Origin: Streptomyces sp. R44
GTDB lineage: Bacteria; Actinomycetota; Actinomycetes; Streptomycetales; Streptomycetaceae
Reading direction: 5' to 3'
Assembly (NCBI RefSeq): GCF_041053105.1
Contig: NZ_CP163444.1
Location: 7,782,501-7,846,500, forward strand
Length of the DNA: 64,000 nt
The notes under the pieces were generated by a model, which worked only from the letters and a program-made list of their open reading frames with translations, did no database searches and was not told the origin of the DNA. Made by a program: the position numbers and the translations under genes. Shown here one piece after another: positions 1 to 64,000 of the stretch. The stretch's first letter is position 1; the number at the start of each line of letters is the position of its first letter.

Positions 1-84
1 CACGGTCTCTGCTGACACAACTGCGCGCGGGGTGCCGTCGTCGCCCTCGCTGGTCTCGATCTCGTACAGGCCGGTGGTGGTCAT
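1..84 (-). CDS. Hypothetical protein, N-terminal 28 codons only (runs off left edge)
   Basis: Reading leftward from an ATG at 84-82, 28 codons stay open to the window edge (begins MTTTGLYEIE, acidic). The ATG overlaps the TGA that ends the upstream remnant (ATGA), the usual sign of translational coupling in Streptomyces, which supports a real gene. Too little is visible to assign a family. Confidence 0.4.
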   Translation of the reverse strand, partial: MTTTGLYEIETSEGDDGTPRAVVSAETV

Positions 85-152
85 GCGCTCGCCCCCGCGA
101 CGGCGGTGTCCAGGAGCGTGACGGCGTCGGCCTGGTACGGGTCGGCGAACAG
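82..152 (-). pseudogene. 3' remnant of an unidentified gene
   Basis: A minus-strand frame (LFADPYQADA and 13 more residues) ends in a TGA that overlaps the ATG of the next gene as ATGA. Upstream the frame is closed at once by an in-frame TAA (about 153-155) and no start codon exists. It therefore looks like the last ~23 codons of a coupled gene whose 5' part was removed by a rearrangement near 153. The family cannot be named. Confidence 0.35.
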
Positions 153-224
153 TTAGGGCCTGTCCGATGGGTCGTATGAGCTGATCAGGAGCGTGGCCTA
201 CTGTTCGCTGAACAAGGGGGCCGC

Positions 225-686
225 ATGGCACGCGATACAGCTGAAGCAGAGGCGGGGATGAAGGGGATCAGATTTCCTGCCTGGCACGGAAAGCACTACG
301 TGACGCTGGCTGAGCTACTGGTTCGCCTCGGCAGCTTCGGCCTGGACCTGACCTGGCGCGTCGAGTTCGACGAGATCGTCGATCCCCGCTGTGTCGAGAT
401 GGAGAGACGCGCCGACGCCGGCATGGACACGTTGACCTTGTTGTCGTTGACGACCCCCTTCCTCCAGTTGATCGACGCCGAAGCACGTGGGTTCGCGGAG
501 GACCAGCTGGTGCTCGTCCTGACCGAATTCGATAGTTCCTCCTGGGACGTCAGGGCTGTCGACGCGGATTGCTCCGTCGATGAAGCCGCGCCACGTGCTC
601 GCCGAGTCGGAGCCGGCCCCGCCCCCTCGTGGCCGGCCGCTGGCAGGACCCCCGCCGGCACCTGCGCGCACTCCGACGAGATCTGA
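225..686 (+). CDS. Hypothetical acidic protein, possibly with a frameshifted tail
   Basis: A 153-residue frame starts at ATG 225 behind a purine-rich AAGGGGG about 6 bases upstream. Residues 1-115 look like a genuine folded, acidic cytoplasmic protein (FPAWHGKHYVTLAELLVRLG, then ETVD-rich stretches, no signal peptide or membrane segment). From about residue 120 the composition switches to Pro/Arg/Ala-rich, as expected for translation in the wrong frame, so the 3' end may be frameshifted or recombined. I do not recognise the family. It lies among gene remnants and shares no obvious operon with its neighbours. Confidence 0.45.
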   Translation: MARDTAEAEAGMKGIRFPAWHGKHYVTLAELLVRLGSFGLDLTWRVEFDEIVDPRCVEMERRADAGMDTLTLLSLTTPFLQLIDAEARGFAEDQLVLVLTEFDSSSWDVRAVDADCSVDEAAPRARRVGAGPAPSWPAAGRTPAGTCAHSDEI

Positions 687-740
687 GAAGCCCCGACCGG
701 CCCCGGAGCCCACCCCGCCCACACACGAAAGGACGTGGCC

Positions 741-988
741 ATGGCCACACTGTGCGAACGCAAGACCTGGCCGCCGCCTGCACATACCTGGCGGGAGAAG
801 AACTGATCACCGTCGACTGGGAGCCGGGCAACACCCCGGCGATGGTCACCCTCACCCACGAGGGAATCCGGCACATGGAGGCCGAGGAGGAAGGAGGGCC
901 ACGGGCCCGGCCTGATCCGGGCAGCACACCTATATGCGGGCGAACTCCTCTGTCTGCTGGGCGAACTCCTGGGCCATGGCCGCGCTGA
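741..988 (+). pseudogene. Small winged-helix-like protein, frameshifted
   Basis: An SD-like AAAGGA precedes ATG 741, but that frame ends after about 21 codons. The frame one base over, usable from GTG 752, reads VRTQDLAAACTYLAGEELIT, then VDW, then MVTLTHEGIRHMEAE. This is the pattern of small Streptomyces proteins with a compact helix-strand-helix fold (recalled from general knowledge). An indel at about 745-755 would join the two. The frame then runs without conserved character into the 3' end of the AAA+ gene on the other strand. The alternative is an intact 78-residue gene starting at GTG 752. Confidence 0.4.
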
Positions 989-2198
989 CCGTGGGCCTGG
1001 TTTCGCCGATCGCGCGCAGGTAGTCCTCGGTGGTGGGGTGGGCCCGGGTCCCGGTGTCGAAGGTGTGCTCGAACTGGATCTGTGAGACGGTGCGCGCCAC
1101 ATGGGCGATGTCGGCGGGGGTGAACCCCTCGCTGGCGGTCGCCAGCGCCGTGCTGTCGGCCTGCGCTCCCGCCCTGGCCAGGTAGCTCTCCCACAGCGCG
1201 GTCCTCGCGCGGTCGTCGGGTGGACCGATCGGCAGCACGTAGTCGAACCGGCCGTGCCGCAGGAACGCGGAGTCGAGGGTGATCACGTTGTTCGTGGCGC
1301 AGACGAGCAGCCGCCCGTCCTGGCCCCGGAACCGGACGATCGCCTTGAGTAGTTCGTTCACGACGCCGACCGCGGTCGCGTCCGCACCGCTCCGGGTCCC
1401 GGCGATCTCCTCGACCTCGTCGATGAAGACCAGGACGTGGTCGAGCCGGGCGATCTCGTCGAAGCGCCGGTTCAGGCCGCTGGCGAGCCCGTACTCGGCG
1501 GCCAGTCGGGCGGGGAACAGTTCGAGGAACGGCCATCCCAGACGGCTGGCGATGGCGTGCGCGAACGTGCTCTTCCCCGTCCCGGGCGGCCCGAAGAGCA
1601 TCACGGCCCGCGGCGGCTCCACTCCGTGCTGGGCGGCCATTTCGGGATGGGCCAGTGGCAGGACCAGGCGCCGCTCGATGAGCTCCTTCTCCTTCTGCAT
1701 GCCGGCGACCTTCTGCCACAGGTTCCCGGGCGGCAGCTCCGCTCCCAGCGACGCGAGCATGCTGACCGCCTGCGGGGTTACTTGCCCTCGCTTCTCGAAG
1801 AAGACCAGGCCCGGACGGGCGTCGAAGCCGCAGTTGTGCAGGGCGGTGGCGCCGGTCTCGCCGTCAGGCAGGACGGCGTGCACGGTTCGGACGCCACCGG
1901 CGAACAGCCGGTGCTCCAGGGCCGTGATCAGGTCGCTGCCCAGCCCCTGGTGCCGCCAGGCGGGCGCCATGCTGATGCGCAGGATCCACGCCCGGTCACC
2001 GTCCACCCTGCTCACTGCGGCGCCGACCACCACGTCGTCCGCGGTGGCCACCACCGCCGCGTGGTGGGCCTGGAGGGCCGCCACGGCGTCCGAAAGCGGA
2101 AAGAGCGGCGGCTCTTCGGCCGTGCCGCTCTCGGCGTCGACTCGGATCACCGATTCGAGATCGTCCTGGGCGTAGTCCCTGACGCGCCAACCCGTCAT
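930..2198 (-). CDS. GNAT acetyltransferase-AAA+ ATPase fusion protein
   Basis: This 422-residue protein joins two domains. Residues ~1-130 form a GNAT acetyltransferase fold, with the acetyl-CoA loop seen as APAWRHQGLGSDLITALEHR. Residues ~165-422 form an AAA+ ATPase: Walker A GPPGTGKST, Walker B VFIDEVEE, sensor-1 ATNN, and an arginine-finger region RHGRFDYVL. The ATPase is the cell-division/proteasome-like AAA type that remodels proteins. No signal or membrane segment is present, so it is cytoplasmic. The start at 2198 is chosen because GGAG lies 8-9 bases upstream and the GNAT fold begins at once; the open frame upstream is low-quality. Flanks are remnants, so no operon partner is visible. 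The substrate is unknown. Confidence 0.85.
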   Translation of the reverse strand: MTGWRVRDYAQDDLESVIRVDAESGTAEEPPLFPLSDAVAALQAHHAAVVATADDVVVGAAVSRVDGDRAWILRISMAPAWRHQGLGSDLITALEHRLFAGGVRTVHAVLPDGETGATALHNCGFDARPGLVFFEKRGQVTPQAVSMLASLGAELPPGNLWQKVAGMQKEKELIERRLVLPLAHPEMAAQHGVEPPRAVMLFGPPGTGKSTFAHAIASRLGWPFLELFPARLAAEYGLASGLNRRFDEIARLDHVLVFIDEVEEIAGTRSGADATAVGVVNELLKAIVRFRGQDGRLLVCATNNVITLDSAFLRHGRFDYVLPIGPPDDRARTALWESYLARAGAQADSTALATASEGFTPADIAHVARTVSQIQFEHTFDTGTRAHPTTEDYLRAIGETRPTVSAAMAQEFAQQTEEFARI

Positions 2199-2826
2199 GA
2201 TCAGCTCCGTGTGTTCGGCCGTACCCCCATCATCAGCCGATGTGCGCGGGACGCGCCCGTCGGCCTTCAGGCCGGCGGCACTGGAGGGCACGGCTGCGCA
2301 CCTCACGGCGGCAGAGCCCCGTCCCTCGGCTGCCGTCCTCCGCTCCGTGAGGAAGTCGCAGGCCGGGCTTCCCGACGCGCGACGGGACCCGGCCGCGCCG
2401 GCCCTGCGTGAACCGGCCCGCCGGGGAATCCGGGCCGTGAAGGCCGCCGGGCACGGAAGCCGTGTGATGTGCCCGGTCGCCGGGGAGCATCCTGGAAGCC
2501 ACGCCGCCCGTGCAGCCCGGACGCCGGCCCGCCGCCTGGTTGGAGGCATCAGGATGACCGTCGGAGGCCGCGCGGACCCGGATCGCTCGGAGAGCTTCGG
2601 GGAGGAACTGCTCGGGCTGCTCCTGGACGGGGCGCACGAGCTGCCGCCCCATCTGGTCGGCCCGTTTCCTGGTGGTGTCGACGACTGCCGTGGGGTGCGC
2701 CGCTGGGCGCCTCGTAGTCCGGCGCGCGGCGCACGACGATCCGTCCGGCTGCGGTCGACCTCACGCCGTTGCTCGCGAACGCCGGCTGAGTGAGGCGGCT
2801 CTTCGGTGGATCCCGCGCGATCGGGG
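2199..2826. other. 628-base gene-poor stretch with a possible SpoIIE-phosphatase scrap
   Basis: No convincing full gene lies here; the open frames on both strands have Pro/Arg-rich shadow composition. The one meaningful patch is on the plus strand from ATG 2554: RSESFGEELLGLLLDGAHEL then PPHLVGPF. It resembles the linker/start of a Streptomyces PP2C (SpoIIE/RsbU-type) phosphatase. After about 2670 the similarity stops, so this would be a truncated and decayed fragment. Confidence 0.35.
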
Positions 2827-3195
2827 CTACTCCGAACGGATCTCCGTGGTGATCGTGTAGAGCTCGATGATGACGCCGTTGTCGGTGCGAGCGATGTCCA
2901 TGCCGGTTGCCATCGGAGGTTGGCCGACCGGGCCATACTCGAAACCGAGGTGGCCGATGTCGTCGAGGCCCGACGGGGGGCCCGTGGGGCGGAAGACCCA
3001 GTCCGGATTCTCAGCGCGCAGCTCCTCGGCACGCTTCGTGAGGTCCGTGTGCCCACGGATGACGCGGTCCGGTTCGTGCCACACCACGTCTTCGGCGTAG
3101 TGCTCGGCGACGATCGCGGCCCGGCGGACCGGATCCGGTTCGTTGAACACGTCGAGGAGGTTCACTCGCATCAGATCGGCGGGGGATCTGGTCAT
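2827..3195 (-). CDS. SnoaL-like / NTF2-fold protein
   Basis: A 122-residue cytoplasmic protein of the size and layout of the SnoaL-like (nuclear transport factor 2) fold: an N-terminal helix (DVFNEPDPVRRAAIVAEHYA), then DVVWHEPDRVIRGHTDLTKR and a C-terminal beta sheet ending in the ligand pocket strand GVIIELYTITTEIRSE. The family includes small-molecule isomerases, cyclases and stress proteins; the substrate cannot be predicted. It starts 33 bases after the stop of the flavin reductase on the same strand, so the two are probably co-transcribed and may act together in detoxification or redox chemistry. Confidence 0.8.
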   Translation of the reverse strand: MTRSPADLMRVNLLDVFNEPDPVRRAAIVAEHYAEDVVWHEPDRVIRGHTDLTKRAEELRAENPDWVFRPTGPPSGLDDIGHLGFEYGPVGQPPMATGMDIARTDNGVIIELYTITTEIRSE

Positions 3196-3228
3196 GGTGG
3201 TTCCTGGTTCCGATTGCGGGCGGGCCGG

Positions 3229-3804
3229 TCAGGCCACGACGGCCGGGGCCGTCCGCAGGGGTGCGAGCGCGGTGGTCCAGGCGACGACCTGGTCGAGCAT
3301 GGTGTTGAGTGCGCCCAGGTTGTAGTCGCCGGGCTTGAACACGGTGAAGTTCTCGAATTCGGTGATCATGGAGAGCACGACCTGCTGCCGTACGTCGGCC
3401 ATCTGGAGTTCGGCGGCGACCTGGCGCAGGTGTTCGGCGGAGCGTGTGCCGCCGGTGGCGCCGTAGGAGACGAGGCCGAGGGCCTTGTTGTTCCACTCGG
3501 CGTACAGGTAGTCGAGGGCGTTCTTCAGGACGCCGGGGATGCCGTGGTTGTACTCGGGGGTGACGATGACGAATCCGTCGTATGCGGCGATGGTCTCGGC
3601 CCAGCGGCGGGTGTGCTCGTTCTGGTACTGGCCGAACGAGGGCGGCAGCGGCTCGTCGAGGTGGGGGAGGGGGTGGTCGCGCAGGTCGAGCAGCTCGAAG
3701 CGGGCGTCGGTGCGGCGCGAGGCATGGTCGAGGACCCAGCGCGCGACCTGGTCGCCGACGCGGTGGGGCCGGGTGCTGCCGAGGATGATCCCGATGGTGA
3801 GCAT
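3229..3804 (-). CDS. NADPH-dependent FMN reductase (flavodoxin-like)
   Basis: 191 residues. The family hallmarks are clear: the FMN phosphate loop GSTRPHRVG at residues ~8-16 and PEYNHGIPGVLKNALDYLY at ~80-98, followed by GATGGTRSAEHLR, which forms the flavin/NADPH contact. It would reduce FMN or quinones/azo compounds with NAD(P)H in the cytoplasm. The start at 3804 has AGAAGG nine bases upstream; the longer open frame lacks both an RBS and homology. It is first in a two-gene unit with the SnoaL-like gene 33 bases downstream. Confidence 0.88.
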   Translation of the reverse strand: MLTIGIILGSTRPHRVGDQVARWVLDHASRRTDARFELLDLRDHPLPHLDEPLPPSFGQYQNEHTRRWAETIAAYDGFVIVTPEYNHGIPGVLKNALDYLYAEWNNKALGLVSYGATGGTRSAEHLRQVAAELQMADVRQQVVLSMITEFENFTVFKPGDYNLGALNTMLDQVVAWTTALAPLRTAPAVVA

Positions 3805-4349
3805 GGTTGGCCTGCCTTCTTGTGGTCCTTGGCCAGGGGCCGCCCGCTGTCTGCGGACGCGCTGCCCGGAAGTTCGGCCATGGGGCGGGCGGTCGGCCCC
3901 CTCACCGGCCCGGCCCGCTGTCACCCACGGTGATTTGCCGCGACATCGACGAGCAGTCCAGAGGGTGGCGAACCGTCCGGCGAACGGGCTTGATGGCGTA
4001 GGTGCGAGGTGCGGTTGGCGACCCCGGTTCTCCCCAGATCCTCCCCAGCGCTTCCGGATCCCCGAAAGGCCAGCTCAGAGGGCCTGTGAAGGGGAGGGCG
4101 AGGAGATCACCCGCATCACTTCTCCCCAGCGCCCTGAATGGGTGGTTTGCGCGGCGATGCATGCGCAAACGGTGCGCGGCGCGTGCTTGAGACAGGTGCC
4201 CGCTACGGCCAGCCTCGCCGCTTGAAAATCACGTACAAACTGCCTCATACCACCCCCATCAACCCGATGGCGAAGGGCACCCGAGGCCCCAGCGCAGCTC
4301 CGGGCATGGAGTCGAAGCTCATGCCATAAATAGTTCCCACCAGTGTGGG
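3805..4349. other. 545-base stretch without a gene, ending at a truncation junction
   Basis: No frame here has convincing coding character. GC content and codon bias fall toward the right end. An 8-base inverted repeat (GTTTGCGC / GCGCAAAC) lies at 4145-4152 and 4163-4170. A second one (TCCCAC / GTGGGA, 4-base loop) lies at 4335-4350, exactly where the truncated beta-propeller gene begins. The first ~120 bases should contain the promoter of the flavin reductase. Confidence 0.4.
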
Positions 4350-5465
4350 AGCAAAGGGAATCCCGCCCACGACGAGATCTTCAAGGACACCTCCGGCGGC
4401 GCCTACTTCTACCTGGACGACCAGGACCGGGTCGTACTCGCCGACTCCCGCCAGCACGTCCTGCGCATCGCCCACCGACAGAAGGCCGGCGGCGCCTGGG
4501 AGTTCACCGTCGAGAACGACTGGGACCTCACCGCCCTCGTCCCGCACGACTGCGTCAGCTGGACCAACCTCTTCCCCAGCGGCGTCTGCGACCCCGTCAC
4601 CTCCGTGATGCCCGACTGGGACGGCCGCATCTGGTGGGTGACCCGCCTCGGCCGCGTCGGCACCGTCGACCCCGCGACGGGCGCCCTGCGCGTGATCCGG
4701 CTCGACGGCGAGGAGATCCAGAACTCCTTCTCCGTCGCCGAGGACGGCGTCTCCATCGTCACCGACCACGCCCTGTACGGCTTCCGCGCCGACGCCGACG
4801 GCGTCCCGCGGGTCCGGTGGCGCGAGACGTACGACCGGGGGACCGGCACCAAGCCCGGCTCGGTGAACCAGGGTTCGGGCACCACCCCCGACCTCTTCGG
4901 CACCCAGGACCAGTACGTCGCCATCACCGACAACGCCGACGACCGCATGAACGTCCTCGTCTACCGCCGGGGCGAGGGCGTGCCCTCCGCCGAGCGGCTC
5001 GTCTGCAAGGTGCCCGTCTTCGGCTCCGGCGCCTCCACCACCGACAACTCTCTGATCAGCTGGGGCAACAGCCTCGTCGTCGAGAACAACTACGGCTACG
5101 AGAACCCGAGTACGCTCCTCCTCGGCCGCAGCGTCGTCGGCGGCGCGGCCCGGATCGACGTCCGCGCCGACGGCAGCGGCTGCGACACCGTCTGGCAGAG
5201 CGACGTCCGCTCGCCCTCCACGGTCCCGAAGCTCTCCACCGCCAACGGACTGCTCTACTTCTACGAGAAGCGCCCCAACTTCTGGGGCATCGACGCCTGG
5301 TACCTCACGGCCGTCGACTTCCGCACCGGACAGCGCGCCTTCTCGCGCTTCACCGGCACGGGCCTCTCCTACGACAACAACTGGGCGCCGATCACCATCG
5401 GCCCCGACGGCACCGCGTACGTGGGCGTCTTCAACGGCATCGTCGCCGTCCGCGACACCGCCTGA
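4350..5465 (+). pseudogene. Secreted-type beta-propeller protein, 5' end missing
   Basis: The frame reads continuously from about 4350 (NPAHDEIFKDTSGG) to TGA 5463-5465. It contains repeated strand motifs and two Cys pairs, such as DCVSWTNLFPSGVCDPV and GSGCDTVW, typical of exported Streptomyces beta-propeller proteins. No ATG/GTG/TTG with an RBS, and no signal peptide, precedes NPAHDE. Upstream codons are out of character, so the first ~60-80 codons have been lost. The first in-frame start is an internal GTG at 4605, which would cut a blade. Without its signal peptide the product should not be exported, so it is probably non-functional. The junction coincides with a short inverted repeat at 4335-4350. 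Confidence 0.65.
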
Positions 5466-5506
5466 CGCACGGCGGCGCGGCGCCCCGTGGCGCCGCGCCG
5501 CACCGC

Positions 5507-6307
5507 TCACTCGAACTCGGGCATGTCCCCGACGGTCGTCTTCTCGTCGATCACCGCGAAGGCGGCACCCTGCGGGTCCACGATCGCAGCGAACCGGCCG
5601 AAGGGGCTGTCCATCGGCCCGAACACCTTCCGCCCGCCGAGCGCTTCGGCCCGCTCGACCGCCTTGTCGCAGTTGTCGACGGCGAAGTAGATCTGGATGT
5701 ACGAGGGGATCTCGGCCGGGAAGTCCTCCGCCGTCATCACCATCCGCCCGAGCACCGGCTGCGGACCGCCCAGGTCGAAGACCCGGTAGTCCATGTGCTC
5801 GTCCTTGATCTTCTTGGAACCGAAGCCGAAGACCTCGGTGAAGAAGGCGTCGGCCTTCGCCGGCTCCCGGGTGAAGACCTCGGCCCAGGCGTACGCACCG
5901 GGCTCGCCCTCCCGCTCGAAGCCCTCGTGCGCACCGGCCTGCCAGACACCGAACGTGACGCCCGAGGGATCCTGCGCGATGCACATCGAGCCGAAGTCGC
6001 CGACCTGCATCGGCTCCATCAGGACGGTGCCGCCCGCGCCCCGGATCTTCTCCGCCGTCGCCGCGACGTCCGGCGAGGCGAAGTACAGACACCAGGCCGA
6101 CTGCGGCTCCCCGTCCTGCCCCGGCATCGGCGGAACGACGGCCGCGACCGCCTTCCCGTTCTTGTACGCCTGCGTGTAGTTGCCGAATTCCGAGGCGGAC
6201 TCGCCGAAGGTCCAGCCGAGCACATCGCCGTAGAACGTCTTCGCGCCCTCGACGTCGGTGAACATCGCGTCGGTCCAGACCGGCGTGCCTTCAGGTCGTG
6301 CGGCCAT
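5507..6307 (-). CDS. VOC family protein (two glyoxalase-like modules)
   Basis: 266 residues in two beta-alpha-beta-beta-beta modules of the vicinal oxygen chelate superfamily. Module one starts TPVWTDAMFTDVEGAKTFYG and module two starts GAYAWAEVFTREPAKADAFF; each ends in the typical DPSGVTFGVWQ / DPQGAAFAVI strand. It is cytoplasmic and may be a glyoxalase/dioxygenase-like enzyme or an antibiotic-binding protein; the ligand is unknown. The start at 6307 has GGGAG nine bases upstream and begins just before the first strand. It is convergent with the truncated propeller gene and sits 97 bases downstream of the Nudix gene on the same strand. Confidence 0.85.
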   Translation of the reverse strand: MAARPEGTPVWTDAMFTDVEGAKTFYGDVLGWTFGESASEFGNYTQAYKNGKAVAAVVPPMPGQDGEPQSAWCLYFASPDVAATAEKIRGAGGTVLMEPMQVGDFGSMCIAQDPSGVTFGVWQAGAHEGFEREGEPGAYAWAEVFTREPAKADAFFTEVFGFGSKKIKDEHMDYRVFDLGGPQPVLGRMVMTAEDFPAEIPSYIQIYFAVDNCDKAVERAEALGGRKVFGPMDSPFGRFAAIVDPQGAAFAVIDEKTTVGDMPEFE

Positions 6308-6404
6308 GACGGTGACTCCCACTTCCGATTCGATGATGTGTTCCTCCGGCCACGCTAGCCACGCTCGCCGGGGCCCGCGCGGTGACGCACCGCAGCTCCC
6401 GGAT

Positions 6405-6905
6405 TCAGCCGGGAAGCCGGCCCAGGGCATAGCGGTGGAACGGGCCGTCCGGGATCGGGAGCCCGGGCCGCCACAGCCGCAGCACCTGCGCCGACGGCAG
6501 GAACAGGGCCTCCGGCAGCCGGTCCGGGTCCGTCCACTCCCAGCGCTCGATCTTCTCCGGCTCCGCCACGGCGGGCACCCCCCGGAAGCCGCGCACGGCC
6601 GTGGCCGCCGTCATCCGGGTCAGCCGCGCCGAGGTCACGGTGTCCATGAGCAGCCCGAGGACCTCCACGTCGGCGGCGTCCGCGAGGAGCGTGGTCTCCT
6701 CTGCCAGCTCGCGCACCGCCGCCTCCTCGATCGACTCGCCCGGCTCGACCTTGCCGCCCGGCAGCTCCCACACCCCGGAGCGGTCCAGGCCCAGGAGAAC
6801 CCGGCCGGCCTCGTCGGTCACCACGACCCCCGCGCCGAGCGAGGCCCCGGCGGACGGCGGCTGGACGTTGCGGCGGGCGGTGGCGGCGTGATCTGCGGTC
6901 GTCAT
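6405..6905 (-). CDS. Nudix hydrolase
   Basis: 166 residues. The Nudix box is at residues ~51-73: [20 protein letters not shown] then TTL. It fits GX5EX7REUXEEXGU except that the final Gly is Thr; the metal-binding Glu residues are all present. The enzyme hydrolyses a nucleoside diphosphate linked to another moiety, and the exact substrate is not predictable. The start at 6905 gives a short disordered leader ([13 protein letters not shown]) before the first strand. Its upstream region is unusually AT-rich and is interrupted by the IS element from 7017, so its normal promoter context may have been changed by the insertion. Confidence 0.85.
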
Positions 6906-7016
6906 GGGCCCTGTGTACCAGGCGCCCCGACACGCCCGCCGGGCGCGATCCTCCCCGCGCAATAAAAAAGAAGAAACCCCTTGAAACGGGTGAAAAAGGG
7001 AGGACACTCGTTCTTA
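6906..7016. promoter_or_regulatory. AT-rich upstream region of the Nudix gene, abutting the IS
   Basis: This short stretch is visibly AT-rich (CAATAAAAAAGAAGAAACCC, and GTGAAAAAGGG) in a background of ~72% GC. It should hold the Nudix promoter on the minus strand. Its right boundary is the TTA duplicated by the IS insertion. The remaining 255 bases up to the transposase start belong to the IS left end and hold no gene. Confidence 0.4.
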
Positions 7017-7026
7017 GTGAGCGTTT
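7017..7026. repeat. Left terminal inverted repeat of the IS
   Basis: GTGAGCGTTT, matching the complement of the right end perfectly over 10 bases; beyond that the ends diverge. Confidence 0.7.
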
Positions 7027-7271
7027 TACTTATGCTCATGCCAGTTTGATGCGATTCTGAATCGTCGGCCTCGTAGGGTGACCGCACCTTATCCACCGGA
7101 ATGTGTCTCTTCTTGAAGGCTACGGGCCAGGGAAACAGCTCGGTCTGCCCCAGAACATCCTGTCTCGATTACGCAAGCACCAGTTCGCGGCATACCCGGG
7201 CGCATACCAACGCTCCCCATACCCCCGCACACGCCCTCCCCGGCAGCCACCAGCGCCAGTAATCCCACATC

Positions 7272-8096
7272 ATGCGACCACCCCGGCCCTACCCCAGCGA
7301 CCTGTCCGACGCGCGATGGGAACTGATCCGCCCCACCCTCGAAACCTGGCGCCAGGCCCGCGCCGGGATCCGCCGGCCCCACCACGACCTGCGGGCCCTG
7401 ATGAACGCGATCCTCTACGTCGACCGCACCGGCATCCCCTGGCGCTATCTGCCCCACGACTTCCCACCCTGGCAGAGCGTCTACGGCTACTTCGCCCACT
7501 GGCAGAACGACGGCATCTTCGACCAACTCAACGGCCTCCTACGCGGCCTGCTCCGCCAGGCCGAAGGCCGCGAACCAGAACCCACCGCCTGCCTGCTCGA
7601 CTCCCAGAGCATCAAGACCTCCGCCAACGTCCACCTCGCCGACCAGGGCATCGACCCCGCGAAAAAGATCCTCGGCCGCAAGCGGCACATCGCCACCGAC
7701 ACCCTCGGCCTCCTCCTCGCCGTTCTCGTCACCGCCGCCAGCGTCCACGACTCCGCCGCCGGCACCCGTCTCATCGACGACATCGCCGCCCGCCACCCCA
7801 CCATCACCAAAGCCTGGGCCGACAACGGCTACAAGAACAAAGCCATCGAACACGCAGCCACCCGCGGCATCGACCTCGAGATCGTCCAACGCGACCCCCA
7901 CACCCGCGGTTTCACCGTCCAACCCCGCCGCTGGGTCATCGAAAGAACCCTCGGCTGGCTCATGCACCACCGCCGCCTGGCCCGCGACTACGAAACCCAC
8001 CCACACAGATCAGCAGCCATGATCCAAATCGCCGCCATCAGCCTCATGACGCGACGCCTCACCCAACAGAACACACCCAACTGGCGCGACACCTGA
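7272..8096 (+). CDS. IS5-family DDE transposase
   Basis: 274 residues with the full IS5 architecture: an N-terminal helical DNA-binding region (PYPSDLSDARWELIRPTL, then ILYVDRTGIPWRYLPHDFPP) and a catalytic RNase H-like core with the acidic triad in LLDSQSIKTS, AWADNGYKN and RRWVIERTLGWLMHHRR. No stop or frameshift is visible, so it is likely active. There is no good SD before ATG 7272, which is common for transposases kept at low expression. It lies alone within the IS. Confidence 0.93.
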   Translation: MRPPRPYPSDLSDARWELIRPTLETWRQARAGIRRPHHDLRALMNAILYVDRTGIPWRYLPHDFPPWQSVYGYFAHWQNDGIFDQLNGLLRGLLRQAEGREPEPTACLLDSQSIKTSANVHLADQGIDPAKKILGRKRHIATDTLGLLLAVLVTAASVHDSAAGTRLIDDIAARHPTITKAWADNGYKNKAIEHAATRGIDLEIVQRDPHTRGFTVQPRRWVIERTLGWLMHHRRLARDYETHPHRSAAMIQIAAISLMTRRLTQQNTPNWRDT

Positions 8097-8124
8097 CCAC
8101 AAACGAAACAGACAACCGAGAATC

Positions 8125-8134
8125 AAACGCTCAC
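8125..8134. repeat. Right terminal inverted repeat of the IS
   Basis: AAACGCTCAC, followed by the TTA target duplication at 8135-8137. Confidence 0.7.
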
Positions 8135-8298
8135 TTACACCGGACAACCGGAAAGAGCCGCACTCGCCCACGGAGACGTCCGAAGGCCCGCGTGACCCTG
8201 ATCTCGGCTCTGGCCAGGCCCCCGGCGGGGCCGGTCGGGCACGGAGCCGTCGGCGACGGCCGACGACCGCGCGAACCGACACGGACCGCCGGGGACTG

Positions 8299-9243
8299 TC
8301 ATGTCCGGGGCCCGGCAGGCGGCACCACCGCCACCGGACAGTGCGCGTGATGCAGCACTGCGTGCGCGACGGAACCGATGAGCAGCGTCCCCAAGCGGTG
8401 CCGGTGATGCCGCCCCACCACCACGAGGCCCGCCTCCAGGGAACCCTCCACGAGCCGGCCCGCGGCGTCCCCCGGCACCACCACCGGGACGAGCTCCACC
8501 CCCGGCCACCGCGCCGCGAACGGCCGCAGCCGCTCCTCCTGCTCCAGCCCCGCGTCCTTCACGAGCTCCTCCGCGTCGTCCGCGAGCGGCAGCGGCGGCG
8601 GCACCTGGAGCGCCGGCGAAGGAGCCGCGAGGAGCGCACCCTGCGGCGGCGGCAGCCGGAGCGCGGTCACCACCTCCAGCGGTACGCCCCGGTGGCGGGC
8701 CGCCTCGAAGGCGAAGTCGAGCACCTCGTCCGAGGTCTCCTCCGGGTGCAGCCCGAGCAGCACCCGGCCCGCCGCGGCCCCGTCCTCGAGCGCGGCGGCG
8801 CGCGCCTCGTGCGGCACGACGACCAGTGGGCAGGGCGCCGTCAGGGCCAGAGTCCGGCTGGTCGACCCGAGGAGCAGGCTCGCGAAGCCGCCGTGCCCCC
8901 GGGAACCGGTCACCAGGAGCCGCGCGCCCCGCGCCGCCGCCGGCAGCGCGTCCGTCACGGACCCGTCCAGCGACTCGTACCGCACCGGGACGCGATGCCC
9001 CCGCTCCTCGACCACCGTCCGTACGGCCCGCGTGACCGTGTCGGGAAGCTCCGGCGTCTTCCCCAGGGAGGCGATACGGGCGGCGCCCAGCTGGAGCGCC
9101 TCCGAGCGCACATGGGCCACCACCAGCGGCGCCCCGAGGCCCTCCGCGGCGCTCAGCGCCCACTCCAGGGCCCGGAGACTGTGCTCCGAGCCGTCCACGC
9201 CGACGACGACCGGCGGCTCGTACGCCGTGCTGGTGTCACTCAT
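8299..9243 (-). CDS. Universal stress protein, two UspA domains
   Basis: 314 residues with two tandem UspA domains. The first begins VVVGVDGSEHSLRALEWAL and has the ATP-loop signature GSRGHGGFASLLLGS. The second has GRHHRHRLGTLLIGSVAH, close to the G-2X-G-9X-G(S) nucleotide site. Cytoplasmic; such proteins bind ATP/AMP and respond to dormancy, redox or hypoxia. The start at 9243 is chosen because the domain begins at once; a longer frame to 9264 is possible. It is followed on the same strand by the IS-disrupted intergenic region and preceded by the terminator at 9278-9313. Confidence 0.9.
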   Translation of the reverse strand: MSDTSTAYEPPVVVGVDGSEHSLRALEWALSAAEGLGAPLVVAHVRSEALQLGAARIASLGKTPELPDTVTRAVRTVVEERGHRVPVRYESLDGSVTDALPAAARGARLLVTGSRGHGGFASLLLGSTSRTLALTAPCPLVVVPHEARAAALEDGAAAGRVLLGLHPEETSDEVLDFAFEAARHRGVPLEVVTALRLPPPQGALLAAPSPALQVPPPLPLADDAEELVKDAGLEQEERLRPFAARWPGVELVPVVVPGDAAGRLVEGSLEAGLVVVGRHHRHRLGTLLIGSVAHAVLHHAHCPVAVVPPAGPRT

Positions 9244-9277
9244 GGGGGAATGACTCCCGCACACGGAGAAACGCCAC

Positions 9278-9313
9278 GCCGGTCCGGTCCGAAGTGCTTC
9301 GGACCGGACCGGC
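9278..9313 (-). terminator. Strong hairpin terminator
   Basis: A 17-base perfect stem (9278-9294 with 9297-9313) with a 2-base TG loop lies 15 bases after the stop of the DUF5997 gene. It separates that gene from the universal stress gene. Confidence 0.75.
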
Positions 9314-9328
9314 GCGGGTCGGGGAGCG

Positions 9329-9727
9329 TCAGGCGCCCTGCTGCTTGCGCGCCCGCTCCTCGTTGCGCTCCTTGATGCGGATGGTCTCCTTGCGGACCTC
9401 CGCCTGGGTGGCCCGCTCCTTCTGGAGCCACTCGGGGGACTCCTCGCGGAGCGCCTGGATCTGCTCGGTGGTCAGCGGCTCGGTGATGCCACCGCGCGCG
9501 AGACCGGCGATGGAGACGCCCAGCCGCGTCGCGACCACCGGGCGGGGGTGCGGACCGTTCTTGCGCAGCTCCTGGAGCCAGGCGGGCGGGTTGGCCTGGA
9601 GCTCGGTCAGCTCGGCGCGCGAGACGACACCCTCCTGGAACTCTGCGGGGGTGGCCTCGAGGTACACACCCAGCTTCTTCGCCGCGGTCGCGGGCTTCAT
9701 GGTCTGGGTGTTCTGGTGCGACGTCAT
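9329..9727 (-). CDS. DUF5997 family protein
   Basis: 132 residues, hydrophilic, with the conserved core KPATAAKKLGVYLEATPAEF and TELQANPPAWLQELRKNGPH, ending in a long basic helix (QKERATQAEVRKETIRIKER). This matches the actinobacterial DUF5997 family as I know it; no function is established. It is divergent from the LysR-sensor gene at 9792 with only 64 bases between them, a pairing I recall as conserved in Streptomyces. The start at 9727 is uncertain (Met at 9700 is also possible); no strong SD is visible, so it may be leaderless. Confidence 0.75.
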   Translation of the reverse strand: MTSHQNTQTMKPATAAKKLGVYLEATPAEFQEGVVSRAELTELQANPPAWLQELRKNGPHPRPVVATRLGVSIAGLARGGITEPLTTEQIQALREESPEWLQKERATQAEVRKETIRIKERNEERARKQQGA

Positions 9728-9791
9728 GGTGTCAAGGGTATCGAGCATGCGGCCGAGCTCCGACCACGGCAGCTACCGGTAACCTGGCGGG

Positions 9792-10607
9792 GTGACAGGC
9801 TCGGACGCTTCCCCCGCGGATACCCCCACTTCCCCCTCCTCCTTCCGGCTCGCCTACGTGCCGGGAGCGACACCCGCGAAGTGGGTGCGGATCTGGAACG
9901 AGCGCCTGCCCGACGTGCCCCTGACCCTCCACGCCGTGACCCCGGCGGAGGCGTTCGCCGTGCTCCGGGAGGGCGCCGCCGACGCGGGTCTCGTCCGGCT
10001 GCCGGTCGACCGGGACGACCTCAGCGCGATCCCGCTCTACACGGAGACGACGGTCGTCGTCATCCCCAAGGACCACCTGTTCGCGGCGGTGGAGGAGGTC
10101 TCGGCGGAGGACCTCGCCGAGGAGCTCGTCCTGCACCCCCTCGACGACACCCTCGGCTGGGAGCAGCCGCCCGGCCGCCCCGCCATGGAGCGCCCCGCGA
10201 CGACCGCCGACGCGATCGAACTGGTCGCCGCGGGCATCGGCGTGCTCGCCGTCCCGCAGTCGCTGGCCCGGCTGCACCACCGCAAGGACCTCACCTACCG
10301 GACCCTCGTCGGCGTCCCGCAGTCGCGGGTGGCCCTGTCCTGGCCGGCGGCGGACGAGGCGCCCGACCTGGTCGAGGAGTTCATCGGCATCGTCCGCGGC
10401 CGCACCGTGAACAGCACCCGGGGCCGCCGCGCCGAGGAGAAGAAGGGCCAGAAGCAGCCCAGGGAGCAGAAGCCGGCGCGGGCGGCGAAGCCCCGTGCCG
10501 GAGGGAAGCCGGGCGCCGGGTCCCGTACCGGCGGGAAGCCCGCCGCCTCCCGCAAGGGCGGCGCGGGCTCCGGCCGGAGCGGGAAGCCGCGCCGCGGCCG
10601 CGGCTGA
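9792..10607 (+). CDS. LysR-type substrate-binding domain protein lacking an HTH, with basic tail
   Basis: 271 residues from GTG 9792. Residues ~18-210 are a LysR_substrate / periplasmic-binding-like fold (FRLAYVPGATPAKWVRIWNE, then GAADAGLVRLP, VVVIPKDHLF, ELVAAGIGVLAVPQSLARLH). There is no N-terminal winged helix, so it cannot act as a normal LysR regulator. Residues ~215-271 are a Lys/Arg/Gly/Pro-rich disordered tail that could bind nucleic acid. It is divergent from the DUF5997 gene and probably co-regulated with it. Cytoplasmic; the ligand is unknown. Confidence 0.8.
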   Translation: MTGSDASPADTPTSPSSFRLAYVPGATPAKWVRIWNERLPDVPLTLHAVTPAEAFAVLREGAADAGLVRLPVDRDDLSAIPLYTETTVVVIPKDHLFAAVEEVSAEDLAEELVLHPLDDTLGWEQPPGRPAMERPATTADAIELVAAGIGVLAVPQSLARLHHRKDLTYRTLVGVPQSRVALSWPAADEAPDLVEEFIGIVRGRTVNSTRGRRAEEKKGQKQPREQKPARAAKPRAGGKPGAGSRTGGKPAASRKGGAGSGRSGKPRRGRG

Positions 10608-10696
10608 ACCGTCCGCACGGCGGACGCCCCGCGCCCGGCCCCCGGCGGCTCGGCATACTGACCCCTCCTGATCACCGAGATCATCCAGGAGGAGCT

Positions 10697-11275
10697 TTGG
10701 CCGCCAGTTTCAGGACCGTCGTCGAGGTGGCACCGGACCACCTCGACCAGGCCCGGTCCATCGACCGGGTGTTCCAGGAGGCGATCGCCCCGGCGACCGT
10801 CAACTTCGACTTCGAGGCGATCCACCAGGCGGCCTCGGCCGTCCCGGACAGCGACGTGGTGAAGATGGTCCGGGGCTGGGGGCTCCAGGAGCACGCCCCC
10901 GTCCTCGTGATGGTCCTCTCCCTCAAGGAGGCCGTCCGCCAGGCGCTGCCGCCGGAGTGCGCGGAGGCCGGTTTCTGGGCCACGGTCGAGCGGGAGCTCG
11001 TCCAGGCCTTCACCGGGCTCGCCGCGCAGGAGGGACAGCCCGGACTCTCCTTCTACGAGGAGTCCGGGGACCGCACCCGCTTCTACCGGGACCTGTTCTT
11101 CGCCCTCCAGGACGAGGAGACCGGGGACCACATGTACGCCCTGGCCTTCTGCGTCGACGTGACCGTCGAGCTGCCGAAGGACCGGACCCTCGCGCTCGAA
11201 CTGACCGACATCGTGCCCTTCGCGGTGCGGCTCAACGCGATCGTGGTCCGCCAGGCCCTGAGCGTCTCCGTCTGA
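10697..11275 (+). CDS. Cyt-like (type-2Aa cytolytic delta-endotoxin / volvatoxin) family protein
   Basis: 192 residues from TTG 10697, with a near-ideal AGGAGGAG eight bases upstream. The fold pattern matches Bac_thur_toxin (Cyt/volvatoxin A2) proteins: helix HLDQARSIDRVFQEAI, TVNFDFEAIHQAASAVP, an amphipathic helix VERELVQAFTGLAAQEG, then the sheet LSFYEESGDRTRFYRDLFFA, HMYALAFCVDVTVELP and FAVRLNAIVVRQAL. Compared from memory with volvatoxin, the last ~90 residues align along their length. Family members insert beta strands into membranes. There is no signal peptide, as in Cyt toxins. The biological target and any secretion route are unknown. Confidence 0.7.
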   Translation: MAASFRTVVEVAPDHLDQARSIDRVFQEAIAPATVNFDFEAIHQAASAVPDSDVVKMVRGWGLQEHAPVLVMVLSLKEAVRQALPPECAEAGFWATVERELVQAFTGLAAQEGQPGLSFYEESGDRTRFYRDLFFALQDEETGDHMYALAFCVDVTVELPKDRTLALELTDIVPFAVRLNAIVVRQALSVSV

Positions 11276-11276
11276 A

Positions 11277-11295
11277 GGTACGGGTGACCCGTACC
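11277..11295. terminator. Hairpin between convergent genes
   Basis: GGTACGGGT and ACCCGTACC form a 9-base perfect stem just after the stop of the Cyt-like gene and before the stop of the convergent ferredoxin reductase gene. It is likely a bidirectional terminator. Confidence 0.55.
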
Positions 11296-11335
11296 GGCCC
11301 GCCGTCCCGGGCCGGATCCCCCTCGGAGGAACAGC

Positions 11336-12997
11336 TCAGCCCGGCAGGCGCAGCCGCCTGCCCCGTGCCGCCGCGACCAGCTCCGGCACCGTGGCGAGCT
11401 TGACCCGGGGGCGCCCCGCGTCCCGGCCCCGCGCCCGCTCCGCCCGGTCGATGGAGGCGAGACCGCGCGCGTCGACGAGCCCCCGTCCGCTGCGGCTCCG
11501 CGCGAGCCGCCGGAACTCCTGGGACGTGCCCGTCGGCTTCGGCAGCGCCCCGGCGACCGCGTCCGCGAGCAGCGTCCCGACCGTCTCCTCCGCGCACGCC
11601 CGGTTGGCCCCGATGCCCCCGGACGGTCCCCGCTTGATCCAGCCCACGACGTAGCTGCCCGGCAGCCCCGCCACCCGGCCCGCCTCGTGCGGCACGGTGC
11701 CGGTCGCCTCGTCGAACGGCAGCCCCGCGAGCGGCACTCCGCGGTAGCCGATGGCCCGGACGAGCAGCCCCGCCCCGATCTCCGTACCGGACGCCGAACC
11801 GTCCTGCGTCACCCGGACCGCCCGTACGCGGCCGTCGCCCAGCGCCTCGACCGGGGCGGAGTGGAAGCGCAGCACGATCCGGCGCCCCTCCGGCGCGGGC
11901 GCCCGTGTCCAGTCCACCGCCTCTCGGGCCACCCCCCGCAGGAGCGCGGCCTTCGCCCCGGCCTCCGCCGCGTCGATCGCCACGCCGGTGCGCGGATCGG
12001 TGTCGTCGACGACCAGGTCGACCCCGGGCAGATGCTTCAGGGCGAGCAGTTCGGAGGTGGTGTACGCGGCGTCCTCGGGGCCCCGGCGGCCGAGCAGCAC
12101 CACCTCGCGGACCCGGGCGTCGCGCAGGGCGGCGAGCGCGTGGTCGGCGATGTCCGTACGGGCCAGCGCGTCGGGGTCCGAGACGAGGACGCGGGCGACG
12201 TCGAGCGCCACGTTGCCGTTGCCGACCACGACGACCCGCTCGGCGGAGAGCCGCACGGCGTCCGCGCCCGTCTCCGGGTGCGCGTTGTACCAGGAGACGA
12301 CGGAGGTCGCCGAGACGCTGCCCGGCAGGTCCTCGCCGGGGATGCCGAGCCGCCGGTCGGAGGGCGCGCCCACCGCGTAGATCACGGCGTCGTGGTGCGC
12401 GGCGAGTTCCTCCGGGGTGACGTCCCGGCCGATCTCGACGCCGAGCCGCATGCGGACCCGGGGGTGCGCGTGGAAGCGGGCGAAGGTCTCGCCGGCGCCC
12501 CTGGTCGCCGGGTGGTCCGGTGCCACGCCGTACCGGACGAGGCCGCCGGCGACCGGCAGTCGGTCGATCAGCGTCACCTCGGCGTTGGTGTGCAGGAGGA
12601 GGTCCTCGGCGGCGTACATGCCGGCCGGTCCCGTGCCGACGACCGCCACCCGGATCGGGGCGAAGTCGGCCGGGATCGAGCGGTCGAAGACGGGCTCGCC
12701 CCAGGGGTGGAAGGTCGGCGAGGCGAGGACCGGCGCGGGCTCGCGGTCCGCGTAGTAGGCGGCGTTGATCCCCTCGTACTCCCGCAGCCGCGCGGTGAGC
12801 CGGTCGGCCGGGAAGATCGCGTCGACGGGGCAGGCGTCGGCGCAGGCCCCGCAGTCGATGCAGCTCTTCGGGTCGATGTACAGCATCTCCGTGGTGCCGA
12901 AGTCGGGCTCGTCCGGCGTCGGGTGGATGCAGTTGACCGGGCACACGGCGACGCAGGTGGCGTCGTTGCAGCAGGTCTGGGTGATGGCGTAGGTCAT
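11336..12997 (-). CDS. Ferredoxin-NADP+ reductase with fused N-terminal 7Fe-type ferredoxin (FprB-like)
   Basis: 553 residues. Residues 1-60 are a seven-iron ferredoxin: CCNDATCVAVCPVNC gives the 3Fe/4Fe pattern and CIDCGACADACP the second cluster. Residues ~110-500 are an adrenodoxin-reductase-type flavoenzyme, with the FAD loop VAVVGTGPAGMYAAEDLL and the NADP loop VVVVGNGNVALDVARVL; GWIKRGPSGGIGANRACA is the conserved isoalloxazine region. It transfers electrons between NADPH and the fused ferredoxin. The start lies 33 bases after the AurF-type oxygenase stop on the same strand, so it very probably supplies that diiron enzyme with electrons. Confidence 0.92.
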   Translation of the reverse strand: MTYAITQTCCNDATCVAVCPVNCIHPTPDEPDFGTTEMLYIDPKSCIDCGACADACPVDAIFPADRLTARLREYEGINAAYYADREPAPVLASPTFHPWGEPVFDRSIPADFAPIRVAVVGTGPAGMYAAEDLLLHTNAEVTLIDRLPVAGGLVRYGVAPDHPATRGAGETFARFHAHPRVRMRLGVEIGRDVTPEELAAHHDAVIYAVGAPSDRRLGIPGEDLPGSVSATSVVSWYNAHPETGADAVRLSAERVVVVGNGNVALDVARVLVSDPDALARTDIADHALAALRDARVREVVLLGRRGPEDAAYTTSELLALKHLPGVDLVVDDTDPRTGVAIDAAEAGAKAALLRGVAREAVDWTRAPAPEGRRIVLRFHSAPVEALGDGRVRAVRVTQDGSASGTEIGAGLLVRAIGYRGVPLAGLPFDEATGTVPHEAGRVAGLPGSYVVGWIKRGPSGGIGANRACAEETVGTLLADAVAGALPKPTGTSQEFRRLARSRSGRGLVDARGLASIDRAERARGRDAGRPRVKLATVPELVAAARGRRLRLPG

Positions 12998-13030
12998 GTC
13001 GTCGGCTCAGCTCGGATCCGGGGGAGGGGG

Positions 13031-13933
13031 TCAGATGAGGTTCGCGCGCTTGTAGAAGAAGAGCGCGGGCCGGGTCAGCAGGCGGGCCGAGGCCAGGAAC
13101 TCCATGAGTCCGGCGCAACTGGCCCGCATCTGCGCCTTGTAGTGCTCGTTGGCGGCGGCCTCGCGGCGTGCGCGCACCGGGTCGAGACCGGCCTTCGCGT
13201 ACACGTCGGGGCTGACCAGGCTGGTGACGATGTAGTACGCCGCGATGGCCACGACCAGCGCGTGGAAGTTCCGGCGGGCCCGGCCGGCGTGCTCCAGGCG
13301 GCGGCGGGTCTCGTCCCGGGCGAACTTCATGTGCCGGGACTCCTCGACGACATGGATGTTGTTGATGGTGCGGACGAAGGGGACGACCCGCTCGTCGCGC
13401 ATCCAGTCGCGCTGCATCACGTCGAGGACCTCCTCGGCGACGAGGATCCCGGCGTAGGCGGCCTCGCCGAAGCCGACGGTCTTGAAGGCGCGGCCGAGTT
13501 CGAGCACCGCCCGCCTGGGCCGGTAGGCGGGGGCGCCGAGCTTCTGGGCGCCCCGGGCGAACATGATGGAGTGCCGGCACTCGTCGGCGATCTCGGTGAG
13601 GGCCCACTGGAACCGCGGGTCGGTGGGGTCCTTGGCGTACATGTCGCGCAGCACCATCTGCTGGAGGATCATCTCGAACCAGATGCCGGTGCTGGCCACC
13701 GAGGCCGACTCCTGCCGGGTCAGCTCCTTGCGCTGCTCCTCGGTCATCTCGTTCCAGTAGGCCGTCCCGTAGAGGCTGTTCCACTCCGGGCTCTGGCCGT
13801 GGAAGTCCTTGTCGAGGGGGGTGTCCCAGTCGACTTCGGTGGCGGGGTCGTACGAGAGCTTGGCGGCCGACAGGAGCAGCCGCGCGGCGACGTCGTGGTC
13901 TTCGTTGTCGGGGCGGACGGTGCTGCTGGCCAT
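13031..13933 (-). CDS. AurF-type diiron oxygenase
   Basis: 300 residues with the ferritin-like helical bundle and the paired iron ligands of the AurF (p-aminobenzoate N-oxygenase) family: EMILQQMVLRDMY, EIADECRHSIMFARG (ExxxxRH), ILVAEEVLDVMQRD and HVVEESRHMKFARDE (ExxRH). Members oxidise aryl-amines or other small molecules with O2 and two electrons per cycle. The gene directly precedes the ferredoxin-reductase gene, making a self-contained monooxygenase unit. The promoter carries two abutting 25-base palindromes at 13971-14020. No biosynthetic genes surround it, so the substrate is open. Confidence 0.85.
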   Translation of the reverse strand: MASSTVRPDNEDHDVAARLLLSAAKLSYDPATEVDWDTPLDKDFHGQSPEWNSLYGTAYWNEMTEEQRKELTRQESASVASTGIWFEMILQQMVLRDMYAKDPTDPRFQWALTEIADECRHSIMFARGAQKLGAPAYRPRRAVLELGRAFKTVGFGEAAYAGILVAEEVLDVMQRDWMRDERVVPFVRTINNIHVVEESRHMKFARDETRRRLEHAGRARRNFHALVVAIAAYYIVTSLVSPDVYAKAGLDPVRARREAAANEHYKAQMRASCAGLMEFLASARLLTRPALFFYKRANLI

Positions 13934-13970
13934 GGTGCGGCTCCTCGGGGTCGCGCGGGCGTCTCGGACG

Positions 13971-14020
13971 CTTGTTAGACATCACGTCTAGCAAGCTTGT
14001 TAGACGGAACGTATAGCAAG
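13971..14020 (-). promoter_or_regulatory. Two abutting 25-base palindromic operators upstream of the AurF-type gene
   Basis: Unit one (13971-13995) is CTTGTTAGAC, 5-base spacer, GTCTAGCAAG. Unit two (13996-14020) is CTTGTTAGAC, 5-base spacer, GTATAGCAAG. The left arms are identical and the units sit head to tail with no gap. The pattern is typical of TetR-type operators bound by two dimers. They lie 38-87 bases upstream of the start codon, on the promoter. No TetR gene lies next to them. Confidence 0.75.
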
Positions 14021-14084
14021 GCCCCCCGGGAGGCCTACCCCTCGGTACGGACTTTCTTCCGCCGGACTCACCCCGGGTACGCGA

Positions 14085-14117
14085 ACGGGGCCGGAGCCAT
14101 GGCGGCTCGGGCCCCGT
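14085..14117 (-). terminator. Hairpin after the subtilase gene
   Basis: ACGGGGCC pairs with GGCCCCGT, and an inner GAGCC/GGCTC extends the stem. It lies 17 bases past the subtilase stop on the minus strand. Confidence 0.6.
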
Positions 14118-14133
14118 CGAGGGGTGCGCGGTG

Positions 14134-15927
14134 TCAGAAGGTCAGGTTCCAGGCGTCGATCCTGCCCGTGTCCTGGCTCGCGTTGTCGTTCACGCGGAGC
14201 TTCCAGACGCCGTTCGCGACCTCCGAGGAGGCGTTGACCGTGTACGTCTGGAGGATGTTGTCCGTACCGCTGCCGGTGTGGTTGTGCAGGGTGTACACGG
14301 TGCCGTCCGGGGCCACCAGGTCGACCTTCAGGTCACCGATGTAGGTGTGCTTGATGTCGACGCCCACCTTGAGGGTGGCCGGCGCGTTGCCGGTCACGCC
14401 GCTGACCGTGATCGGGCTCTCGACCGTGGAGTTGTCCGCGATCGCGTAGTCCGTGAGGTTCTCGAAGTAGGCGCCGGCCGGCGGGGTGGAGCCGCCGACG
14501 GCCTTCAGGGCGTCCACGCGGCCCTCGCCGAAGAAGCTGTTCTTCGCCGTGGTGCCGGTGCAGCGGGCGTCCGAGGGGCAGGCCAGGTCGGTGGCCTGCT
14601 CGCCGAGCTTCGCCCGGATGTCCGCCGGGGTGTACGCCGGGTTGGCGCTGGCGAGCAGCGCGGCGACGCCCGCCACGTGCGGGGACGCCATTGAGGTGCC
14701 GCTCAGCGAGGCGTACTTGCCGCCGGGGGCGGTGCTGTAGACGGACTCGCCGGGGGCCGAGACCTCGATGATGTTGCTGCCGTAGTTCGAGAACGACGCC
14801 TTGGAGGTGCCGCTGGTGCCGTTCGCCGCGACCGTGACGACGCCCGGCAGCTCGGCCGGGATGTCGAGGCAGTCGTTGGTGAGGGTCCGGGTGACCGGCG
14901 TGGAGTCGTTCGGGCTCGTCGAGTCGGTGGTCTTGTTGGCCAGGTCGACATTGGAGTTGCCGGCCGCCGCGACCTGGAGCGAACCCTTGCTCTCGGCGTA
15001 CGCCTGGGCGCGGCCCACGCCCTCCAGGATGGCCGCCTGGTCGAGGTCGTTCGGGCAGTTGAACTGCCACGGGTCCGTGTAGTAGCTGTTGTTGGTGACC
15101 TTGAAGCCGTGGTCACCGGCCCACACGAGGCCGCAGATGGTGTTCTCGGCGAAGAACAGCGTGGTGCCGGGCTCGGCGATGCGCACCGAGGAGATCTTCA
15201 CGCCCGGCGCGACGCCGATGGCGCCCTTGCCGTTCTTGGCGGCCGCGACCGTGCCGGCGACATGGGTGCCGTGCTGGTCGACGTCGCGCCAGGCCCCGGC
15301 GCGGGTGTCCGTCTTGCCGTAGGCGCAGGAGACCGAGTCGGCGGCGTTGAAGTTCGGCGCCAGGTCCTGGTGCTGGTCGTCGACGCCGGTGTCCAGGATG
15401 CCGACCTTGACCGAGGCCGAACCCGGGTTGACGGCCCAGGCCTGGTCGGCCTTGATCTGGGTCATGTCCGAGCGGACGGGCTCCGTCGTGGGCGCGGTGG
15501 CCTGCGAGGGGTTGGCCGGGAGCGCCGGGTTGTAGGCGTCGGCGGGGACGTCGGAGGTACGGGTCGCGCCGACCTTCTGGACGCCGGAGACGCCGCGCAT
15601 CGTGGCGGCGAAGGAGGCGGAGGTCGAGTGCGCGACGATCACGCCGATCGCGTCGTACGAGGCGAAGACCGAGCCGCCGTTGTTCGCGACGGCGGTGCGG
15701 ACGGCGGTGGTGTCGCCCGGGGTCGTGATGACCAGGTAGGCGCGGGTGCCGGCGGCCCAGGCGGCCGTGGCCGCGGCGGCGTTCGACGGGGCGCTCGCGG
15801 TGAACGCCGCGAGCGGCTCGTTGTCGAGCGGGGCGGCCTGGGCGAGGGAGACGGGTCCCGCGAGCGCCAGGGTCGTACCGAGGGCCGTCGCCGCGAGTCT
15901 CATGCGGCCGGATATCTGGGAAAACAA
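14134..15927 (-). CDS. Secreted S8 subtilisin-like protease with C-terminal P domain
   Basis: 597 residues from TTG 15927, chosen because GGAGG lies six bases upstream; ATG 15903 is the alternative. The order is: signal peptide (RLAATALGTTLALAGPVSLA, AQA cut); I9 inhibitor propeptide (YLVITTPGDTTAVRTAVANN to ~residue 120); subtilase domain with Asp (GILDTGVD, ~179), His (QHGTHVAGTV, ~219), oxyanion Asn (AAAGNSN) and Ser (SLSGTSMASPHVAGVAALL); and a C-terminal proprotein-convertase P domain (NSTVESPITVSG to INAWNLTF-like end, DAWNLTF). An extracellular serine endopeptidase. It sits alone, flanked by terminators at 14085 and 16075. Confidence 0.93.
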   Translation of the reverse strand: MFSQISGRMRLAATALGTTLALAGPVSLAQAAPLDNEPLAAFTASAPSNAAAATAAWAAGTRAYLVITTPGDTTAVRTAVANNGGSVFASYDAIGVIVAHSTSASFAATMRGVSGVQKVGATRTSDVPADAYNPALPANPSQATAPTTEPVRSDMTQIKADQAWAVNPGSASVKVGILDTGVDDQHQDLAPNFNAADSVSCAYGKTDTRAGAWRDVDQHGTHVAGTVAAAKNGKGAIGVAPGVKISSVRIAEPGTTLFFAENTICGLVWAGDHGFKVTNNSYYTDPWQFNCPNDLDQAAILEGVGRAQAYAESKGSLQVAAAGNSNVDLANKTTDSTSPNDSTPVTRTLTNDCLDIPAELPGVVTVAANGTSGTSKASFSNYGSNIIEVSAPGESVYSTAPGGKYASLSGTSMASPHVAGVAALLASANPAYTPADIRAKLGEQATDLACPSDARCTGTTAKNSFFGEGRVDALKAVGGSTPPAGAYFENLTDYAIADNSTVESPITVSGVTGNAPATLKVGVDIKHTYIGDLKVDLVAPDGTVYTLHNHTGSGTDNILQTYTVNASSEVANGVWKLRVNDNASQDTGRIDAWNLTF

Positions 15928-16074
15928 TGCGTCCTCCGATGACCCGGTGGCGCGGGTGGCGCCGACCGGGCCGTGTGTTGTGTGGGGTGGACGCAAGATC
16001 GCAGACAAACGGGGCGGAAGGAAGTCTTCTGTCCGACAAGCCCGTTCACGTAACAAAATCTTGACTTGAACATG

Positions 16075-16115
16075 CCGACGAGAGGGCGATTTCCGTTCCT
16101 TCGCCCTCTCGTCGG
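16075..16115 (-). terminator. Terminator of the alpha-amylase gene
   Basis: A 15-base perfect stem (16075-16089 and 16101-16115) with an 11-base loop lies ten bases past the amylase stop. Confidence 0.8.
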
Positions 16116-16124
16116 GCCTTGCTT

Positions 16125-19103
16125 CTACTTGAGGTACGGGCCGGGCGCCCCGATCCTGCCGGGGCCGTTCAGGACGTACACCCGAAGGTTGCCCTTGCCG
16201 GGGGCTGCGATCGGGAGGGTGCCGTCGGCGACCGTGCGGACGTCGCCGGTGACGGCGTCCGTGTACGTGCCGTTCGGGATGCCCGTGAACGTGGCGCCGC
16301 CCGAGACGGTGACGAGGGCGAAGCTGTCCGTGGAGCCGCTGGTGTAGCGGCGCTTGAACGCCATGCCCCCCGAGACTCCCTCGGTGGAGTACTGGCCCGT
16401 CTGGAGCGCGGGGATCGCCCGGCGGATCTGGTTGAGCCGCTGGACGTGCTTGACCAGCGGCTGTGCGAGGGTGGTCGCGACCTGGCCGCTCGCCGAGGAG
16501 ACCTGGGAGAAGTCGGAGGCCGTGACGGAGCCGGCGAGGTGCTCGCCGAAGTAGGCGCGGCCGGTGGTCGCGAGCGGGCAGGTGGGCCCGCAGTCGATCT
16601 TCCTGCCCTTCTGGAACTCGACCTCGGAACCGTAGTACAGCGTCGGGATGCCGCGGAAGGTCCACATCAGGGACATGTTCTCGGCCCAGGCGTCGGTGCC
16701 GCCGGCGTACCGCTCGCTCGACTTGTCGGGGCCGTAGTCATGGCTGTCGACGTAGACGACGTTGTAGGTGGCGTCGTTGTAACTGTCGTCGGAGTCCTTG
16801 CCGTTAGAGAAGGCGTTCTGCGCGTCACCGAAGTTCATGTGCATGCGCATGTCGATGACGTTCATGCCGGAGAACCGGCTGTGGTCGGGCGTGTGATAGC
16901 TGTTCCCGGCGAGCAAGGCATTGGTCGAGGTGGGCTGGTTGCCGGTGCCCTGCTGCTGCTCGTAGTCGTACATCTCCAGGGCGGCCCTGGCGTCGTCGGC
17001 GTCGTACTCCTTGCGCTCCTTCCAGGTGTAGAACTGCGCCGAGTGGTTCACCGAGCCGCGGTTCCACTTGTCGTTGACGAAGGCGGCGACCTCGCCGAAG
17101 ACGAAGAAGTTCTTCGCCGCCTCGGCGCCGTGGCGCTGGGTGACCCGCTCCTGGATGGCCGGCAGGAAGCGGCGGTTCCAGGTGGTGCGCGGGATGTGCA
17201 CGGCCGTGTCGACGCGGAATCCGTCGACGCCCATGTCGATGTACTTGTCGTACGCGCCGATCAGGTAGTTCTGCACGGTCGGATTCTCGGTGTTGAAGTC
17301 CGCCAGGTCCTCGTGCAGCCAGCAGGAACGGGCGTCCTCGCCCTCCCAGTTGCCGATCCAGCACTGGTGGTAGAGCTCCTTCGGGAACATGCCCGAAGTG
17401 GGGCTCGGCCACTGGCAGTTGTACACCGTGTACCCCTCGGCGCTCTTCCCGCCGGTCGGCTTCCCCCAGTTCACACAGGTGTTGCCGGCGGGCTCGGCCG
17501 TCGACCACAGGTCGCCGTTGTAGTACGACTTGCCGCTCTTCGCGTCGACGGTCAGGCCGTCGTACTCGAAGCCGGGCTGCTTCTCGTCGTAGTACCAGCT
17601 CCACTGGCTGTCCCGCACGCCGTACACGGTCGGGACGAAGAGGCCCTTGGCGCCCCAGCGGGAGGAGTGGTTGTAGACGACGTCCTGGTAGATCTTCATG
17701 CCCTTGGCGTGGGCGGCGTCGATCAGGTCCTGGTAGGAGGCGCCGGCGGACTCCAGGCGCGGGTCGACCCGGTAGAAGTCCCAGCCGTGGTAGCCGTGGT
17801 AGTCGTAGTCCGAGCGGTTGAGGACGACCGGGGTGACCCAGAGCGCCGAGAATCCGAGGCCCTTGACGTAGTCCAGCTTCTGGATGAGGCCCTTGAAGTC
17901 GCCGCGGAACATGGGGTCGTCGTTCGCCGCGTTGCCGGACTTGACGTGCTGGCTGCCTCCCCGGTTGTTCGACGGGTCGCCGTCGTTGAAGCGGGCGGTG
18001 AGGACGAAGTAGATCGGGTCCTTGCGCGGGTCGGTGCCGAGCGGCTTCCCGGTCGCGGGCGTGGCGGGCCTGTCGCCGGTGGTGGCGCTCGCGGCGGCCG
18101 AGTCGGCGGAGACGTTCCCGGCGGCGTCCACGGCCCTCACCGTGTACGTGTACGCGGTCCGTTCGGCGAGGCCCGTGTCGGAGTACACCGTGGAGCCGAC
18201 GTCGGTCACGACCGTGCCGCCGCTGCCTCCGGTCCGGGTGACCTGGTACTTCGTGACGCCCCGGTCGTCGGTGGAGGGGTCCCAGGTGAGCAGCACGGAG
18301 ACGCCGTCGGCGGTGGCGGTCAGCCGGGCCGGGGCGGTGGGGGCCCGGGTGTCGGGCGGGGTCGCGGCGCACGGGTCGGCGGCGTTCGCCGTCACCACCC
18401 GGTTCCGGACGGTGGAGACGCCGGTGCCGATCGTGTAGTCGGATCCGCCGTTGTTGTCCCAGGTGCCGTTGCCGTTGTTGAAGGCGGCCTTGAGGAAGGC
18501 GGCCGGCCCGAGGTCGATCTCCCGCTTCCACCAGCCGGCACAGGCGGCCTGCATGCCGACGCCCGGGACGGCGGTCCAGGCGCCGCCCGCGGGCTGGTAG
18601 TGGATGTTGGCGGTGGACCAGCCGAGCGCCTCGGTGGAGTAGTAGACCGTCGCCTTCGCGGCCGGGGTGGGCGTGGTGTTCCCGCACGGGTCGGAGTGGG
18701 CGACGACGCCGTCCTTGACGGTGATGTTCCCCGTCCCCAGGGCGTAGTTGCGGCCGCCGTTGTTGTCCCAGGTGCCGCTGCCGTTGTTGAAGGTGGCCTG
18801 GAGGCCGGCGGCCGCGCCGAGGCTGACGGTCTTCTTCACCCAGTCCGTGCAGGCGGGCTCCATGGCGACGCCGGGGACCGTGGTCCACGCGCCGCCGTCG
18901 GGGGCGTAATGCAGGTGGTACGCGGACCAGTTCTTCGTCTTCGTCCAGTAGAAGACCGTCGCGGTGTTCTCGGCGGCCGCCGCGACCGGGGCGGTCCGGG
19001 GTGACGGGTCGTCGGGTGGCGCGGCGAGCGGGCCGAGGAGGCCGGCGGCCACGGCCAGGACGGCCACCGGGCGTCCGGGCAGGCGTAGGGGGGTGCGGCT
19101 CAT
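16125..19103 (-). CDS. Secreted modular alpha-amylase (CBM25-CBM25-FN3-GH13)
   Basis: 992 residues. Signal peptide (LPGRPVAVLAVAAGLLGPLA); two CBM25-type starch-binding modules at ~48-140 and ~150-245 (ATVFYWTKTKNWSAYHLHY; ATVYYSTEALGWSTANIHYQ; both with FNNG.GTWDNNGG); fibronectin III at ~255-345 (PARLTATADGVSVLLTWDPS); GH13 barrel at ~360-860. Catalytic residues sit in GFRVDTAVH (nucleophile Asp), FVFGEVAAF (acid/base Glu) and VYVDSHD (transition-state Asp). It hydrolyses alpha-1,4-glucans outside the cell. The start is at 19103. A GAAAGTTTC palindrome about 77 bases upstream suggests LacI-type sugar control. It is monocistronic, with its terminator at 16075-16115. Confidence 0.95.
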   Translation of the reverse strand: MSRTPLRLPGRPVAVLAVAAGLLGPLAAPPDDPSPRTAPVAAAAENTATVFYWTKTKNWSAYHLHYAPDGGAWTTVPGVAMEPACTDWVKKTVSLGAAAGLQATFNNGSGTWDNNGGRNYALGTGNITVKDGVVAHSDPCGNTTPTPAAKATVYYSTEALGWSTANIHYQPAGGAWTAVPGVGMQAACAGWWKREIDLGPAAFLKAAFNNGNGTWDNNGGSDYTIGTGVSTVRNRVVTANAADPCAATPPDTRAPTAPARLTATADGVSVLLTWDPSTDDRGVTKYQVTRTGGSGGTVVTDVGSTVYSDTGLAERTAYTYTVRAVDAAGNVSADSAAASATTGDRPATPATGKPLGTDPRKDPIYFVLTARFNDGDPSNNRGGSQHVKSGNAANDDPMFRGDFKGLIQKLDYVKGLGFSALWVTPVVLNRSDYDYHGYHGWDFYRVDPRLESAGASYQDLIDAAHAKGMKIYQDVVYNHSSRWGAKGLFVPTVYGVRDSQWSWYYDEKQPGFEYDGLTVDAKSGKSYYNGDLWSTAEPAGNTCVNWGKPTGGKSAEGYTVYNCQWPSPTSGMFPKELYHQCWIGNWEGEDARSCWLHEDLADFNTENPTVQNYLIGAYDKYIDMGVDGFRVDTAVHIPRTTWNRRFLPAIQERVTQRHGAEAAKNFFVFGEVAAFVNDKWNRGSVNHSAQFYTWKERKEYDADDARAALEMYDYEQQQGTGNQPTSTNALLAGNSYHTPDHSRFSGMNVIDMRMHMNFGDAQNAFSNGKDSDDSYNDATYNVVYVDSHDYGPDKSSERYAGGTDAWAENMSLMWTFRGIPTLYYGSEVEFQKGRKIDCGPTCPLATTGRAYFGEHLAGSVTASDFSQVSSASGQVATTLAQPLVKHVQRLNQIRRAIPALQTGQYSTEGVSGGMAFKRRYTSGSTDSFALVTVSGGATFTGIPNGTYTDAVTGDVRTVADGTLPIAAPGKGNLRVYVLNGPGRIGAPGPYLK

Positions 19104-19167
19104 CTGATGCTCCAGGCGGACGCGCGTTCCGTACGGGCCGGTTGGGGCAGGGGGATCGGCATCGTTG

Positions 19168-19196
19168 GAAACGCATTCGGAAAGTTTCTGAAACGC
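19168..19196 (-). promoter_or_regulatory. Probable LacI-type operator of the amylase gene
   Basis: GAAACGC occurs twice (19168-19174 and 19190-19196), flanking the palindrome GAAAGTTTC at 19180-19188. Palindromic GAAA/TTTC boxes are typical targets of LacI-family regulators of polysaccharide-degrading genes in Streptomyces. Confidence 0.5.
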
Positions 19197-19315
19197 TTTG
19201 CGTCGGGCGGAAGTTACCGTCGCCGGGACCTGGAGGTAAAGACTTCTGACGGAACGGGTGTACGACGTCTACGCTCGGGCGGTCCGTACGCGCGACCGAT
19301 GCCGAGAGGATCTCG

Positions 19316-19684
19316 ATGAAGCTGCCCGCACCCCTGCACGTCGTCAACGAGGGGCTGGCGTTCCTGCTCGAACTCGCCGCCCTGGCCGTGCTCGCCTGGT
19401 GGGGGTGGGAGAGCGCGGAGAACGTGGCGCTCCGGCTGCTCCTCGCGATCGCCGCGCCGGCCCTCGCGGCCGTCGTCTGGGGCCTGTTCGCCGCTCCCAG
19501 GGCGCGGTTCCGGGTGCCGCTCGCGGGTGTTCTGCTGGTGAAGGCCCTGGTGTTCGGCGCGGCGGCGCTCGCGCTCCTCGGTGTCGGCCGGCCGGTGTGG
19601 GCCGTCGCCTTCGCCGCCGTGGCGCTGGTCAACACGGCCCTGGCGACGGCGGACCGGCAGGCCGCGATGCATCGCGGCGCCTGA
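19316..19684 (+). CDS. yrdB: YrdB family membrane protein (DUF2568)
   Basis: 122 residues with four predicted membrane helices: GLAFLLELAALAVLAWWGW, LRLLLAIAAPALAAVVWGLF, VPLAGVLLVKALVFGAAALA and VWAVAFAAVALVNTALA. Size and motif order match DUF2568/YrdB, an inner-membrane family of unknown function. AGAGGA lies six to seven bases before ATG 19316. It is divergent from the amylase gene and convergent with the lectin gene, with a terminator at 19699-19734. Confidence 0.8.
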   Translation: MKLPAPLHVVNEGLAFLLELAALAVLAWWGWESAENVALRLLLAIAAPALAAVVWGLFAAPRARFRVPLAGVLLVKALVFGAAALALLGVGRPVWAVAFAAVALVNTALATADRQAAMHRGA

Positions 19685-19698
19685 GGGGGAGACCTCGA

Positions 19699-19734
19699 CA
19701 GGCGCTCGGCCGGGAAGGTCCGGCCGAGCGCCTG
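19699..19734. terminator. Bidirectional terminator
   Basis: A 14-base perfect stem (CAGGCGCTCGGCCG / CGGCCGAGCGCCTG) with an 8-base loop lies between the convergent yrdB and lectin genes. Confidence 0.8.
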
Positions 19735-19786
19735 CGCGGACTGCTCGCGGCCCGATCGACCGGCCGCGTGGTGCCCCCTCCCGTCG

Positions 19787-21337
19787 TCAGTCGACGTGCC
19801 AGTCGTAGAGGACCTCGTAGACCCCTCCGAACTGCTCGACCCTCTGCGTGAGTTGGCGCTCCACCGATGCGTGTCGCGCGAACTGCTCCGGGCCGTCGAC
19901 ATTGAGCGTGATCGGGATCGGCGTGAAGGACTCGTCCGCCAGTCCGGACCTGATCTTCTCGTTCACCGCGTCGAGGACGGCGCCGGCGAGTGCGCCGATC
20001 GCGCCGGCGACGGCGGGCCCGGCGATGACCGCCCCGGTCGTGGTCGCGGCCTTCACGACGGCCTCCTTGATCTGCGTGCCGAAGGCGCCGTAGAGCGTGT
20101 CGAACCCGTTGCTCAGGTCGCCGTCGTCGTGCTCGATCACCAGCAGGGTGGTCGTGTACGACCGGGGCCACAGACCGGGCCGGTCGATGTCGAACTCCAT
20201 GAGCACGTGCGGACGGTCGCGCCAGGGGTCGCGCACGTCGTCGCTCGACACGTCACCGATCTCGCTGCCCCTCAGGACGTCGGCGCCGTACGTGCCGTCC
20301 GGCCGCGCGACGACCGATGCCGAGTCCATGCCCAGCGCGGAGACGTACACCTCGTCGTCACCGCCCTGCAGGAGGTCGTCCGTCGACTCCTTCTCGATGA
20401 AGTACCGCAGCCGGAACTGCAGGGTGCGGTGGTGCCAGTACGTCGACCACACGTGGTGGTCGGCCCCCAGGACGAAGAGGTCGATGTGGTTGCCCCGGCG
20501 GGACACGGCCGTCACGCGCTGCCGCTTGTCGAAGACCGCCCGTCCGGGCACCGCGAACCAGTCGGCGGCCCAGCCCGTCTCGGCGCTCCAGCAGGTCGTC
20601 CAGACGTGGCTGTCGTTCCCCACGACGTACAGGTCCAGCTGCCCGGGGACCCGGGAGGCCGTCGTGAGGGGGCGGCCCTTCTCGAAGACGGCCCTTCCCG
20701 GTACGGGGGACCAGTCCGCGCTCCAGCCGCCGTCGGCGTTCCAGAAGGCCGTCCAGACGCGGTTGTCGTCGCCGACGAGGAACAGGTCGAGATGGTCCGC
20801 GTCCCGGGCCACGGCTGCGACCGGCTGCCGGTCGAAGACGGCTGTTCCCGGGATGGGCATCCAGTCGGGGTGCCATCCGGCCTGTGCGCTCCAGAACTGT
20901 GACCAGACACGGTTGTCGTCGCCGACGACGAACAGGTCGAGGTGGTCTGCGTCCCGGGCCACGGCCGCCACCGGCTGCCGGTCGAAGACGGCTGTTCCCG
21001 GGATGGGCATCCAGTCGGGGTGCCATCCGGCCTGTGCGCTCCAGAACTGTGACCAGACACGGTTGTCGTCGCCGACGACGAACAGGTCCAGATGGTCCGC
21101 GTCCCGGGCCACCGCCGCCACCGGCTGCTCGCCGAACACGGCCGCCCCCGGCACGGCGAACCAGTCCGGGTGCCACGCGGCCCGCGCACTCCAGAACTGC
21201 GTCCACACGTGATGGTCGTCGCCCACCACGAACAGGTCGACGTTCTCCTCGGAACGAGACACCGACGTGATCTGCCTGCCCGTGTCGAACACGGCCGCAC
21301 CCGGCACCGTGAACCACTCGGCGTTCCACGTACCCAT
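19787..21337 (-). CDS. PLL-type beta-propeller lectin with unknown C-terminal domain
   Basis: 516 residues. Residues 1-~310 are six ~50-residue blades, each DWF.VPG.AVF...PVAAVAR..DHLDLFVVGDD..VW..FWSA..GWHP, the signature of PLL/fucose-binding-type propeller lectins (a ring of sugar sites). Residues ~310-516 form an unassigned domain starting LQFRLRYFIEKESTDD and containing a Gly/Ala-rich hydrophobic helix (VIAGPAVAGAIGALAGAVLD) followed by beta strands. There is no signal peptide. The start at 21337 has GGAG nine bases upstream. Blades 3 and 4 are nearly identical in DNA. The LuxR gene lies 134 bases upstream on the same strand. Confidence 0.8.
   Translation of the reverse strand: MGTWNAEWFTVPGAAVFDTGRQITSVSRSEENVDLFVVGDDHHVWTQFWSARAAWHPDWFAVPGAAVFGEQPVAAVARDADHLDLFVVGDDNRVWSQFWSAQAGWHPDWMPIPGTAVFDRQPVAAVARDADHLDLFVVGDDNRVWSQFWSAQAGWHPDWMPIPGTAVFDRQPVAAVARDADHLDLFLVGDDNRVWTAFWNADGGWSADWSPVPGRAVFEKGRPLTTASRVPGQLDLYVVGNDSHVWTTCWSAETGWAADWFAVPGRAVFDKRQRVTAVSRRGNHIDLFVLGADHHVWSTYWHHRTLQFRLRYFIEKESTDDLLQGGDDEVYVSALGMDSASVVARPDGTYGADVLRGSEIGDVSSDDVRDPWRDRPHVLMEFDIDRPGLWPRSYTTTLLVIEHDDGDLSNGFDTLYGAFGTQIKEAVVKAATTTGAVIAGPAVAGAIGALAGAVLDAVNEKIRSGLADESFTPIPITLNVDGPEQFARHASVERQLTQRVEQFGGVYEVLYDWHVD
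20821..21120 (-). repeat. 150-base tandem duplication inside the lectin gene
   Basis: 20821-20970 and 20971-21120 are head-to-tail copies. The first 118 bases are identical, and only a few changes follow. Each unit encodes one 50-residue propeller blade, so this is a recent blade duplication or gene conversion. Confidence 0.9.
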
Positions 21338-21471
21338 ACGATCACTCCTCTCCGGCGCGAACGGGCCCACAGGGGGCTCGTTCGGACTCGATCTCCAGCC
21401 TCCGCCGGGGCCGGGCCGTAGAGGATCCCTACATCTGGGGATGGACAGGCGCGGCCGGAGAGTCGCCGTCG

Positions 21472-22536
21472 TCAGCGGTACAGCGCGGCGACGAGTTCGT
21501 CGCGGCCTTCCGCGCCCGTCTTGCGGAACACCGCCTTGAGGTGGTCGTTGACCGTGTACGGGGACACCCCGAGGCGCCGGGCGATCCGCTTCACGGGCGA
21601 CCCGTCCCGGAGCTCGCCGACGATCTCGCGTTCCCGGGGCGTGAGCCCGTACCAGGCACAGAACGACGGCGTGACCAGGTCGCCGGTCGCCCCTTGCAGG
21701 ATGACCGCGACATCGCCGGCACCGTCCTCGCCGAGGGGCTCGGCCTGGGCGGTGAACCATCTGCCGCAGCGCGCCGGCGGCATGCAGACCAGCGGGCCCG
21801 GGGCGCCGCCCCGGGCGCGGGCGGCGAGCGACAGCGCGCGGAAGAAGGCGTCGGACACCCCCGCGGGGACGGCGGGCGCGCTCTGCGCCATCACGTGCGC
21901 GACCCAGGCCTTGGCCTGCGGGCTGACCGCCTTGACCTGGTGGTCGGCGCCCACGATGGCCACACCGGCGGGCAGGGCCGGAGCATCCGCGGCGGGACTC
22001 AGCGGGCCGGACGTCCCGTAGCGCCGGAGGGCGGCGACCAGGGCCGGCGCGAGCCGCATGGCCCGACGGGCCTCGTCCTCGCCGAACCGGCGCCCGCCCG
22101 AGCCGCGGAGCAGCCGTAGCTCACCCCAGACCCCGCGCGGGTCGGCGAGCCTCAGCCACAGCTCCGAGTCCGCCCCGTGGGCGGCGAGGATACGGTCCGC
22201 CTCCCGGTCGTGCGACCGCCCGCCCACGACGGCGACGGAGCTGTTCGTCCGATCGGTGCCGACCGGCCCGCGCGCGCCCGCCCCCGTGATGCGGTGGGTG
22301 AGGAGGGCAAGGGCCAGCGCGGGCTCGTATCCGTGCCAGAAGCTGAACCAGCAGAGCTCGGTGCCGAGCACGGGATCGGTGCCGCGCAGGCAGAGCGCGT
22401 CGTGGGCCACGAGGGGGGCGAGAAGCCGGGAGACGGCCGCGGCGGCATCCTCGCCGCCGGCACTCAGGCTCACCGCCGCGTACACGTCCCGCGCCAGCCG
22501 CTCGTCGTCGAAGAACGTCAGGCCCACAGGGGCCAT
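21472..22536 (-). CDS. LuxR-family transcriptional regulator with PAS/GAF-like sensor
   Basis: 354 residues. The C-terminal LuxR HTH is at ~290-350: GLTPREREIVGELRDGSPVK then RLGVSPYTVNDHLKAVFRKT. The N-terminal ~280 residues look like a GAF/PAS-type sensor (VAHDALCLRGTDPVLGTELC; PAGVAIVGADHQVKAVSPQA), with no phospho-acceptor receiver domain. It would bind DNA in response to a small ligand. The start is at 22536. It precedes the lectin gene on the same strand by 134 bases and may control it. Confidence 0.88.
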   Translation of the reverse strand: MAPVGLTFFDDERLARDVYAAVSLSAGGEDAAAAVSRLLAPLVAHDALCLRGTDPVLGTELCWFSFWHGYEPALALALLTHRITGAGARGPVGTDRTNSSVAVVGGRSHDREADRILAAHGADSELWLRLADPRGVWGELRLLRGSGGRRFGEDEARRAMRLAPALVAALRRYGTSGPLSPAADAPALPAGVAIVGADHQVKAVSPQAKAWVAHVMAQSAPAVPAGVSDAFFRALSLAARARGGAPGPLVCMPPARCGRWFTAQAEPLGEDGAGDVAVILQGATGDLVTPSFCAWYGLTPREREIVGELRDGSPVKRIARRLGVSPYTVNDHLKAVFRKTGAEGRDELVAALYR

Positions 22537-22600
22537 TGTGTCAGCGGCGCCACGGCCGCGCCCGCCGCTCGACCCGCCCCCGCCCGCCCGACCGTCCGGG

Positions 22601-23056
22601 TCACGGCCGGGGCCAGGGGCGGCCTTCGAGCCGCTCGATGTCCCGGTTGAAGCGTTCGAGGTAGGCGGCGAAGCGGGTCACGTCCTCCGGTGACCAGTCC
22701 TCCATCACCCGCTCCAGACCCTCGACGTTCGAGGACCGGTCGGCCTCCAGGCGGCGCTCGCCCTCCTCGGTGATGCGGAACTTGCGGGCGATGCCGCCGT
22801 CCGGATCCGGGATGCGCTCCACGACCCCGGCGCGCAGCATCGCGGCGGTCTGCCGGTTGAGGGTGGAGGCGTCGAGGCCGAAGGCCTCGCTGAGCTGCCC
22901 GATGGACATCGGCCCGTGCATGCGGATGCGGGTGAGGAGCACGTACGCGCTGCGGTCGAGCTGGCCGCCGGCCGCCCGGGAGCGGGGCCCGTACAGGAGG
23001 GCGTGCCGTCCGATGAGCATGCTCTCGAACTCGACCAGATGGGTGGGCTTGTCCAT
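22601..23056 (-). CDS. MarR-family transcriptional regulator
   Basis: 151 residues with the MarR winged helix: SAYVLLTRIRMHGPMSIGQL, SEAFGLDASTLNRQTAAMLR (recognition helix), then the wing ERIPDPDGGIARKFRITEEG. The start at 23056 has GGAG eleven bases upstream. It is divergent from an MFS exporter (23173) across a 116-base gap full of overlapping palindromes. The usual logic is that the regulator represses both genes until a drug-like ligand releases it. Confidence 0.92.
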   Translation of the reverse strand: MDKPTHLVEFESMLIGRHALLYGPRSRAAGGQLDRSAYVLLTRIRMHGPMSIGQLSEAFGLDASTLNRQTAAMLRAGVVERIPDPDGGIARKFRITEEGERRLEADRSSNVEGLERVMEDWSPEDVTRFAAYLERFNRDIERLEGRPWPRP

Positions 23057-23086
23057 GAGGGCATTCTCTCCTGTCGCGACGACCTG

Positions 23087-23137
23087 TGCAGCATGCATAT
23101 CTTGTGCATCCTGCAATTGATGTGCATGATGCACAAG
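23087..23137. promoter_or_regulatory. Overlapping MarR operators in the divergent promoter
   Basis: Palindrome one is TGCAGCATGCA (23087-23097), 7-base spacer, TGCATCCTGCA (23105-23115), with one mismatch. Palindrome two is CTTGTGCATC (23101-23110) and GATGCACAAG (23128-23137), a perfect inverted repeat. TGCAT half-sites are repeated throughout. The position between the MarR and MFS genes makes MarR the likely binder. Confidence 0.7.
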
Positions 23138-23172
23138 CATCGAACCATCGAAGAAGTACCGAGGGAGAACCC

Positions 23173-24642
23173 GTGGACGGCTCCAAGCCCGACGCCCGCC
23201 CCGGAGGCGTCGTCGGCGTCCTCGCCATGGCCGGCATCGTGGCCGCACTCATGCAGACCCTGGTGGTGCCGCTCATCGGCGACCTCCCCAAGCTGCTCGG
23301 CACCAGCGCATCCGACGCCTCCTGGGTGATCACCGCCACCCTCCTCGCCGGAGCCGTCGCCACCCCCGTCGCCGGCCGGCTCGGCGACACCCTCGGCAAG
23401 CGGCGCGTCCTGCTCGCCTCCGTGATCCCGCTCGTCGCCGGCTCGATCGTCTGCGCCCTCGCGTCCTCCGTCGTCCCGATGATCGTCGGACGCGGACTGC
23501 AGGGCCTCGGCATGGGCGTCGTACCGCTCGGCATCAGCCTGCTCCGCGATGTCTCCCCGCCCGAGAAGCTCGGCGGCTCCATCGCCCTGATGAGCGCCTC
23601 CATGGGCGTCGGCGGCGCCCTCGGCCTGCCCTTCTCCGCCGCCGTCGCCGAGAACGCCAGCTGGCGCGTGCTCTTCTGGGTCGCCGCCGGCCTCAGCCTC
23701 CTCGTCGGCCTCCTGATCTGGCGCGTCGTCCCCGCCGGCCGCCGCGCGGCCGCCCCCGGCCGCTTCGACGTCCCGGGCGCCCTCGGCCTCGGCGTGGGGC
23801 TCGTCGCCCTGCTGCTCGCCGTGTCCAAGGGCGCGACCTGGGGCTGGGGCAGCGCCACCACCCTCGGCCTGTTCGCCGTCGCGGCCGTCGTCCTGCTCGC
23901 CTGGGGCGCCTGGGAGCTGCGCATCGCCGAACCGCTCGTCGACCTGCGGGTCACCGCCCGCCCGGTCGTCCTGATGACGAACGCGGCCTCGATCCTGGTC
24001 GGCTTCGCCATGTACGCGCAGTCGCTGGTCGTTCCCCAGCTGTTCCAGCTGCCCGAGGCGACCGGGTACGGACTCGGCCAGTCGATGATGGCCATGGGCC
24101 TCTGGATGGCCCCGGCCGGTCTGATGATGATGATCCTGGCGCCCCTCGGCGCCAAGCTGTCGGCCGCCCGCGGCCCCAAGGTCACGCTCTCCGTCGGCGC
24201 GCTCGTCATCTCCGCCGGTTACGGCTCCTCCCTCGCCCTGATGGGCTCCACCTGGGGCCTGCTCACCGTGACCCTCATCTGCAACACGGGCGTCGGACTC
24301 GCGTACGGGGCCATGCCGGCGCTCATCATGGGCGCGGTGCCGCAGGAGGAGACCGCCTCGGCCAACAGCTTCAACACCCTGATGCGCTCCATCGGCACCT
24401 CCGTCTCCGCTGCCGTCATCGGTGTCGTCCTCGCCCAGATGACCACCGCCCTCGGCGGGCACGTGCTGCCCTCCGAGGGCGGCTTCCGCACGGCGATGCT
24501 CATCGGCTGCGGTGTCGGCCTCGTGGCCGCGGTCGTCGCCGCGCTGATCCCCGCGAAGGCCGCGGCACCGGCTCCCGCCGACGCCCGGGCGGCCGAGCCC
24601 GGGGCGGGCCCGCGCGCGGCCTCGGAGGCCACCACCGCCTGA
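23173..24642 (+). CDS. MFS drug exporter (DHA2 / EmrB-QacA type)
   Basis: 489 residues with about 14 membrane helices. Motif A is GRLGDTLGKRRVLLASV between helices 2 and 3, and motif C-like GGALGLPFSAAVAENASWR lies in helix 5. These mark a proton-coupled multidrug exporter in the cytoplasmic membrane. GTG 23173 is chosen because GAGGGAG lies six bases upstream and the first helix follows within ~15 residues. The Ala/Pro-rich tail (~30 residues) is cytoplasmic. It is controlled from the operator cluster shared with the MarR gene. Confidence 0.92.
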   Translation: MDGSKPDARPGGVVGVLAMAGIVAALMQTLVVPLIGDLPKLLGTSASDASWVITATLLAGAVATPVAGRLGDTLGKRRVLLASVIPLVAGSIVCALASSVVPMIVGRGLQGLGMGVVPLGISLLRDVSPPEKLGGSIALMSASMGVGGALGLPFSAAVAENASWRVLFWVAAGLSLLVGLLIWRVVPAGRRAAAPGRFDVPGALGLGVGLVALLLAVSKGATWGWGSATTLGLFAVAAVVLLAWGAWELRIAEPLVDLRVTARPVVLMTNAASILVGFAMYAQSLVVPQLFQLPEATGYGLGQSMMAMGLWMAPAGLMMMILAPLGAKLSAARGPKVTLSVGALVISAGYGSSLALMGSTWGLLTVTLICNTGVGLAYGAMPALIMGAVPQEETASANSFNTLMRSIGTSVSAAVIGVVLAQMTTALGGHVLPSEGGFRTAMLIGCGVGLVAAVVAALIPAKAAAPAPADARAAEPGAGPRAASEATTA

Positions 24643-24753
24643 CGGCGACGACGACCGGGGGGCGCCGGCCGCAGGGGTACGTGGGGACGGCCCCGCGGCC
24701 GTCGCCACCCCGTCCAGCCCCCGTCCTGCGGGCCCGCCGGTCCCGGCCGGTCC

Positions 24754-25833
24754 TCAGGCCTGCACCGCCGTGAAGCCCGCCCTCTTGTACGTCCGCATCA
24801 GCAGCGCCGTCTCCGTCGACGTCACGTCCTCCAGGCGGGCGAAGACCCGGGCCGTGAACTCCTGGAAGTCCCGGGTGTCGCGATGGCTGGAGTACCCGAG
24901 CAGGCTCGTCCCGCCGCTCGTCACCACCAGATGCCGCAGGGCCGGTTCCCGCGCGAGCAGCCGGATCGCGGGATCGAGCCCCCGGTGCGGCACCCCGAGC
25001 CGGAACCGCGCCTCCACCGGATAGCCGAGGACCGCCGGGTCGGCGTGCAGCCGCAGATGCAGCACGTGCGAGGCCGTGAGCCTGGCCAGCCGCCGCCGGG
25101 CCGTCGTCTCGCCGACGCTCAGCTCCCGCGCGAGGCGCGTCGTCGACATGCGCGCGTCGCGACGGAGCAGCTCGACGAGCCGCCGGTCGAGCTCGTCCAC
25201 GACGGGCGGCTCCGGCAGCGCGGTGCCCTCGATGGCGTGCCGCCGCACGTCCGTGGGCTCGTCGTCGTACGGTGCCCAGTCGCTGGCCGTGAGCAGCAGC
25301 CGGAGCACCACCGCCGAGTGGATGTCCACGACCCCGTCGAGCCGGCCGATCACCGTGTCCACAAGGGTGAGCAGCGCGTCGTGGCCGGTCGCGTGGAGCT
25401 CGACGAACACGTCGAGCGCCCCGGTGGCGACCTCCACGGACCGCGTCTCGTCCAGGGCGGCGAGCGTCAGCGCCACCTCGTGGACGCGGCCCGGCGCGCA
25501 CCGTACGGCGATCTCCGCCGTCACCCCCTCGTACTGGTACTCGGGAATGAGCGCCGCCACGAACGCGACCCGCCCGTCGGCGGTCATCCGCTCCAGGCGG
25601 CGCGCGACGGTCCGCTCGTGCGCCCCGACGGCCGCGGCGACCTCCGCGAAGGGCGCGCGGGGATCGCGGTGCAGGACCCTCAGGATCCCGTGGTCCAGCG
25701 CGTCGAGACCGCCGCCGGGCCCGGGACCACCCGCACCCGGGCCGACCCCGGGACCACCCGCACCCGGGCCGACCCCGCCGCCGGGCCCGGATCCCGCTCC
25801 GTCGCCGTGCCGTGCCGCCCGCTCCGCCGTCAT
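24754..25833 (-). CDS. Double-module Lrp/AsnC-family regulator
   Basis: 359 residues containing two Lrp/AsnC units in one chain. HTH one is LDHGILRVLHRDPRAPFAEV then HERTVARRLERMTADGRV; RAM-like sensor one is ~90-175. HTH two is LDRRLVELLRRDARMSTTRL then GETTARRRLARLTASHVL; sensor two is ~260-345. The first ~42 residues are a Gly/Pro-rich linker made by a 27-base tandem duplication. It is divergent from the MFS-amidohydrolase operon (26077) and probably controls it in response to an amino-acid-like ligand. Confidence 0.88.
   Translation of the reverse strand: MTAERAARHGDGAGSGPGGGVGPGAGGPGVGPGAGGPGPGGGLDALDHGILRVLHRDPRAPFAEVAAAVGAHERTVARRLERMTADGRVAFVAALIPEYQYEGVTAEIAVRCAPGRVHEVALTLAALDETRSVEVATGALDVFVELHATGHDALLTLVDTVIGRLDGVVDIHSAVVLRLLLTASDWAPYDDEPTDVRRHAIEGTALPEPPVVDELDRRLVELLRRDARMSTTRLARELSVGETTARRRLARLTASHVLHLRLHADPAVLGYPVEARFRLGVPHRGLDPAIRLLAREPALRHLVVTSGGTSLLGYSSHRDTRDFQEFTARVFARLEDVTSTETALLMRTYKRAGFTAVQA
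25723..25776 (-). repeat. Perfect 27-base tandem duplication in the Lrp gene
   Basis: 25723-25749 and 25750-25776 are identical. Each encodes nine residues of the Gly/Pro/Ala-rich N-terminal linker (VGPGAGGPG-type), so copy-number change stays in frame. Confidence 0.9.
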
Positions 25834-26076
25834 GCCGCCTTCTCTCCGCCCGGTCCCGAGCCCGCCCGAAGGCGCTCCACGCGCCCGCCGCGTGCCCGAA
25901 TCCGCCGCAGGACCCCCGTCCTCTGCCGCATTCGGCCGTCTTCACGGTCAACTCTTGCCCGAAGTGCCGTTCGCTCGCCACATTGTGGTGCATCTTCCGC
26001 CCCCGCACCCCCACCCGCCGCCGGCGGCCCCCCCTCCCCATCGAGCCCACGCGGCCCTCCCGAAGAGGTAGTACGT

Positions 26077-27522
26077 ATGACGGACGCCGGTACCCGCACC
26101 GCCCCCGTACGAAGAAGAGCCGTACGTCCCGTACCCGCCGGCGCGGTCATCGCCTCGGTCGCCCTCGTCGAGCTCTCCAGCGGCATCACCCAGGGCTTCC
26201 TCTCCCCGCTGCTCAAGGGCCTGACCGACACCCTGAAGGTCACCGCGGCGGACCTGAACTGGATCAGCATCGCGAACCTGCTCGCCAGCGTCGCGTTCAC
26301 GCCGGTCCTCGCCCGCATGGGCGACCTCTACGGCCACCGCCGCCTGCTGCGCTGGAACCTGGCGATCGTCATCGCCGGCTCCGTCCTCGTCGCACTGAGC
26401 CGCTCCTTCCCGGTGCTGCTCGCCGGCCAGATCCTCCAGGGCGCCATCGCCGGCTTCTTCCCGCTCCTCGTCGGCATCCTCCGCAACCGCCCCGACGGCG
26501 GCGACGCGGAGAGCCGCCGCGGCATCAGCCTGATGGTCGCCGCACTGATCGGCGGCCTCACCCTCGGCCTGCTGTCCAGCGGCTTCATCGCCGCGACCGT
26601 CGACAGCCCCACCGCCGCCCTCTGGGTGCCCGCCATCGGTGCCGGCATCGCGCTGGCCGTGACCTGGCCCCTGCTGCCCGAGTCCGACGACCGCCCCGGC
26701 GGCTCCGTCGACTGGGCCGGGGCGGTGCTGCTCTCCGTCGGCCTCGTCGCCCTGATGCTCGCCCTGGGCCTCGGCGGCACCCCCGGCTGGGAGTGGACCT
26801 CCACCCGCACCCTCGCCACCCTGGCCGGCGGCGTGCTCGTCACCGCCCTGTGGGTGCTCGTGGAGCTCCGTACCGCCGAGCCCATGATCGACGTCCGGAT
26901 GTTCGCCCGGCGCAACGTGGTCGTCGTCTCCGTCGTGACGCTCTCCTTCAGCTTCTGCATGCTCGGGCTCCAGGTCGCCCACCCGGTCTTCCTGGGCACG
27001 AGCCCCGACGAGACCGGGTACGGCTTCGGCTACGGCCCCGCCGTCATCGGCCTGGCCATGCTCCCCAACCTCCTCGCCATGGCCCTCGGCGCGCTCGCCG
27101 CCCCCGCCGTCGCGGCCCGCATCACCGACCGGCTCACCCTCGTCACCGGCTCCGCCCTGATGGCCCTCGGATACGGCGTCGTCCTCGCCGTCCACTCCTC
27201 GGCGCCGCTCTTCCTGTGCGGCACGGCGCTCGCCGGACTCGGCAACGGCTTCCTCCAGCACTCCACGCGCACCCTCGCCGTCGAGTCCGTCCCCCACGAC
27301 CGGACGTCCGTCGGCTCCGGCATCAACGAGCTGATCATCAACGTCGGCGGCTCGCTCGGCGCCGCCGCGGTCCTCACCGTCTTCGCCGGGCGCACCCCCG
27401 CCGGCCACACCCTGCCCGACCTCGGCGCCTACACCACCTCCTGGGTGCTGTGCGCCGTGATCTCCGTCGCCGGCGGCGCCGCCTCCCTCCTCTACCGCAC
27501 CCCGTCGAAGGACCTCCGATGA
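26077..27522 (+). CDS. MFS transporter (14-helix DHA2-like)
   Basis: 481 residues, with about 14 membrane helices. Motif A is ARMGDLYGHRRLLRWNLA, and GQILQGAIAGFFPLLVGILR and GISLMVAALIGGLTLGLLSS follow in helices 4-5. ATG 26077 has GAAGAGG ten bases upstream. Its stop overlaps the start of the M20 amidohydrolase (ATGA at 27519-27522), so the two are translationally coupled. A transporter plus peptidase-like hydrolase under an Lrp-type regulator suggests import of an N-acyl amino acid or dipeptide-like compound, or export of its product. Confidence 0.9.
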   Translation: MTDAGTRTAPVRRRAVRPVPAGAVIASVALVELSSGITQGFLSPLLKGLTDTLKVTAADLNWISIANLLASVAFTPVLARMGDLYGHRRLLRWNLAIVIAGSVLVALSRSFPVLLAGQILQGAIAGFFPLLVGILRNRPDGGDAESRRGISLMVAALIGGLTLGLLSSGFIAATVDSPTAALWVPAIGAGIALAVTWPLLPESDDRPGGSVDWAGAVLLSVGLVALMLALGLGGTPGWEWTSTRTLATLAGGVLVTALWVLVELRTAEPMIDVRMFARRNVVVVSVVTLSFSFCMLGLQVAHPVFLGTSPDETGYGFGYGPAVIGLAMLPNLLAMALGALAAPAVAARITDRLTLVTGSALMALGYGVVLAVHSSAPLFLCGTALAGLGNGFLQHSTRTLAVESVPHDRTSVGSGINELIINVGGSLGAAAVLTVFAGRTPAGHTLPDLGAYTTSWVLCAVISVAGGAASLLYRTPSKDLR

Positions 27523-28703
27523 CGCCGACCACCACGGCCCGCCACCACAGCCGGGCCGTCCTCACCCGCCACCAGGAAGCGGTCATCGGGCTCAGCCACG
27601 CCCTGCACGCCGACCCCGAACTCGCCTACGAGGAGCACCGCGCGGCCCGCCGCATCACCGACCTCGTCGAGCGCGCCGGCTTCGACGTGACCCGCGAGGC
27701 GTACGGACTGCCCACCGCGTTCCGCGCCACCGCCGGCACCGGCGACCTGGTCGTCGCGATCTGCGCGGAGTACGACGCGCTCCCCGGCATCGGTCACGCC
27801 TGCGGCCACAACGTCAACGGCTCGGCCTCCGTGGCCGCCGCCCTGGCGCTCGCGCCGCTCGCCGACGACCTCGGCCTCACCGTCGCGCTCCTCGGCACCC
27901 CCGCCGAGGAGTCGGGCGGCGGCAAGGTCGACATGCTCCGCGCCGGGGCCTTCGACGACGTGGCCGCCGCGATGATGGTGCACGCCGCGCCGCAGGACGC
28001 CGTGGGCCTCTCCACCCTGGCCATCAGCAGCCTCTCCGTCGCGTACTCCGGGGTCCCGGCGCACGCCGCTGCGATGCCGCACCGGGGCGTCAACGCCGCC
28101 GACGCGATGATGATCGCCCAGGTCGCGATCGCCGCCCACCGCCAGCAGATGGTCCCCGGCGCCGTCGTCTCCGGCGTCGTCACCTCGGCCGGGGACGCGG
28201 CGAACGTCATCCCGGACCGGGCCACCGCGACGTACGACGTCCGCGCCGGCACCAGCGAGGAGCTCGCCGCACTCCAGGCGCGGGTCCGGGCCTGCTTCGA
28301 GGCCGGCGCCCTCGCCACCGGCGCCGACCTCCTCCTGGAGACCGTCGGCAACGACTACGCCGACCTCCGCCAGGATCTCGCGATGGGCCGGAGCTACCAG
28401 GCCGCCGCCGAGGCCCTCGGCCGGACCGTCCTCCCCCACGACCCCGGGCTGCGCGGCGGTTCGACCGACATGGGGAACGTCTCGCACCTCGTCCCGACGA
28501 TCCACCCGTCCATCGGGTACGACTGCGGCGACACGATCATGCACCACCCGGACTTCACCCGGTACGGCACCACGGCCGCCGCCGACCGCGCCGTCCTGGA
28601 CGGCGGTCTGGCCATGGCGTGGACCGCGATCGACCTGGCGAGCGACCCGGCCCAGCGCGAGCGGCTCCTCGCCGGCGTCGCCGCCCGCGCCGCCGCGAAC
28701 TGA
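27519..28703 (+). CDS. M20-family amidohydrolase / peptidase
   Basis: 394 residues. The M20D metal-binding segments are visible: HADPELAYEEHRA, CAEYDALPGIGHACGHNVNG (Asp and His ligands), GTPAEESGGGK (Glu-Glu) and a lid domain containing VAYSGVPAHAAAMPHRGVNA. Members hydrolyse N-acyl or aminobenzoyl-glutamate-type amide bonds in the cytoplasm. It is coupled to the upstream MFS gene by an ATGA overlap. A short 18-base gap separates it from the convergent SMP-30 gene, and no terminator is obvious there. Confidence 0.9.
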   Translation: MTPTTTARHHSRAVLTRHQEAVIGLSHALHADPELAYEEHRAARRITDLVERAGFDVTREAYGLPTAFRATAGTGDLVVAICAEYDALPGIGHACGHNVNGSASVAAALALAPLADDLGLTVALLGTPAEESGGGKVDMLRAGAFDDVAAAMMVHAAPQDAVGLSTLAISSLSVAYSGVPAHAAAMPHRGVNAADAMMIAQVAIAAHRQQMVPGAVVSGVVTSAGDAANVIPDRATATYDVRAGTSEELAALQARVRACFEAGALATGADLLLETVGNDYADLRQDLAMGRSYQAAAEALGRTVLPHDPGLRGGSTDMGNVSHLVPTIHPSIGYDCGDTIMHHPDFTRYGTTAAADRAVLDGGLAMAWTAIDLASDPAQRERLLAGVAARAAAN

Positions 28704-28721
28704 CGGTCGTCCGGAGGTGCT

Positions 28722-29678
28722 TCAGGCCGCCGTGCCCAGCCAGGGGCGGCGGCCGGGGCCGGTCGGGTGGGTGCCCGTGGCGCTCATGACCACCGAGTAC
28801 AGGCTGGTCTGGGCGGCGATGAAGAGCCGGTTGCGCTTGGCACCGCCCCAGGAGATGTTGGCGACCGGCTCCGGGACGTTCAGCCGCCCGATCAGGGTGC
28901 CGTCGGGGTCGTAACAGTGCACCCCGTCGCTCATCGCGGCGGCCCAGAGGCGGCCGTCGGCGTCGAAGCGGAGGTTGTCGAAGCGGGCCTCCGCGCGGGC
29001 CGAGGCGTCGGCGAAGACCTTGCCGTCGGAGAGCGTGCCGTCCTCGCGCACGTCGAAGACCCGGATGAAGCCGGCCCGGGTGTCGGAGACGAAGAGGCGC
29101 GTCTCGTCGTGGTTGAAGACGAGACCGTTCGGCGCGGCGAACTCGTCGGCCACCAGGCGTACTTCGCCGCTGTCCGGATCGATCCGGTAGACGTTGTTGG
29201 AGCCGATCTCGCTCTCCGCGCGGTGACCCTCGTAGTCGCTGGTGATGCCGAAGTCCGGGTCGGAGAACCAGATCGAGCCGTCGGACTTCACCGCCGCGTC
29301 GTTCGGGCTGTTCAGGCGCTTGCCCTCCCAGCGGTCCGCGAGCACGGTGACCGTGCCGTCGTGCTCGGTGCGGGTCACGCGCCGGTTGCCCTGCTCGCAG
29401 GAGATCAACCGCCCCTCACGGTCCAGCGTGTTGCCGTTGGTGTGCCCGGCCGTGCGGCGGAAGACCGAGACGGCGCCCGTCTCCTCGTCCCAGCGCAGCA
29501 TCCGGTCGTTCGGGATGTCGCTCCAGACCAGCTGCCGCCAGGCGGGCAGATAGATCGGTCCCTCGGCCCAACGACAGCCCGTGTACAGGACGTCCAGCGC
29601 GTCGTCGCCGTACATGCACCGTCCCGTGAGGAACCGCTCGTCGAACATCTCGTACAGCTCGGGGCGCTCGCCGCTCAT
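28722..29678 (-). CDS. SMP-30 / gluconolactonase family lactonase
   Basis: 318 residues of six-bladed propeller type. SMP-30 hallmarks are CRWAEGPIYLPAWRQLVWSD (metal Glu), GHTNGNTLDREGRLISCEQG, LNSPNDAAVKSDGSIWFSDP (Asn ligand) and APNGLVFNHDETRLFVSDT (Asn/Asp ligands). It would open sugar lactones with a divalent metal in the cytoplasm. The start at 29678 has GAAGGGAAGG upstream. A perfect 9-base inverted repeat at 29718-29749 lies in its promoter, so it is probably controlled by a sugar-acid regulator located elsewhere. Confidence 0.9.
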   Translation of the reverse strand: MSGERPELYEMFDERFLTGRCMYGDDALDVLYTGCRWAEGPIYLPAWRQLVWSDIPNDRMLRWDEETGAVSVFRRTAGHTNGNTLDREGRLISCEQGNRRVTRTEHDGTVTVLADRWEGKRLNSPNDAAVKSDGSIWFSDPDFGITSDYEGHRAESEIGSNNVYRIDPDSGEVRLVADEFAAPNGLVFNHDETRLFVSDTRAGFIRVFDVREDGTLSDGKVFADASARAEARFDNLRFDADGRLWAAAMSDGVHCYDPDGTLIGRLNVPEPVANISWGGAKRNRLFIAAQTSLYSVVMSATGTHPTGPGRRPWLGTAA

Positions 29679-29717
29679 GGGCCCTTCCCTTCGTGAAGCC
29701 ATCACCTGTGCCGAACC

Positions 29718-29749
29718 TGATCCTGCGCGATATGAAGATTGCAGGATCA
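29718..29749 (-). promoter_or_regulatory. Operator in the lactonase promoter
   Basis: TGATCCTGC (29718-29726) and GCAGGATCA (29741-29749) form a perfect inverted repeat with a 14-base AT-richer centre, 40 bases upstream of the lactonase start. Confidence 0.6.
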
Positions 29750-29805
29750 TCTACGGTCCACACAAGGCACTTCCGAACGGAGAGCTGTGGATCACACGGC
29801 TCGTC

Positions 29806-30642
29806 TCACTCCTCCCCGCCCTCCTCGTCCTCCTCGTCCTCCTCCGCCTCCACGGCGAACAGCGCCCCCTCCGGATCGCGGACCACCAACCTCCGTTCGT
29901 CGTCACCGCCCGGCGGCCGCATCCCGGCCCACTCGCCGCCCGGCACCACCGACCCGCCGTACGCCGGCACCGCCTCCCGCGCCGCCGCCAGATCCCGCAC
30001 CCGGAAACGGACCAGCCACCGCGGCCGCAACTGCGGGCGGGACGACTCGGATTCGACCGGACCGCTGTCGAGCCGCGCGACGGCCTCGCCGCCCCGCCGC
30101 AGCACCACCCCCTCGTGCTCGTACGACACCTCGGTACCGCCCTCGCTCCCGTCCGCCCAGCCCAGCACCCCGCCGTAGAACACGGCCGCGTCGAACGCGT
30201 CGCGGGTGTGCAGCTCCACCCAGGCCGGCGCCCGCCGCTCGCCGACGTGCCAGCGCGACACCAGACGCCCCTCCCACACGCCGAACAGGGCACCCTCCAG
30301 ATCCGTCGCGAGCGCCGCCCGGCCCCGGGGCGGATACGCCAGCGGGCCGACCCCCACCGTGCCGCCACGCTCCCGGATCCGCGCCACCGCCGCGTCGGCG
30401 TCCTCCACGGCGAAGAACACCGTCCAGGCCACCGGCCCCGCCGGCTCCGCGTCGAGCGCCGCGATCCCCGCCACCGGCACCCCGTCCCGCTCACCCACCA
30501 CGTACGCGTCGCCGAAGGCACCCGGCCGGAACGTCCACCCGAGCACCGCCCCGTAGAAGCGCTGCGCCGCCTCCAGATCGTGCGCGGACAGATTCAGCCA
30601 GCACGGTGCTCCCACCGCGTCCCCGGTCGTCGGCCCCGACAC
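29806..30642 (-). CDS. VOC family protein (two modules) with acidic tail
   Basis: 278 residues with two glyoxalase-like modules. Module one is WLNLSAHDLEAAQRFYGAVL to EGALFGVWEG; module two is WVELHTRDAFDAAVFYGGVL to DPEGALFAVEA. The C-terminal tail is almost entirely Glu/Asp (EEDEEDEEGGEE). GTG 30642 has GAGGAGG eight bases upstream. The gene lies 82 bases downstream of the flavoprotein operon on the same strand, so it may be its last member or separate. The ligand is unknown. Confidence 0.82.
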   Translation of the reverse strand: MSGPTTGDAVGAPCWLNLSAHDLEAAQRFYGAVLGWTFRPGAFGDAYVVGERDGVPVAGIAALDAEPAGPVAWTVFFAVEDADAAVARIRERGGTVGVGPLAYPPRGRAALATDLEGALFGVWEGRLVSRWHVGERRAPAWVELHTRDAFDAAVFYGGVLGWADGSEGGTEVSYEHEGVVLRRGGEAVARLDSGPVESESSRPQLRPRWLVRFRVRDLAAAREAVPAYGGSVVPGGEWAGMRPPGGDDERRLVVRDPEGALFAVEAEEDEEDEEGGEE

Positions 30643-30724
30643 CGGCACCACCTCCTCGTCGTCCTGAGTCCGTGCGCCCCTTCCCCGCCCCGCCGGCGAC
30701 CACACCCCGGGTACGCCGAACGGC

Positions 30725-33457
30725 TCAGCGGGCCGCGCGGGAGGCGTAGGCGCGCACGTCCGCGTCCGGGTCGTCCGCCGCCCCGGCGAGCGCGGCACGC
30801 GCGGCCGGTTCGGCCCGGTGGGCCAGGAGCGACAGGACGGCCGCCTTGCGCACGTCCGCGTTCGGATCGGCGAGCGCCCCCGCGAGCGCCGGGACGGCGA
30901 GGCCCGGAGGCGCCGCCCGGAGCGCGGTCGCCGCGCCGGACCGCACCTGCCAGGCGCCGTCGCCGAGCGCGGCCCCCGCCCCCGCCGCGTACGCCGGAGG
31001 GCAGCCGGTGCCCGCGAGCGCGGCCAGGGCGGCTCCCCTGACCAGCGGGTCGGCGTCGTCGAGCAGCGGCGCGAGCGGCTCCGGCGCGGGAGCCCGTACG
31101 GCCGCGAGACCACGGGCCACCGCGACCCGGACCTCGCGCGCCGGATCGGCGGCGGCCCGCGCGAGCTCCGCGACCGCGTCCACCGAGACCAGCGCCCGCA
31201 CGGCCTGGACGCGTACCTCCACGGAGGCGTCGCCGAGCGCGCCCGCGTACAGCGGGGCGTCCCCGAGCCGCAGCGCCCGCAGGACGTCGAGCGCGGCGCC
31301 GCGCACGGCCGGATCGGGCACACCGAGGGCCTCCCGGAGACCGTCCCCGAGCGCCGGCTCGGCGGGCAGCACCTCGACCAGCTCCCGCAGGGCCGCCGAG
31401 GCCGCGGCCCGGACCGGCGCCGCTCCGTCCCGCAGCCGGGCCGCGAGCGCCGGACCGGCCCCGGCCGGCGCGGTCTCCCCGAGCGCGGTCACGGCGGCCG
31501 CCCGCACCGTCGGATCGGCGTCGTCCAGATACGGGCCGAACGCCGCCAGATCGGGGGAGTCCTCGACGAGCGCGAGCAGCCCGAGCAGCCGGGGATGCGG
31601 CCCCGCGGGCGCGGGTGCCTCGGCCGGCGCCCCGGCGGTGACCGGACCGGGACCCGGGGCCGCGGGGACGGCCTCCCGCGCTCCGGCCGTGGCCACCGGC
31701 ACGAGCGCCACCTCGCCGAGGAGCCGCTCCGGACCGCCGGGCGGCGAGAACTCCGGCACCGGAACGACATAGGGCTCCACCGGGCGCGCCGTGAACTCCA
31801 TCGCCCCGGAAGGGGACTTGCGCAGATCCAGATGGTGCAGCCAGCCCGTGTCGTCCCGCTCGGGGTGGTCGAGCCGCTCGTGGTAGAGCCCCCACCGCGA
31901 CTCCGTCCGCGCGAGCGAGGCACGCGCCGCCATCTCGGCGCAGTCCCGGATGAACGACACCTCCGCGCACCGCATCAGCTCGTGCGCCGTGCGCGCCCCC
32001 ATCCCGGCGATCTCCGTCGACATCCGGTCGAACGCCTCCACGGCCAGGGAGAGCTTCGCACCGGTCTTCGGCGGTGCCACGTAGTCGTTGACGAAGCGCC
32101 GCAGCTTGTACTCGACCTGGGGCTGCGGCGGCCCGTCGGGGTTCCGCAGCGGCCGGTAGACGAGCTCGTGGGCGGCCGCGAGCTGACCGGCGTCCAACTC
32201 TCCTCCGTACGCGCGGTACCGAGACGCGTCCTCGCCCGCCAGGTCGCCGAAGACGAACGCGCCGATCATGTAGTTGTGCGGTACGGAGGCCAGGTCGCCG
32301 GCCGCGTACAGCCGGGGCACGGTCGTGCGGGCACGGTCGTCCACCCTCACCCCGGAGGCCGAATGGCCGCCGCACAGGCCGATCTCCGAGATGTGCATCT
32401 CGATGTCGTGGGTCCGGTAGTCGTGCCCCCGGTTCGCGTGGAACGTGCCCCGGGTGGGCCGCTCCGTGGTGTGCAGGATCGACTCGACGGCGCCGATCGT
32501 CTCCTCGGGAAGATGGCTCAGCTTCAGATACACCGGCCCCCGGTCCGAGGCGAGTTCGGCCGCGAACTCGGCCATCATCTGCCCCGACCAGTAGTCCGAC
32601 TCCACGAACCGCTCTCCGTGCCGGTTCACCTGGTACCCGCCGAAGGGGTTGGCGACATAGGCGCAGGCCGGGCCGTTGTAGTCCTTGATCAGGGGGTTGA
32701 TCTGGAAGCACTCGATCCCCGTGAGCGCCGCGCCCGCGTGGTACGCCATCGCGTAGCCGTCGCCCGCGTTCGTCGGGTTCTCGTACGTCCCGTACAGATA
32801 GCCGGAGGCGGGCAGGCCGAGCCGCCCGCAGGGGCCGGTCGCCAGGATCACGGCCCCCGCGCGGACCACGACGAACTCCCCGGTGCGGGTGTGGAACCCG
32901 GCCGCGCCGACGGCCCGGCCGTCCTCCGGGTGGGTGAGCACCCGGACCGGCATGACCCGGTTCTCGATCCGGATCCGCTCCCGCATCTCGCGCCGCCGCA
33001 GCTGCCGGTAGAGGACCTTCTTCACGTCCTTGCCCTCGGGCATCGGCAGCACGTACGAGCCGGACCGGTGGACCTGCCGGACCGCGTACTCCCCGTGCTC
33101 GTCCTTCTCGAACTTCACCCCGTACGACTCCAGGCGCCGGACCATCGCGAAGCCGCGGGTCGCCGTCTGCCGGACGGTGGACTGGTCGACGAGGCCGTCG
33201 TTCGCGCGGGTGATCTCGGCGACGTAGTCGTCGGGCTCCGCCCGGCCGGGCACGACCGCGTTGTTGACGCCGTCCATGCCCATGGCCAGGGCGCCGGAGT
33301 GGCGGACGTGCGCCTTCTCCAGGAGCAGGACGTCCGCCCCGCGCTCGGCGGCGGTCAGCGCCGCCATCGTGCCGGCGGTGCCGCCGCCGATGACGAGCAC
33401 GTCGCAGGAGAGCTCGGTCGCGTCGGCGAGGTCGGGGACGCTCAGGGGGGTGTCCAC
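30725..33457 (-). CDS. AprA-like FAD flavoprotein fused to HEAT repeats
   Basis: 910 residues from GTG 33457 (AAAGG upstream). Residues ~15-560 are a succinate-dehydrogenase/fumarate-reductase/APS-reductase flavoprotein: FAD loop VLVIGGGTAGTMAALTAAER, then LLEKAHVRHSGALAMGMDGV (very close to the AprA pattern), GAVILATGPCGRLG, and LYAAGDLASVPHNYMIGAFV. Residues ~615-910 carry about nine HEAT repeats (D..P.VR.AA..AL), an unusual extension that could bind a partner. It should accept or donate electrons through the small ferredoxin at 36513. It is last in the operon, ten bases after the ATPase stop. The real substrate is unknown; a sulfur compound is an inference. Confidence 0.85.
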   Translation of the reverse strand: MDTPLSVPDLADATELSCDVLVIGGGTAGTMAALTAAERGADVLLLEKAHVRHSGALAMGMDGVNNAVVPGRAEPDDYVAEITRANDGLVDQSTVRQTATRGFAMVRRLESYGVKFEKDEHGEYAVRQVHRSGSYVLPMPEGKDVKKVLYRQLRRREMRERIRIENRVMPVRVLTHPEDGRAVGAAGFHTRTGEFVVVRAGAVILATGPCGRLGLPASGYLYGTYENPTNAGDGYAMAYHAGAALTGIECFQINPLIKDYNGPACAYVANPFGGYQVNRHGERFVESDYWSGQMMAEFAAELASDRGPVYLKLSHLPEETIGAVESILHTTERPTRGTFHANRGHDYRTHDIEMHISEIGLCGGHSASGVRVDDRARTTVPRLYAAGDLASVPHNYMIGAFVFGDLAGEDASRYRAYGGELDAGQLAAAHELVYRPLRNPDGPPQPQVEYKLRRFVNDYVAPPKTGAKLSLAVEAFDRMSTEIAGMGARTAHELMRCAEVSFIRDCAEMAARASLARTESRWGLYHERLDHPERDDTGWLHHLDLRKSPSGAMEFTARPVEPYVVPVPEFSPPGGPERLLGEVALVPVATAGAREAVPAAPGPGPVTAGAPAEAPAPAGPHPRLLGLLALVEDSPDLAAFGPYLDDADPTVRAAAVTALGETAPAGAGPALAARLRDGAAPVRAAASAALRELVEVLPAEPALGDGLREALGVPDPAVRGAALDVLRALRLGDAPLYAGALGDASVEVRVQAVRALVSVDAVAELARAAADPAREVRVAVARGLAAVRAPAPEPLAPLLDDADPLVRGAALAALAGTGCPPAYAAGAGAALGDGAWQVRSGAATALRAAPPGLAVPALAGALADPNADVRKAAVLSLLAHRAEPAARAALAGAADDPDADVRAYASRAAR

Positions 33458-33467
33458 AGGATGCCTT

Positions 33468-34226
33468 TCAGAGGGAGTCGAGAACGCGGCGGCGCAGCGC
33501 CTCGGTGACCGGGGCGTCCCGGGCGTCCCGCACCCGCGGGTGCGGCACGTCCAGGACCTCGCCGGTCGCGAACAGGACGACCCGGTCGCCGAGATGGAGG
33601 GCCTCGTCCACGTCGTGCGTGACGAAGACGACCGTCGCGCCCGTGCCGCGCAGGATCTCCACGAGCAGGTCCTGCATCCCGGCGCGGGTCGCCGCGTCGA
33701 GCGCGCCGAACGGCTCGTCCATCAGGACCGCCCGGGGCCGCCCGGCGAGCGCCCGGGCCAGCTGGACGCGCTGCCGCTGTCCGCCGGACAGCCGGTGCGG
33801 CAGCTTGTGGGCGTGCCCGGCGAGCCCGACCCGCTCCAGCCACTCCTCCGCCGTGCGGCGCCGCTCGGCGCGGGGGACACGGCGGATCGCGAGCGGCAGT
33901 TCCACATTGGCGCGGACCGTGCGCCAGGGCAGCAGGGCGTCGTGCTGGAAGACCAGCGCCCGGTCGGCGCCGGGCCGGCGGACCGGCACCCCGTCCTGGG
34001 TGACCCGCCCCTCCAGCGGGGGCAGCAGCCCGGCGAGCGTCCGCAGCAGGGTCGTCTTCCCGCAGCCGGACGGGCCGACGACGGTGAGGAGTTCACCGGG
34101 AGCGATCCGCAGCCCGACGGGGCCGGACACGGCTCCGCCGTCCCGGTGACCGAGCCGGGCGCCGTGCAGGGCGAGTCCGGCACCGGCCGGCACGGGGGTG
34201 GTGGCGGGCGGACTCACGGGGGTCAT
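33468..34226 (-). CDS. ABC transporter ATPase (nitrate/sulfonate/taurine type)
   Basis: 252 residues. Walker A GPSGCGKTT, Q-loop VFQHDALLPW, signature LSGGQRQRVQLARAL, Walker B RAVLMDEPFGALD and switch His VTHDVDEAL are all intact. The closest type is SsuB/TauB. It powers uptake with the permease and lipoprotein encoded just upstream. Its ATG overlaps the permease stop (ATGA at 34223-34226) and the flavoprotein starts ten bases downstream. Confidence 0.93.
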   Translation of the reverse strand: MTPVSPPATTPVPAGAGLALHGARLGHRDGGAVSGPVGLRIAPGELLTVVGPSGCGKTTLLRTLAGLLPPLEGRVTQDGVPVRRPGADRALVFQHDALLPWRTVRANVELPLAIRRVPRAERRRTAEEWLERVGLAGHAHKLPHRLSGGQRQRVQLARALAGRPRAVLMDEPFGALDAATRAGMQDLLVEILRGTGATVVFVTHDVDEALHLGDRVVLFATGEVLDVPHPRVRDARDAPVTEALRRRVLDSL

Positions 34227-35158
34227 GTGACCGGCTCCTTGTCGGGTACGGGGAGGGCGACGGGGGTACGGGCGGCGGCGGGGTCCGCCGGGGCCGCGGC
34301 GCCCGGCGCCGGCGTCGCGTTCGTGCGGCGCGCGGGCGCCGTGGCGGAGTCCGCCGCACGGTCCGGTCCGGCCGCGCCGCCCTCCGCCGGGCGCGGCAGC
34401 CAGGCCGTGAGCCGGCGGCCGAGGGCCTCCACCGCCGTGGAGGTGAGCCGGCCCAGGACGCCGATGGTGGCCATGCCGACGAAGACCCCCGGGTAGTCGA
34501 CGACCGTGTAGTCCTGCCAGGTGCGGTAGCCCACCCCGTACTCGCCGGAGATCATCTCCGCCGAGATCACACAGATCCACGCGACGCCGATGCCCACCGA
34601 CAGGCCGCCGAAGATGCCCGGCAGGGCGCCCGGGAGGACCACCGAGAACAGCACCCGGGTCCTGCCCCCGCCCATGGTGAGCACCGCCTCCTCCCACGCC
34701 GGGTCCAGGGCGCGCACCGCGTGCCGGGTCGACACCAGGACGGGGAAGAGGGCGGCGGCGCAGGTGATGAAGACGATGCCCTGCTCGTTGGTGGGCAGCA
34801 GCAGGATCGCGACCGGCACCAGGGCGATGGCGGGGATCGGCCGGACCACCTCCACCAGCGGGCCCAGGATGTCCGCCGCCCACCGGGACCGGGCGACGGC
34901 CGTCCCGGCCGCCACCCCGAGGACGGCCGCGAGCAGGAAGCCGAGAGCGATCCGGCGCAGGCTGTGGCCGAGGTCCTGCCAGTACGCCTCGGTGCCGATC
35001 CGGTCGGCGAGCGCGGAAGCCACCTCGACGACCGTGGGGAACTGCTCGAACCGCAGCCACAGATGGACGTCCAGGGAGGTCAGCAGCTGCCAGACGCCGA
35101 GCGCCGCGAGCGGGGAGGCCACCCGGACCAGCCGGCGGCCGAGGCCGACGGCGCTCAT
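34223..35158 (-). CDS. ABC transporter permease (SsuC/TauC type)
   Basis: 311 residues with about six membrane helices and the BPD_transp_1 coupling loop EEAVLTMGGGRTRVLFSVVL then PGALPGIFGGLSVGIGVAW, the family EAA motif. Residues ~260-311 are a cytoplasmic Pro/Ala-rich tail absent from most homologues. The ATG at 35158 overlaps the stop of the binding-protein gene (ATGA), and its stop overlaps the ATPase start, so all three are translationally coupled. Confidence 0.9.
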   Translation of the reverse strand: MSAVGLGRRLVRVASPLAALGVWQLLTSLDVHLWLRFEQFPTVVEVASALADRIGTEAYWQDLGHSLRRIALGFLLAAVLGVAAGTAVARSRWAADILGPLVEVVRPIPAIALVPVAILLLPTNEQGIVFITCAAALFPVLVSTRHAVRALDPAWEEAVLTMGGGRTRVLFSVVLPGALPGIFGGLSVGIGVAWICVISAEMISGEYGVGYRTWQDYTVVDYPGVFVGMATIGVLGRLTSTAVEALGRRLTAWLPRPAEGGAAGPDRAADSATAPARRTNATPAPGAAAPADPAAARTPVALPVPDKEPVT

Positions 35159-36498
35159 GACGCGAGCCGCACGGCGTCCGCGTACGCCACGATCCGCGAG
35201 CCGGGGTGCCCGGAGACGTACCGCTCCGCGCCCTCCCGGGTCACGAAGGCGCGCCACTCGCCACCCTCCTGGACCCACACCGCCCGGTCCGCGAACCAGA
35301 GCGTCCCGGTCACCGCGTCCGGCACGTACGCGGCCCGCACCGCCGCTCCCTCGACGGCCTTGAGGAGTGCCCCGGGGCCGTCGAAGGTACGGGTCGACTC
35401 CTGCCCCTTCAGCCAGAGCTCGGCCTTCGCCGGGACCGCCTTCGGGTACGCGGCGCCCGGGGCCGCCCGTCGCAGCGGAGCCGTGTCGACGAAGGCGTCC
35501 ACGTCGACGTCCTTCACCAGACCGGCCTCCTTGAGGACCGGCACGTCCTCCTTGAGCGCGGAGACCAGCTCGGGCCGGAGCGCCGGGTCGAAGGTGGCGA
35601 TGCCGTGGGCGCCGTTGTAGAGGTAGACCACCTCGGCGGGCAGCCCCGTCGCCTTCGCCACCGACTCGGCCGACGCCACCGGCCGGGTGCGCAGCTCGTC
35701 CGTGGCCCGGCGCTGCGCGCGTAGGAACGCGTCGAGGGCCTCGGGGCGTTCCTTGGCGAACCGCTCGCGGACGGTGACCCCGTGGAAGGTCGGCAGGTTC
35801 AGCTCGGCCCCGTCGTACAACGCCGTCGCCCGGCCCTGGAAGGCGAGCAGACCGGGCCAGGCGACGAACTGGGAGAGCGCGTCGGCGGTGCCCGCCGTCA
35901 GGGCCGAAGCACCCACGCTCGGCTGCTGGTTGACCTTGTGGACGTCCTTCGCCGGATCGATCCCGGCCCGCCGCAGGGCCCGGACGAGCGTCCCGTCGGC
36001 GGCCGAACCGACACTCGTGGACACCTTGCGGCCCTTGAGGTCCTTCAGCGTCCGCAGCGGTGAACCCGGCGCGGTGACCACGGTGTTGAGGCCGCCGCGC
36101 AGGTTGTATCCGGTCACCGCGACCAGCCGCGTCGGCTCCTTGAGCTGCTTCCCGCGCGCCGCGTTGATCAGCAGCGGGAAGTCGCCCATCGAGCCGATGT
36201 CGATCTTCCCCGCCGTCATCTGGGCGGTGATCGGAGCACCGGTGGCGTAGTCCTGCCAGACGACCTTGTAGGTGACGCCGTCCTTCCTGCCGGCCGCCGC
36301 GAGCTCCTCCTCGAAGTAGCCGAGGGAGCGCAGCAGGGTGCCGGCGGTGACGGTGTTGATGGTCTTCGACTGGTAGCCGACGGTCACCGTGACCGTCCTC
36401 CCGCCCGCGGCGTCGTCGGTCCCCCCTCCGCCGCAGGCGGTGGCGAGGGGGAGCAGCAGGGCCAGGGGGAGGGTCAGGGCGAGTCTTCGTGACTGCAT
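35155..36498 (-). CDS. ABC substrate-binding lipoprotein (SsuA/NrtA-like) with NosL-like C-terminal extension
   Basis: 447 residues. The lipobox LATAC at ~17-21 marks a lipid-anchored protein. Residues ~35-345 are an NMT1/SsuA-type binding fold (TVGYQSKTINTVTAGTLLRS, KIDIGSMGDFPLLINAARGK, KGRKVSTSVGSAADGTLVRA). The last ~80 residues go beyond the usual family length. They contain LWFADRAVWVQEGGEWRAFV then TREGAERYVSGHPGSRIVAY, resembling the NosL metal-binding fold. This would capture the substrate outside the membrane for the coupled permease. The ferredoxin gene lies 14 bases upstream. Confidence 0.88.
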   Translation of the reverse strand: MQSRRLALTLPLALLLPLATACGGGGTDDAAGGRTVTVTVGYQSKTINTVTAGTLLRSLGYFEEELAAAGRKDGVTYKVVWQDYATGAPITAQMTAGKIDIGSMGDFPLLINAARGKQLKEPTRLVAVTGYNLRGGLNTVVTAPGSPLRTLKDLKGRKVSTSVGSAADGTLVRALRRAGIDPAKDVHKVNQQPSVGASALTAGTADALSQFVAWPGLLAFQGRATALYDGAELNLPTFHGVTVRERFAKERPEALDAFLRAQRRATDELRTRPVASAESVAKATGLPAEVVYLYNGAHGIATFDPALRPELVSALKEDVPVLKEAGLVKDVDVDAFVDTAPLRRAAPGAAYPKAVPAKAELWLKGQESTRTFDGPGALLKAVEGAAVRAAYVPDAVTGTLWFADRAVWVQEGGEWRAFVTREGAERYVSGHPGSRIVAYADAVRLAS

Positions 36499-36512
36499 GG
36501 GAGTTCGGCCTT

Positions 36513-36740
36513 TCACCGGAGCAGATAGGGCATGTTGACGGTCACCGCGCCGGTGGGACAGCGGGCGGCGCACGGGCCGCAGTACCAGCACTCGTCCACG
36601 TGCATGTACGCCTTGCCGTCCTGCTCGCGGATGGCCAGCGAGTCGAGCGGACACATGTCGACGCAGAGCGTGCAGCCGTCGATGCACTTCGACTCGTCGA
36701 TGGTCACGGGCACGTCGCCGCGCTGGGGGACCACGGGCAT
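36513..36740 (-). CDS. Small two-cluster [4Fe-4S] ferredoxin (AprB-like)
   Basis: 75 residues. Cluster one is CIDGCTLCVDMCP, with three rather than two residues between the first two Cys, unlike the common CxxCxxCxxxCP. Cluster two is CWYCGPCAARCP. The second motif and the overall size resemble the start of APS-reductase beta subunits (AprB), and the AprA-like partner is encoded in the same operon. Together they probably form a flavin/Fe-S redox pair. GGAG lies ten bases upstream of the ATG. It lies 42 bases after the GntR stop and 14 before the lipoprotein start. Confidence 0.88.
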   Translation of the reverse strand: MPVVPQRGDVPVTIDESKCIDGCTLCVDMCPLDSLAIREQDGKAYMHVDECWYCGPCAARCPTGAVTVNMPYLLR

Positions 36741-36782
36741 GGCTGTCTCCAGGAAAGGGGTGTGAGGGGGAGCGGAGCGAGG

Positions 36783-37550
36783 TCAGAGGGAGCGGCGGAG
36801 GACGCCGCTCATGGTGATGCGGTCACCGCGGAACCGGATGAACTCCAGGTCCACCGGCCGCCCGTCGGGCAGACAGGTCAGCCGCTCCAGCATCAGGACG
36901 GCGGCGCCGCGCGGCGCCTGGAGGACGGCGGCGGAGTGCGCGTCGGCGTTGACGGCCTCCAGGGTGATCTCGGCGTGCCCGAGCGGGCCGCCGGTCAGCT
37001 GCTCCAGGAGCCGGAACACATCCGTGTTCTCCAGGTCGCAGCCGAGGAGTTCACCCCCGACGTCCATCGGCAGGTACGACAGGTCGAGCGAGAGCGGCAG
37101 CCCGTTCAGGCGCCGCAGCCGCTCGATGCAGAGCACGTCCGTGTGCTCGGGCAGGCCGAGCCGGTGGGCCACCGGACCGGGGGCGCCGACCGGGCCCATC
37201 GTCCGCACCTCGTTGGTGACCCGGCCGTGCTCGTGCAGGGTCTCGGCGAGCCCCTGGAGCCGGTCCAGGCCGTGCGGGTACTTCTCGCAGACCACCACCG
37301 TCCCGACCCCCGGCTGCCGGTCGACCAGCTGCTCGCCGCGCAGCAGGTCCAGGGCCTGCCGGACGGTGTTGCGACTGGCCCGGTAGTCGGCCGCGATCAC
37401 GTCCTCCAGGGGGAGGACCCCGCCGGGGAAGCCGCCCGCCAGGATCTGGTGGCGCAGCAGATCGGCGAGCTGCCGCGCCCGGTCGGCGCGCAGCCGCCGA
37501 CGGCGGGCGGCGGCGACGGGGCGGGCGGCGGAAGCGGGTTCGGCGGGCAT
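36783..37550 (-). CDS. GntR-family regulator with UTRA domain
   Basis: 255 residues. The N-terminal GntR winged helix is RQLADLLRHQILAGGFPGGV then RASRNTVRQALDLLRGEQLV. The UTRA ligand domain occupies ~85-250 and ends VDLEFIRFRGDRITMSGVLR. As the first gene of the ferredoxin-ABC-flavoprotein operon it should be autoregulatory and sense the imported compound or its product. The start at 37550 is the first Met before the basic leader; the longer open frame upstream is Pro/Arg-rich shadow. Confidence 0.9.
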   Translation of the reverse strand: MPAEPASAARPVAAARRRRLRADRARQLADLLRHQILAGGFPGGVLPLEDVIAADYRASRNTVRQALDLLRGEQLVDRQPGVGTVVVCEKYPHGLDRLQGLAETLHEHGRVTNEVRTMGPVGAPGPVAHRLGLPEHTDVLCIERLRRLNGLPLSLDLSYLPMDVGGELLGCDLENTDVFRLLEQLTGGPLGHAEITLEAVNADAHSAAVLQAPRGAAVLMLERLTCLPDGRPVDLEFIRFRGDRITMSGVLRRSL

Positions 37551-37717
37551 GGCACGGAACGTAGCGGCGCACCGGCCCCGGTGGTGTTGCCGCAGTATTG
37601 CGCCACCTGACACCCCCTCCGTACGCCTCTGACCTGCGGCGACGGTGGGAGGGTGGCGAGATCCGCCACCCGGACGCCCAGCACGTGGACAACCATCCGC
37701 CCACCATGTGGGAAGCG

Positions 37718-38698
37718 TCAGGCGGCCGGGCCGTGCACCTGGTCCCGGAGGGCCGTCGAGAGATGGTGGTGGAGGAGGCCGAGGACCGGTTCGTCCGGGG
37801 CGAACAGGCCGGCTGCCAGCTTCCAGTACCGGGGGAGCACCGGGCTGTCGTCCAGGGCGAGCAGTCCGAGGAGCCGGCGACGGAAGTCCGGTGTGTCCGG
37901 CTCCCCGCGCGCGCGGGCGTAGGCGGACACGAAACCGTCCAGGGCCCCGCCGTCCTGCGGCGCCCGCCCCGCCAGCATCGCGGCCGAGGCGAGCCCGTAC
38001 GCCTCGGCGAGCCCCTCGTACAGCACGACCGGACGGTACTCGCCGTCCGGGAGCGGGGGCGAGGGCCGGAACTCCGGCCGTTCGAGGCGCGGGTCGGTGA
38101 CGAGTGCGTGCAGCCGGGCGAACGCGAGGACGTCGTCGGTGCCGGGCTCGTCGGGAGGCCGCGGCACCACCGCGTCGAGGACCATGGACACCACCCGGCC
38201 CGGCAGTCGCGCGGGCAGCGCCCGCCGCCAGAACCGGACCAGGGCGTCCGTGTCCGGCGGGGCGGGCAGCGCGCCGAGCAGCCGCAGCCGCTCCGCGCGC
38301 TCCCCCGCGGTGCACTCCTGGAGCAGCCTCAGCGAGGCCTCCTTCCAGCGCAGCGCCACCAACTGAGAGCCCACATCCCGTAGTTGCCCCGCGACGGCCT
38401 CTTCGAGGACCTCGTCGGCCCCGTCCTTCTCCAGTACCCGCTCCACCTCGGGAACCGGCAGGTCGAGGGAGCGCAGGGAGCGGATGAACCGCAGCCGGTC
38501 GAGGGCGTCGGCCCCGTACCGGCGATGGCCCCCGGAGCTCCGGGCGGCCTCGGGCAGCAGCCCGCGATCGGAGTAGAACCGTACGGTCTTCACGGTGACG
38601 CCCGCCCGCGCGGCCAGCTCCCCGATGCTCCACAGACCGTCGGACAACACGAGGTGAACCTCTTTCAGCGGGCTCCGACCACCTTCGGACCCGTCCAT
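37718..38698 (-). CDS. MerR-family transcriptional regulator
   Basis: 326 residues. The MerR HTH is at ~22-65: WSIGELAARAGVTVKTVRFY, YSDRGLLPEAARSSGGHRRY. It is followed by a coiled dimer helix (DLPVPEVERVLEKDGADEVL) and a ~200-residue C-terminal domain of unknown ligand. There are no metal-site Cys. ATG 38698 has GGAGG five bases upstream; a GTG at 38650 would also keep the HTH. It is divergent from the double hydrolase gene, whose promoter has the MerR-type 19-base spacer. Confidence 0.9.
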   Translation of the reverse strand: MDGSEGGRSPLKEVHLVLSDGLWSIGELAARAGVTVKTVRFYSDRGLLPEAARSSGGHRRYGADALDRLRFIRSLRSLDLPVPEVERVLEKDGADEVLEEAVAGQLRDVGSQLVALRWKEASLRLLQECTAGERAERLRLLGALPAPPDTDALVRFWRRALPARLPGRVVSMVLDAVVPRPPDEPGTDDVLAFARLHALVTDPRLERPEFRPSPPLPDGEYRPVVLYEGLAEAYGLASAAMLAGRAPQDGGALDGFVSAYARARGEPDTPDFRRRLLGLLALDDSPVLPRYWKLAAGLFAPDEPVLGLLHHHLSTALRDQVHGPAA

Positions 38699-38733
38699 TC
38701 TGACCTCCGGCCGGACCGCCCCGAACAGGTGCC

Positions 38734-38764
38734 TTGAATCTCCCGCAGGGGGAGTTCCTAGCGT
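38734..38764 (+). promoter_or_regulatory. MerR-type promoter with 19-base spacer
   Basis: -35 TTGAAT (38734-38739), 19-base spacer holding the inverted repeat CTCCC/GGGAG, then -10 TAGCGT (38759-38764), 40 bases before the hydrolase start. Over-long spacers with a central palindrome are the classic MerR activation design. Confidence 0.7.
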
Positions 38765-38803
38765 GACCGCGAGACATCCCCGGAAGAGACAGAGGAGACG
38801 GTC

Positions 38804-40306
38804 ATGACGGCGTTCGTGCTGGTGTCGGACACCTTCACCGGTGGCTGGGTGTGGGAGGAGACCGCCGCACTGCTGCGGGCGGCGGGAGCGGAGGCGTACC
38901 CCGTGACCCTGACCGGAATGGGGGACCGGCGCGCCGAGGCCGGACCCGGGACCGGCCTGGAGACGCACATCGAGGAGCTCGTCGGGCTCGTCGACGGGAT
39001 CACGGCCGCCGAGGTGGTCCTCGTGGGCCACGGATACGGCCTGTACCCCGTGTTCGGCGCCGCCGACCGGCGGGCCGGGCGCGTGGCCCGGATCGTCTCC
39101 GTGGACACGGGCCCCCCGGGGCCCGGCGAGACCGCCGTCCGCTCCGTACCCGATCCGGAGGTCCGCGAGCTGCTCGCCGGGCGCCCCGACGCCCCCGTCC
39201 CGCCGCCGGCGCCCGGCACCTGGTCCCGGTGGGGCAGCGTCGAGGGCGTCCCCGCCGAGGCCCTCGTACGCCTGGAGAGCGAGGCCGCGCCCCAGCCGGC
39301 CGGCACCCTCACCGAGCCGCTCCGCCTGACCGGCGCGGCGGCCGCCCTGCCGACCACGGGCGTCCTGTGCGCCGCCAACGGGCAGAGCATCGCCATGGTC
39401 GAGATGGCGGTGGCCTCGGGCCCGCCCCAGTTCCGGGTGTTCACCGAGGAGCGGTTCCGCTTCTTCGAACTCGCCACCGGGCACTGGCCGATGCTCTCGG
39501 TCCCCGCGGAGCTGGCCGAGGTGCTGCTGAGCGCCGCGGCCGGCGAGGGGCACCGGGCGACCCCGCCGGAGGGCGACGGCCACGAGCAGCCGTCCCACCT
39601 CCTGCCCTTCCTCCTCGACGTGCCCGAGCGGCCGCGCGAGCGGGTCGGACGGGTCGACCTCCACCTCCCGGACGCCGAAGGTCCCCGGCCGGCGATCGTC
39701 TTCGTCCACGGCGGCCCGATCGCCGTGGACCAGCGGCCCACCCCGCGGGACACACCGTTCTTCCTGGGGTACGGCCGCTACGCGGCGAGCATGGGCGCCG
39801 TCGGAGTCACCGTGGACCACCGGCTCCACGGCCTCGCCGACTACGCCCGCGCCGCCGACGACCTCGCCGAGGCCGTCGAGCTGGTCCGCGCCGATCCGCG
39901 CGTCGACGGGGAGCGGATCGCGCTCTGGTTCTTCTCCACCGGCGGACCCCTGGCCGCGGACTGGCTCGCCGCGCCCCCGCCGTGGCTGCGCTGTGTCGCG
40001 GCGACCTATCCCGCCCTCGCGCCGCTGCCCGGCTGGGAGTCGGTCGAACCCCGTTTCCGCCCCGTCGACACGGTGGGCACGGCGGACGGGCCCCCGGTCG
40101 TCCTGACGCGCGCCGGTCTGGAGCACCCGGTCTTCACGGCGACCGTCGAGGCGTTCCTCACCGCCGCGAAGGAGCGAGGGGCCCACGTCGAGGTCGTCGA
40201 CGCGCCGCACGGCCACCACGCCTTCGAACTGGTCGATCCCACCGACGAGTCCCGGGCGGTCGTGGCACGGTCGATGCGCGCGGTCCTCGCACGGCTGGGG
40301 GACTGA
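38804..40306 (+). CDS. Tandem alpha/beta-hydrolase protein, first domain lacking the nucleophile
   Basis: 500 residues in two alpha/beta-hydrolase folds. Domain one (~1-240, EstC-like: FVLVSDTFTGGWVWEETAAL, TLTGMGDR) has GHGYG where GxSxG is expected, so the nucleophile Ser is replaced. Domain two (~275-500) is acyl-aminoacyl-peptidase-like, with HGG oxyanion (VFVHGGP), FFSTGG at the elbow and VVDAPHGHHAFE (His). Domain one is probably regulatory or binding and domain two catalytic. GAGGAG lies seven bases upstream. It is under the MerR-type promoter and convergent with the ABC operon, with a terminator between. Confidence 0.82.
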   Translation: MTAFVLVSDTFTGGWVWEETAALLRAAGAEAYPVTLTGMGDRRAEAGPGTGLETHIEELVGLVDGITAAEVVLVGHGYGLYPVFGAADRRAGRVARIVSVDTGPPGPGETAVRSVPDPEVRELLAGRPDAPVPPPAPGTWSRWGSVEGVPAEALVRLESEAAPQPAGTLTEPLRLTGAAAALPTTGVLCAANGQSIAMVEMAVASGPPQFRVFTEERFRFFELATGHWPMLSVPAELAEVLLSAAAGEGHRATPPEGDGHEQPSHLLPFLLDVPERPRERVGRVDLHLPDAEGPRPAIVFVHGGPIAVDQRPTPRDTPFFLGYGRYAASMGAVGVTVDHRLHGLADYARAADDLAEAVELVRADPRVDGERIALWFFSTGGPLAADWLAAPPPWLRCVAATYPALAPLPGWESVEPRFRPVDTVGTADGPPVVLTRAGLEHPVFTATVEAFLTAAKERGAHVEVVDAPHGHHAFELVDPTDESRAVVARSMRAVLARLGD

Positions 40307-40315
40307 CGCGCGCGG

Positions 40316-40350
40316 GGGCCGGGGAGGGAGCGTCGCTCCGTCCCCGGCCC
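40316..40350. terminator. Bidirectional terminator
   Basis: GGGCCGGGGA pairs with TCCCCGGCCC, with an inner GGAGCG/CGCTCC stem. It lies between the convergent hydrolase and ABC genes. Confidence 0.75.
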
Positions 40351-40355
40351 GCACG

Positions 40356-41137
<782 letters not shown>

Positions 41138-41141
<4 letters not shown>

Positions 41142-42121
41142 AGCGTGATCCCTTCTTCGGCACGGTGGCAGGCGGCGAGCCCGTCGCCGTGCTGTACGAG
41201 CACGGGCTTCTCCTCGGTGCAGCGCGGCACCGCGTGCGCGCAGCGCGCGGCGAAGGAGCAGCCGGGCGGCGCCTCCGCGAGGGAGACGGGGCGTCCCGGG
41301 ATGGGCCGGGGCGCCGGCGCGTCCGGTTCGAGACGCGGGGTGCAGGCGAGCAGGCCCGCCGTGTACGGGTGCCGGGGCCGGTCGAACAGTTCGTCCGTGG
41401 ACCGGGTCTCCACGATCCGGCCCGCGTACATGACGTACACCCGGTCGCAGATCGCGGAGGCCAGTTCGAGGTCGTGGGTGACGAACAGCATGCCCGTGCC
41501 CCGCTCGGCCCGCAGCCGGGCCAGGATCGAGAGGACCTCGGCCTGCGTGGTGACGTCGAGCGCGGTCGTCGGCTCGTCGGCGAGGAGGAGCGCCGGCTCG
41601 CTCGCGAGGGCCGCCGCGATGACGACCCGCTGGAGCATGCCGCCGGAGAACTGGTGCGGATGGCGGCGCAGGGCGCCGCGCGGGTCGCGGATGCCGACCG
41701 CGTCGAGGAGTTCCTCGGCGCGGGCGGTCGCCTCGGCGGCGGGCGTCCCGGCCGCGCGCAGCCCCTCGGTGAGGAAGTCGCCCACCCGCCGCAGCGGGTT
41801 GACGGAGGCGCGGGGGTCCTGGAACACCATCGAGACCTGCCGGGCGCGCAGCGCGGCGAGCTCGGCGCGGTTCATCGCGAGGACGTCCCGCCCGGCGACC
41901 CGGACCTGCCCCTCGGTGCGGGCGCCCCCGGGCAGCAGCCCGAGGACACTGCGGCAGGCCACGGACTTGCCGGAGCCGGACTCGCCGACCAGGCCGACGG
42001 TCTCCCCGGGCCGCACCGTCAGACTGACCCCGTCGAGGATCGGCCGGGCGGCCCGGTCGCCGGCGAGGCGGACGCCGAGGCCCTCGATCTCCAGGACCGG
42101 CGCTTTCGCCACCGTACTCAT
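41138..42121 (-). CDS. Dipeptide/oligopeptide-type ABC ATPase (DppD/OppD)
   Basis: 327 residues. Walker A GESGSGKSV, Q-loop VFQDPRASVNP, signature FSGGMLQRVVIAAAL, Walker B LLLADEPTTALD and switch FVTHDLELAS. The C-terminal oligo_HPY region has CSFAARC...RC..EKP...C, the conserved Fe-S-like Cys cluster of DppD proteins. ATG 42121 has GAAGG five bases upstream and lies five bases after the permease stop. Confidence 0.92.
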
Positions 42122-42126
42122 CGCCT

Positions 42127-42996
42127 TCACCGCTCCCGCTTCGCGATCCGGTCGGCGAGCCCCTCGCCGACGATGCCGAACGCCACCACGGCGAGCACGA
42201 TGCACGCGGAGGGGGCGAGGGCCGGCAGCATCGCCCCCTGCAGGACGGCCGCCTGCCCCTCGTTGATCATGGCGCCCCAGTCGGCGGCCGGCGGCTGCAC
42301 TCCGAAGCCGAGGAAGGACAGCGCCGCCAGGTCCATCAGCGCGTAGCCGAAGTTCATCGCGGACTGCGCGAAGACCGTCGGCGCGATGTTGGGCAGCAGA
42401 TGCCGTACGCAGACGGTCCAGCCGGACCAGCCCTGCACCCGGTACGCCTCGATGTACGGCCGGGCCTTCTCCTGCCGGGCGATGCCCCGGACGAGCCGGC
42501 CCACGTACGGGGTGTAGGCGACGGACATGGCGATCACGGGCGCGGTGAGCCCCTCGCCGACGACCGACACAAGGAGGATCGCGAGCAGCAGTCCGGGGAT
42601 CGCGAAGACGAGGTCCATGGACCGGGAGAGCATCGTGTCCACCCAGCCGCCCCGCCAGGCCGCCACCACGCCGAGGAGCGTGCCGAGCAGGGTGGAGACG
42701 CCGACGACGAGGAGCGGCCCGAGCAGCCCGGTGCGGGCGCCGGTGAGCAGCCGGGACAGGATGTCCCGGCCCGACTGGTCGGTGCCGAGCAGATGGTCGC
42801 CGGTGGTGCCGACGAGACTCGCCGACAGGTCGAGCGCCTCGGGGTCGTACGGGGCGAGGACGGGCGCGAGCAGGGCGACCAGGACGAGCAGCGCGAGCAC
42901 CGCGACCGAGACCGCGAAGAGCGGGCCCTGGCCGAACAGGCGCAGGGCGCGCAGCCCCGGCCTGCGGTACGGCACCGCGGAGGTGGTGGAGGTCAT
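42127..42996 (-). CDS. ABC permease (DppC/OppC type)
   Basis: 289 residues. It has the OppC N-terminal helix followed by the conserved GTTGDHLLGTDQSGRDILSR (LGTDxxGRD motif) and the coupling loop EAYRVQGWSGWTVCVRHLLP (EAA-like), with about six membrane helices. Pairs with the DppB-type permease. Its start overlaps that gene's stop (ATGA at 42993-42996). Confidence 0.92.
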   Translation of the reverse strand: MTSTTSAVPYRRPGLRALRLFGQGPLFAVSVAVLALLVLVALLAPVLAPYDPEALDLSASLVGTTGDHLLGTDQSGRDILSRLLTGARTGLLGPLLVVGVSTLLGTLLGVVAAWRGGWVDTMLSRSMDLVFAIPGLLLAILLVSVVGEGLTAPVIAMSVAYTPYVGRLVRGIARQEKARPYIEAYRVQGWSGWTVCVRHLLPNIAPTVFAQSAMNFGYALMDLAALSFLGFGVQPPAADWGAMINEGQAAVLQGAMLPALAPSACIVLAVVAFGIVGEGLADRIAKRER

Positions 42997-43946
42997 GAGG
43001 AGCCTTCCCCGAGGGAGAGACGGGGGTCGATGAGCGGGGCGAGCAGGTCGACGACGAGGTTGACGAGGACGAAGGCCGCCACGCTGAGCAGGGTGATCGC
43101 CTGCACGACGGCGAAGTCCTTGGAGGTGACCGACTGCACGAGCAGCGAGCCGAGGCCGGGCACGTCGAAGGCGGTCTCGACGATCGAGGTGGAGATGAGG
43201 AGGCCGGCGAGCATCGTGCCGCCGACGGTGACGACGGGACCCAGCGCGTTGCGCAGCACGTGCCGGCGGACCACGGACCGGCCCGCGACGCCCCGGGCCC
43301 GCGCCACCTCGACGTGCTCGCGCCCGAGTTCGTCGAGCATCGCCGAGCGGGTCACCCGGGCGAGGAGTCCCGCGAAGGACAGGGCCAGGGCGAAGGCCGG
43401 CAGGGTCAGCTGGTACAGCCGCTCGGAGAAGCCCGCCGGGGTGCCGCCGCCCGGCCCGGGGAACCAGCCGAGCTGCACGGAGAAGAGCGAGACGAGCGCG
43501 ATGGCCGTCACGAACGAGGGCGTGGCGGTGGCGACACCGGTGCCGATGAGCACCACCCGGTCCGGCAGGCCGGGGCGCAGCGCCCCGAGGATGCCGGCCG
43601 CGACCCCGAGCACCGCCACCAGCACGGCGGCGTAGCCGACGAGCAGGGCGGTGCCGGGCAGCCGGGAGCCGATGAGCGAGGCCACGTCCTGGTGGTACTG
43701 GGCCGAGCGGCCGAAGTCGCCGCTCAGGACGGAGCCGAGCCACTTCGCGTACTGCGTGACCAGCGGGTCGTCCAGGTGGTGCTCCGCCCGCAGGGCCGCC
43801 ACGGCCGCGGGGGTCGCGGGGCGGCCGTGCAGGAGGAACGAGACCGGGTCGCCGGGGGCCAGGTGGACGGAGCCGAAGACCACCAGGGAGGTCACGAACA
43901 GCACCGCCGCCAGGCCGAGGAGCCGTCCGACGAGGTAGCGCGTCAT
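42993..43946 (-). CDS. ABC permease (DppB/OppB type)
   Basis: 317 residues. DppB hallmarks: MTRYLVGRLLGLAAVLFVTS, HLAPGDPVSFLL, HLDDPLVTQYAKWLGSVLSG DFGRS, and the coupling loop EVARARGVAGRSVVRRHVLR. About six membrane helices. Start overlaps the binding-protein stop (ATGA). Confidence 0.92.
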   Translation of the reverse strand: MTRYLVGRLLGLAAVLFVTSLVVFGSVHLAPGDPVSFLLHGRPATPAAVAALRAEHHLDDPLVTQYAKWLGSVLSGDFGRSAQYHQDVASLIGSRLPGTALLVGYAAVLVAVLGVAAGILGALRPGLPDRVVLIGTGVATATPSFVTAIALVSLFSVQLGWFPGPGGGTPAGFSERLYQLTLPAFALALSFAGLLARVTRSAMLDELGREHVEVARARGVAGRSVVRRHVLRNALGPVVTVGGTMLAGLLISTSIVETAFDVPGLGSLLVQSVTSKDFAVVQAITLLSVAAFVLVNLVVDLLAPLIDPRLSLGEGSS

Positions 43947-45577
43947 CGCTGGGAGGCCCCGATCGTCGCGGCCCACGGGAAGTAGAGCTGGGCGATGCCG
44001 GTGGGCGCGCCGGTGATCCGCTTGCCGAGGAAGACCGAGTACGGCGCCTCGTACACGGGGATGACGGGCAGCTCGTCCAAGGCGATCTTCTGGAGCCTCG
44101 CCGTCAGGTCGGCGCGCTTGGCCGGGTCGGGCTCGGAGTTGGCCTTGTCGAAGGCGACGTCGAACTCGGCGTTCGACCAGCGGCCGTAGTTCCCGAAGTC
44201 GCCGGTGCGCAGGTACTGGTAGAACTCCAGCGGGTCGGGCGTGTTGTCGTAGCCGTTGGTGATGACCAGGTCGAGACCCTCACGCGCGTCGGGGTCGACG
44301 AAGATGCTGCTGTACGCGTCGGGCGAGACCGGCTTCAGCTTGACGTCGAGGCCGATCTGGCGGCCCGCGGCCTGGACGGCGTTGGCGACGACACTGATCT
44401 CGGGCGCCAGGGTGCTGGTGACGAGGGTGATCGTCCGGCCGTTCGCGTGGGCCTCCTTGACCAGCTTCTTGGCCGCCTCGACGTCGTACGCGGGCTCGGG
44501 CAGCGTGTCGTACAGCTCGGCCGTCTTCTCCGGGGCCAGCGCCCAGGCACCGCGCGCGGCGGGGGCCTTGGCGGGGACGCCGACGCCGCCGGCCGCGGCC
44601 TTGATGATGTTCTTCCGGTCCAGGGCCATCGACAGGGCCTTGCGGACCTTGAGGTTGCCGAGCGGGCCGTGGAAGTCGAGCACCGCGAGGTTCGCTGCGG
44701 CGGTGTTGGGGCCGAAGAGCAGCGAGCCCTTGTTGCCGGCCTTCAGCTGGGCGAAGGAGGAGGACGGGACCATGTAGCCGCCGTCCGCCGTGCCGGACAG
44801 GAAGGCGTTGGAGCGGGCCGCGGCGTCCTCGATGAAGGTGAACTTCACCTGCTCCGACTTGGGCGTGAGCGACGTGTCCCAGTAGGCGGCGTTCTTCTTG
44901 AGGGTGATGCTGTCGCCCTGCGCCCAGGAGTCGAGGGCGTACGGGCCGGTGCAGTTCAGCTTGCCCTTGGGCGTGCCGTAGTCCTTGCCCCCCTGGGCGA
45001 GGGAGGCGGCGCTCACGATCGTGCCGGGGGAGGCGGCCATCAGCTCGTGGAAGAGGACGTCCTCCTTGCCGAGGCGGATCGTCACCTCCAGGGGGCCGGT
45101 CTTCTCGATGGAGTCGACGCTCTTGAAGGAGGAGCCCCAGGGCGAGCCGGTCTTCGGGTCCATCTGGCGCTTGAGGGAGGCGACCACGTCGTCGGCGGTC
45201 ATCGTGGTGCCGTCGTGGAACTTCACCCCGGGCCGCAGGGTGTAGACGAGGGTGCGCGGGTCGGGCTGCGCCCACTTCACGGCGAGGCCGGGCACGATCT
45301 TCATGTCGGGCGTGACCCGCAGCAGCTGCTCGCACACATTGGCGAGGACCGTGTTCGGCGGGTAGTCGTAGGCGAGGGCGTAGTCCAGCGTGTACGGCTC
45401 GGCGTACAGGGACCAGGTGAAGGAGTCCAGCGGGCCCTGCGCGGCCGGCGAGGTCGGGCTGACCTTGAAGTCGGTGCCGCCGCCGGCGGCGGGCTTCGTG
45501 GCGCCGGAGCAGGCGGACGTGGTGGCCGCGAGGGCGGCGGTACAGACGAGAAGCGCGAGGGTTCTGGGCATGCGCAT
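43943..45577 (-). CDS. Family 5 extracellular solute-binding lipoprotein
   Basis: 544 residues. A lipoprotein signal ends at the lipobox TSAC (~residue 23). The SBP_bac_5 fold is clear: WAQPDPRTLVYTLRPGVKFH, DGTTMTADDVVASLKRQMDP, LDFHGPLGNLKVRKALSMAL. It delivers a peptide or oligosaccharide to the DppBC permease. It is first in the operon, under two LacI-type palindromes shared with the divergent LacI gene, which hints at a carbohydrate-linked ligand rather than a simple dipeptide. Met 45571 is an alternative start. Confidence 0.93.
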   Translation of the reverse strand: MRMPRTLALLVCTAALAATTSACSGATKPAAGGGTDFKVSPTSPAAQGPLDSFTWSLYAEPYTLDYALAYDYPPNTVLANVCEQLLRVTPDMKIVPGLAVKWAQPDPRTLVYTLRPGVKFHDGTTMTADDVVASLKRQMDPKTGSPWGSSFKSVDSIEKTGPLEVTIRLGKEDVLFHELMAASPGTIVSAASLAQGGKDYGTPKGKLNCTGPYALDSWAQGDSITLKKNAAYWDTSLTPKSEQVKFTFIEDAAARSNAFLSGTADGGYMVPSSSFAQLKAGNKGSLLFGPNTAAANLAVLDFHGPLGNLKVRKALSMALDRKNIIKAAAGGVGVPAKAPAARGAWALAPEKTAELYDTLPEPAYDVEAAKKLVKEAHANGRTITLVTSTLAPEISVVANAVQAAGRQIGLDVKLKPVSPDAYSSIFVDPDAREGLDLVITNGYDNTPDPLEFYQYLRTGDFGNYGRWSNAEFDVAFDKANSEPDPAKRADLTARLQKIALDELPVIPVYEAPYSVFLGKRITGAPTGIAQLYFPWAATIGASQR

Positions 45578-45638
45578 GGGGAGGGACCCACCCCTTTACA
45601 GGTGTAGTGACGGGCTCGGGGGGATGGAGCGAGTATTG

Positions 45639-45694
45639 GTGCGGGAACGTTCCCGCACAAGGGCTGCGTCCGACTTTGCGGGAACGGTTTTGCA
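45639..45694. promoter_or_regulatory. Two LacI-type operators in the divergent ABC/LacI promoter
   Basis: Operator one is a perfect 20-base palindrome GTGCGGGAACGTTCCCGCAC (45639-45658). Operator two (45677-45694) is an imperfect copy sharing TGCGGGAACG. Centre spacing is ~37 bases. The CG-centred symmetric core is typical of LacI/GalR proteins. Confidence 0.85.
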
Positions 45695-45722
45695 GAGGTC
45701 ACGAGGGTGGCACCATCACCCC

Positions 45723-46772
45723 ATGACCGAAGCTTCACGGCACGGCGGGCAGCCCTCGCCGCCCCTCCCGCGCGTCCGCCTGGTCGACGTGGCCCGCGAG
45801 GCGGGCCTGTCCAAGACGACCGTCTCGGCGGCGCTCAACGGCACCGGCAGACTCTCCCCCGAGGTACGGGAGAAGGCCCGCGAGACCGCGCGCAGAATGG
45901 GCTACCGGCCCAACGCCACCGCGCGCCGGCTGCGCGCGGGACGGGCCCGGCTGATCGGATACGTGGTCGGCGAGTTCGCCGACGCTCCCTGGACCTTTCT
46001 CGAGTCGCCGTACTTCGCCCGGCTGACCGGCGCCACCGCGGCCACCGCGCTGCGCCGCGGCTACGCCGTGGTGCTGCTGCCCGCCGGCTCCCTGCAGAGC
46101 GAGTGGGCCGACCTGTCCCTCGACGCGGTGGTCGTCGCCGATCCCGTCGCCGACGACCCGGTCGTCGAGGACCTCCTCGCCGCCGGCATCCCCGTCTTCA
46201 CGGACCGCTCCGTCGAGGGGCTGCCGGGGGCGTACTGGGTGGACGTCGACGCGGGCAGCGCCGTCCGCGAGGCCCTCGACCACCTCCGCGAGCAGGGGGC
46301 CCGCAGGCCCGTCGTCGTGGTGCCGGACAGCACCACCCGCTTCCACACCGAGGTGTACGCGGCCCACCGGGACTGGTGCGCCGCCCACGGCCTGCCGGAA
46401 CGGGTGGTACGCGTCGGGGAGCCCGGCAACGGGCCCGTGGTGCGGGCCGTCGAGACCGCCCTGGCCGACGCCGGCCCCGACCGGCCCGACGCGCTCCTCG
46501 TCGTGGCCGAGGCCAGCCCGCCCCTCGTCCTGGAGGCGGCGCGCCGCCAGGGGTACGCGGTCCCGGACGACCTGCTGGTCGTCCTGGTCAGCGAGGACGC
46601 CACGGCCCTGCACACCGAGCCGCCGGTCTCCACGCTGAGCCTGCGGCCCGAGGCGGTCGCCGAGGCCGGCGTCGAGCACCTCGTCGCGGTCCTGGAGCAC
46701 GGCCGCCGCGAACCCGCCGGGACGCTCGTACCGACGCGTCTGGACGTACGGGGCTCGTCGCTGCGGAGCTGA
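45723..46772 (+). CDS. LacI-family transcriptional regulator
   Basis: 349 residues. The HTH RLVDVAREAGLSKTTVSAAL NGTGRLS with hinge helix NATARRLRAGRARLIGYV is followed by a periplasmic-binding-like sensor (~75-345). It sits divergently from the ABC operon, with two palindromes between, and very probably represses both until its ligand is present. It is convergent with the amidohydrolase gene, eight bases apart. Confidence 0.93.
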   Translation: MTEASRHGGQPSPPLPRVRLVDVAREAGLSKTTVSAALNGTGRLSPEVREKARETARRMGYRPNATARRLRAGRARLIGYVVGEFADAPWTFLESPYFARLTGATAATALRRGYAVVLLPAGSLQSEWADLSLDAVVVADPVADDPVVEDLLAAGIPVFTDRSVEGLPGAYWVDVDAGSAVREALDHLREQGARRPVVVVPDSTTRFHTEVYAAHRDWCAAHGLPERVVRVGEPGNGPVVRAVETALADAGPDRPDALLVVAEASPPLVLEAARRQGYAVPDDLLVVLVSEDATALHTEPPVSTLSLRPEAVAEAGVEHLVAVLEHGRREPAGTLVPTRLDVRGSSLRS

Positions 46773-46779
46773 GGCACGG

Positions 46780-48414
46780 TCAGACCGCGTGCACCAGCCG
46801 CCCGCCGACGTAGGTCCGCTCGACTCGGGCCTCGGCGATCTCCTCCGGCGGGCCGGTGAGGATGTCGCGGTCCAGGACGACCAGGTCGGCGAGGTGGCCG
46901 GCGCGCAGGCTGCCGGAGTCGTCGAGACCGTTCACATGCGCGGTGCCCGCCGTGTACGCGGCGAGCGCGGTGCTGAGGTCGAGGCGCTGCTCGGCGTAGA
47001 AGACCCGGTCGTCGGTGGCCTCGGGGTCGCGGCGGTTCACGGCGACGTGGATGCCCTCGATCGGGTTCGGGCTGCTGACCGGCCAGTCGCTGCCGGCGGC
47101 GAGGGTGGCTCCGGCCCGTACGAGATCGCCGAACGGGTACTGCCAGGCGGCGCGTTCGGGACCCAGGAACGGGATGGTCAGCTCGTCCATCTGCGGCTCG
47201 TGCGCGGCCCACAGCGGCTGGATGTTGGCGATGGCGCCGAGCGACGCGAACCGCGCCAGGTCGTCGGGGTGGACGACCTGCAGGTGGGCGAGGTGGTGAC
47301 GGTTGCCGCGGCGCCCGTTGGCGGCGATCGCCGCGTCGAGGGCGTCCAGGGCCTCACGGACGGCCCGGTCGCCCAGGGCGTGGAAGTGGACCTGGAAGTC
47401 CAGGGCGTCCAGCTCGGTCACGTACCCGCGCAGCGCCTCCGGGTCGACGAAGCTCAGCCCGCTGTTGGCGGTGGCGCAGCCACAGCCGTCCAGGTACGGC
47501 GTCGTCATCGCGGCGGTGAAGTTCTCCGCGATGCCGTCCTGCATGATCTTCACCGAGCCGGCCCGGAACCGGCCGACGCTCAACTTCTCGCGCCGGGCGA
47601 CCAGTTCGGGGATCTGCTCGGCCCCCCGCTCCCGGTCCCACCAGAGCGCCCCGGTCACCCGGGCGGTCAGCGAACCGTCGCCGGCCGCGCTCAGATACGC
47701 CTCCGAGGGGTCGGCCATGCCGCCGAAGGAGCCGAGCAGCGCGTCCTGCCAGGCCGTGATGCCGAGCGAGTGCAGCAGCTTCTGGGCCCGCAGCAGACCG
47801 GCGAGCCGCTCCTCGGCGGTCGTCGGCGGCACCAGCCGGGCGACGAGACCGATCGCGCCCTCCTGCAGCATGCCGCTGGGGGAGCCGTCCGCCTCCCGCT
47901 CGATCCGCCCGTCGGCGGGGTCCGGGGTGTCCGCGGTGAGCCCGGCCAGCTCCAGTGCGCGGGAGTTGGCCCAGGCGCCGTGGTGGTCACGGTTCGACAG
48001 CAGGACCGGCCGGTCCGGGACGACGGAGTCGAGCAGCTGCCGGGTGGGAAGGCCCCCCTCGAAGCTCTCCATGGACCAGCCGCCGCCGGTGATCCAGGGG
48101 TGGTCCGGATGGGTGTCCGCGTACTCCCGGATCCGCTCCAGGTAGTCCGCGACGCCGACCGTGCCCGTCAGATCGCACTCGGCCAGCTCCTTGCCGCCGG
48201 AGACGGCGTGGATGTGGGCGTCCTGGAAGCCGGGGAGCAGCAGCTTGCCCGTCAGGTCGACGACCTCCGTGCCGGGCCCGATGAGGTCCCGTACCTCGTC
48301 GTGGCCGACGGCCGCGATCCGCTCGCCGACGACGGCGAGCGAGGTCGCCCGGGTGCGGGCCGGGTCGGCCGTGAAGACGGGACCGCGGGTGAAGACCAGA
48401 TCGGCCGTGGCCAT
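46780..48414 (-). CDS. YtcJ-like amidohydrolase (amidohydrolase 3 family)
   Basis: 544 residues. Metal ligands are seen in LLPGFQDAHIHAVSGG (HxH), VHFHALGDRAVREALDALDA and HHLAHLQVVHPDD, with the final Asp in LAAGSDWPVSSPNP. The family hydrolyses C-N bonds of N-substituted or cyclic compounds; YtcJ/LAF type substrates are mostly unknown. Cytoplasmic. It is divergent from a TetR gene with a palindromic operator in the shared promoter at 48476-48494. Confidence 0.9.
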   Translation of the reverse strand: MATADLVFTRGPVFTADPARTRATSLAVVGERIAAVGHDEVRDLIGPGTEVVDLTGKLLLPGFQDAHIHAVSGGKELAECDLTGTVGVADYLERIREYADTHPDHPWITGGGWSMESFEGGLPTRQLLDSVVPDRPVLLSNRDHHGAWANSRALELAGLTADTPDPADGRIEREADGSPSGMLQEGAIGLVARLVPPTTAEERLAGLLRAQKLLHSLGITAWQDALLGSFGGMADPSEAYLSAAGDGSLTARVTGALWWDRERGAEQIPELVARREKLSVGRFRAGSVKIMQDGIAENFTAAMTTPYLDGCGCATANSGLSFVDPEALRGYVTELDALDFQVHFHALGDRAVREALDALDAAIAANGRRGNRHHLAHLQVVHPDDLARFASLGAIANIQPLWAAHEPQMDELTIPFLGPERAAWQYPFGDLVRAGATLAAGSDWPVSSPNPIEGIHVAVNRRDPEATDDRVFYAEQRLDLSTALAAYTAGTAHVNGLDDSGSLRAGHLADLVVLDRDILTGPPEEIAEARVERTYVGGRLVHAV

Positions 48415-48475
48415 GGGCGCTCCAGAACATGTCGTGTCGGTTGGTGGGCGCCATGCAAGCGGGCGGGCCGTTTAC

Positions 48476-48494
48476 ACGTCAATGGCGTTGACGT
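48476..48494. promoter_or_regulatory. TetR operator in the amidohydrolase/TetR promoter
   Basis: ACGTCAA, 5-base spacer TGGCG, TTGACGT is a perfect 7-base inverted repeat. It lies 12 bases upstream of the TetR ATG and 61 bases upstream of the amidohydrolase start. Confidence 0.75.
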
Positions 48495-48506
48495 AAGGTT
48501 CCGGCC

Positions 48507-49211
48507 ATGTCCGAACGCGTGGTCCCCGAAGGCAGACGGCAGCGTCGCCGCCCCACCAAGCAGGGCGCCGTCCTCTCGGAGCGGCTCATCGTCGAGACCG
48601 CGCTGCGCCTGATCGCGCAGCACGGCGCGGAAGCCCTCTCGGTACGGAGGCTGGGCGCGGCGCTCGGCGCCGACCCCACGGCCCTCTACCGCTACTTCAG
48701 GAACACCGACGCCCTGCTCCTCGCCGTCGCAGACGAGATGATCGGCCGCGCGCAGGAGGGCTGGACGGCCACCGGCGACTGGCGGGTCGACCTCCGGGAC
48801 CTCGGGCTGCGCATCCACGGCTGCTACCAGGCCTATCCGCAGGCGGCGGCGCTCGCGGCGCACCGGACCACCGGGCGGCCGTACGAGACCCGGGCCGTCG
48901 AGCGGATCCTCGGCGTCCTGCGCTCCGCCGGCTTCCCGGACGACCTCGCCGTCCGGATCTACCACGCCTTCGTGGACCAGGCCCTCGCCTTCGCGGCCCA
49001 GGACGCGGCCGCGCTGGCCCTGCCGCCCGCCGCCCAGGAGAAGGAGGCGGAGGTCTGGCACGCGGTCTACGGCCGGCTGTCCCCCGACACCCACCCGAAC
49101 ATCGCCGCGACCTTCCCGCTCCTGGCCGCCGACATGAGCGACAGCGGCTATCCGTTCGCCCTGGAACTGATGCTGAGCGCGGTGGCGGCGCTGAGGCCGA
49201 AAGACGCGTGA
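48507..49211 (+). CDS. TetR-family transcriptional regulator
   Basis: 234 residues. HTH: LIVETALRLIAQHGAEALSV, RRLGAALGADPTALYRYFRN. The C-terminal TetR_C-type ligand domain occupies ~85-225. The divergent layout and the palindrome at 48476-48494 make it the probable repressor of the amidohydrolase gene and of itself. Confidence 0.92.
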   Translation: MSERVVPEGRRQRRRPTKQGAVLSERLIVETALRLIAQHGAEALSVRRLGAALGADPTALYRYFRNTDALLLAVADEMIGRAQEGWTATGDWRVDLRDLGLRIHGCYQAYPQAAALAAHRTTGRPYETRAVERILGVLRSAGFPDDLAVRIYHAFVDQALAFAAQDAAALALPPAAQEKEAEVWHAVYGRLSPDTHPNIAATFPLLAADMSDSGYPFALELMLSAVAALRPKDA

Positions 49212-49308
49212 CCCGAGGCCGGGGGAGGGGCTTGTGGGGCGCCGTAGCATGACTCGCGTGGTGCGGAGCACTTCTGACGAAGCGACATGTACGCGCGAAA
49301 GGACCCCC

Positions 49309-50547
49309 GTGATCTCCATACGCAGCGCACTCGCCCTCCCCCTCGCCGCCGCCTCCCTGGCCCTGGCGACCCCGCCCGCCCCGGCGGCCGAGGCGGTCGC
49401 CGTCACCACGGAGGAGGCCCGGCTCGACCGGGCCGCGCCCCAGGAGATCCTGCGGCGCAGCGGATTCGCCTCCCTGGCCCCGGAGTTCGCCGACGCTCTC
49501 GCCCGGGCCGACTCCTTCGCCGAGGCCGAGCGGACGGTCGGCCGGTACGGATCGGGGCTCTGGCGACGGGCCGTGGACCGGGCCCAGGGCCGGGGGAGCG
49601 CGGGCGGCGACCTGAGCCGGGACGACGACCGGCCGCTGTACTGGTCGCGACTCGCGCTCACCCGCGAACTCCGCGCCTGGCAGCCCGGGTTCACGATCAC
49701 CGAGGAGGGCCGGACCCGGCTCCTCGACCGGCTCGAACGGTCCTCGCGCGGCCAGGACTCGATCCGCTACCCGGCCGGGAAGGGCGTGAAGCGGATCCTG
49801 CTGACCGGCTTCGACCCCTTCACGCTCGACCGGGACAGCCGGATCAGCAACCCGTCCGGGGCCACCGCCCTCGCCCTGGACGGCACCTGGCTGCGGACCT
49901 CCGACGGCTCCCTCGCCCGGGTCGAGACGGCCGTCTTCCCCGTCCGCTGGCAGGACTTCGCCGACGGCACGGTCGAGCGGACCCTGCGCCCGCACCTGCC
50001 GGAGGTGGACCTCTTCACCACGGTGAGCCAGGGCCGGCCCGGCCGCTTCGACATCGAGCGGACCAACGGCGCCTGGCGCGGCGGCTTCCCCGACAACGAG
50101 AACCTGTCGCGCACCGAGACCGTGCCCGTCGCCGATCCGGCCACGCAGCCCCAGTGGACGTCGACGACCCTTCCGTACACGGCGATCACGGCGGCGCCCA
50201 CCGGCCGCTTCCCGGTCTACGACAACACCTCGGTGACCGAGCTGCCGGCCGGGTCCGGCACGCCCGTCGTCCGCCCCGACGGGCCGACGCCCGGTTCCGC
50301 CGCCCGGGCGGGCGGCGGCGGGAACTACCTGTCCAACGAGATCGCCTACCGGGCCACCCTGCTGCGCGACCGGCTCGGCCTGACGGACCTTCCCGGCGGG
50401 CATGTGCACACGCCGGTCCTCCAGTTCGGCCCGGGCAACACCGACCCGGCGACGGGTGCGGTCAGCGACGCGGAGTTCGTTCGGAACCGGCTCGACATCA
50501 TCGCCCAGGTACGGGCGATCGTCGCCGTGGCCGCCGGCTCCCGGTAG
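49309..50547 (+). CDS. Secreted pyroglutamyl-peptidase-I-like protein with Cys-to-Ser change
   Basis: 412 residues from GTG 49309 (AAAGGA nine bases upstream). The signal peptide is SIRSALALPLAAASLALATP, cleaved near APAAEA. Residues ~160-410 match the C15 fold: KRILLTGFDPFTLD (GFxPF), NPSG, DIERTN (Glu position), then NYLSNEIAYRA where family members have YVCNH, and GGHVHTPVLQ (His). The expected nucleophile Cys is Ser, so normal Cys-protease activity is doubtful. The N-terminal ~120 residues are an extra helical domain. Exported. It stands alone, convergent with the IclR gene. Confidence 0.8.
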   Translation: MISIRSALALPLAAASLALATPPAPAAEAVAVTTEEARLDRAAPQEILRRSGFASLAPEFADALARADSFAEAERTVGRYGSGLWRRAVDRAQGRGSAGGDLSRDDDRPLYWSRLALTRELRAWQPGFTITEEGRTRLLDRLERSSRGQDSIRYPAGKGVKRILLTGFDPFTLDRDSRISNPSGATALALDGTWLRTSDGSLARVETAVFPVRWQDFADGTVERTLRPHLPEVDLFTTVSQGRPGRFDIERTNGAWRGGFPDNENLSRTETVPVADPATQPQWTSTTLPYTAITAAPTGRFPVYDNTSVTELPAGSGTPVVRPDGPTPGSAARAGGGGNYLSNEIAYRATLLRDRLGLTDLPGGHVHTPVLQFGPGNTDPATGAVSDAEFVRNRLDIIAQVRAIVAVAAGSR

Positions 50548-50567
50548 GGCGGAGGGGGAGGGGCCGC

Positions 50568-52265
50568 TCAGCCCGTCGTGACGGGGGAGAAGCGGCCCAC
50601 GGCGGCGAGGTCCGCACTGATGAGCGCGGCCGTCTCGCGCAGCGGCGGCAGCAGGGCCGCCAGGCTCTCCTCCGGGGTGGCCCGGCCCGCGTGCAGCGCC
50701 ACGTTCACCGCAGCGACCACCCGCCCCGTGCCGTCCGTGACCGCCGCGGCGAGCGAGCGCAGCCCCTCCTCCAGCTCCTGCTCCACCCAGCCGTAGCCCC
50801 GCTCGGCGGTCGCCGCCACGGCCTCGTCGAGCCCCTCGTGGGTCGTCACCGTGCGCGGGGTGAGCGCCTCGGGCGTGATCCGGCCGAGCCGTGCCGCCCG
50901 CTCGCCCTCCGGCAGGGACCCGAGCAGGACGCGCCCCATGGAGGTCGCGTACGCGGGCAGCCGGGTGCCCACCGTGATGTCGATGTGCATGATGCGGGTC
51001 GAGGCGACCCGGGCGACGTACCGGATGTCGTCCCCGTCGAGCACGGCCACGGACGCGGACTCGTGGACGCGCAGCACCAGCGCGACGAGGTGCGGGGTGG
51101 CGATCTCCGGCAGGCTCAGCCCGGAGAGGCGGGCGTAGCCGAGCTCCAGGACCCGGGGGAGGACGAGGAAACCGTCGGGCTCCTCCCGTACGTACCCCAG
51201 GTGGCGCAGGGTGATCAGCGACCGGCGGGCGGTCGCGCGCGGCAGCCCCGTCAGCCGGGCGAGCTCGGCGAGCCGGACGGGCCCCCGCAGGCGGCCGAAG
51301 GCCCGCAGGACGTCCAGCCCGCGCGCGAGCGACTGCAGGAACCCGGAGCCGAGCTCCTCCTTGAGGGCGGGCCCGGAAGCGCCGGGCGCGGCCGGGGCGG
51401 GCGCCGGAACGGGCGGCGCGGCGTCCGCCCCGGCACCGGGGACGTCCTCCGCCGCCAGCGCCCCCTCCATCGCCGCCACCGCCCGCCGCAGCGGCGGCAG
51501 GGCGGCCTCCCGGAGGGACTCCGCGCTGTGCCGGCTCGTGTGGCTGACGACGCTGACCGCACAGACCACCGCGCCGTCCGGGCCCCGGACCGGGAGGGCG
51601 ACGGCGAGCAGGCCCGGCTCGATCAGCTGGTCGTCCACCGCGAGGCCGGTCTCGCGGGCCTCCCGCACCCGGTCGAGGAACGCGGCCTCGACCTCCTCGG
51701 CGGGGGACGCCGGCCGGGGCGGTACCGAGGGGAAGCCGGTGTCCAGGGGGTCCTTCGCGCGCCGGGCCCGCCACCGATCGAGGTCCGCCGCGTCCCACCG
51801 CGCGGCGAACAGCGCGCCGGGAGCGCACCGTTCGGCCGGAAGGAGGTCTCCGGTCCGGAAGGAGATCGCCATCGCCCGGCGGCGGGTGGCCTGGGCGAGG
51901 AAGCGGACGCCGTCGCCGTCCGGGACGGCCACGGACACCGACTCGTCGAGCGCGTCGGCGAGGGCGACGGCGTGCGGTACGAGGAGCTCCGGCAGCCCGC
52001 AGGAGGCCAGGTACGCGTTGCCGAGCTCGGCGGCGCCGGGCGCGAGCAGCAGGTCGCGGCCCTCGGTCCGCAGCAGGCCGAGGCGGACGAGGGTCGTCGC
52101 GACCCGGTCGATCGTGGAGCGGGCGAGCCCGGTCGTCCGGGCGAGGTCGCCGGGCCGGTGCCGGAGCTCGGGGCCCGCGGCCATGACGCGGAGCACGGCG
52201 AGCCCGCGTTCGAGCGGTCCGACCAGCTCCTCGGGTGCCCCCTGGGCCTCGGTGGGCTGCGGCAT
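50568..52265 (-). CDS. Double-module IclR-family regulator (PcaR-like)
   Basis: 565 residues holding two complete IclR units. Unit one: HTH DLARTTGLARSTIDRVATTL and sensor to ~255. A Pro/Ala linker follows. Unit two: HTH ELARLTGLPRATARRSLITL and sensor ending EESLAALLPPLRETAALISA. It sits divergently from the pca operon, and the palindrome CTGAAC-N4-GTTCAG lies between. In Streptomyces and Rhodococcus such IclR proteins control protocatechuate genes. GAGGAG lies nine bases before ATG 52265. Confidence 0.92.
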   Translation of the reverse strand: MPQPTEAQGAPEELVGPLERGLAVLRVMAAGPELRHRPGDLARTTGLARSTIDRVATTLVRLGLLRTEGRDLLLAPGAAELGNAYLASCGLPELLVPHAVALADALDESVSVAVPDGDGVRFLAQATRRRAMAISFRTGDLLPAERCAPGALFAARWDAADLDRWRARRAKDPLDTGFPSVPPRPASPAEEVEAAFLDRVREARETGLAVDDQLIEPGLLAVALPVRGPDGAVVCAVSVVSHTSRHSAESLREAALPPLRRAVAAMEGALAAEDVPGAGADAAPPVPAPAPAAPGASGPALKEELGSGFLQSLARGLDVLRAFGRLRGPVRLAELARLTGLPRATARRSLITLRHLGYVREEPDGFLVLPRVLELGYARLSGLSLPEIATPHLVALVLRVHESASVAVLDGDDIRYVARVASTRIMHIDITVGTRLPAYATSMGRVLLGSLPEGERAARLGRITPEALTPRTVTTHEGLDEAVAATAERGYGWVEQELEEGLRSLAAAVTDGTGRVVAAVNVALHAGRATPEESLAALLPPLRETAALISADLAAVGRFSPVTTG

Positions 52266-52384
52266 CGTCCGGACTCCTCGGTGCGGTGGTGGGCGGAAGG
52301 GGCACGGGGAGCCGCGCGGGGAAACCGTACCCGCGGCGTTGACACGGCCCGTGGCGCGGATGGACACTCACCCCCGCCAAAATT

Positions 52385-52400
52385 CTGAACGCAAGTTCAG
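52385..52400. promoter_or_regulatory. IclR-type operator of the pca operon
   Basis: CTGAAC GCAA GTTCAG is a perfect 6-base inverted repeat, 58-73 bases upstream of pcaI and 120 bases upstream of the IclR start. Confidence 0.75.
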
Positions 52401-52421
52401 CAGGCGAACACCTGCAACGTC

Positions 52422-52443
52422 AATCCCGAGTGAATCCCGAGTG
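52422..52443 (+). repeat. Tandem 11-base direct repeat in the pca promoter
   Basis: AATCCCGAGTG occurs twice head to tail (52422-52432 and 52433-52443), 15 bases before the pcaI start. One-turn spacing suggests a direct-repeat activator or repressor site. Confidence 0.7.
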
Positions 52444-52457
52444 AAACGGGTCGTTAC

Positions 52458-53216
52458 ATGGACAAAGTGGTCGCCAGTGCCGCCGAAGCGGTGGCGGACA
52501 TCGAGGACGGCGCCTCACTCGCCGTCGGAGGCTTCGGCCTGAGCGGCGTACCGGACGTGCTCATCCGCGCCCTGCACGCCCACGGCCCCGGAGACCTCTC
52601 CGTCGTCTCCAACAACTGCGGCGTCGACGGCGGAGGCCTGGGCATCCTCCTCGCGGCCGGCCGGATCAGCCGCGTCACCGGCTCCTACATCGGCGACAAC
52701 AAGGAGTTCGCCCGCCGCTACCTCGGCGGCGAACTCGAACTGGAGCTCACCCCCCAGGGCACCCTCGCCGAACGACTCCGCGCCGGCGGCTGCGGCATCC
52801 CCGCCTTCTTCACCCCCGCGGGCGTCGGCACCCAGGCCGCCGACGGCGGACTGCCCTGGCGGTACGCCGGGGACGGCACCGTCGCCGTCGCCTCCCCGCC
52901 CAAGGAGACCCGCGCGTACGACGGACGCCCGTACGTCCTCGAACACGGCATCACCACCGACTTCGCGCTCGTCCGCGCGGCCCGCGGCGACCGCCACGGC
53001 AACCTCGTCTTCGCCCGCGCCAGCCGCAACTTCAACCCGCTCGCCGCCATGGCGGGCCGGATCACGATCGCCGAGGTGGAGGAGCTCGTCGAACCCGGCG
53101 AGCTCGACCCCGACCAGGTCCACCTGCCGGGCGTCTTCGTCCAGCGGGTCCTCGCGCTCACCCCCGCACAGGCCGCCGACAAGGGAATCGAACGAAGGAC
53201 GGTACGCACCCGATGA
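52458..53216 (+). CDS. pcaI: 3-oxoadipate CoA-transferase subunit A
   Basis: 252 residues, CoA-transferase alpha subunit. [20 protein letters not shown] near the start and [20 protein letters not shown] are family hallmarks. With PcaJ it moves CoA from succinyl-CoA to beta-ketoadipate in the cytoplasm. The start overlaps nothing upstream; no strong SD precedes ATG 52458. Its stop overlaps the pcaJ start. It is the first gene of the pca operon. Confidence 0.93.
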
Positions 53217-53850
53217 GCTGGACCAGGGACGAGATGGCGGCCCGCGCCGCCCGCGAACTGACCGACGGTTCGTACGTCAACCTCGGCATCGGGCTGCCCA
53301 CCCGCGTACCGAACTTCCTCCCCGACGGCGTCGACGTCGTCCTCCACTCCGAGAACGGACTCCTCGGCGTCGGCCCCTACCCGTACGAGGACGAGGTCGA
53401 CCCCGACCTCATCAACGCGGGCAAGGAGACCGTCACCGTCCTGCCCGGCGCCGCGTTCTTCGACTCCGCGCTCTCCTTCGGCATGATCCGCGGAGGCCAC
53501 ATCGACACCGCGATCCTCGGCGCCATGCAGGTCTCCGCCCGCGGCGACCTCGCCAACTGGATGATCCCCGGCCGCATGGTCAAGGGCATGGGCGGCGCCA
53601 TGGACCTCGTCCACGGAGCCCGCCGGGTCGTCGTCCTCATGGAGCACACCGCCAAGGACGGCACGCCCAAGATCGTCGAGGAGTGCTCCCTGCCGCTCAC
53701 CGGCCGGGGCTGCGTCGACCGGATCATCACCGACCTCGGCGTCCTCGACGTCACCGAGGACGGCCTCCGGCTCGTCGAGACCGCCCCCGGCGTCACCCCC
53801 GAGGACCTCACCCGCCTGACGGCGGCTCCCGTGAAGGTGGACACCGCAGC

Positions 53851-53854
<4 letters not shown>
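53213..53854 (+). CDS. pcaJ: 3-oxoadipate CoA-transferase subunit B
   Basis: 213 residues, beta subunit. The catalytic Glu is in [13 protein letters not shown], and [20 protein letters not shown] and [20 protein letters not shown] are conserved. Overlaps pcaI by ATGA and pcaH by ATGA. The thiolase gene pcaF, which usually follows it in Streptomyces, is absent here. Confidence 0.93.
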
Positions 53855-54671
<817 letters not shown>

Positions 54672-54675
<4 letters not shown>

Positions 54676-55238
54676 CGACGACCGGGAAGCCCACACCCGC
54701 CCAGACCGTCGGCCCCTTCTACGGGTACGCGCTGCCCTTCCCCGGCGGCCCCGACATCGCCCCCGCCGGGCACCCCGACACCCTCACCGTCCACGGTCAC
54801 GTGTACGACGGAGCCGGCGCGCCCGTCCCCGACGCGCTCCTGGAGATCTGGCAGCCCGGCCCCGACGGCGACCGGAGCGGCGCCACCGGCTCCCTCCGCA
54901 AGGACCCCGTCACCGGCGGCCACGCCGGACGGGACGGCATCACCTTCACCGGCTTCGGCCGGGTCGCCACCGACGCCGACGGCCGCTGGGCGATCCGCAC
55001 CCTGCCGCCCGCCGGAGCGCCCTACCTCTCCGTCTGCGTCTTCGCCCGCGGACTGCTGCACCACCTGTTCACCCGGATCTATCTGCCGGGCCCGGGCGCC
55101 GAGGCCGATCCGCTGCTCGCCTCGCTCCCGCCGGAGCGGCGCGCCACCCTGCTCGCGGCCGAGTCCGCCCCCCGCACCCTGCGCTTCGACGTCCGCCTCC
55201 AGGGGCCGGAGGAGACGGTGTTCCTTGACTTCCGCTGA
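54672..55238 (+). CDS. pcaG: Protocatechuate 3,4-dioxygenase alpha subunit
   Basis: 188 residues, the non-iron structural partner of PcaH. TPAQTVGPFYGYALPFPGGP at the start and PYLSVCVFARGLLHHLFTRI then YLPG are typical. Together the two form the (alpha-beta)n dioxygenase. The start overlaps pcaH, and the stop overlaps the pcaB start by 14 bases. Confidence 0.94.
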
Positions 55239-56682
55239 GCAGCCTCCGCGGCGGTACGAGGAGGGGGCGCCGTACGAGGCCGGGCACCGCCCGGGGCCGT
55301 ACGCGCCCGACGCCGGTGAACCGTACGACGTCGGGCTCCTGGCCCCCGTCCGCGCCGGCACCGACGTCGAGGCGGCCACCGGCGACCGCGCCTTCCTCCG
55401 GGCGATGCTCGACGCCGAGGCCGCCCTGACCCGGGCCCAGGCAGCCCTCGGCCACGCACCCGCCGAGGCGGCCGCGGCCGTCACGGAGGCCGCGGCCCGC
55501 ACCGACCTGTTCGACCCGCGCGCGCTCGCCCTCCGCGCCCGCAGCGGCGGCAACCCCGTCATCCCCCTGGTCGCCGAACTGACCGCCGCCGTACCGGCGG
55601 AGGCCGCACCCCACGTCCACCGGGGCGCGACCAGCCAGGACATCATGGACACGGCCGCGATGCTCGTCGCGGCCCGCGCCCTGCCCCTGATCACCGGCCC
55701 GCTGCACCGCGCCGCGGCCGCTCTCGGGCGGCTCGCCGCCGCCCACCGCGAGAGGCCCATGGCCGGCCGGACCCTCACCCAGCACGCCGTGCCCACCACC
55801 TTCGGGCTCAAGGCGGCCGGCTGGCGCAGCCTCGTCCTCGACGCGGCCGACCGGCTCACCGCCCTCACCCTCCCGGCCCAACTCGGCGGCGCGGCGGGCA
55901 CCTTGGCGGCATTCGAGCAGCTGGCCGGCGCGCCCGGCAGCGGTCCCGACCTCGCCGAGGCGTACGCCCGCGAGCTGGGGCTCGCCGCCCCGGCCCTGCC
56001 CTGGCACACCCTGCGCACCCCGGTCGCCGACCTCGGCACGGCGCTCGCCTTCACCGCGGCCGCGCTCGGCAAACCCGCCGCCGACGTGCTGCTGCTCAGC
56101 CGGACCGAGACCGGCGAACTCGCCGAGGGCGACGGCGGCGGGTCCTCCGCGATGCCCCACAAGAACAACCCCGTCCACGCCACCCTCGTCGCCGCGGCCG
56201 CCCGCCAGGCACCCCCGCTCGCCGCGGTCCTCCTCGGCTCGCTCACCGCCGAGGACGAGCGCCCGGCCGGCGCCTGGCACGCCGAATGGCAGACCCTCCG
56301 CGAACTCCTCCGCCTCGCCGGAGGCGCCGCCCACCACCTGGCCGCCCTGGCCGAGGGCCTCCAGGTCCACCCCGCCCGGATGAGGGAGAACCTGCACCGG
56401 ACCCGAGGCCTGGTGGCGAGCGAACGCCTCGCCGCGGAGCTCTCCGGACTCCTCGGCCGCGGCGCCGCCCGGCGACTCCTCGACACGGCCGCCCAGCGCG
56501 CCCTGACGGACCCCCGCCACCTGGCGGACGTCCTCGCCGAGGCCCCGGAACTCGCCGACCTGGTGACTCCGGACCACCTCAAGACCCTCACCGACCCGAC
56601 GACGGCGATCGGTGCCGCCCCTCAGCTCGTCGACCACGCCCTCCGGAGACGACCCTCCGCCGACCGCAAAGGCCCCGCATGA
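55225..56682 (+). CDS. pcaB: 3-carboxy-cis,cis-muconate cycloisomerase
   Basis: 485 residues of the fumarase/aspartase superfamily. The signature GGGSSAMPHKNNPVHATLVA lies at ~305-325, with RGATSQDIMDTA earlier. It turns beta-carboxymuconate into gamma-carboxymuconolactone. TTG 55225 has GGAGGAG 12-13 bases upstream inside pcaG. The first ~35 residues are an extra Pro/Tyr-rich leader. Its stop (TGA) overlaps the ATG used for pcaL. Confidence 0.9.
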   Translation: MTSAEQPPRRYEEGAPYEAGHRPGPYAPDAGEPYDVGLLAPVRAGTDVEAATGDRAFLRAMLDAEAALTRAQAALGHAPAEAAAAVTEAAARTDLFDPRALALRARSGGNPVIPLVAELTAAVPAEAAPHVHRGATSQDIMDTAAMLVAARALPLITGPLHRAAAALGRLAAAHRERPMAGRTLTQHAVPTTFGLKAAGWRSLVLDAADRLTALTLPAQLGGAAGTLAAFEQLAGAPGSGPDLAEAYARELGLAAPALPWHTLRTPVADLGTALAFTAAALGKPAADVLLLSRTETGELAEGDGGGSSAMPHKNNPVHATLVAAAARQAPPLAAVLLGSLTAEDERPAGAWHAEWQTLRELLRLAGGAAHHLAALAEGLQVHPARMRENLHRTRGLVASERLAAELSGLLGRGAARRLLDTAAQRALTDPRHLADVLAEAPELADLVTPDHLKTLTDPTTAIGAAPQLVDHALRRRPSADRKGPA

Positions 56683-57954
56683 CACCCGACGCGACCCAGC
56701 CCGCACTGGCGGCGCCCGACGCCCCCGGGAACGGTCGTCGCCTCGCAGGGGCGCCCCGCCCCGGAGCCCCCCACACCCCCGGCGCACCCCGCGCCACCCC
56801 CGCCCCTCCACCACCGCGTCGACGGCCCCACCGACGCCCCCGTCCTCATCCTCGGCCCCTCCCTCGGTACCTCGCTCGCCGTCTGGGACGCGCAGACCGC
56901 CGCCCTCGCCCGGCACCACCGCGTGGTCCGCTGGGACCTCCCCGGGCACGGCGGCACCCCGGCCGACGCCCTGCCCGACACCGCCCCCGGGGCCGCCACC
57001 GTCGCCGACCTCGCCGCCCTCGTCCTCGAACTCGCCGACCACCTCGGCGCCGAGCGCTTCGGCTACGCAGGGATCTCCCTCGGCGGCGCCGTCGGCACCC
57101 ACCTCGCCGTCCACCACCCCGAGCGGATCACCGGCCTCGCCGTCGTCTGCTCCTCGGCCCGCTTCGGCGCGCCGGAAGGCTGGCGCGAGCGCGCCGCGCT
57201 CGTCCGCGCCCAGGGCACGGCGCCGCTCGCCGAGACGATGGCCTCGCGCTGGTTCACCCCCGGCTTCGCCTCCACCCGGACCGCCGACCGGCTCCTCGCC
57301 GATCTGCGCGCCGCCGATCCCGACGGCTACGCCGCCTGCTGCGACGCCCTCGCCACGTACGACCTGCGCGAGGCCCTCGGCCGGATCAGCGCCCCGACAC
57401 TCGTCGTCGCGGGACGCGCCGACCCGGCCACCCCGCCCGCCCACTCCCGTGAGCTCGCCGACGCCATCCCCGACGCGGGCCTCCTGGAGCTCCCCGGAGC
57501 CGCCCACCTGGCCCCCGCCGAACGCCCGCAGGCCGTCCTCACCGCGCTCCTCGGCCACTTCGGCGCACCGGCCGACGACGGCAGCCGGCACGCCCAGGGC
57601 ATGGCCGTCCGCCGCGCGGTCCTCGGCGACGCGCACGTCGACCGGGCCGTCGCCAGGACGACCACCCTGACCGCCGACTTCCAGGACTACATCACCCGCT
57701 GCGCCTGGGGGGAGATCTGGACCCGGCCGGGACTCGACCGCCGCACCCGCAGCTGCATCACCCTCACCGCCCTGGTCGCCCACGGCCACCTGGAGGAGCT
57801 CGCCCTGCACGTCCGGGCCGCACTGCGCAATGGACTCACCCCCGAGGACATCGGCGAGGTCCTGCTGCACTCCGCCGTCTACTGCGGCGTCCCCGCCGCC
57901 AACGCCGCCTTCGCCACGGCCCAGCGCGTCCTCGCCGAGGCCGAGGCCGGCTGA
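56679..57954 (+). CDS. pcaL: 3-oxoadipate enol-lactonase/4-carboxymuconolactone decarboxylase fusion, frameshifted near start
   Basis: The body is clear. The alpha/beta-hydrolase has FGYAGISLGGAVG (nucleophile Ser), VVAGRADPATPP (Asp) and GAAHLAP (His). The carboxymuconolactone decarboxylase domain has DRAVARTTTLTADFQDYITR, then LTALVAHGHLEELALH. But that frame (HHRVDGPTDAPVLILGPSLG) has no start codon before an internal GTG at 56923, which would delete the first beta strands. ATG 56679, coupled to the pcaB stop (ATGA), lies in another frame (MTPDATQPALAAPD). A one-base indel in the C-rich segment ~56,690-56,840 would join them. It may be a real mutation or a sequencing error. Confidence 0.82.
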
Positions 57955-57982
57955 CCCCATCCGACCACTCCTGGAGCCACCC

Positions 57983-59164
57983 ATGCCCCGCACCACCACC
58001 GTCGGCATCATCGGAGCCGGCCCCGCCGGCCTCCTCCTCTCCCACCTGCTCCACCAGCAGGGCATCGACAGCGTCGTCCTCGAACTCCGCGACCGTGCGT
58101 ACGTCGAGCGCCGCCAGCGCGCCGGCATCCTCGAACAGGACACCGTCGACGTCCTGCGGGCCTCCGGCGCCGGTGCCCGGATGGACCGCCAGGGCCTGGA
58201 GCACCACGGCATCGAGCTCCGCTTCGACCGCCGCTCCCACCGCATCGACTTCCCGTCCCTGACCGGCGGCCGCTCCGTCATGGTCTACGCCCAGACCGAG
58301 GTCGTGAAGGACCTCATCGCCCTGCGGATCAAGGACGGCGGCACCGTCCTCTTCGAGGCCGAGGCCCTCTCCGTGGACGGCGCCGACACCGACCGGCCCA
58401 CCGTCCGCTACCGCCACGAGGGCGCGGAGGACACCCTGGAGTGCGCGTACGTCGTCGCCTGCGACGGCTTCCACGGCATCGGCCGCCGCTCCCTCCCCGA
58501 GGACCTCCTCAAGGTCGTCGAGCGGACGTACCCCTTCTCCTGGCTCGGCATCCTCGCCGACGTCCCGCCCTCCTGCGACGAGCTGATCTACGCCCACCAC
58601 GAGCGCGGCTTCGCTCTGCACAGCATGCGCTCGCCCCAGGTCAGCCGCCTCTACCTCCAGGTGGACCCCGACGACAGCGTCGACAACTGGTCCGACGAGC
58701 GGATCTGGGACGAACTCGACGCCCGCTTCGCCGTCGACGGCGAGTGGACGCTCCGGCGCGGGCCGATCACCGAGAAGAGCATCACCCCGATGCGCAGCTT
58801 CGTCGCCGAACCCCTGCGCCACGGCCGCCTGTTCCTCGCCGGCGACGCCGCCCACATCGTGCCGCCCACCGGCGCCAAGGGCCTCAACCTCGCCGTCGCC
58901 GACGTCACCCTGCTCGCCCAGGCCCTCACCCGCCACCACACGCGGGGCGACGAGTCGGCGATCGACGCCTACTCGGAGACCGCGCTGCGCCGGATCTGGC
59001 GGGCCGAGCACTTCTCGTACACGATGACCACCCTGCTCCACGCCGACCCCACCGAGTCCGCCTTCGACCGCGCGCTGCGCCTCTCGCACCTGCGCTACCT
59101 CGCCGGCTCCGAGGCCGCGTCGGCCTCCCTCGCCGAGAACTACGTGGGATTCAGGACGAACTGA
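57983..59164 (+). CDS. pobA: 4-hydroxybenzoate 3-monooxygenase
   Basis: 393 residues. FAD loop VGIIGAGPAGLLLSHLLHQQ at the start, NAD(P)H-flavin motif DGFHGIGRRSL, and the FAD-ribityl motif LAGDAAHIVPPTGAKGLNLA. It converts 4-hydroxybenzoate to protocatechuate, the substrate of PcaHG, so it completes the entry to this operon. GGAG lies eight bases before ATG 57983, 28 bases after pcaL. A strong terminator follows at 59183-59217. Confidence 0.93.
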   Translation: MPRTTTVGIIGAGPAGLLLSHLLHQQGIDSVVLELRDRAYVERRQRAGILEQDTVDVLRASGAGARMDRQGLEHHGIELRFDRRSHRIDFPSLTGGRSVMVYAQTEVVKDLIALRIKDGGTVLFEAEALSVDGADTDRPTVRYRHEGAEDTLECAYVVACDGFHGIGRRSLPEDLLKVVERTYPFSWLGILADVPPSCDELIYAHHERGFALHSMRSPQVSRLYLQVDPDDSVDNWSDERIWDELDARFAVDGEWTLRRGPITEKSITPMRSFVAEPLRHGRLFLAGDAAHIVPPTGAKGLNLAVADVTLLAQALTRHHTRGDESAIDAYSETALRRIWRAEHFSYTMTTLLHADPTESAFDRALRLSHLRYLAGSEAASASLAENYVGFRTN

Positions 59165-59182
59165 CGGATCGTCGATACGCGA

Positions 59183-59217
59183 AAGGGGGGCGGCTGCATC
59201 GAGCAGCCGCCCCCCTT
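59183..59217. terminator. Bidirectional terminator after pobA
   Basis: A 15-base perfect stem (59183-59197 with 59203-59217) with a 5-base loop ATCGA, between convergent pobA and MaoC genes. Confidence 0.85.
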
Positions 59218-59232
59218 CCGCGTACGGGCGGG

Positions 59233-59688
59233 TCAGGCGAAGAAGCGGTACACCGCCTGCGCGACGCACGCCGGCTTGGCGACGCCGTCGATCTCCACGG
59301 TCAGGTCCACGACGACCTCGACCCCGCCCTTGACGTCCTCCACGGACACCACGCGGCCGTGCGTGCGGATCTTCGAGCCGACGCGCACGGGAGAGGGGAA
59401 ACGCACCTTGTTCAGGCCGTAGTTGACGGCCATCGACACGCCCTCGACCTGGAGCAGCTCGCTCCACATCGGGATGAGCAGCGAGAGCGTGAGGTAGCCG
59501 TGGGCGATGGTGCCGCCGAAGGGGCCCGCGGCGGCGCGCTCGGGGTCGACGTGGATCCACTGGTGGTCGTCGGTGGCGTCGGCGAAGGTGTCGACGCGGG
59601 GCTGGGCGATCTCGACCCAGGAGCTGTGGCCGAGGTCGGCTCCGGCCTGGGCCTTGATCTCGTCGATGCCGTGGACGGTGAGAGCCAT
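59233..59688 (-). CDS. MaoC-like (R)-hydratase/dehydratase
   Basis: 151 residues with the hot-dog fold of MaoC/NodN dehydratases. DTFADATDDHQWIHVDPERA carries the catalytic Asp/His pair and GTIAHGYLTLSLLIPMW the following helix. It would hydrate enoyl-CoA thioesters. The start at 59688 has GAGGAG eight bases upstream. Last gene of a four-gene operon, 31 bases after the acyl-CoA synthetase. Confidence 0.9.
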   Translation of the reverse strand: MALTVHGIDEIKAQAGADLGHSSWVEIAQPRVDTFADATDDHQWIHVDPERAAAGPFGGTIAHGYLTLSLLIPMWSELLQVEGVSMAVNYGLNKVRFPSPVRVGSKIRTHGRVVSVEDVKGGVEVVVDLTVEIDGVAKPACVAQAVYRFFA

Positions 59689-59719
59689 GGTGGTACTCCT
59701 CAAGAGGGAAAGGGGGTCT

Positions 59720-61240
59720 TCAGGATTCGGTGCCGTAGCGGGCCCGGATGGGGGCCTTGAGCAGCTTTCCGGCGGCGTTGCGGGGGAGTTCGGGAGCGAG
59801 GACGACGCTCCGCGGGATCTTGTAGCGGGCGAGCCGGCCCTCCAGATGGGCGATCAGCTCGCCCTCGGTGACGGTCGTCCCGGCGCGCGTCACGACGACG
59901 GCTCGCCCCACCTCGCCCCAGCGGGCGTCGGGCACGCCGATGACGGCCGCCTCCGCGACGTCCGGGTGCCCGAGCAGGGCGTCCTCGACCTCGGCCGGAT
60001 AGATGTTCTCGCCGCCCGAGATGATCATGTCCTTGAGGCGGTCGACGAGCCGTACGTAGCCGTCCTCGTCGACCGTGGCCACGTCGCCCGACCGGAAGCG
60101 CCCCCCGTCGCGGAAGGCCGCGGCGGTCGCTTCCGGCAGGTTCCAGTAGCCCGGGGTGACGTTCGGCCCCGCGACGACGATCTCGCCCTTCTCGCCGGGC
60201 GCCGCCTCCTCGCCGGACGGCAGCAGCACCCGTACGTCGGTGAAGAAGTGCGGGACGCCCGCCGAGCCGGCCCGGCTCAGCGAGTCCGCCCGGTCCAGGA
60301 TGAGGGCGCCCGGCGAGGTCTCCGTCATGCCGTACCCCTGGACGAAGGCGAGGCCCCGGTCGAGATAGGCGGAGGCGGTGCGGCTCGGCACCGGGGCGCC
60401 GCCGCACAGCAGGGTGCGCAGACGGGTCAGGTCCGCGTCCGCCCAGCCGGGAGCCGCCGCCATCGCGTCGTACATCGTCGGCACGCCGAACATGCAGGTC
60501 ACGTGGTGGTCTTCGATCAGACGGAGGGTGCGGTCCGGGTCGAAGGAGGACTCCAGGAGGACGGTGCCGCCCTTCAGCAGGGTCGGGAGGCAGCTCATGT
60601 TGAGCGCCGCCGTGTGGAAGAGCGGCGCCGAGACCAGGGCCACCTCGTCACCGGCGATGTCGGTGTCCACGAGGACGTTGAGACTGTTCCAGACGATGTT
60701 GCCGTGGGTGAGGACGGCGCCCTTGGAGCGGCCCGTGGTGCCCGAGGTGTACATGATGAGGCAGACGTCCTCGTGCCCCACCTCCTCGTCGACCGGCTCC
60801 GCCGGGGCGGCGGCGAGCAGCTCCTCGTACGGAGCCCCCGGCCCGCCGTCCACGGCGAGGAGGGTGGCGAGGGCCGCACCTTCCGCGAGCTCCGTCACCC
60901 GCGCGGCCGACTGCCCGGCGTGCACGAGGACCTCGCTGCCCGAGTCGGTCAGCTGATGCAGCAACTCCGGTACGGCGAGCCGGGTGTTGAGCGGGACGAA
61001 CACCGCCCCGAGCAGCCCGGTCGCGAAGAGCGTCTCCAGATGGGCCGGATGGTTGGGGCCGAGATACGCCACCCGGTCCCCGCGCTCGACCCCGGCGCCC
61101 CGCAGGGCGTGGGCCAACCGGGTGCAGCGGTCGTGGAGTTCGGCGTAGTCGATCGCCCGGCCCTCGTGCAGCAGGGCGGTGCGCCGGGGCGATCTGCGGT
61201 TGCGGCGGGCGGGCCAGGAGCCGATGCCCTGGTTGCGCAT
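59720..61240 (-). CDS. Acyl-CoA synthetase (FadD-type AMP ligase)
   Basis: 506 residues. AMP-binding signature LIMYTSGTTGRSKGAVLTHG, adenylate motif GYGMTETSPGA, hinge DRLKDMIISGGENIYPAEVE, and catalytic Lys in LPRNAAGKLLKAPIRARYG. It activates a carboxylic acid to its CoA ester. It starts ten bases after the amidohydrolase stop and is third in the operon. Confidence 0.92.
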   Translation of the reverse strand: MRNQGIGSWPARRNRRSPRRTALLHEGRAIDYAELHDRCTRLAHALRGAGVERGDRVAYLGPNHPAHLETLFATGLLGAVFVPLNTRLAVPELLHQLTDSGSEVLVHAGQSAARVTELAEGAALATLLAVDGGPGAPYEELLAAAPAEPVDEEVGHEDVCLIMYTSGTTGRSKGAVLTHGNIVWNSLNVLVDTDIAGDEVALVSAPLFHTAALNMSCLPTLLKGGTVLLESSFDPDRTLRLIEDHHVTCMFGVPTMYDAMAAAPGWADADLTRLRTLLCGGAPVPSRTASAYLDRGLAFVQGYGMTETSPGALILDRADSLSRAGSAGVPHFFTDVRVLLPSGEEAAPGEKGEIVVAGPNVTPGYWNLPEATAAAFRDGGRFRSGDVATVDEDGYVRLVDRLKDMIISGGENIYPAEVEDALLGHPDVAEAAVIGVPDARWGEVGRAVVVTRAGTTVTEGELIAHLEGRLARYKIPRSVVLAPELPRNAAGKLLKAPIRARYGTES

Positions 61241-61250
61241 GGGGTACCCC

Positions 61251-62123
61251 TCAGCGTCCGGTGAGACCGAGCAGCGCGGCCGCGTTCTCCTTGAGGATCT
61301 TCGGACGGACCTCGTCCTTGATCGGGAGCTCCGCGAAGTCCGCCAGCCAGCGGTCCGGGGCGAGCAGCGGGAAGTCGGAGCCGAACAGCACCTTGTCCTT
61401 CAGGAGGCTGTTGGCGTACCGGACCAGCTGCGGCGGAAAGTACTTCGGCGACCAGCCCGACAGGTCGATGTACACCTGCGGCTTGTGGGTGGCCACCGCG
61501 AGCGCCTCGTCCTGCCAGGGGAAGGAGGGGTGCGCGAGGACGATCTTCATGCCGGGGAAGTCGGCGGCGACGTCGTCCACGTCCATCGGGTTCGAGTACT
61601 TGAGCCGGATGCCCCCGCCGCCGGGAGCGCCCGCGCCGATGCCCGTCTGCCCGGTGTGGAAGACCGCGATCGCGCCGGCCTCCTCGATCGCCTCGTACAG
61701 CGGGTAGGCCATCCGGTCGTTGGGGTGGAAGGCCTGGATGTTCGGGTGGAACTTGAAGCCCCTGACCCCGAACTCCTCGACGAGCCGCCGGATCTGACGG
61801 ACCGCCGCCTTGCCCTTGTACGGGTCGACACCGGCGAACGGGATGATCACGTCCGGGTTCTTCAGCGCCGCCTCGGCGATCTCCTCGTTCGGCACCGGCG
61901 GGGTGCCGGTCGCGGACTCCGCGTCCACCGTGAACACCACACAGGCCATCCGCCGCTCGCGGTAGTACGTGGCGATCTCCGGCAGCGTGGGGTGGCGGTG
62001 CTCCGCCTTGAAGTACGCGCCCGCGGCGGCGTCGAGCTCGGCGGAGAGCGAGGCCCCGCCCTTCTCCGACACCTCGGCGTGGGTGTGCATGTCGATCGCG
62101 ACGAGTTCGTCGGGGTTCAGCAC
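61251..62123 (-). CDS. Amidohydrolase (amidohydrolase 2 family)
   Basis: 290 residues. Metal motif AIDMHTHAEVSE (HxH), then FKFHPNIQAFHPND (His), IVLAHPSFPWQDEA (His) and VLFGSDFPLLAPDRW (Asp). The family includes decarboxylases such as gamma-resorcylate decarboxylase and hydrolases. GTG 62123 has GGAG eight bases upstream and lies 11 bases after the SDR stop. Confidence 0.9.
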   Translation of the reverse strand: MLNPDELVAIDMHTHAEVSEKGGASLSAELDAAAGAYFKAEHRHPTLPEIATYYRERRMACVVFTVDAESATGTPPVPNEEIAEAALKNPDVIIPFAGVDPYKGKAAVRQIRRLVEEFGVRGFKFHPNIQAFHPNDRMAYPLYEAIEEAGAIAVFHTGQTGIGAGAPGGGGIRLKYSNPMDVDDVAADFPGMKIVLAHPSFPWQDEALAVATHKPQVYIDLSGWSPKYFPPQLVRYANSLLKDKVLFGSDFPLLAPDRWLADFAELPIKDEVRPKILKENAAALLGLTGR

Positions 62124-62134
62124 GGCACGCTCCT

Positions 62135-63046
62135 TCACAGCTGCGGCGCAGGGATGCCGAAGGTCTCGGGGGTGCGGCCGACGGTCACCGGCCAGGCGGC
62201 CGCGATCGCCTCGGCGCTCCAGCCCCCGTCGGCGTACGCCACCGACACCTCCTGCGGGTGCGACCACAGCGAGAGCTTGTCGCCGCCGATGCCGACGCAC
62301 TGTCCGGTCACCCCGGCGGCCGCGTCCGAGGCGAGGAAGGTCACCAGACCGGCGACGTCCTCGGGCGTGCCGAAGCCCTCGCCCTTGCGCAGGCTGTCCG
62401 GGAACGCGACGCCGTCCCGCTCCAGGGCCTCGACGTGCGGGGCGAAGACGGGGATCGTCTTCGTCATCGCGGTCGCGGCGACCGGGATGACGGCGTTCGC
62501 GGTGATGCCGGCCTTCGCCAGCTCCATGCCCCAGGTGCGGACCATGGCGGCGATCCCGGCCTTGGCGGCGGCGTAGTTGGTCTGTCCGAAGTTGCCGCGC
62601 TGTCCGGCGGGGGAGCCGGCGACGACGATCCGGCCGCCCTCGCCCTGGGCGCGCATCCGCTCGACGGCGGCGCGGACGCAGGTGAACGTGCCGCGCAGAT
62701 GCACCTCGACGACGGTGTCGAAGTCCTCGTCCGTCATCTTCCACAGCACGCGGTCCCGCAGGACGCCGGCGTTGGTGACCATGACGTCGAGCCGGCCGTA
62801 CGTGTCGACGGCGCGGGCGACGAGGGCCTCGGCGGCCTCGGCGGAGCCGACGGGCACCACCTCGGCGACGGCCTGTCCGCCGTCGGCGGTGATCAGGCGC
62901 ACGGCCTCGACGGCGGCGTCGGTGTCGACGTCGTTGATCACCACAGAGGCGCCGGCGGCGGCGAGCGAGCGGGCATAGGCGAGGCCGAGTCCGCGGCCGC
63001 TGCCGGTGACGACGGCGACCTTGCCGGAGAGATCCACATGGGTCAT
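62135..63046 (-). CDS. Short-chain dehydrogenase/reductase
   Basis: 303 residues. NAD(P) loop VAVVTGSGRGLGLAYARSLA (GxxxGLG), DVMVTNAGVLRD, catalytic YxxxK in NFGQTNYAAAKAGIAAMVRT, and an extended C-terminus (~60 residues beyond typical SDRs). First gene of the four-gene operon, under the promoter at 63122-63150. Confidence 0.92.
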   Translation of the reverse strand: MTHVDLSGKVAVVTGSGRGLGLAYARSLAAAGASVVINDVDTDAAVEAVRLITADGGQAVAEVVPVGSAEAAEALVARAVDTYGRLDVMVTNAGVLRDRVLWKMTDEDFDTVVEVHLRGTFTCVRAAVERMRAQGEGGRIVVAGSPAGQRGNFGQTNYAAAKAGIAAMVRTWGMELAKAGITANAVIPVAATAMTKTIPVFAPHVEALERDGVAFPDSLRKGEGFGTPEDVAGLVTFLASDAAAGVTGQCVGIGGDKLSLWSHPQEVSVAYADGGWSAEAIAAAWPVTVGRTPETFGIPAPQL

Positions 63047-63121
63047 GAACGGGGGTCCTTTCCCGTGAAGCGCGGTGCGGGGTGCGGGGATTCGCGACCG
63101 GTCACACACCGTCGAGCGAAC

Positions 63122-63150
63122 AAGTTAGGCACTCTCGTGTCGGCCGTCAA
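63122..63150 (-). promoter_or_regulatory. HrdB-type promoter for the SDR operon
   Basis: Read on the minus strand: -35 TTGACG, 17-base spacer, -10 TAACTT. It lies 76-104 bases upstream of the SDR start, in the divergent gap with the PaaX-type gene. Confidence 0.7.
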
Positions 63151-63203
63151 TGAATTGCCGAATGTTGGGGGCGTGTTCCCGTGAGCCGCCCTACGCTGTC
63201 CCC

Positions 63204-64000
63204 GTGACACAGCCCGCCCCGACCACAGAGACCGGACCCGCCGCCGAACCCGGCTCTCCGCCCCGCCCCCAGTCCCTGATGCTGACCTTCTTCGGCATCC
63301 ACGTCCTCGGCACCGGAACCGCCCTGTCCTCGGCGAGCGTGATCGACGCCTTCGCCCGGGTCGACGTCGGCGAGGACGCCGTCCGCTCCACGCTGACCCG
63401 CATGGTCGCCCGCGGACTGCTCGAACGGCACCGGCGCGGCCGCAGGATGTACTTCTCGCTCACGCCCCGCGCCGCCGAGGTCCTCGCCGACGGTCAGGAA
63501 CGGATCCACCGCACCGGCGCCGTCAACCGCGCCTGGGACGGCACCTGGACCCTGGTCGGCTTCTCGCTGCCCGAGTCCTGGCGCAGCGAACGCCACGACC
63601 TGCGCTCACGGCTCGTCTGGGCGGGCTTCGGCCCGCTGCAGAGCGGCCTCTGGGTGGCCCCCGGCCGGGTGGACGTCGCCCCCATCGCGGCCGAGCTCGG
63701 GCTGGGGGACCGTATCAGGGCCTTCCACGGCGAGGCCGCCGCACCGACCGAGGCCGGCCCCCTGCTCCGTACCGCCTTCGACGTCGACGCGATCGCCGAC
63801 GGCTACCGCGCCTTCCTGGCCCGCTGGGGCGCGGACACCGCCTCCGGCGAGGCGCGCGACGACCTCGGCAGGCTGCTCCTGCTCCACACCGACTGGCTCG
63901 ACCTGGTCCGCCGGGACCCGCACCTGCCCGCCGAGCACCTGCCGGCCGACTGGCCCGCCGAGTCCGCCGAGACCCTCTTCCGCGAGCTCTCCGCCCACTA
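63204..64000 (+). CDS. PaaX-family transcriptional regulator, partial (runs off right edge)
   Basis: 265 codons are visible from GTG 63204. N-terminal PaaX winged helix: SLMLTFFGIHVLGTGTALSS, DAVRSTLTRMVARGLLERHR. The central PaaX domain follows: VNRAWDGTWTLVGFSLPESW then RSRLVWAGFGPLQSGLWVAP. PaaX proteins repress phenylacetate and related CoA-dependent catabolism, bound to an acyl-CoA. Divergent from the SDR operon, which it probably controls. Confidence 0.9.
   Translation, partial: MTQPAPTTETGPAAEPGSPPRPQSLMLTFFGIHVLGTGTALSSASVIDAFARVDVGEDAVRSTLTRMVARGLLERHRRGRRMYFSLTPRAAEVLADGQERIHRTGAVNRAWDGTWTLVGFSLPESWRSERHDLRSRLVWAGFGPLQSGLWVAPGRVDVAPIAAELGLGDRIRAFHGEAAAPTEAGPLLRTAFDVDAIADGYRAFLARWGADTASGEARDDLGRLLLLHTDWLDLVRRDPHLPAEHLPADWPAESAETLFRELSAH

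What the first reader, a model, noticed from the sequence alone, without database searches (positions are those of the whole stretch)
30725..37550. AprA/AprB-like flavin-ferredoxin pair in an ABC-importer operon with a HEAT fusion
The sequence shows one coupled minus-strand operon: GntR/UTRA, two-cluster ferredoxin, binding lipoprotein, permease, ATPase, and an AprA-like flavoprotein with about nine C-terminal HEAT repeats. The EKAHVRHSGALAMGMD stretch and the CWYCGPC ferredoxin match AprA/AprB patterns known from APS reductases. No APS-assimilation genes lie nearby. The inference is an importer feeding an undescribed flavin/Fe-S reaction on a sulfonate-like compound.
Basis: partly seen in the sequence, partly recalled or inferred. 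Interest (0 to 1): 0.8.

Follow-up and report, generated by a model that had tools for sequence, protein, structure and literature searches.

The report
Importer operon with APS-reductase-like flavoenzyme
This is a conserved bacterial gene set that couples a sulfonate-type importer to a flavin and iron-sulfur enzyme related to APS/PAPS reductase but with a remodelled active site, so it probably frees usable sulfur from an organic sulfur compound by a reaction that remains to be tested.

Summary
One minus-strand operon (30725-37550) encodes GntR/UTRA, a 2[4Fe-4S] ferredoxin, an SsuA-type binding protein, a permease, an ATPase and a 910-aa flavoprotein with nine C-terminal HEAT repeats. NCBI already names the fusion (PRK13800, 'fumarate reductase flavoprotein'), but the succinate/fumarate residues are absent in 23 of 23 relatives aligned. 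The protein forms its own clade, sister to AprA and the FAD-type PAPS reductase of Methanothermococcus; this PAPS reductase is also its best match by sequence and fold. AprA Asn74 is kept, as is a His shared with PAPS reductase; AprA Trp234, Phe261 and Arg265 are replaced throughout the family. The ferredoxin keeps the AprB-type Trp in 86 of 86. Ferredoxin (86 of 90 loci) and HEAT protein (85 of 90) are steady partners in actinomycetes, proteobacteria and cyanobacteria; HEAT is a separate gene in 83 of 83 non-actinomycete loci where it was found. The full importer lies close in only 54 of 90. The nearest described system, asfRABC for aromatic sulfonates, is a sister pair. Best reading: an importer-fed flavin/[4Fe-4S] enzyme that releases sulfite from an organosulfur oxyanion via a flavin-sulfite adduct. 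Substrate and reaction are not shown.

The parts
36783..37550 (-). GntR/UTRA transcriptional regulator, 255 aa
   Evidence: Pfam UTRA E 1.8e-32 and GntR E 5e-13; a GntR match beside the flavoprotein in 49 of 51 actinomycete loci, first in the order in all 49
37583..37607 (-). Candidate operator: imperfect inverted repeat GGTGGCGCAATACTGCGGCAACACC upstream of the GntR gene
   Evidence: the word TGGCGCAA is present upstream of GntR in 47 of 50 sequences; binding not tested
36513..36740 (-). Two-cluster [4Fe-4S] ferredoxin, 75 aa, with the AprB-type Trp after the first Cys of the second motif (CWYCGPC)
   Evidence: Pfam Fer4_7 E 2.7e-11; Trp in 86 of 86 family ferredoxins found
35155..36498 (-). 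SsuA/TauA-type substrate-binding protein, 447 aa
35161..35430 (-). C-terminal NosL-like extension of the binding protein (residues about 357-446)
   Evidence: Pfam NosL E <= 0.1 in 29 of 33 family binding proteins, best 2.6e-7; the window's own copy gave no NosL hit
34223..35158 (-). ABC permease (SsuC/NtrB type), 311 aa
   Evidence: Pfam BPD_transp_1 E 3.6e-19; SsuC/TauC/NtrB NCBIfam models match below cut-off
33468..34226 (-). ABC ATPase (TauB/SsuB type), 252 aa
   Evidence: Pfam ABC_tran E 5.9e-31; best NCBIfam taurine ATPase 223.7 bits, below cut-off 357
31733..33457 (-). FAD domain and C-terminal helical domain of the APS/PAPS-reductase-like flavoprotein (residues 1-575)
30731..31594 (-). 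C-terminal HEAT solenoid, nine helix pairs (residues about 622-909)
   Evidence: Pfam HEAT_2 E 2.7e-23; model secondary structure

Best explanation
The unit takes up an organic sulfur oxyanion (a sulfonate, or a sulfate ester or related compound) through an SsuABC-type importer and hands it to a cytoplasmic flavoprotein/ferredoxin complex built like APS and PAPS reductase. Two electrons pass from the ferredoxin's clusters past the conserved Trp to FAD. The reduced flavin N5 attacks the sulfur, the organic part leaves, and a flavin-sulfite adduct releases sulfite for the cell's own sulfite reductase. The HEAT part is a scaffold that holds the complex, fused to the flavoprotein in actinomycetes. 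Shown here: gene anatomy, family membership and tree, fold, kept and lost residues, gene neighbourhood. Inferred: importer substrate class, electron path, sulfite as product, flavin-N5 chemistry, role of HEAT.
Confidence: 0.47

Rival explanations
1. It works like AsfAB is said to work: a reductase/ferredoxin chain that feeds electrons to a separate oxygen-dependent desulfonating monooxygenase (SsuD type) so that imported aromatic or other sulfonates are cleaved with O2.
For: asfRABC of Pseudomonas putida S-313 is described as reductase/ferredoxin plus ABC transport, needed for aromatic but not aliphatic sulfonates (PMC4267179, passages). SsuD-type monooxygenase is detected at E <= 1e-30 in 23 of 30 genomes that hold the unit, 22 of them over the curated cut-off; the window's own genome has three below it. 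In Sinorhizobium fredii a window-type and an AsfA-type flavoprotein lie side by side, with two LLM oxidoreductases in the same 21-kb stretch.
Against: None of the genes conserved in 48 of 51 actinomycete loci is a monooxygenase; I did not scan the flanks for one. SsuD is not detected in 7 of 30 genomes and the luciferase family (E <= 1e-15) not in 5 of 30, among them the 6.9-Mb Nodosilinea nodulosa PCC 7104 genome (the other four are single-cell or metagenome assemblies, and completeness is not told for any of the 29). The flavoprotein is not an AsfA orthologue.
Confidence: 0.2
2. It runs in the oxidising direction: the flavin takes up sulfite and joins it to an acceptor, or oxidises it, as a detoxification or sulfite-conserving step, with electrons leaving through the ferredoxin.
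For: Dissimilatory APS reductases are reversible (stated in PMC10322725, section 9). TauE/YeiH neighbours in cyanobacteria and sulfur-oxidiser hosts such as Acidithiobacillus and Halothiobacillus fit a sulfite theme.
Against: An importer in the operon points to uptake of the substrate. The window's genome has no Sat-type ATP sulfurylase. AprA pocket residues are lost. In the related MtPAPSR the reverse reaction could not be measured (PMC10322725, section 9).
Confidence: 0.1
3. The substrate is not a sulfur compound: the flavoprotein reduces or oxidises some other imported anion or aromatic, and the APS-reductase likeness is only ancestry.
For: SsuA-type folds bind nitrate, bicarbonate, pyrimidines, PQQ and phosphonates as well. 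The AprA pocket is replaced. Regulators (GntR/UTRA, LysR, Crp) do not name a sulfur signal. Sulfite-type exporters are near only 13 of 90 loci.
Against: Neighbours with a sulfur theme in some loci: TauE and YeiH, a second SsuA-type binding protein with an FMN monooxygenase of the NtaA/DmoA type, LLM oxidoreductases. SdhA His242, Arg286, His354 and Arg399 have no counterpart, so C=C chemistry of the fumarate-reductase kind is unlikely. The closest solved enzymes, PAPS and APS reductase, handle sulfur-oxygen bonds.
Confidence: 0.18

Closest known systems
Assimilatory FAD/[4Fe-4S] PAPS reductase of Methanothermococcus thermolithotrophicus (MtPAPSR, PDB 8a8o)
   Same: Best match by sequence and fold; flavoprotein plus two-cluster ferredoxin subunit with a bridging Trp; Asn57 and His346 kept
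   Different: 25-29% identical; Arg237, Trp206 and Phe233 replaced by Leu, Tyr and Gln in the family; the loop with Lys120-Arg121-Ser122 replaced by a YVLPMP loop; HEAT partner and importer added
Dissimilatory APS reductase AprAB
   Same: Superfamily, EKAxVxxSGA motif, ferredoxin subunit with bridging Trp (AprB position recalled)
   Different: Outside the AprA/PAPSR side by tree; 125 bits against the aprA cut-off of 642 and 33 bits against the aprB cut-off of 136; Arg265 lost
AsfAB of asfRABC (aromatic sulfonate use, P. putida S-313; Cupriavidus metallidurans CH34 Rmet_4334/5)
   Same: Flavoprotein plus two-cluster ferredoxin with SsuABC-type transport genes and a sulfonate link in print (PMC4267179, PMC2864759, passages)
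   Different: Separate clade (100/100); ferredoxin has Gln not Trp at the bridging place and a C-terminal extension; LysR not GntR regulator; no HEAT protein seen beside the CH34, Azospirillum and Paenibacillus pairs, though in S. fredii the neighbouring window-type set has one. The CH34 assignment is mine, by gene number from NuoF Rmet_4300
NCBIfam PRK13800 and PRK08275 ('fumarate reductase/succinate dehydrogenase flavoprotein subunit')
   Same: The window protein is a member above cut-off of both
   Different: The name is not borne out: SdhA/NadB catalytic residues are absent in 23 of 23
SsuABC / TauABC sulfonate importers
   Same: Fold of the binding protein, permease and ATPase type
   Different: All three below the curated cut-offs of the SsuABC and TauABC models; binding protein has a NosL-like C-terminal domain

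Membership tests
Dissimilatory APS reductase (AprAB) | Flavoprotein groups inside the AprA clade | tested here: not met
   Sister clade, family 100/99 and joint branch 96/96; one AprA row only, lacking 132 residues
Dissimilatory APS reductase (AprAB) | Curated aprA/aprB model scores reached | tested here: not met
   TIGR02061 124.8 bits (cut-off 641.75); TIGR02060 32.8 (135.65)
Dissimilatory APS reductase (AprAB) | AprA pocket residues Asn74, Phe261, Arg265 (APS roles recalled), Gln145 (near the 3' position, PMC10322725) and Trp234 (FAD-binding by its PAPSR counterpart Trp206, PMC10322725) | tested here: not met
   Asn kept, the other four replaced in 23 of 23
Dissimilatory APS reductase (AprAB) | Two-cluster ferredoxin subunit with bridging Trp | tested here: met
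   Eight Cys, Trp in 86 of 86
FAD-type PAPS reductase (MtPAPSR) | PAPS loop residues Lys120, Arg121, Ser122 | tested here: not met
   Loop replaced by family-invariant YVLPMP
FAD-type PAPS reductase (MtPAPSR) | Catalyses PAPS to sulfite | not testable with these tools
   needs enzyme assay
Fumarate reductase / succinate dehydrogenase / L-aspartate oxidase | Catalytic His242, Arg286, His354, Arg399 (E. coli SdhA numbering, roles recalled) | tested here: not met
   Asn, gap, Ile, gap in 23 of 23 in this alignment; all four kept in the window genome's SdhA homologues and NadB
AsfAB (asfRABC) | Orthologous flavoprotein | tested here: not met
   AsfA-like rows form a separate clade; CH34 AsfA scores 51 bits against NF006131; the P. 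putida S-313 sequence itself was not at hand
AsfAB (asfRABC) | LysR-type regulator AsfR | tested here: not met
   GntR/UTRA in the window; LysR of 600 aa or more in 15 of 39 cyanobacterial loci and one plasmid locus
AsfAB (asfRABC) | Needed for growth on aromatic sulfonates | not testable with these tools
   needs a deletion strain
SsuABC/TauABC sulfonate importer | SsuA/TauA fold of the binding protein | tested here: met
SsuABC/TauABC sulfonate importer | Curated SsuA, SsuC/TauC and TauB/SsuB model scores reached | tested here: not met
   SsuA_fam 133.3 of 163.5, SsuC 103.7 of 347, TauB 223.7 of 357 bits
NCBIfam PRK13800 | Score over the curated cut-off | tested here: met
   1580.4 bits, cut-off 1196

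The most novel reading that the evidence does not exclude
A third branch of the APS/PAPS-reductase flavoproteins that, instead of an activated sulfate nucleotide, reduces an imported organic sulfur oxyanion directly through a flavin-N5-sulfite adduct. It would be an oxygen-independent desulfonation or reductive desulfation route, with its own HEAT scaffold, NosL-tailed binding protein and [4Fe-4S] maturation partner (Mrp in cyanobacteria, DUF971 in proteobacteria), spread through ordinary soil and water bacteria and hidden under the name fumarate reductase.
Probability: 0.38. Interest if true: 0.82.

Novelty: new variant of a known kind. Interest (0 to 1): 0.62.

Why it matters
Sulfate esters and sulfonates are the major forms of soil sulfur (PMC4267179, abstract), and the bacterial routes for sulfonates in air that I know of use FMNH2 monooxygenases or dioxygenases (recalled). 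A flavin/[4Fe-4S] enzyme of the APS-reductase kind fed by a sulfonate-type importer would be a different chemistry for the same need. It would explain a large family now labelled fumarate reductase (one capped scan confirmed 587 stretches as relatives at E <= 1e-3, of which I saw the best 80) and gives a clear set of assays. It also separates the asfAB marker family from a look-alike pair that may be counted with it.

Tried and rejected
Fumarate reductase/NadB reading: rejected by tree and residues. Orthology with AsfA: considered likely at first from the literature, then rejected. On the C. metallidurans CH34 megaplasmid (the main chromosome was not searched) there is no window-type gene at E <= 1e-40; its two NF006131 matches score 84 and 51 bits, and its AsfAB pair by gene number is the second of these. 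asfA primer test: no primer sequences in the passages seen. Protein database search: switched off, so the spread of the family rests on the genome search, one genome scan and the plasmid collection. Literature: searches listed no paper that I could tie to this family; they cover only open-licence PubMed Central, and I opened seven papers, in passages or one section only (PMC4267179, PMC9694294, PMC2864759, PMC7661421, PMC10441942, PMC3506598, PMC10322725). Two papers on asfA (pmid 19120463, 17222151) and one on ssu (PMC101997) are not held; Vermeij 1999 was not looked up and is known to me only through PMC4267179. Active-site geometry from the model: not used, because of low confidence there. 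NosL copper binding: the extension has no conserved Met or Cys in the alignment, so a copper role is not claimed. Hardly any VIA row reaches the NosL-like part, which excludes nothing. A first count of importer genes took the long cyanobacterial LysR proteins for binding proteins; it was redone without them, and the lower numbers are used.
Full report
What is there. The minus strand of 30725-37550 holds, in order of transcription, GntR/UTRA, a 75-aa ferredoxin, a 447-aa binding protein, a permease, an ATPase and a 910-aa flavoprotein with HEAT repeats. The start and stop codons of binding protein/permease and permease/ATPase overlap; the other gaps are 10-42 bases. NCBIfam assigns the whole flavoprotein to PRK13800 (1580 bits) and its first 570 residues to PRK08275 (863 bits); the aprA model gives 125 bits, far below its cut-off. 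The name of both families is fumarate reductase/succinate dehydrogenase flavoprotein subunit.

How the unit travels. In the window's genus 51 of 150 genomes drawn, the window's own included, hold the flavoprotein at E <= 1e-100, 50 of them over the model's cut-off. In a draw over the phylum 9 of 296 do: the window's own, seven further relatives and G375, which is an Apr-type gene. I fetched neighbourhoods of 17-20 kb for 51 actinomycete loci. 48 have GntR-ferredoxin-binding protein-permease-ATPase-flavoprotein-HEAT in that order and direction. One (L186, genome G099) has GntR-flavoprotein-HEAT-ferredoxin-binding protein-permease-ATPase; one (L181, genome G128) has a flavoprotein match too short for my filter; one (L185) is the Apr-type locus. 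In G099 the HEAT protein is a separate gene in another frame directly downstream. Of 18 family ORFs resolved, 17 are fused (898-965 aa) and one, G099, is not; six loci of that call were not resolved.

Other phyla. tblastn against plasmids gave 51 records, mainly proteobacteria with cyanobacteria and actinomycetes. Over these 80, nine plasmid loci (nine of the 51 records) and the window, 90 in all, the ferredoxin is found in 86 and the HEAT protein in 85. Binding protein, permease and ATPase together are found in 54, at least one of them in 76, none in 14 (which leaves out LysR proteins that a first count took for binding proteins). These are BLAST matches to a few family queries within the stored flank, so distant homologues may be missed. 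The five loci without ferredoxin or HEAT are L075, L081, L092, L098 (both missing) and L122 (HEAT missing). Four of them end within 40-2329 bases of the flavoprotein; L075 has 5288 bases downstream and still shows neither, but in related Nostoc-type loci the two lie several kb away (L067). The full importer is near in 14 of 39 cyanobacterial, 33 of 41 proteobacterial or unplaced and 6 of 9 plasmid loci. HEAT is a separate ORF in 83 of 83 non-actinomycete loci where it was found, and fused in the one actinomycete plasmid locus. Cyanobacteria add an Mrp/NBP35 iron-sulfur carrier (33 of 39), proteobacteria a DUF971/GBBH-like protein (30 of 41), and no locus has both. Those two domains are parts of the plant [4Fe-4S] factor HCF101 (recalled), so a cluster-maturation partner is a fair guess. 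TauE/SafE or YeiH lies within the flank in 11 of 39 cyanobacterial loci, 1 of 41 proteobacterial and 1 of 9 plasmid loci. TauE/SafE is a sulfite-exporter family by its Pfam name; YeiH's link to sulfite is recalled.

Residues. By alignment, AprA Asn74 is N65 here and PAPS-reductase His346 is H365; both are invariant in 23 of 23. AprA Arg265 is Leu, Trp234 is Tyr, Phe261 is Gln and Gln145 is Val in 23 of 23; Leu278 varies. G375 and PAPS reductase keep Arg265, Trp234 and Phe261. The APS-binding roles of Asn74, Phe261 and Arg265 are recalled; Trp206 of PAPS reductase, the counterpart of Trp234, is given as FAD-binding (PMC10322725). The PAPS loop is replaced by an invariant YVLPMP stretch. SdhA His242, Arg286, His354 and Arg399 correspond to Asn, a gap, Ile and a gap; PAPS reductase lacks them too. 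So neither an APS/PAPS pocket nor a fumarate pocket is kept, while the general frame of the sulfur enzymes is. The ferredoxin's second motif begins Cys-Trp in 86 of 86. The Apr-type ferredoxin of L185 has the same Trp (sequence); the three AsfB-type ones aligned have Gln. In MtPAPSR, Trp42 is proposed to take part in electron transfer, and the mechanism proposed is N5 attack on the sulfur with a FAD-sulfite intermediate (PMC10322725, section 9 read).

A telling neighbour. L185, from a distant Actinomycetota family, has an Apr-type flavoprotein and ferredoxin in one island with ATP sulfurylase, siroheme-type sulfite reductase, TusA, ThiS, a JAB protein, a PLP enzyme and an NMT1-type ABC importer. 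That looks like a sulfate-to-cysteine island. The window family keeps importer and enzyme pair but has no sulfate-activation gene in the unit, and the window's genome has canonical CysH/CysD and sulfite reductase elsewhere. The simplest reading is that the substrate arrives ready, from outside.

Against the AsfAB reading. AsfAB is described as a reductase/ferredoxin for aromatic sulfonates that complements Ssu monooxygenase (PMC4267179, passages). The CH34 genome paper names Rmet_4334/5 as AsfA/AsfB and Rmet_4300 as a NuoF homologue (PMC2864759, passages). The NuoF lies at 894 kb, and the flavoprotein/ferredoxin pair 34 kb further is the only one with a PF12838 ferredoxin over cut-off on that replicon. 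Its flavoprotein belongs to the sister clade. In 30 genomes holding the window-type unit (the window's own and 29 chosen from the 80 loci), SsuD is undetected in 7 and the luciferase family in 5; four of these five are single-cell or metagenome assemblies, one is a 6.9-Mb strain genome. So the unit does not always have such a monooxygenase to serve, although 23 of the 30 do have one.

Verdict. A real, conserved, widely spread and misnamed sulfur-type flavin/[4Fe-4S] enzyme with a frequent importer; a sister family of APS/PAPS reductase and of AsfAB, member of neither by the tests made. The chemistry is a proposal.

Noticed in passing
window 35161-35430; alignments of L042, L038, L056 and others: SsuA-type binding proteins of this family carry a C-terminal NosL-like domain without conserved Met or Cys.
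   Followed up: partly
L038 4646-6661, L087 5605-7641 and 14 other cyanobacterial loci: LysR regulators of 632-686 aa, part of which matches the SsuA-type binding protein, beside the flavoprotein gene.
   Followed up: partly
L090 1500-11964, L091: Two Prochlorococcus assemblies carry binding protein, permease, ATPase, YeiH, LysR, flavoprotein, ferredoxin, HEAT and (L090) Mrp in one stretch.
   Followed up: no
L048 10001-14345; Sinorhizobium americanum NZ_CP013110: A window-type and an AsfA-type flavoprotein lie side by side; in L048 the AsfA-type gene is in three tblastn pieces with no listed gene, so perhaps broken.
   Followed up: partly
L185: What looks like a complete sulfate-to-cysteine island with Apr-type flavoprotein/ferredoxin, Sat, sulfite reductase, TusA, ThiS/JAB and an NMT1-type importer in an Actinomycetota genome.
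   Followed up: partly
L039 9945-13878; L096, L113, L120, L124: Acidithiobacillus/Halothiobacillus-type loci add FdxA and a protein of up to 1153 aa with a Pyr_redox_2 domain, perhaps the electron donor.
   Followed up: no
window 29806-30600, minus strand: Tandem glyoxalase/VOC-like protein directly downstream of the unit, then an SMP-30/gluconolactonase gene at 28722-29750.
   Followed up: no
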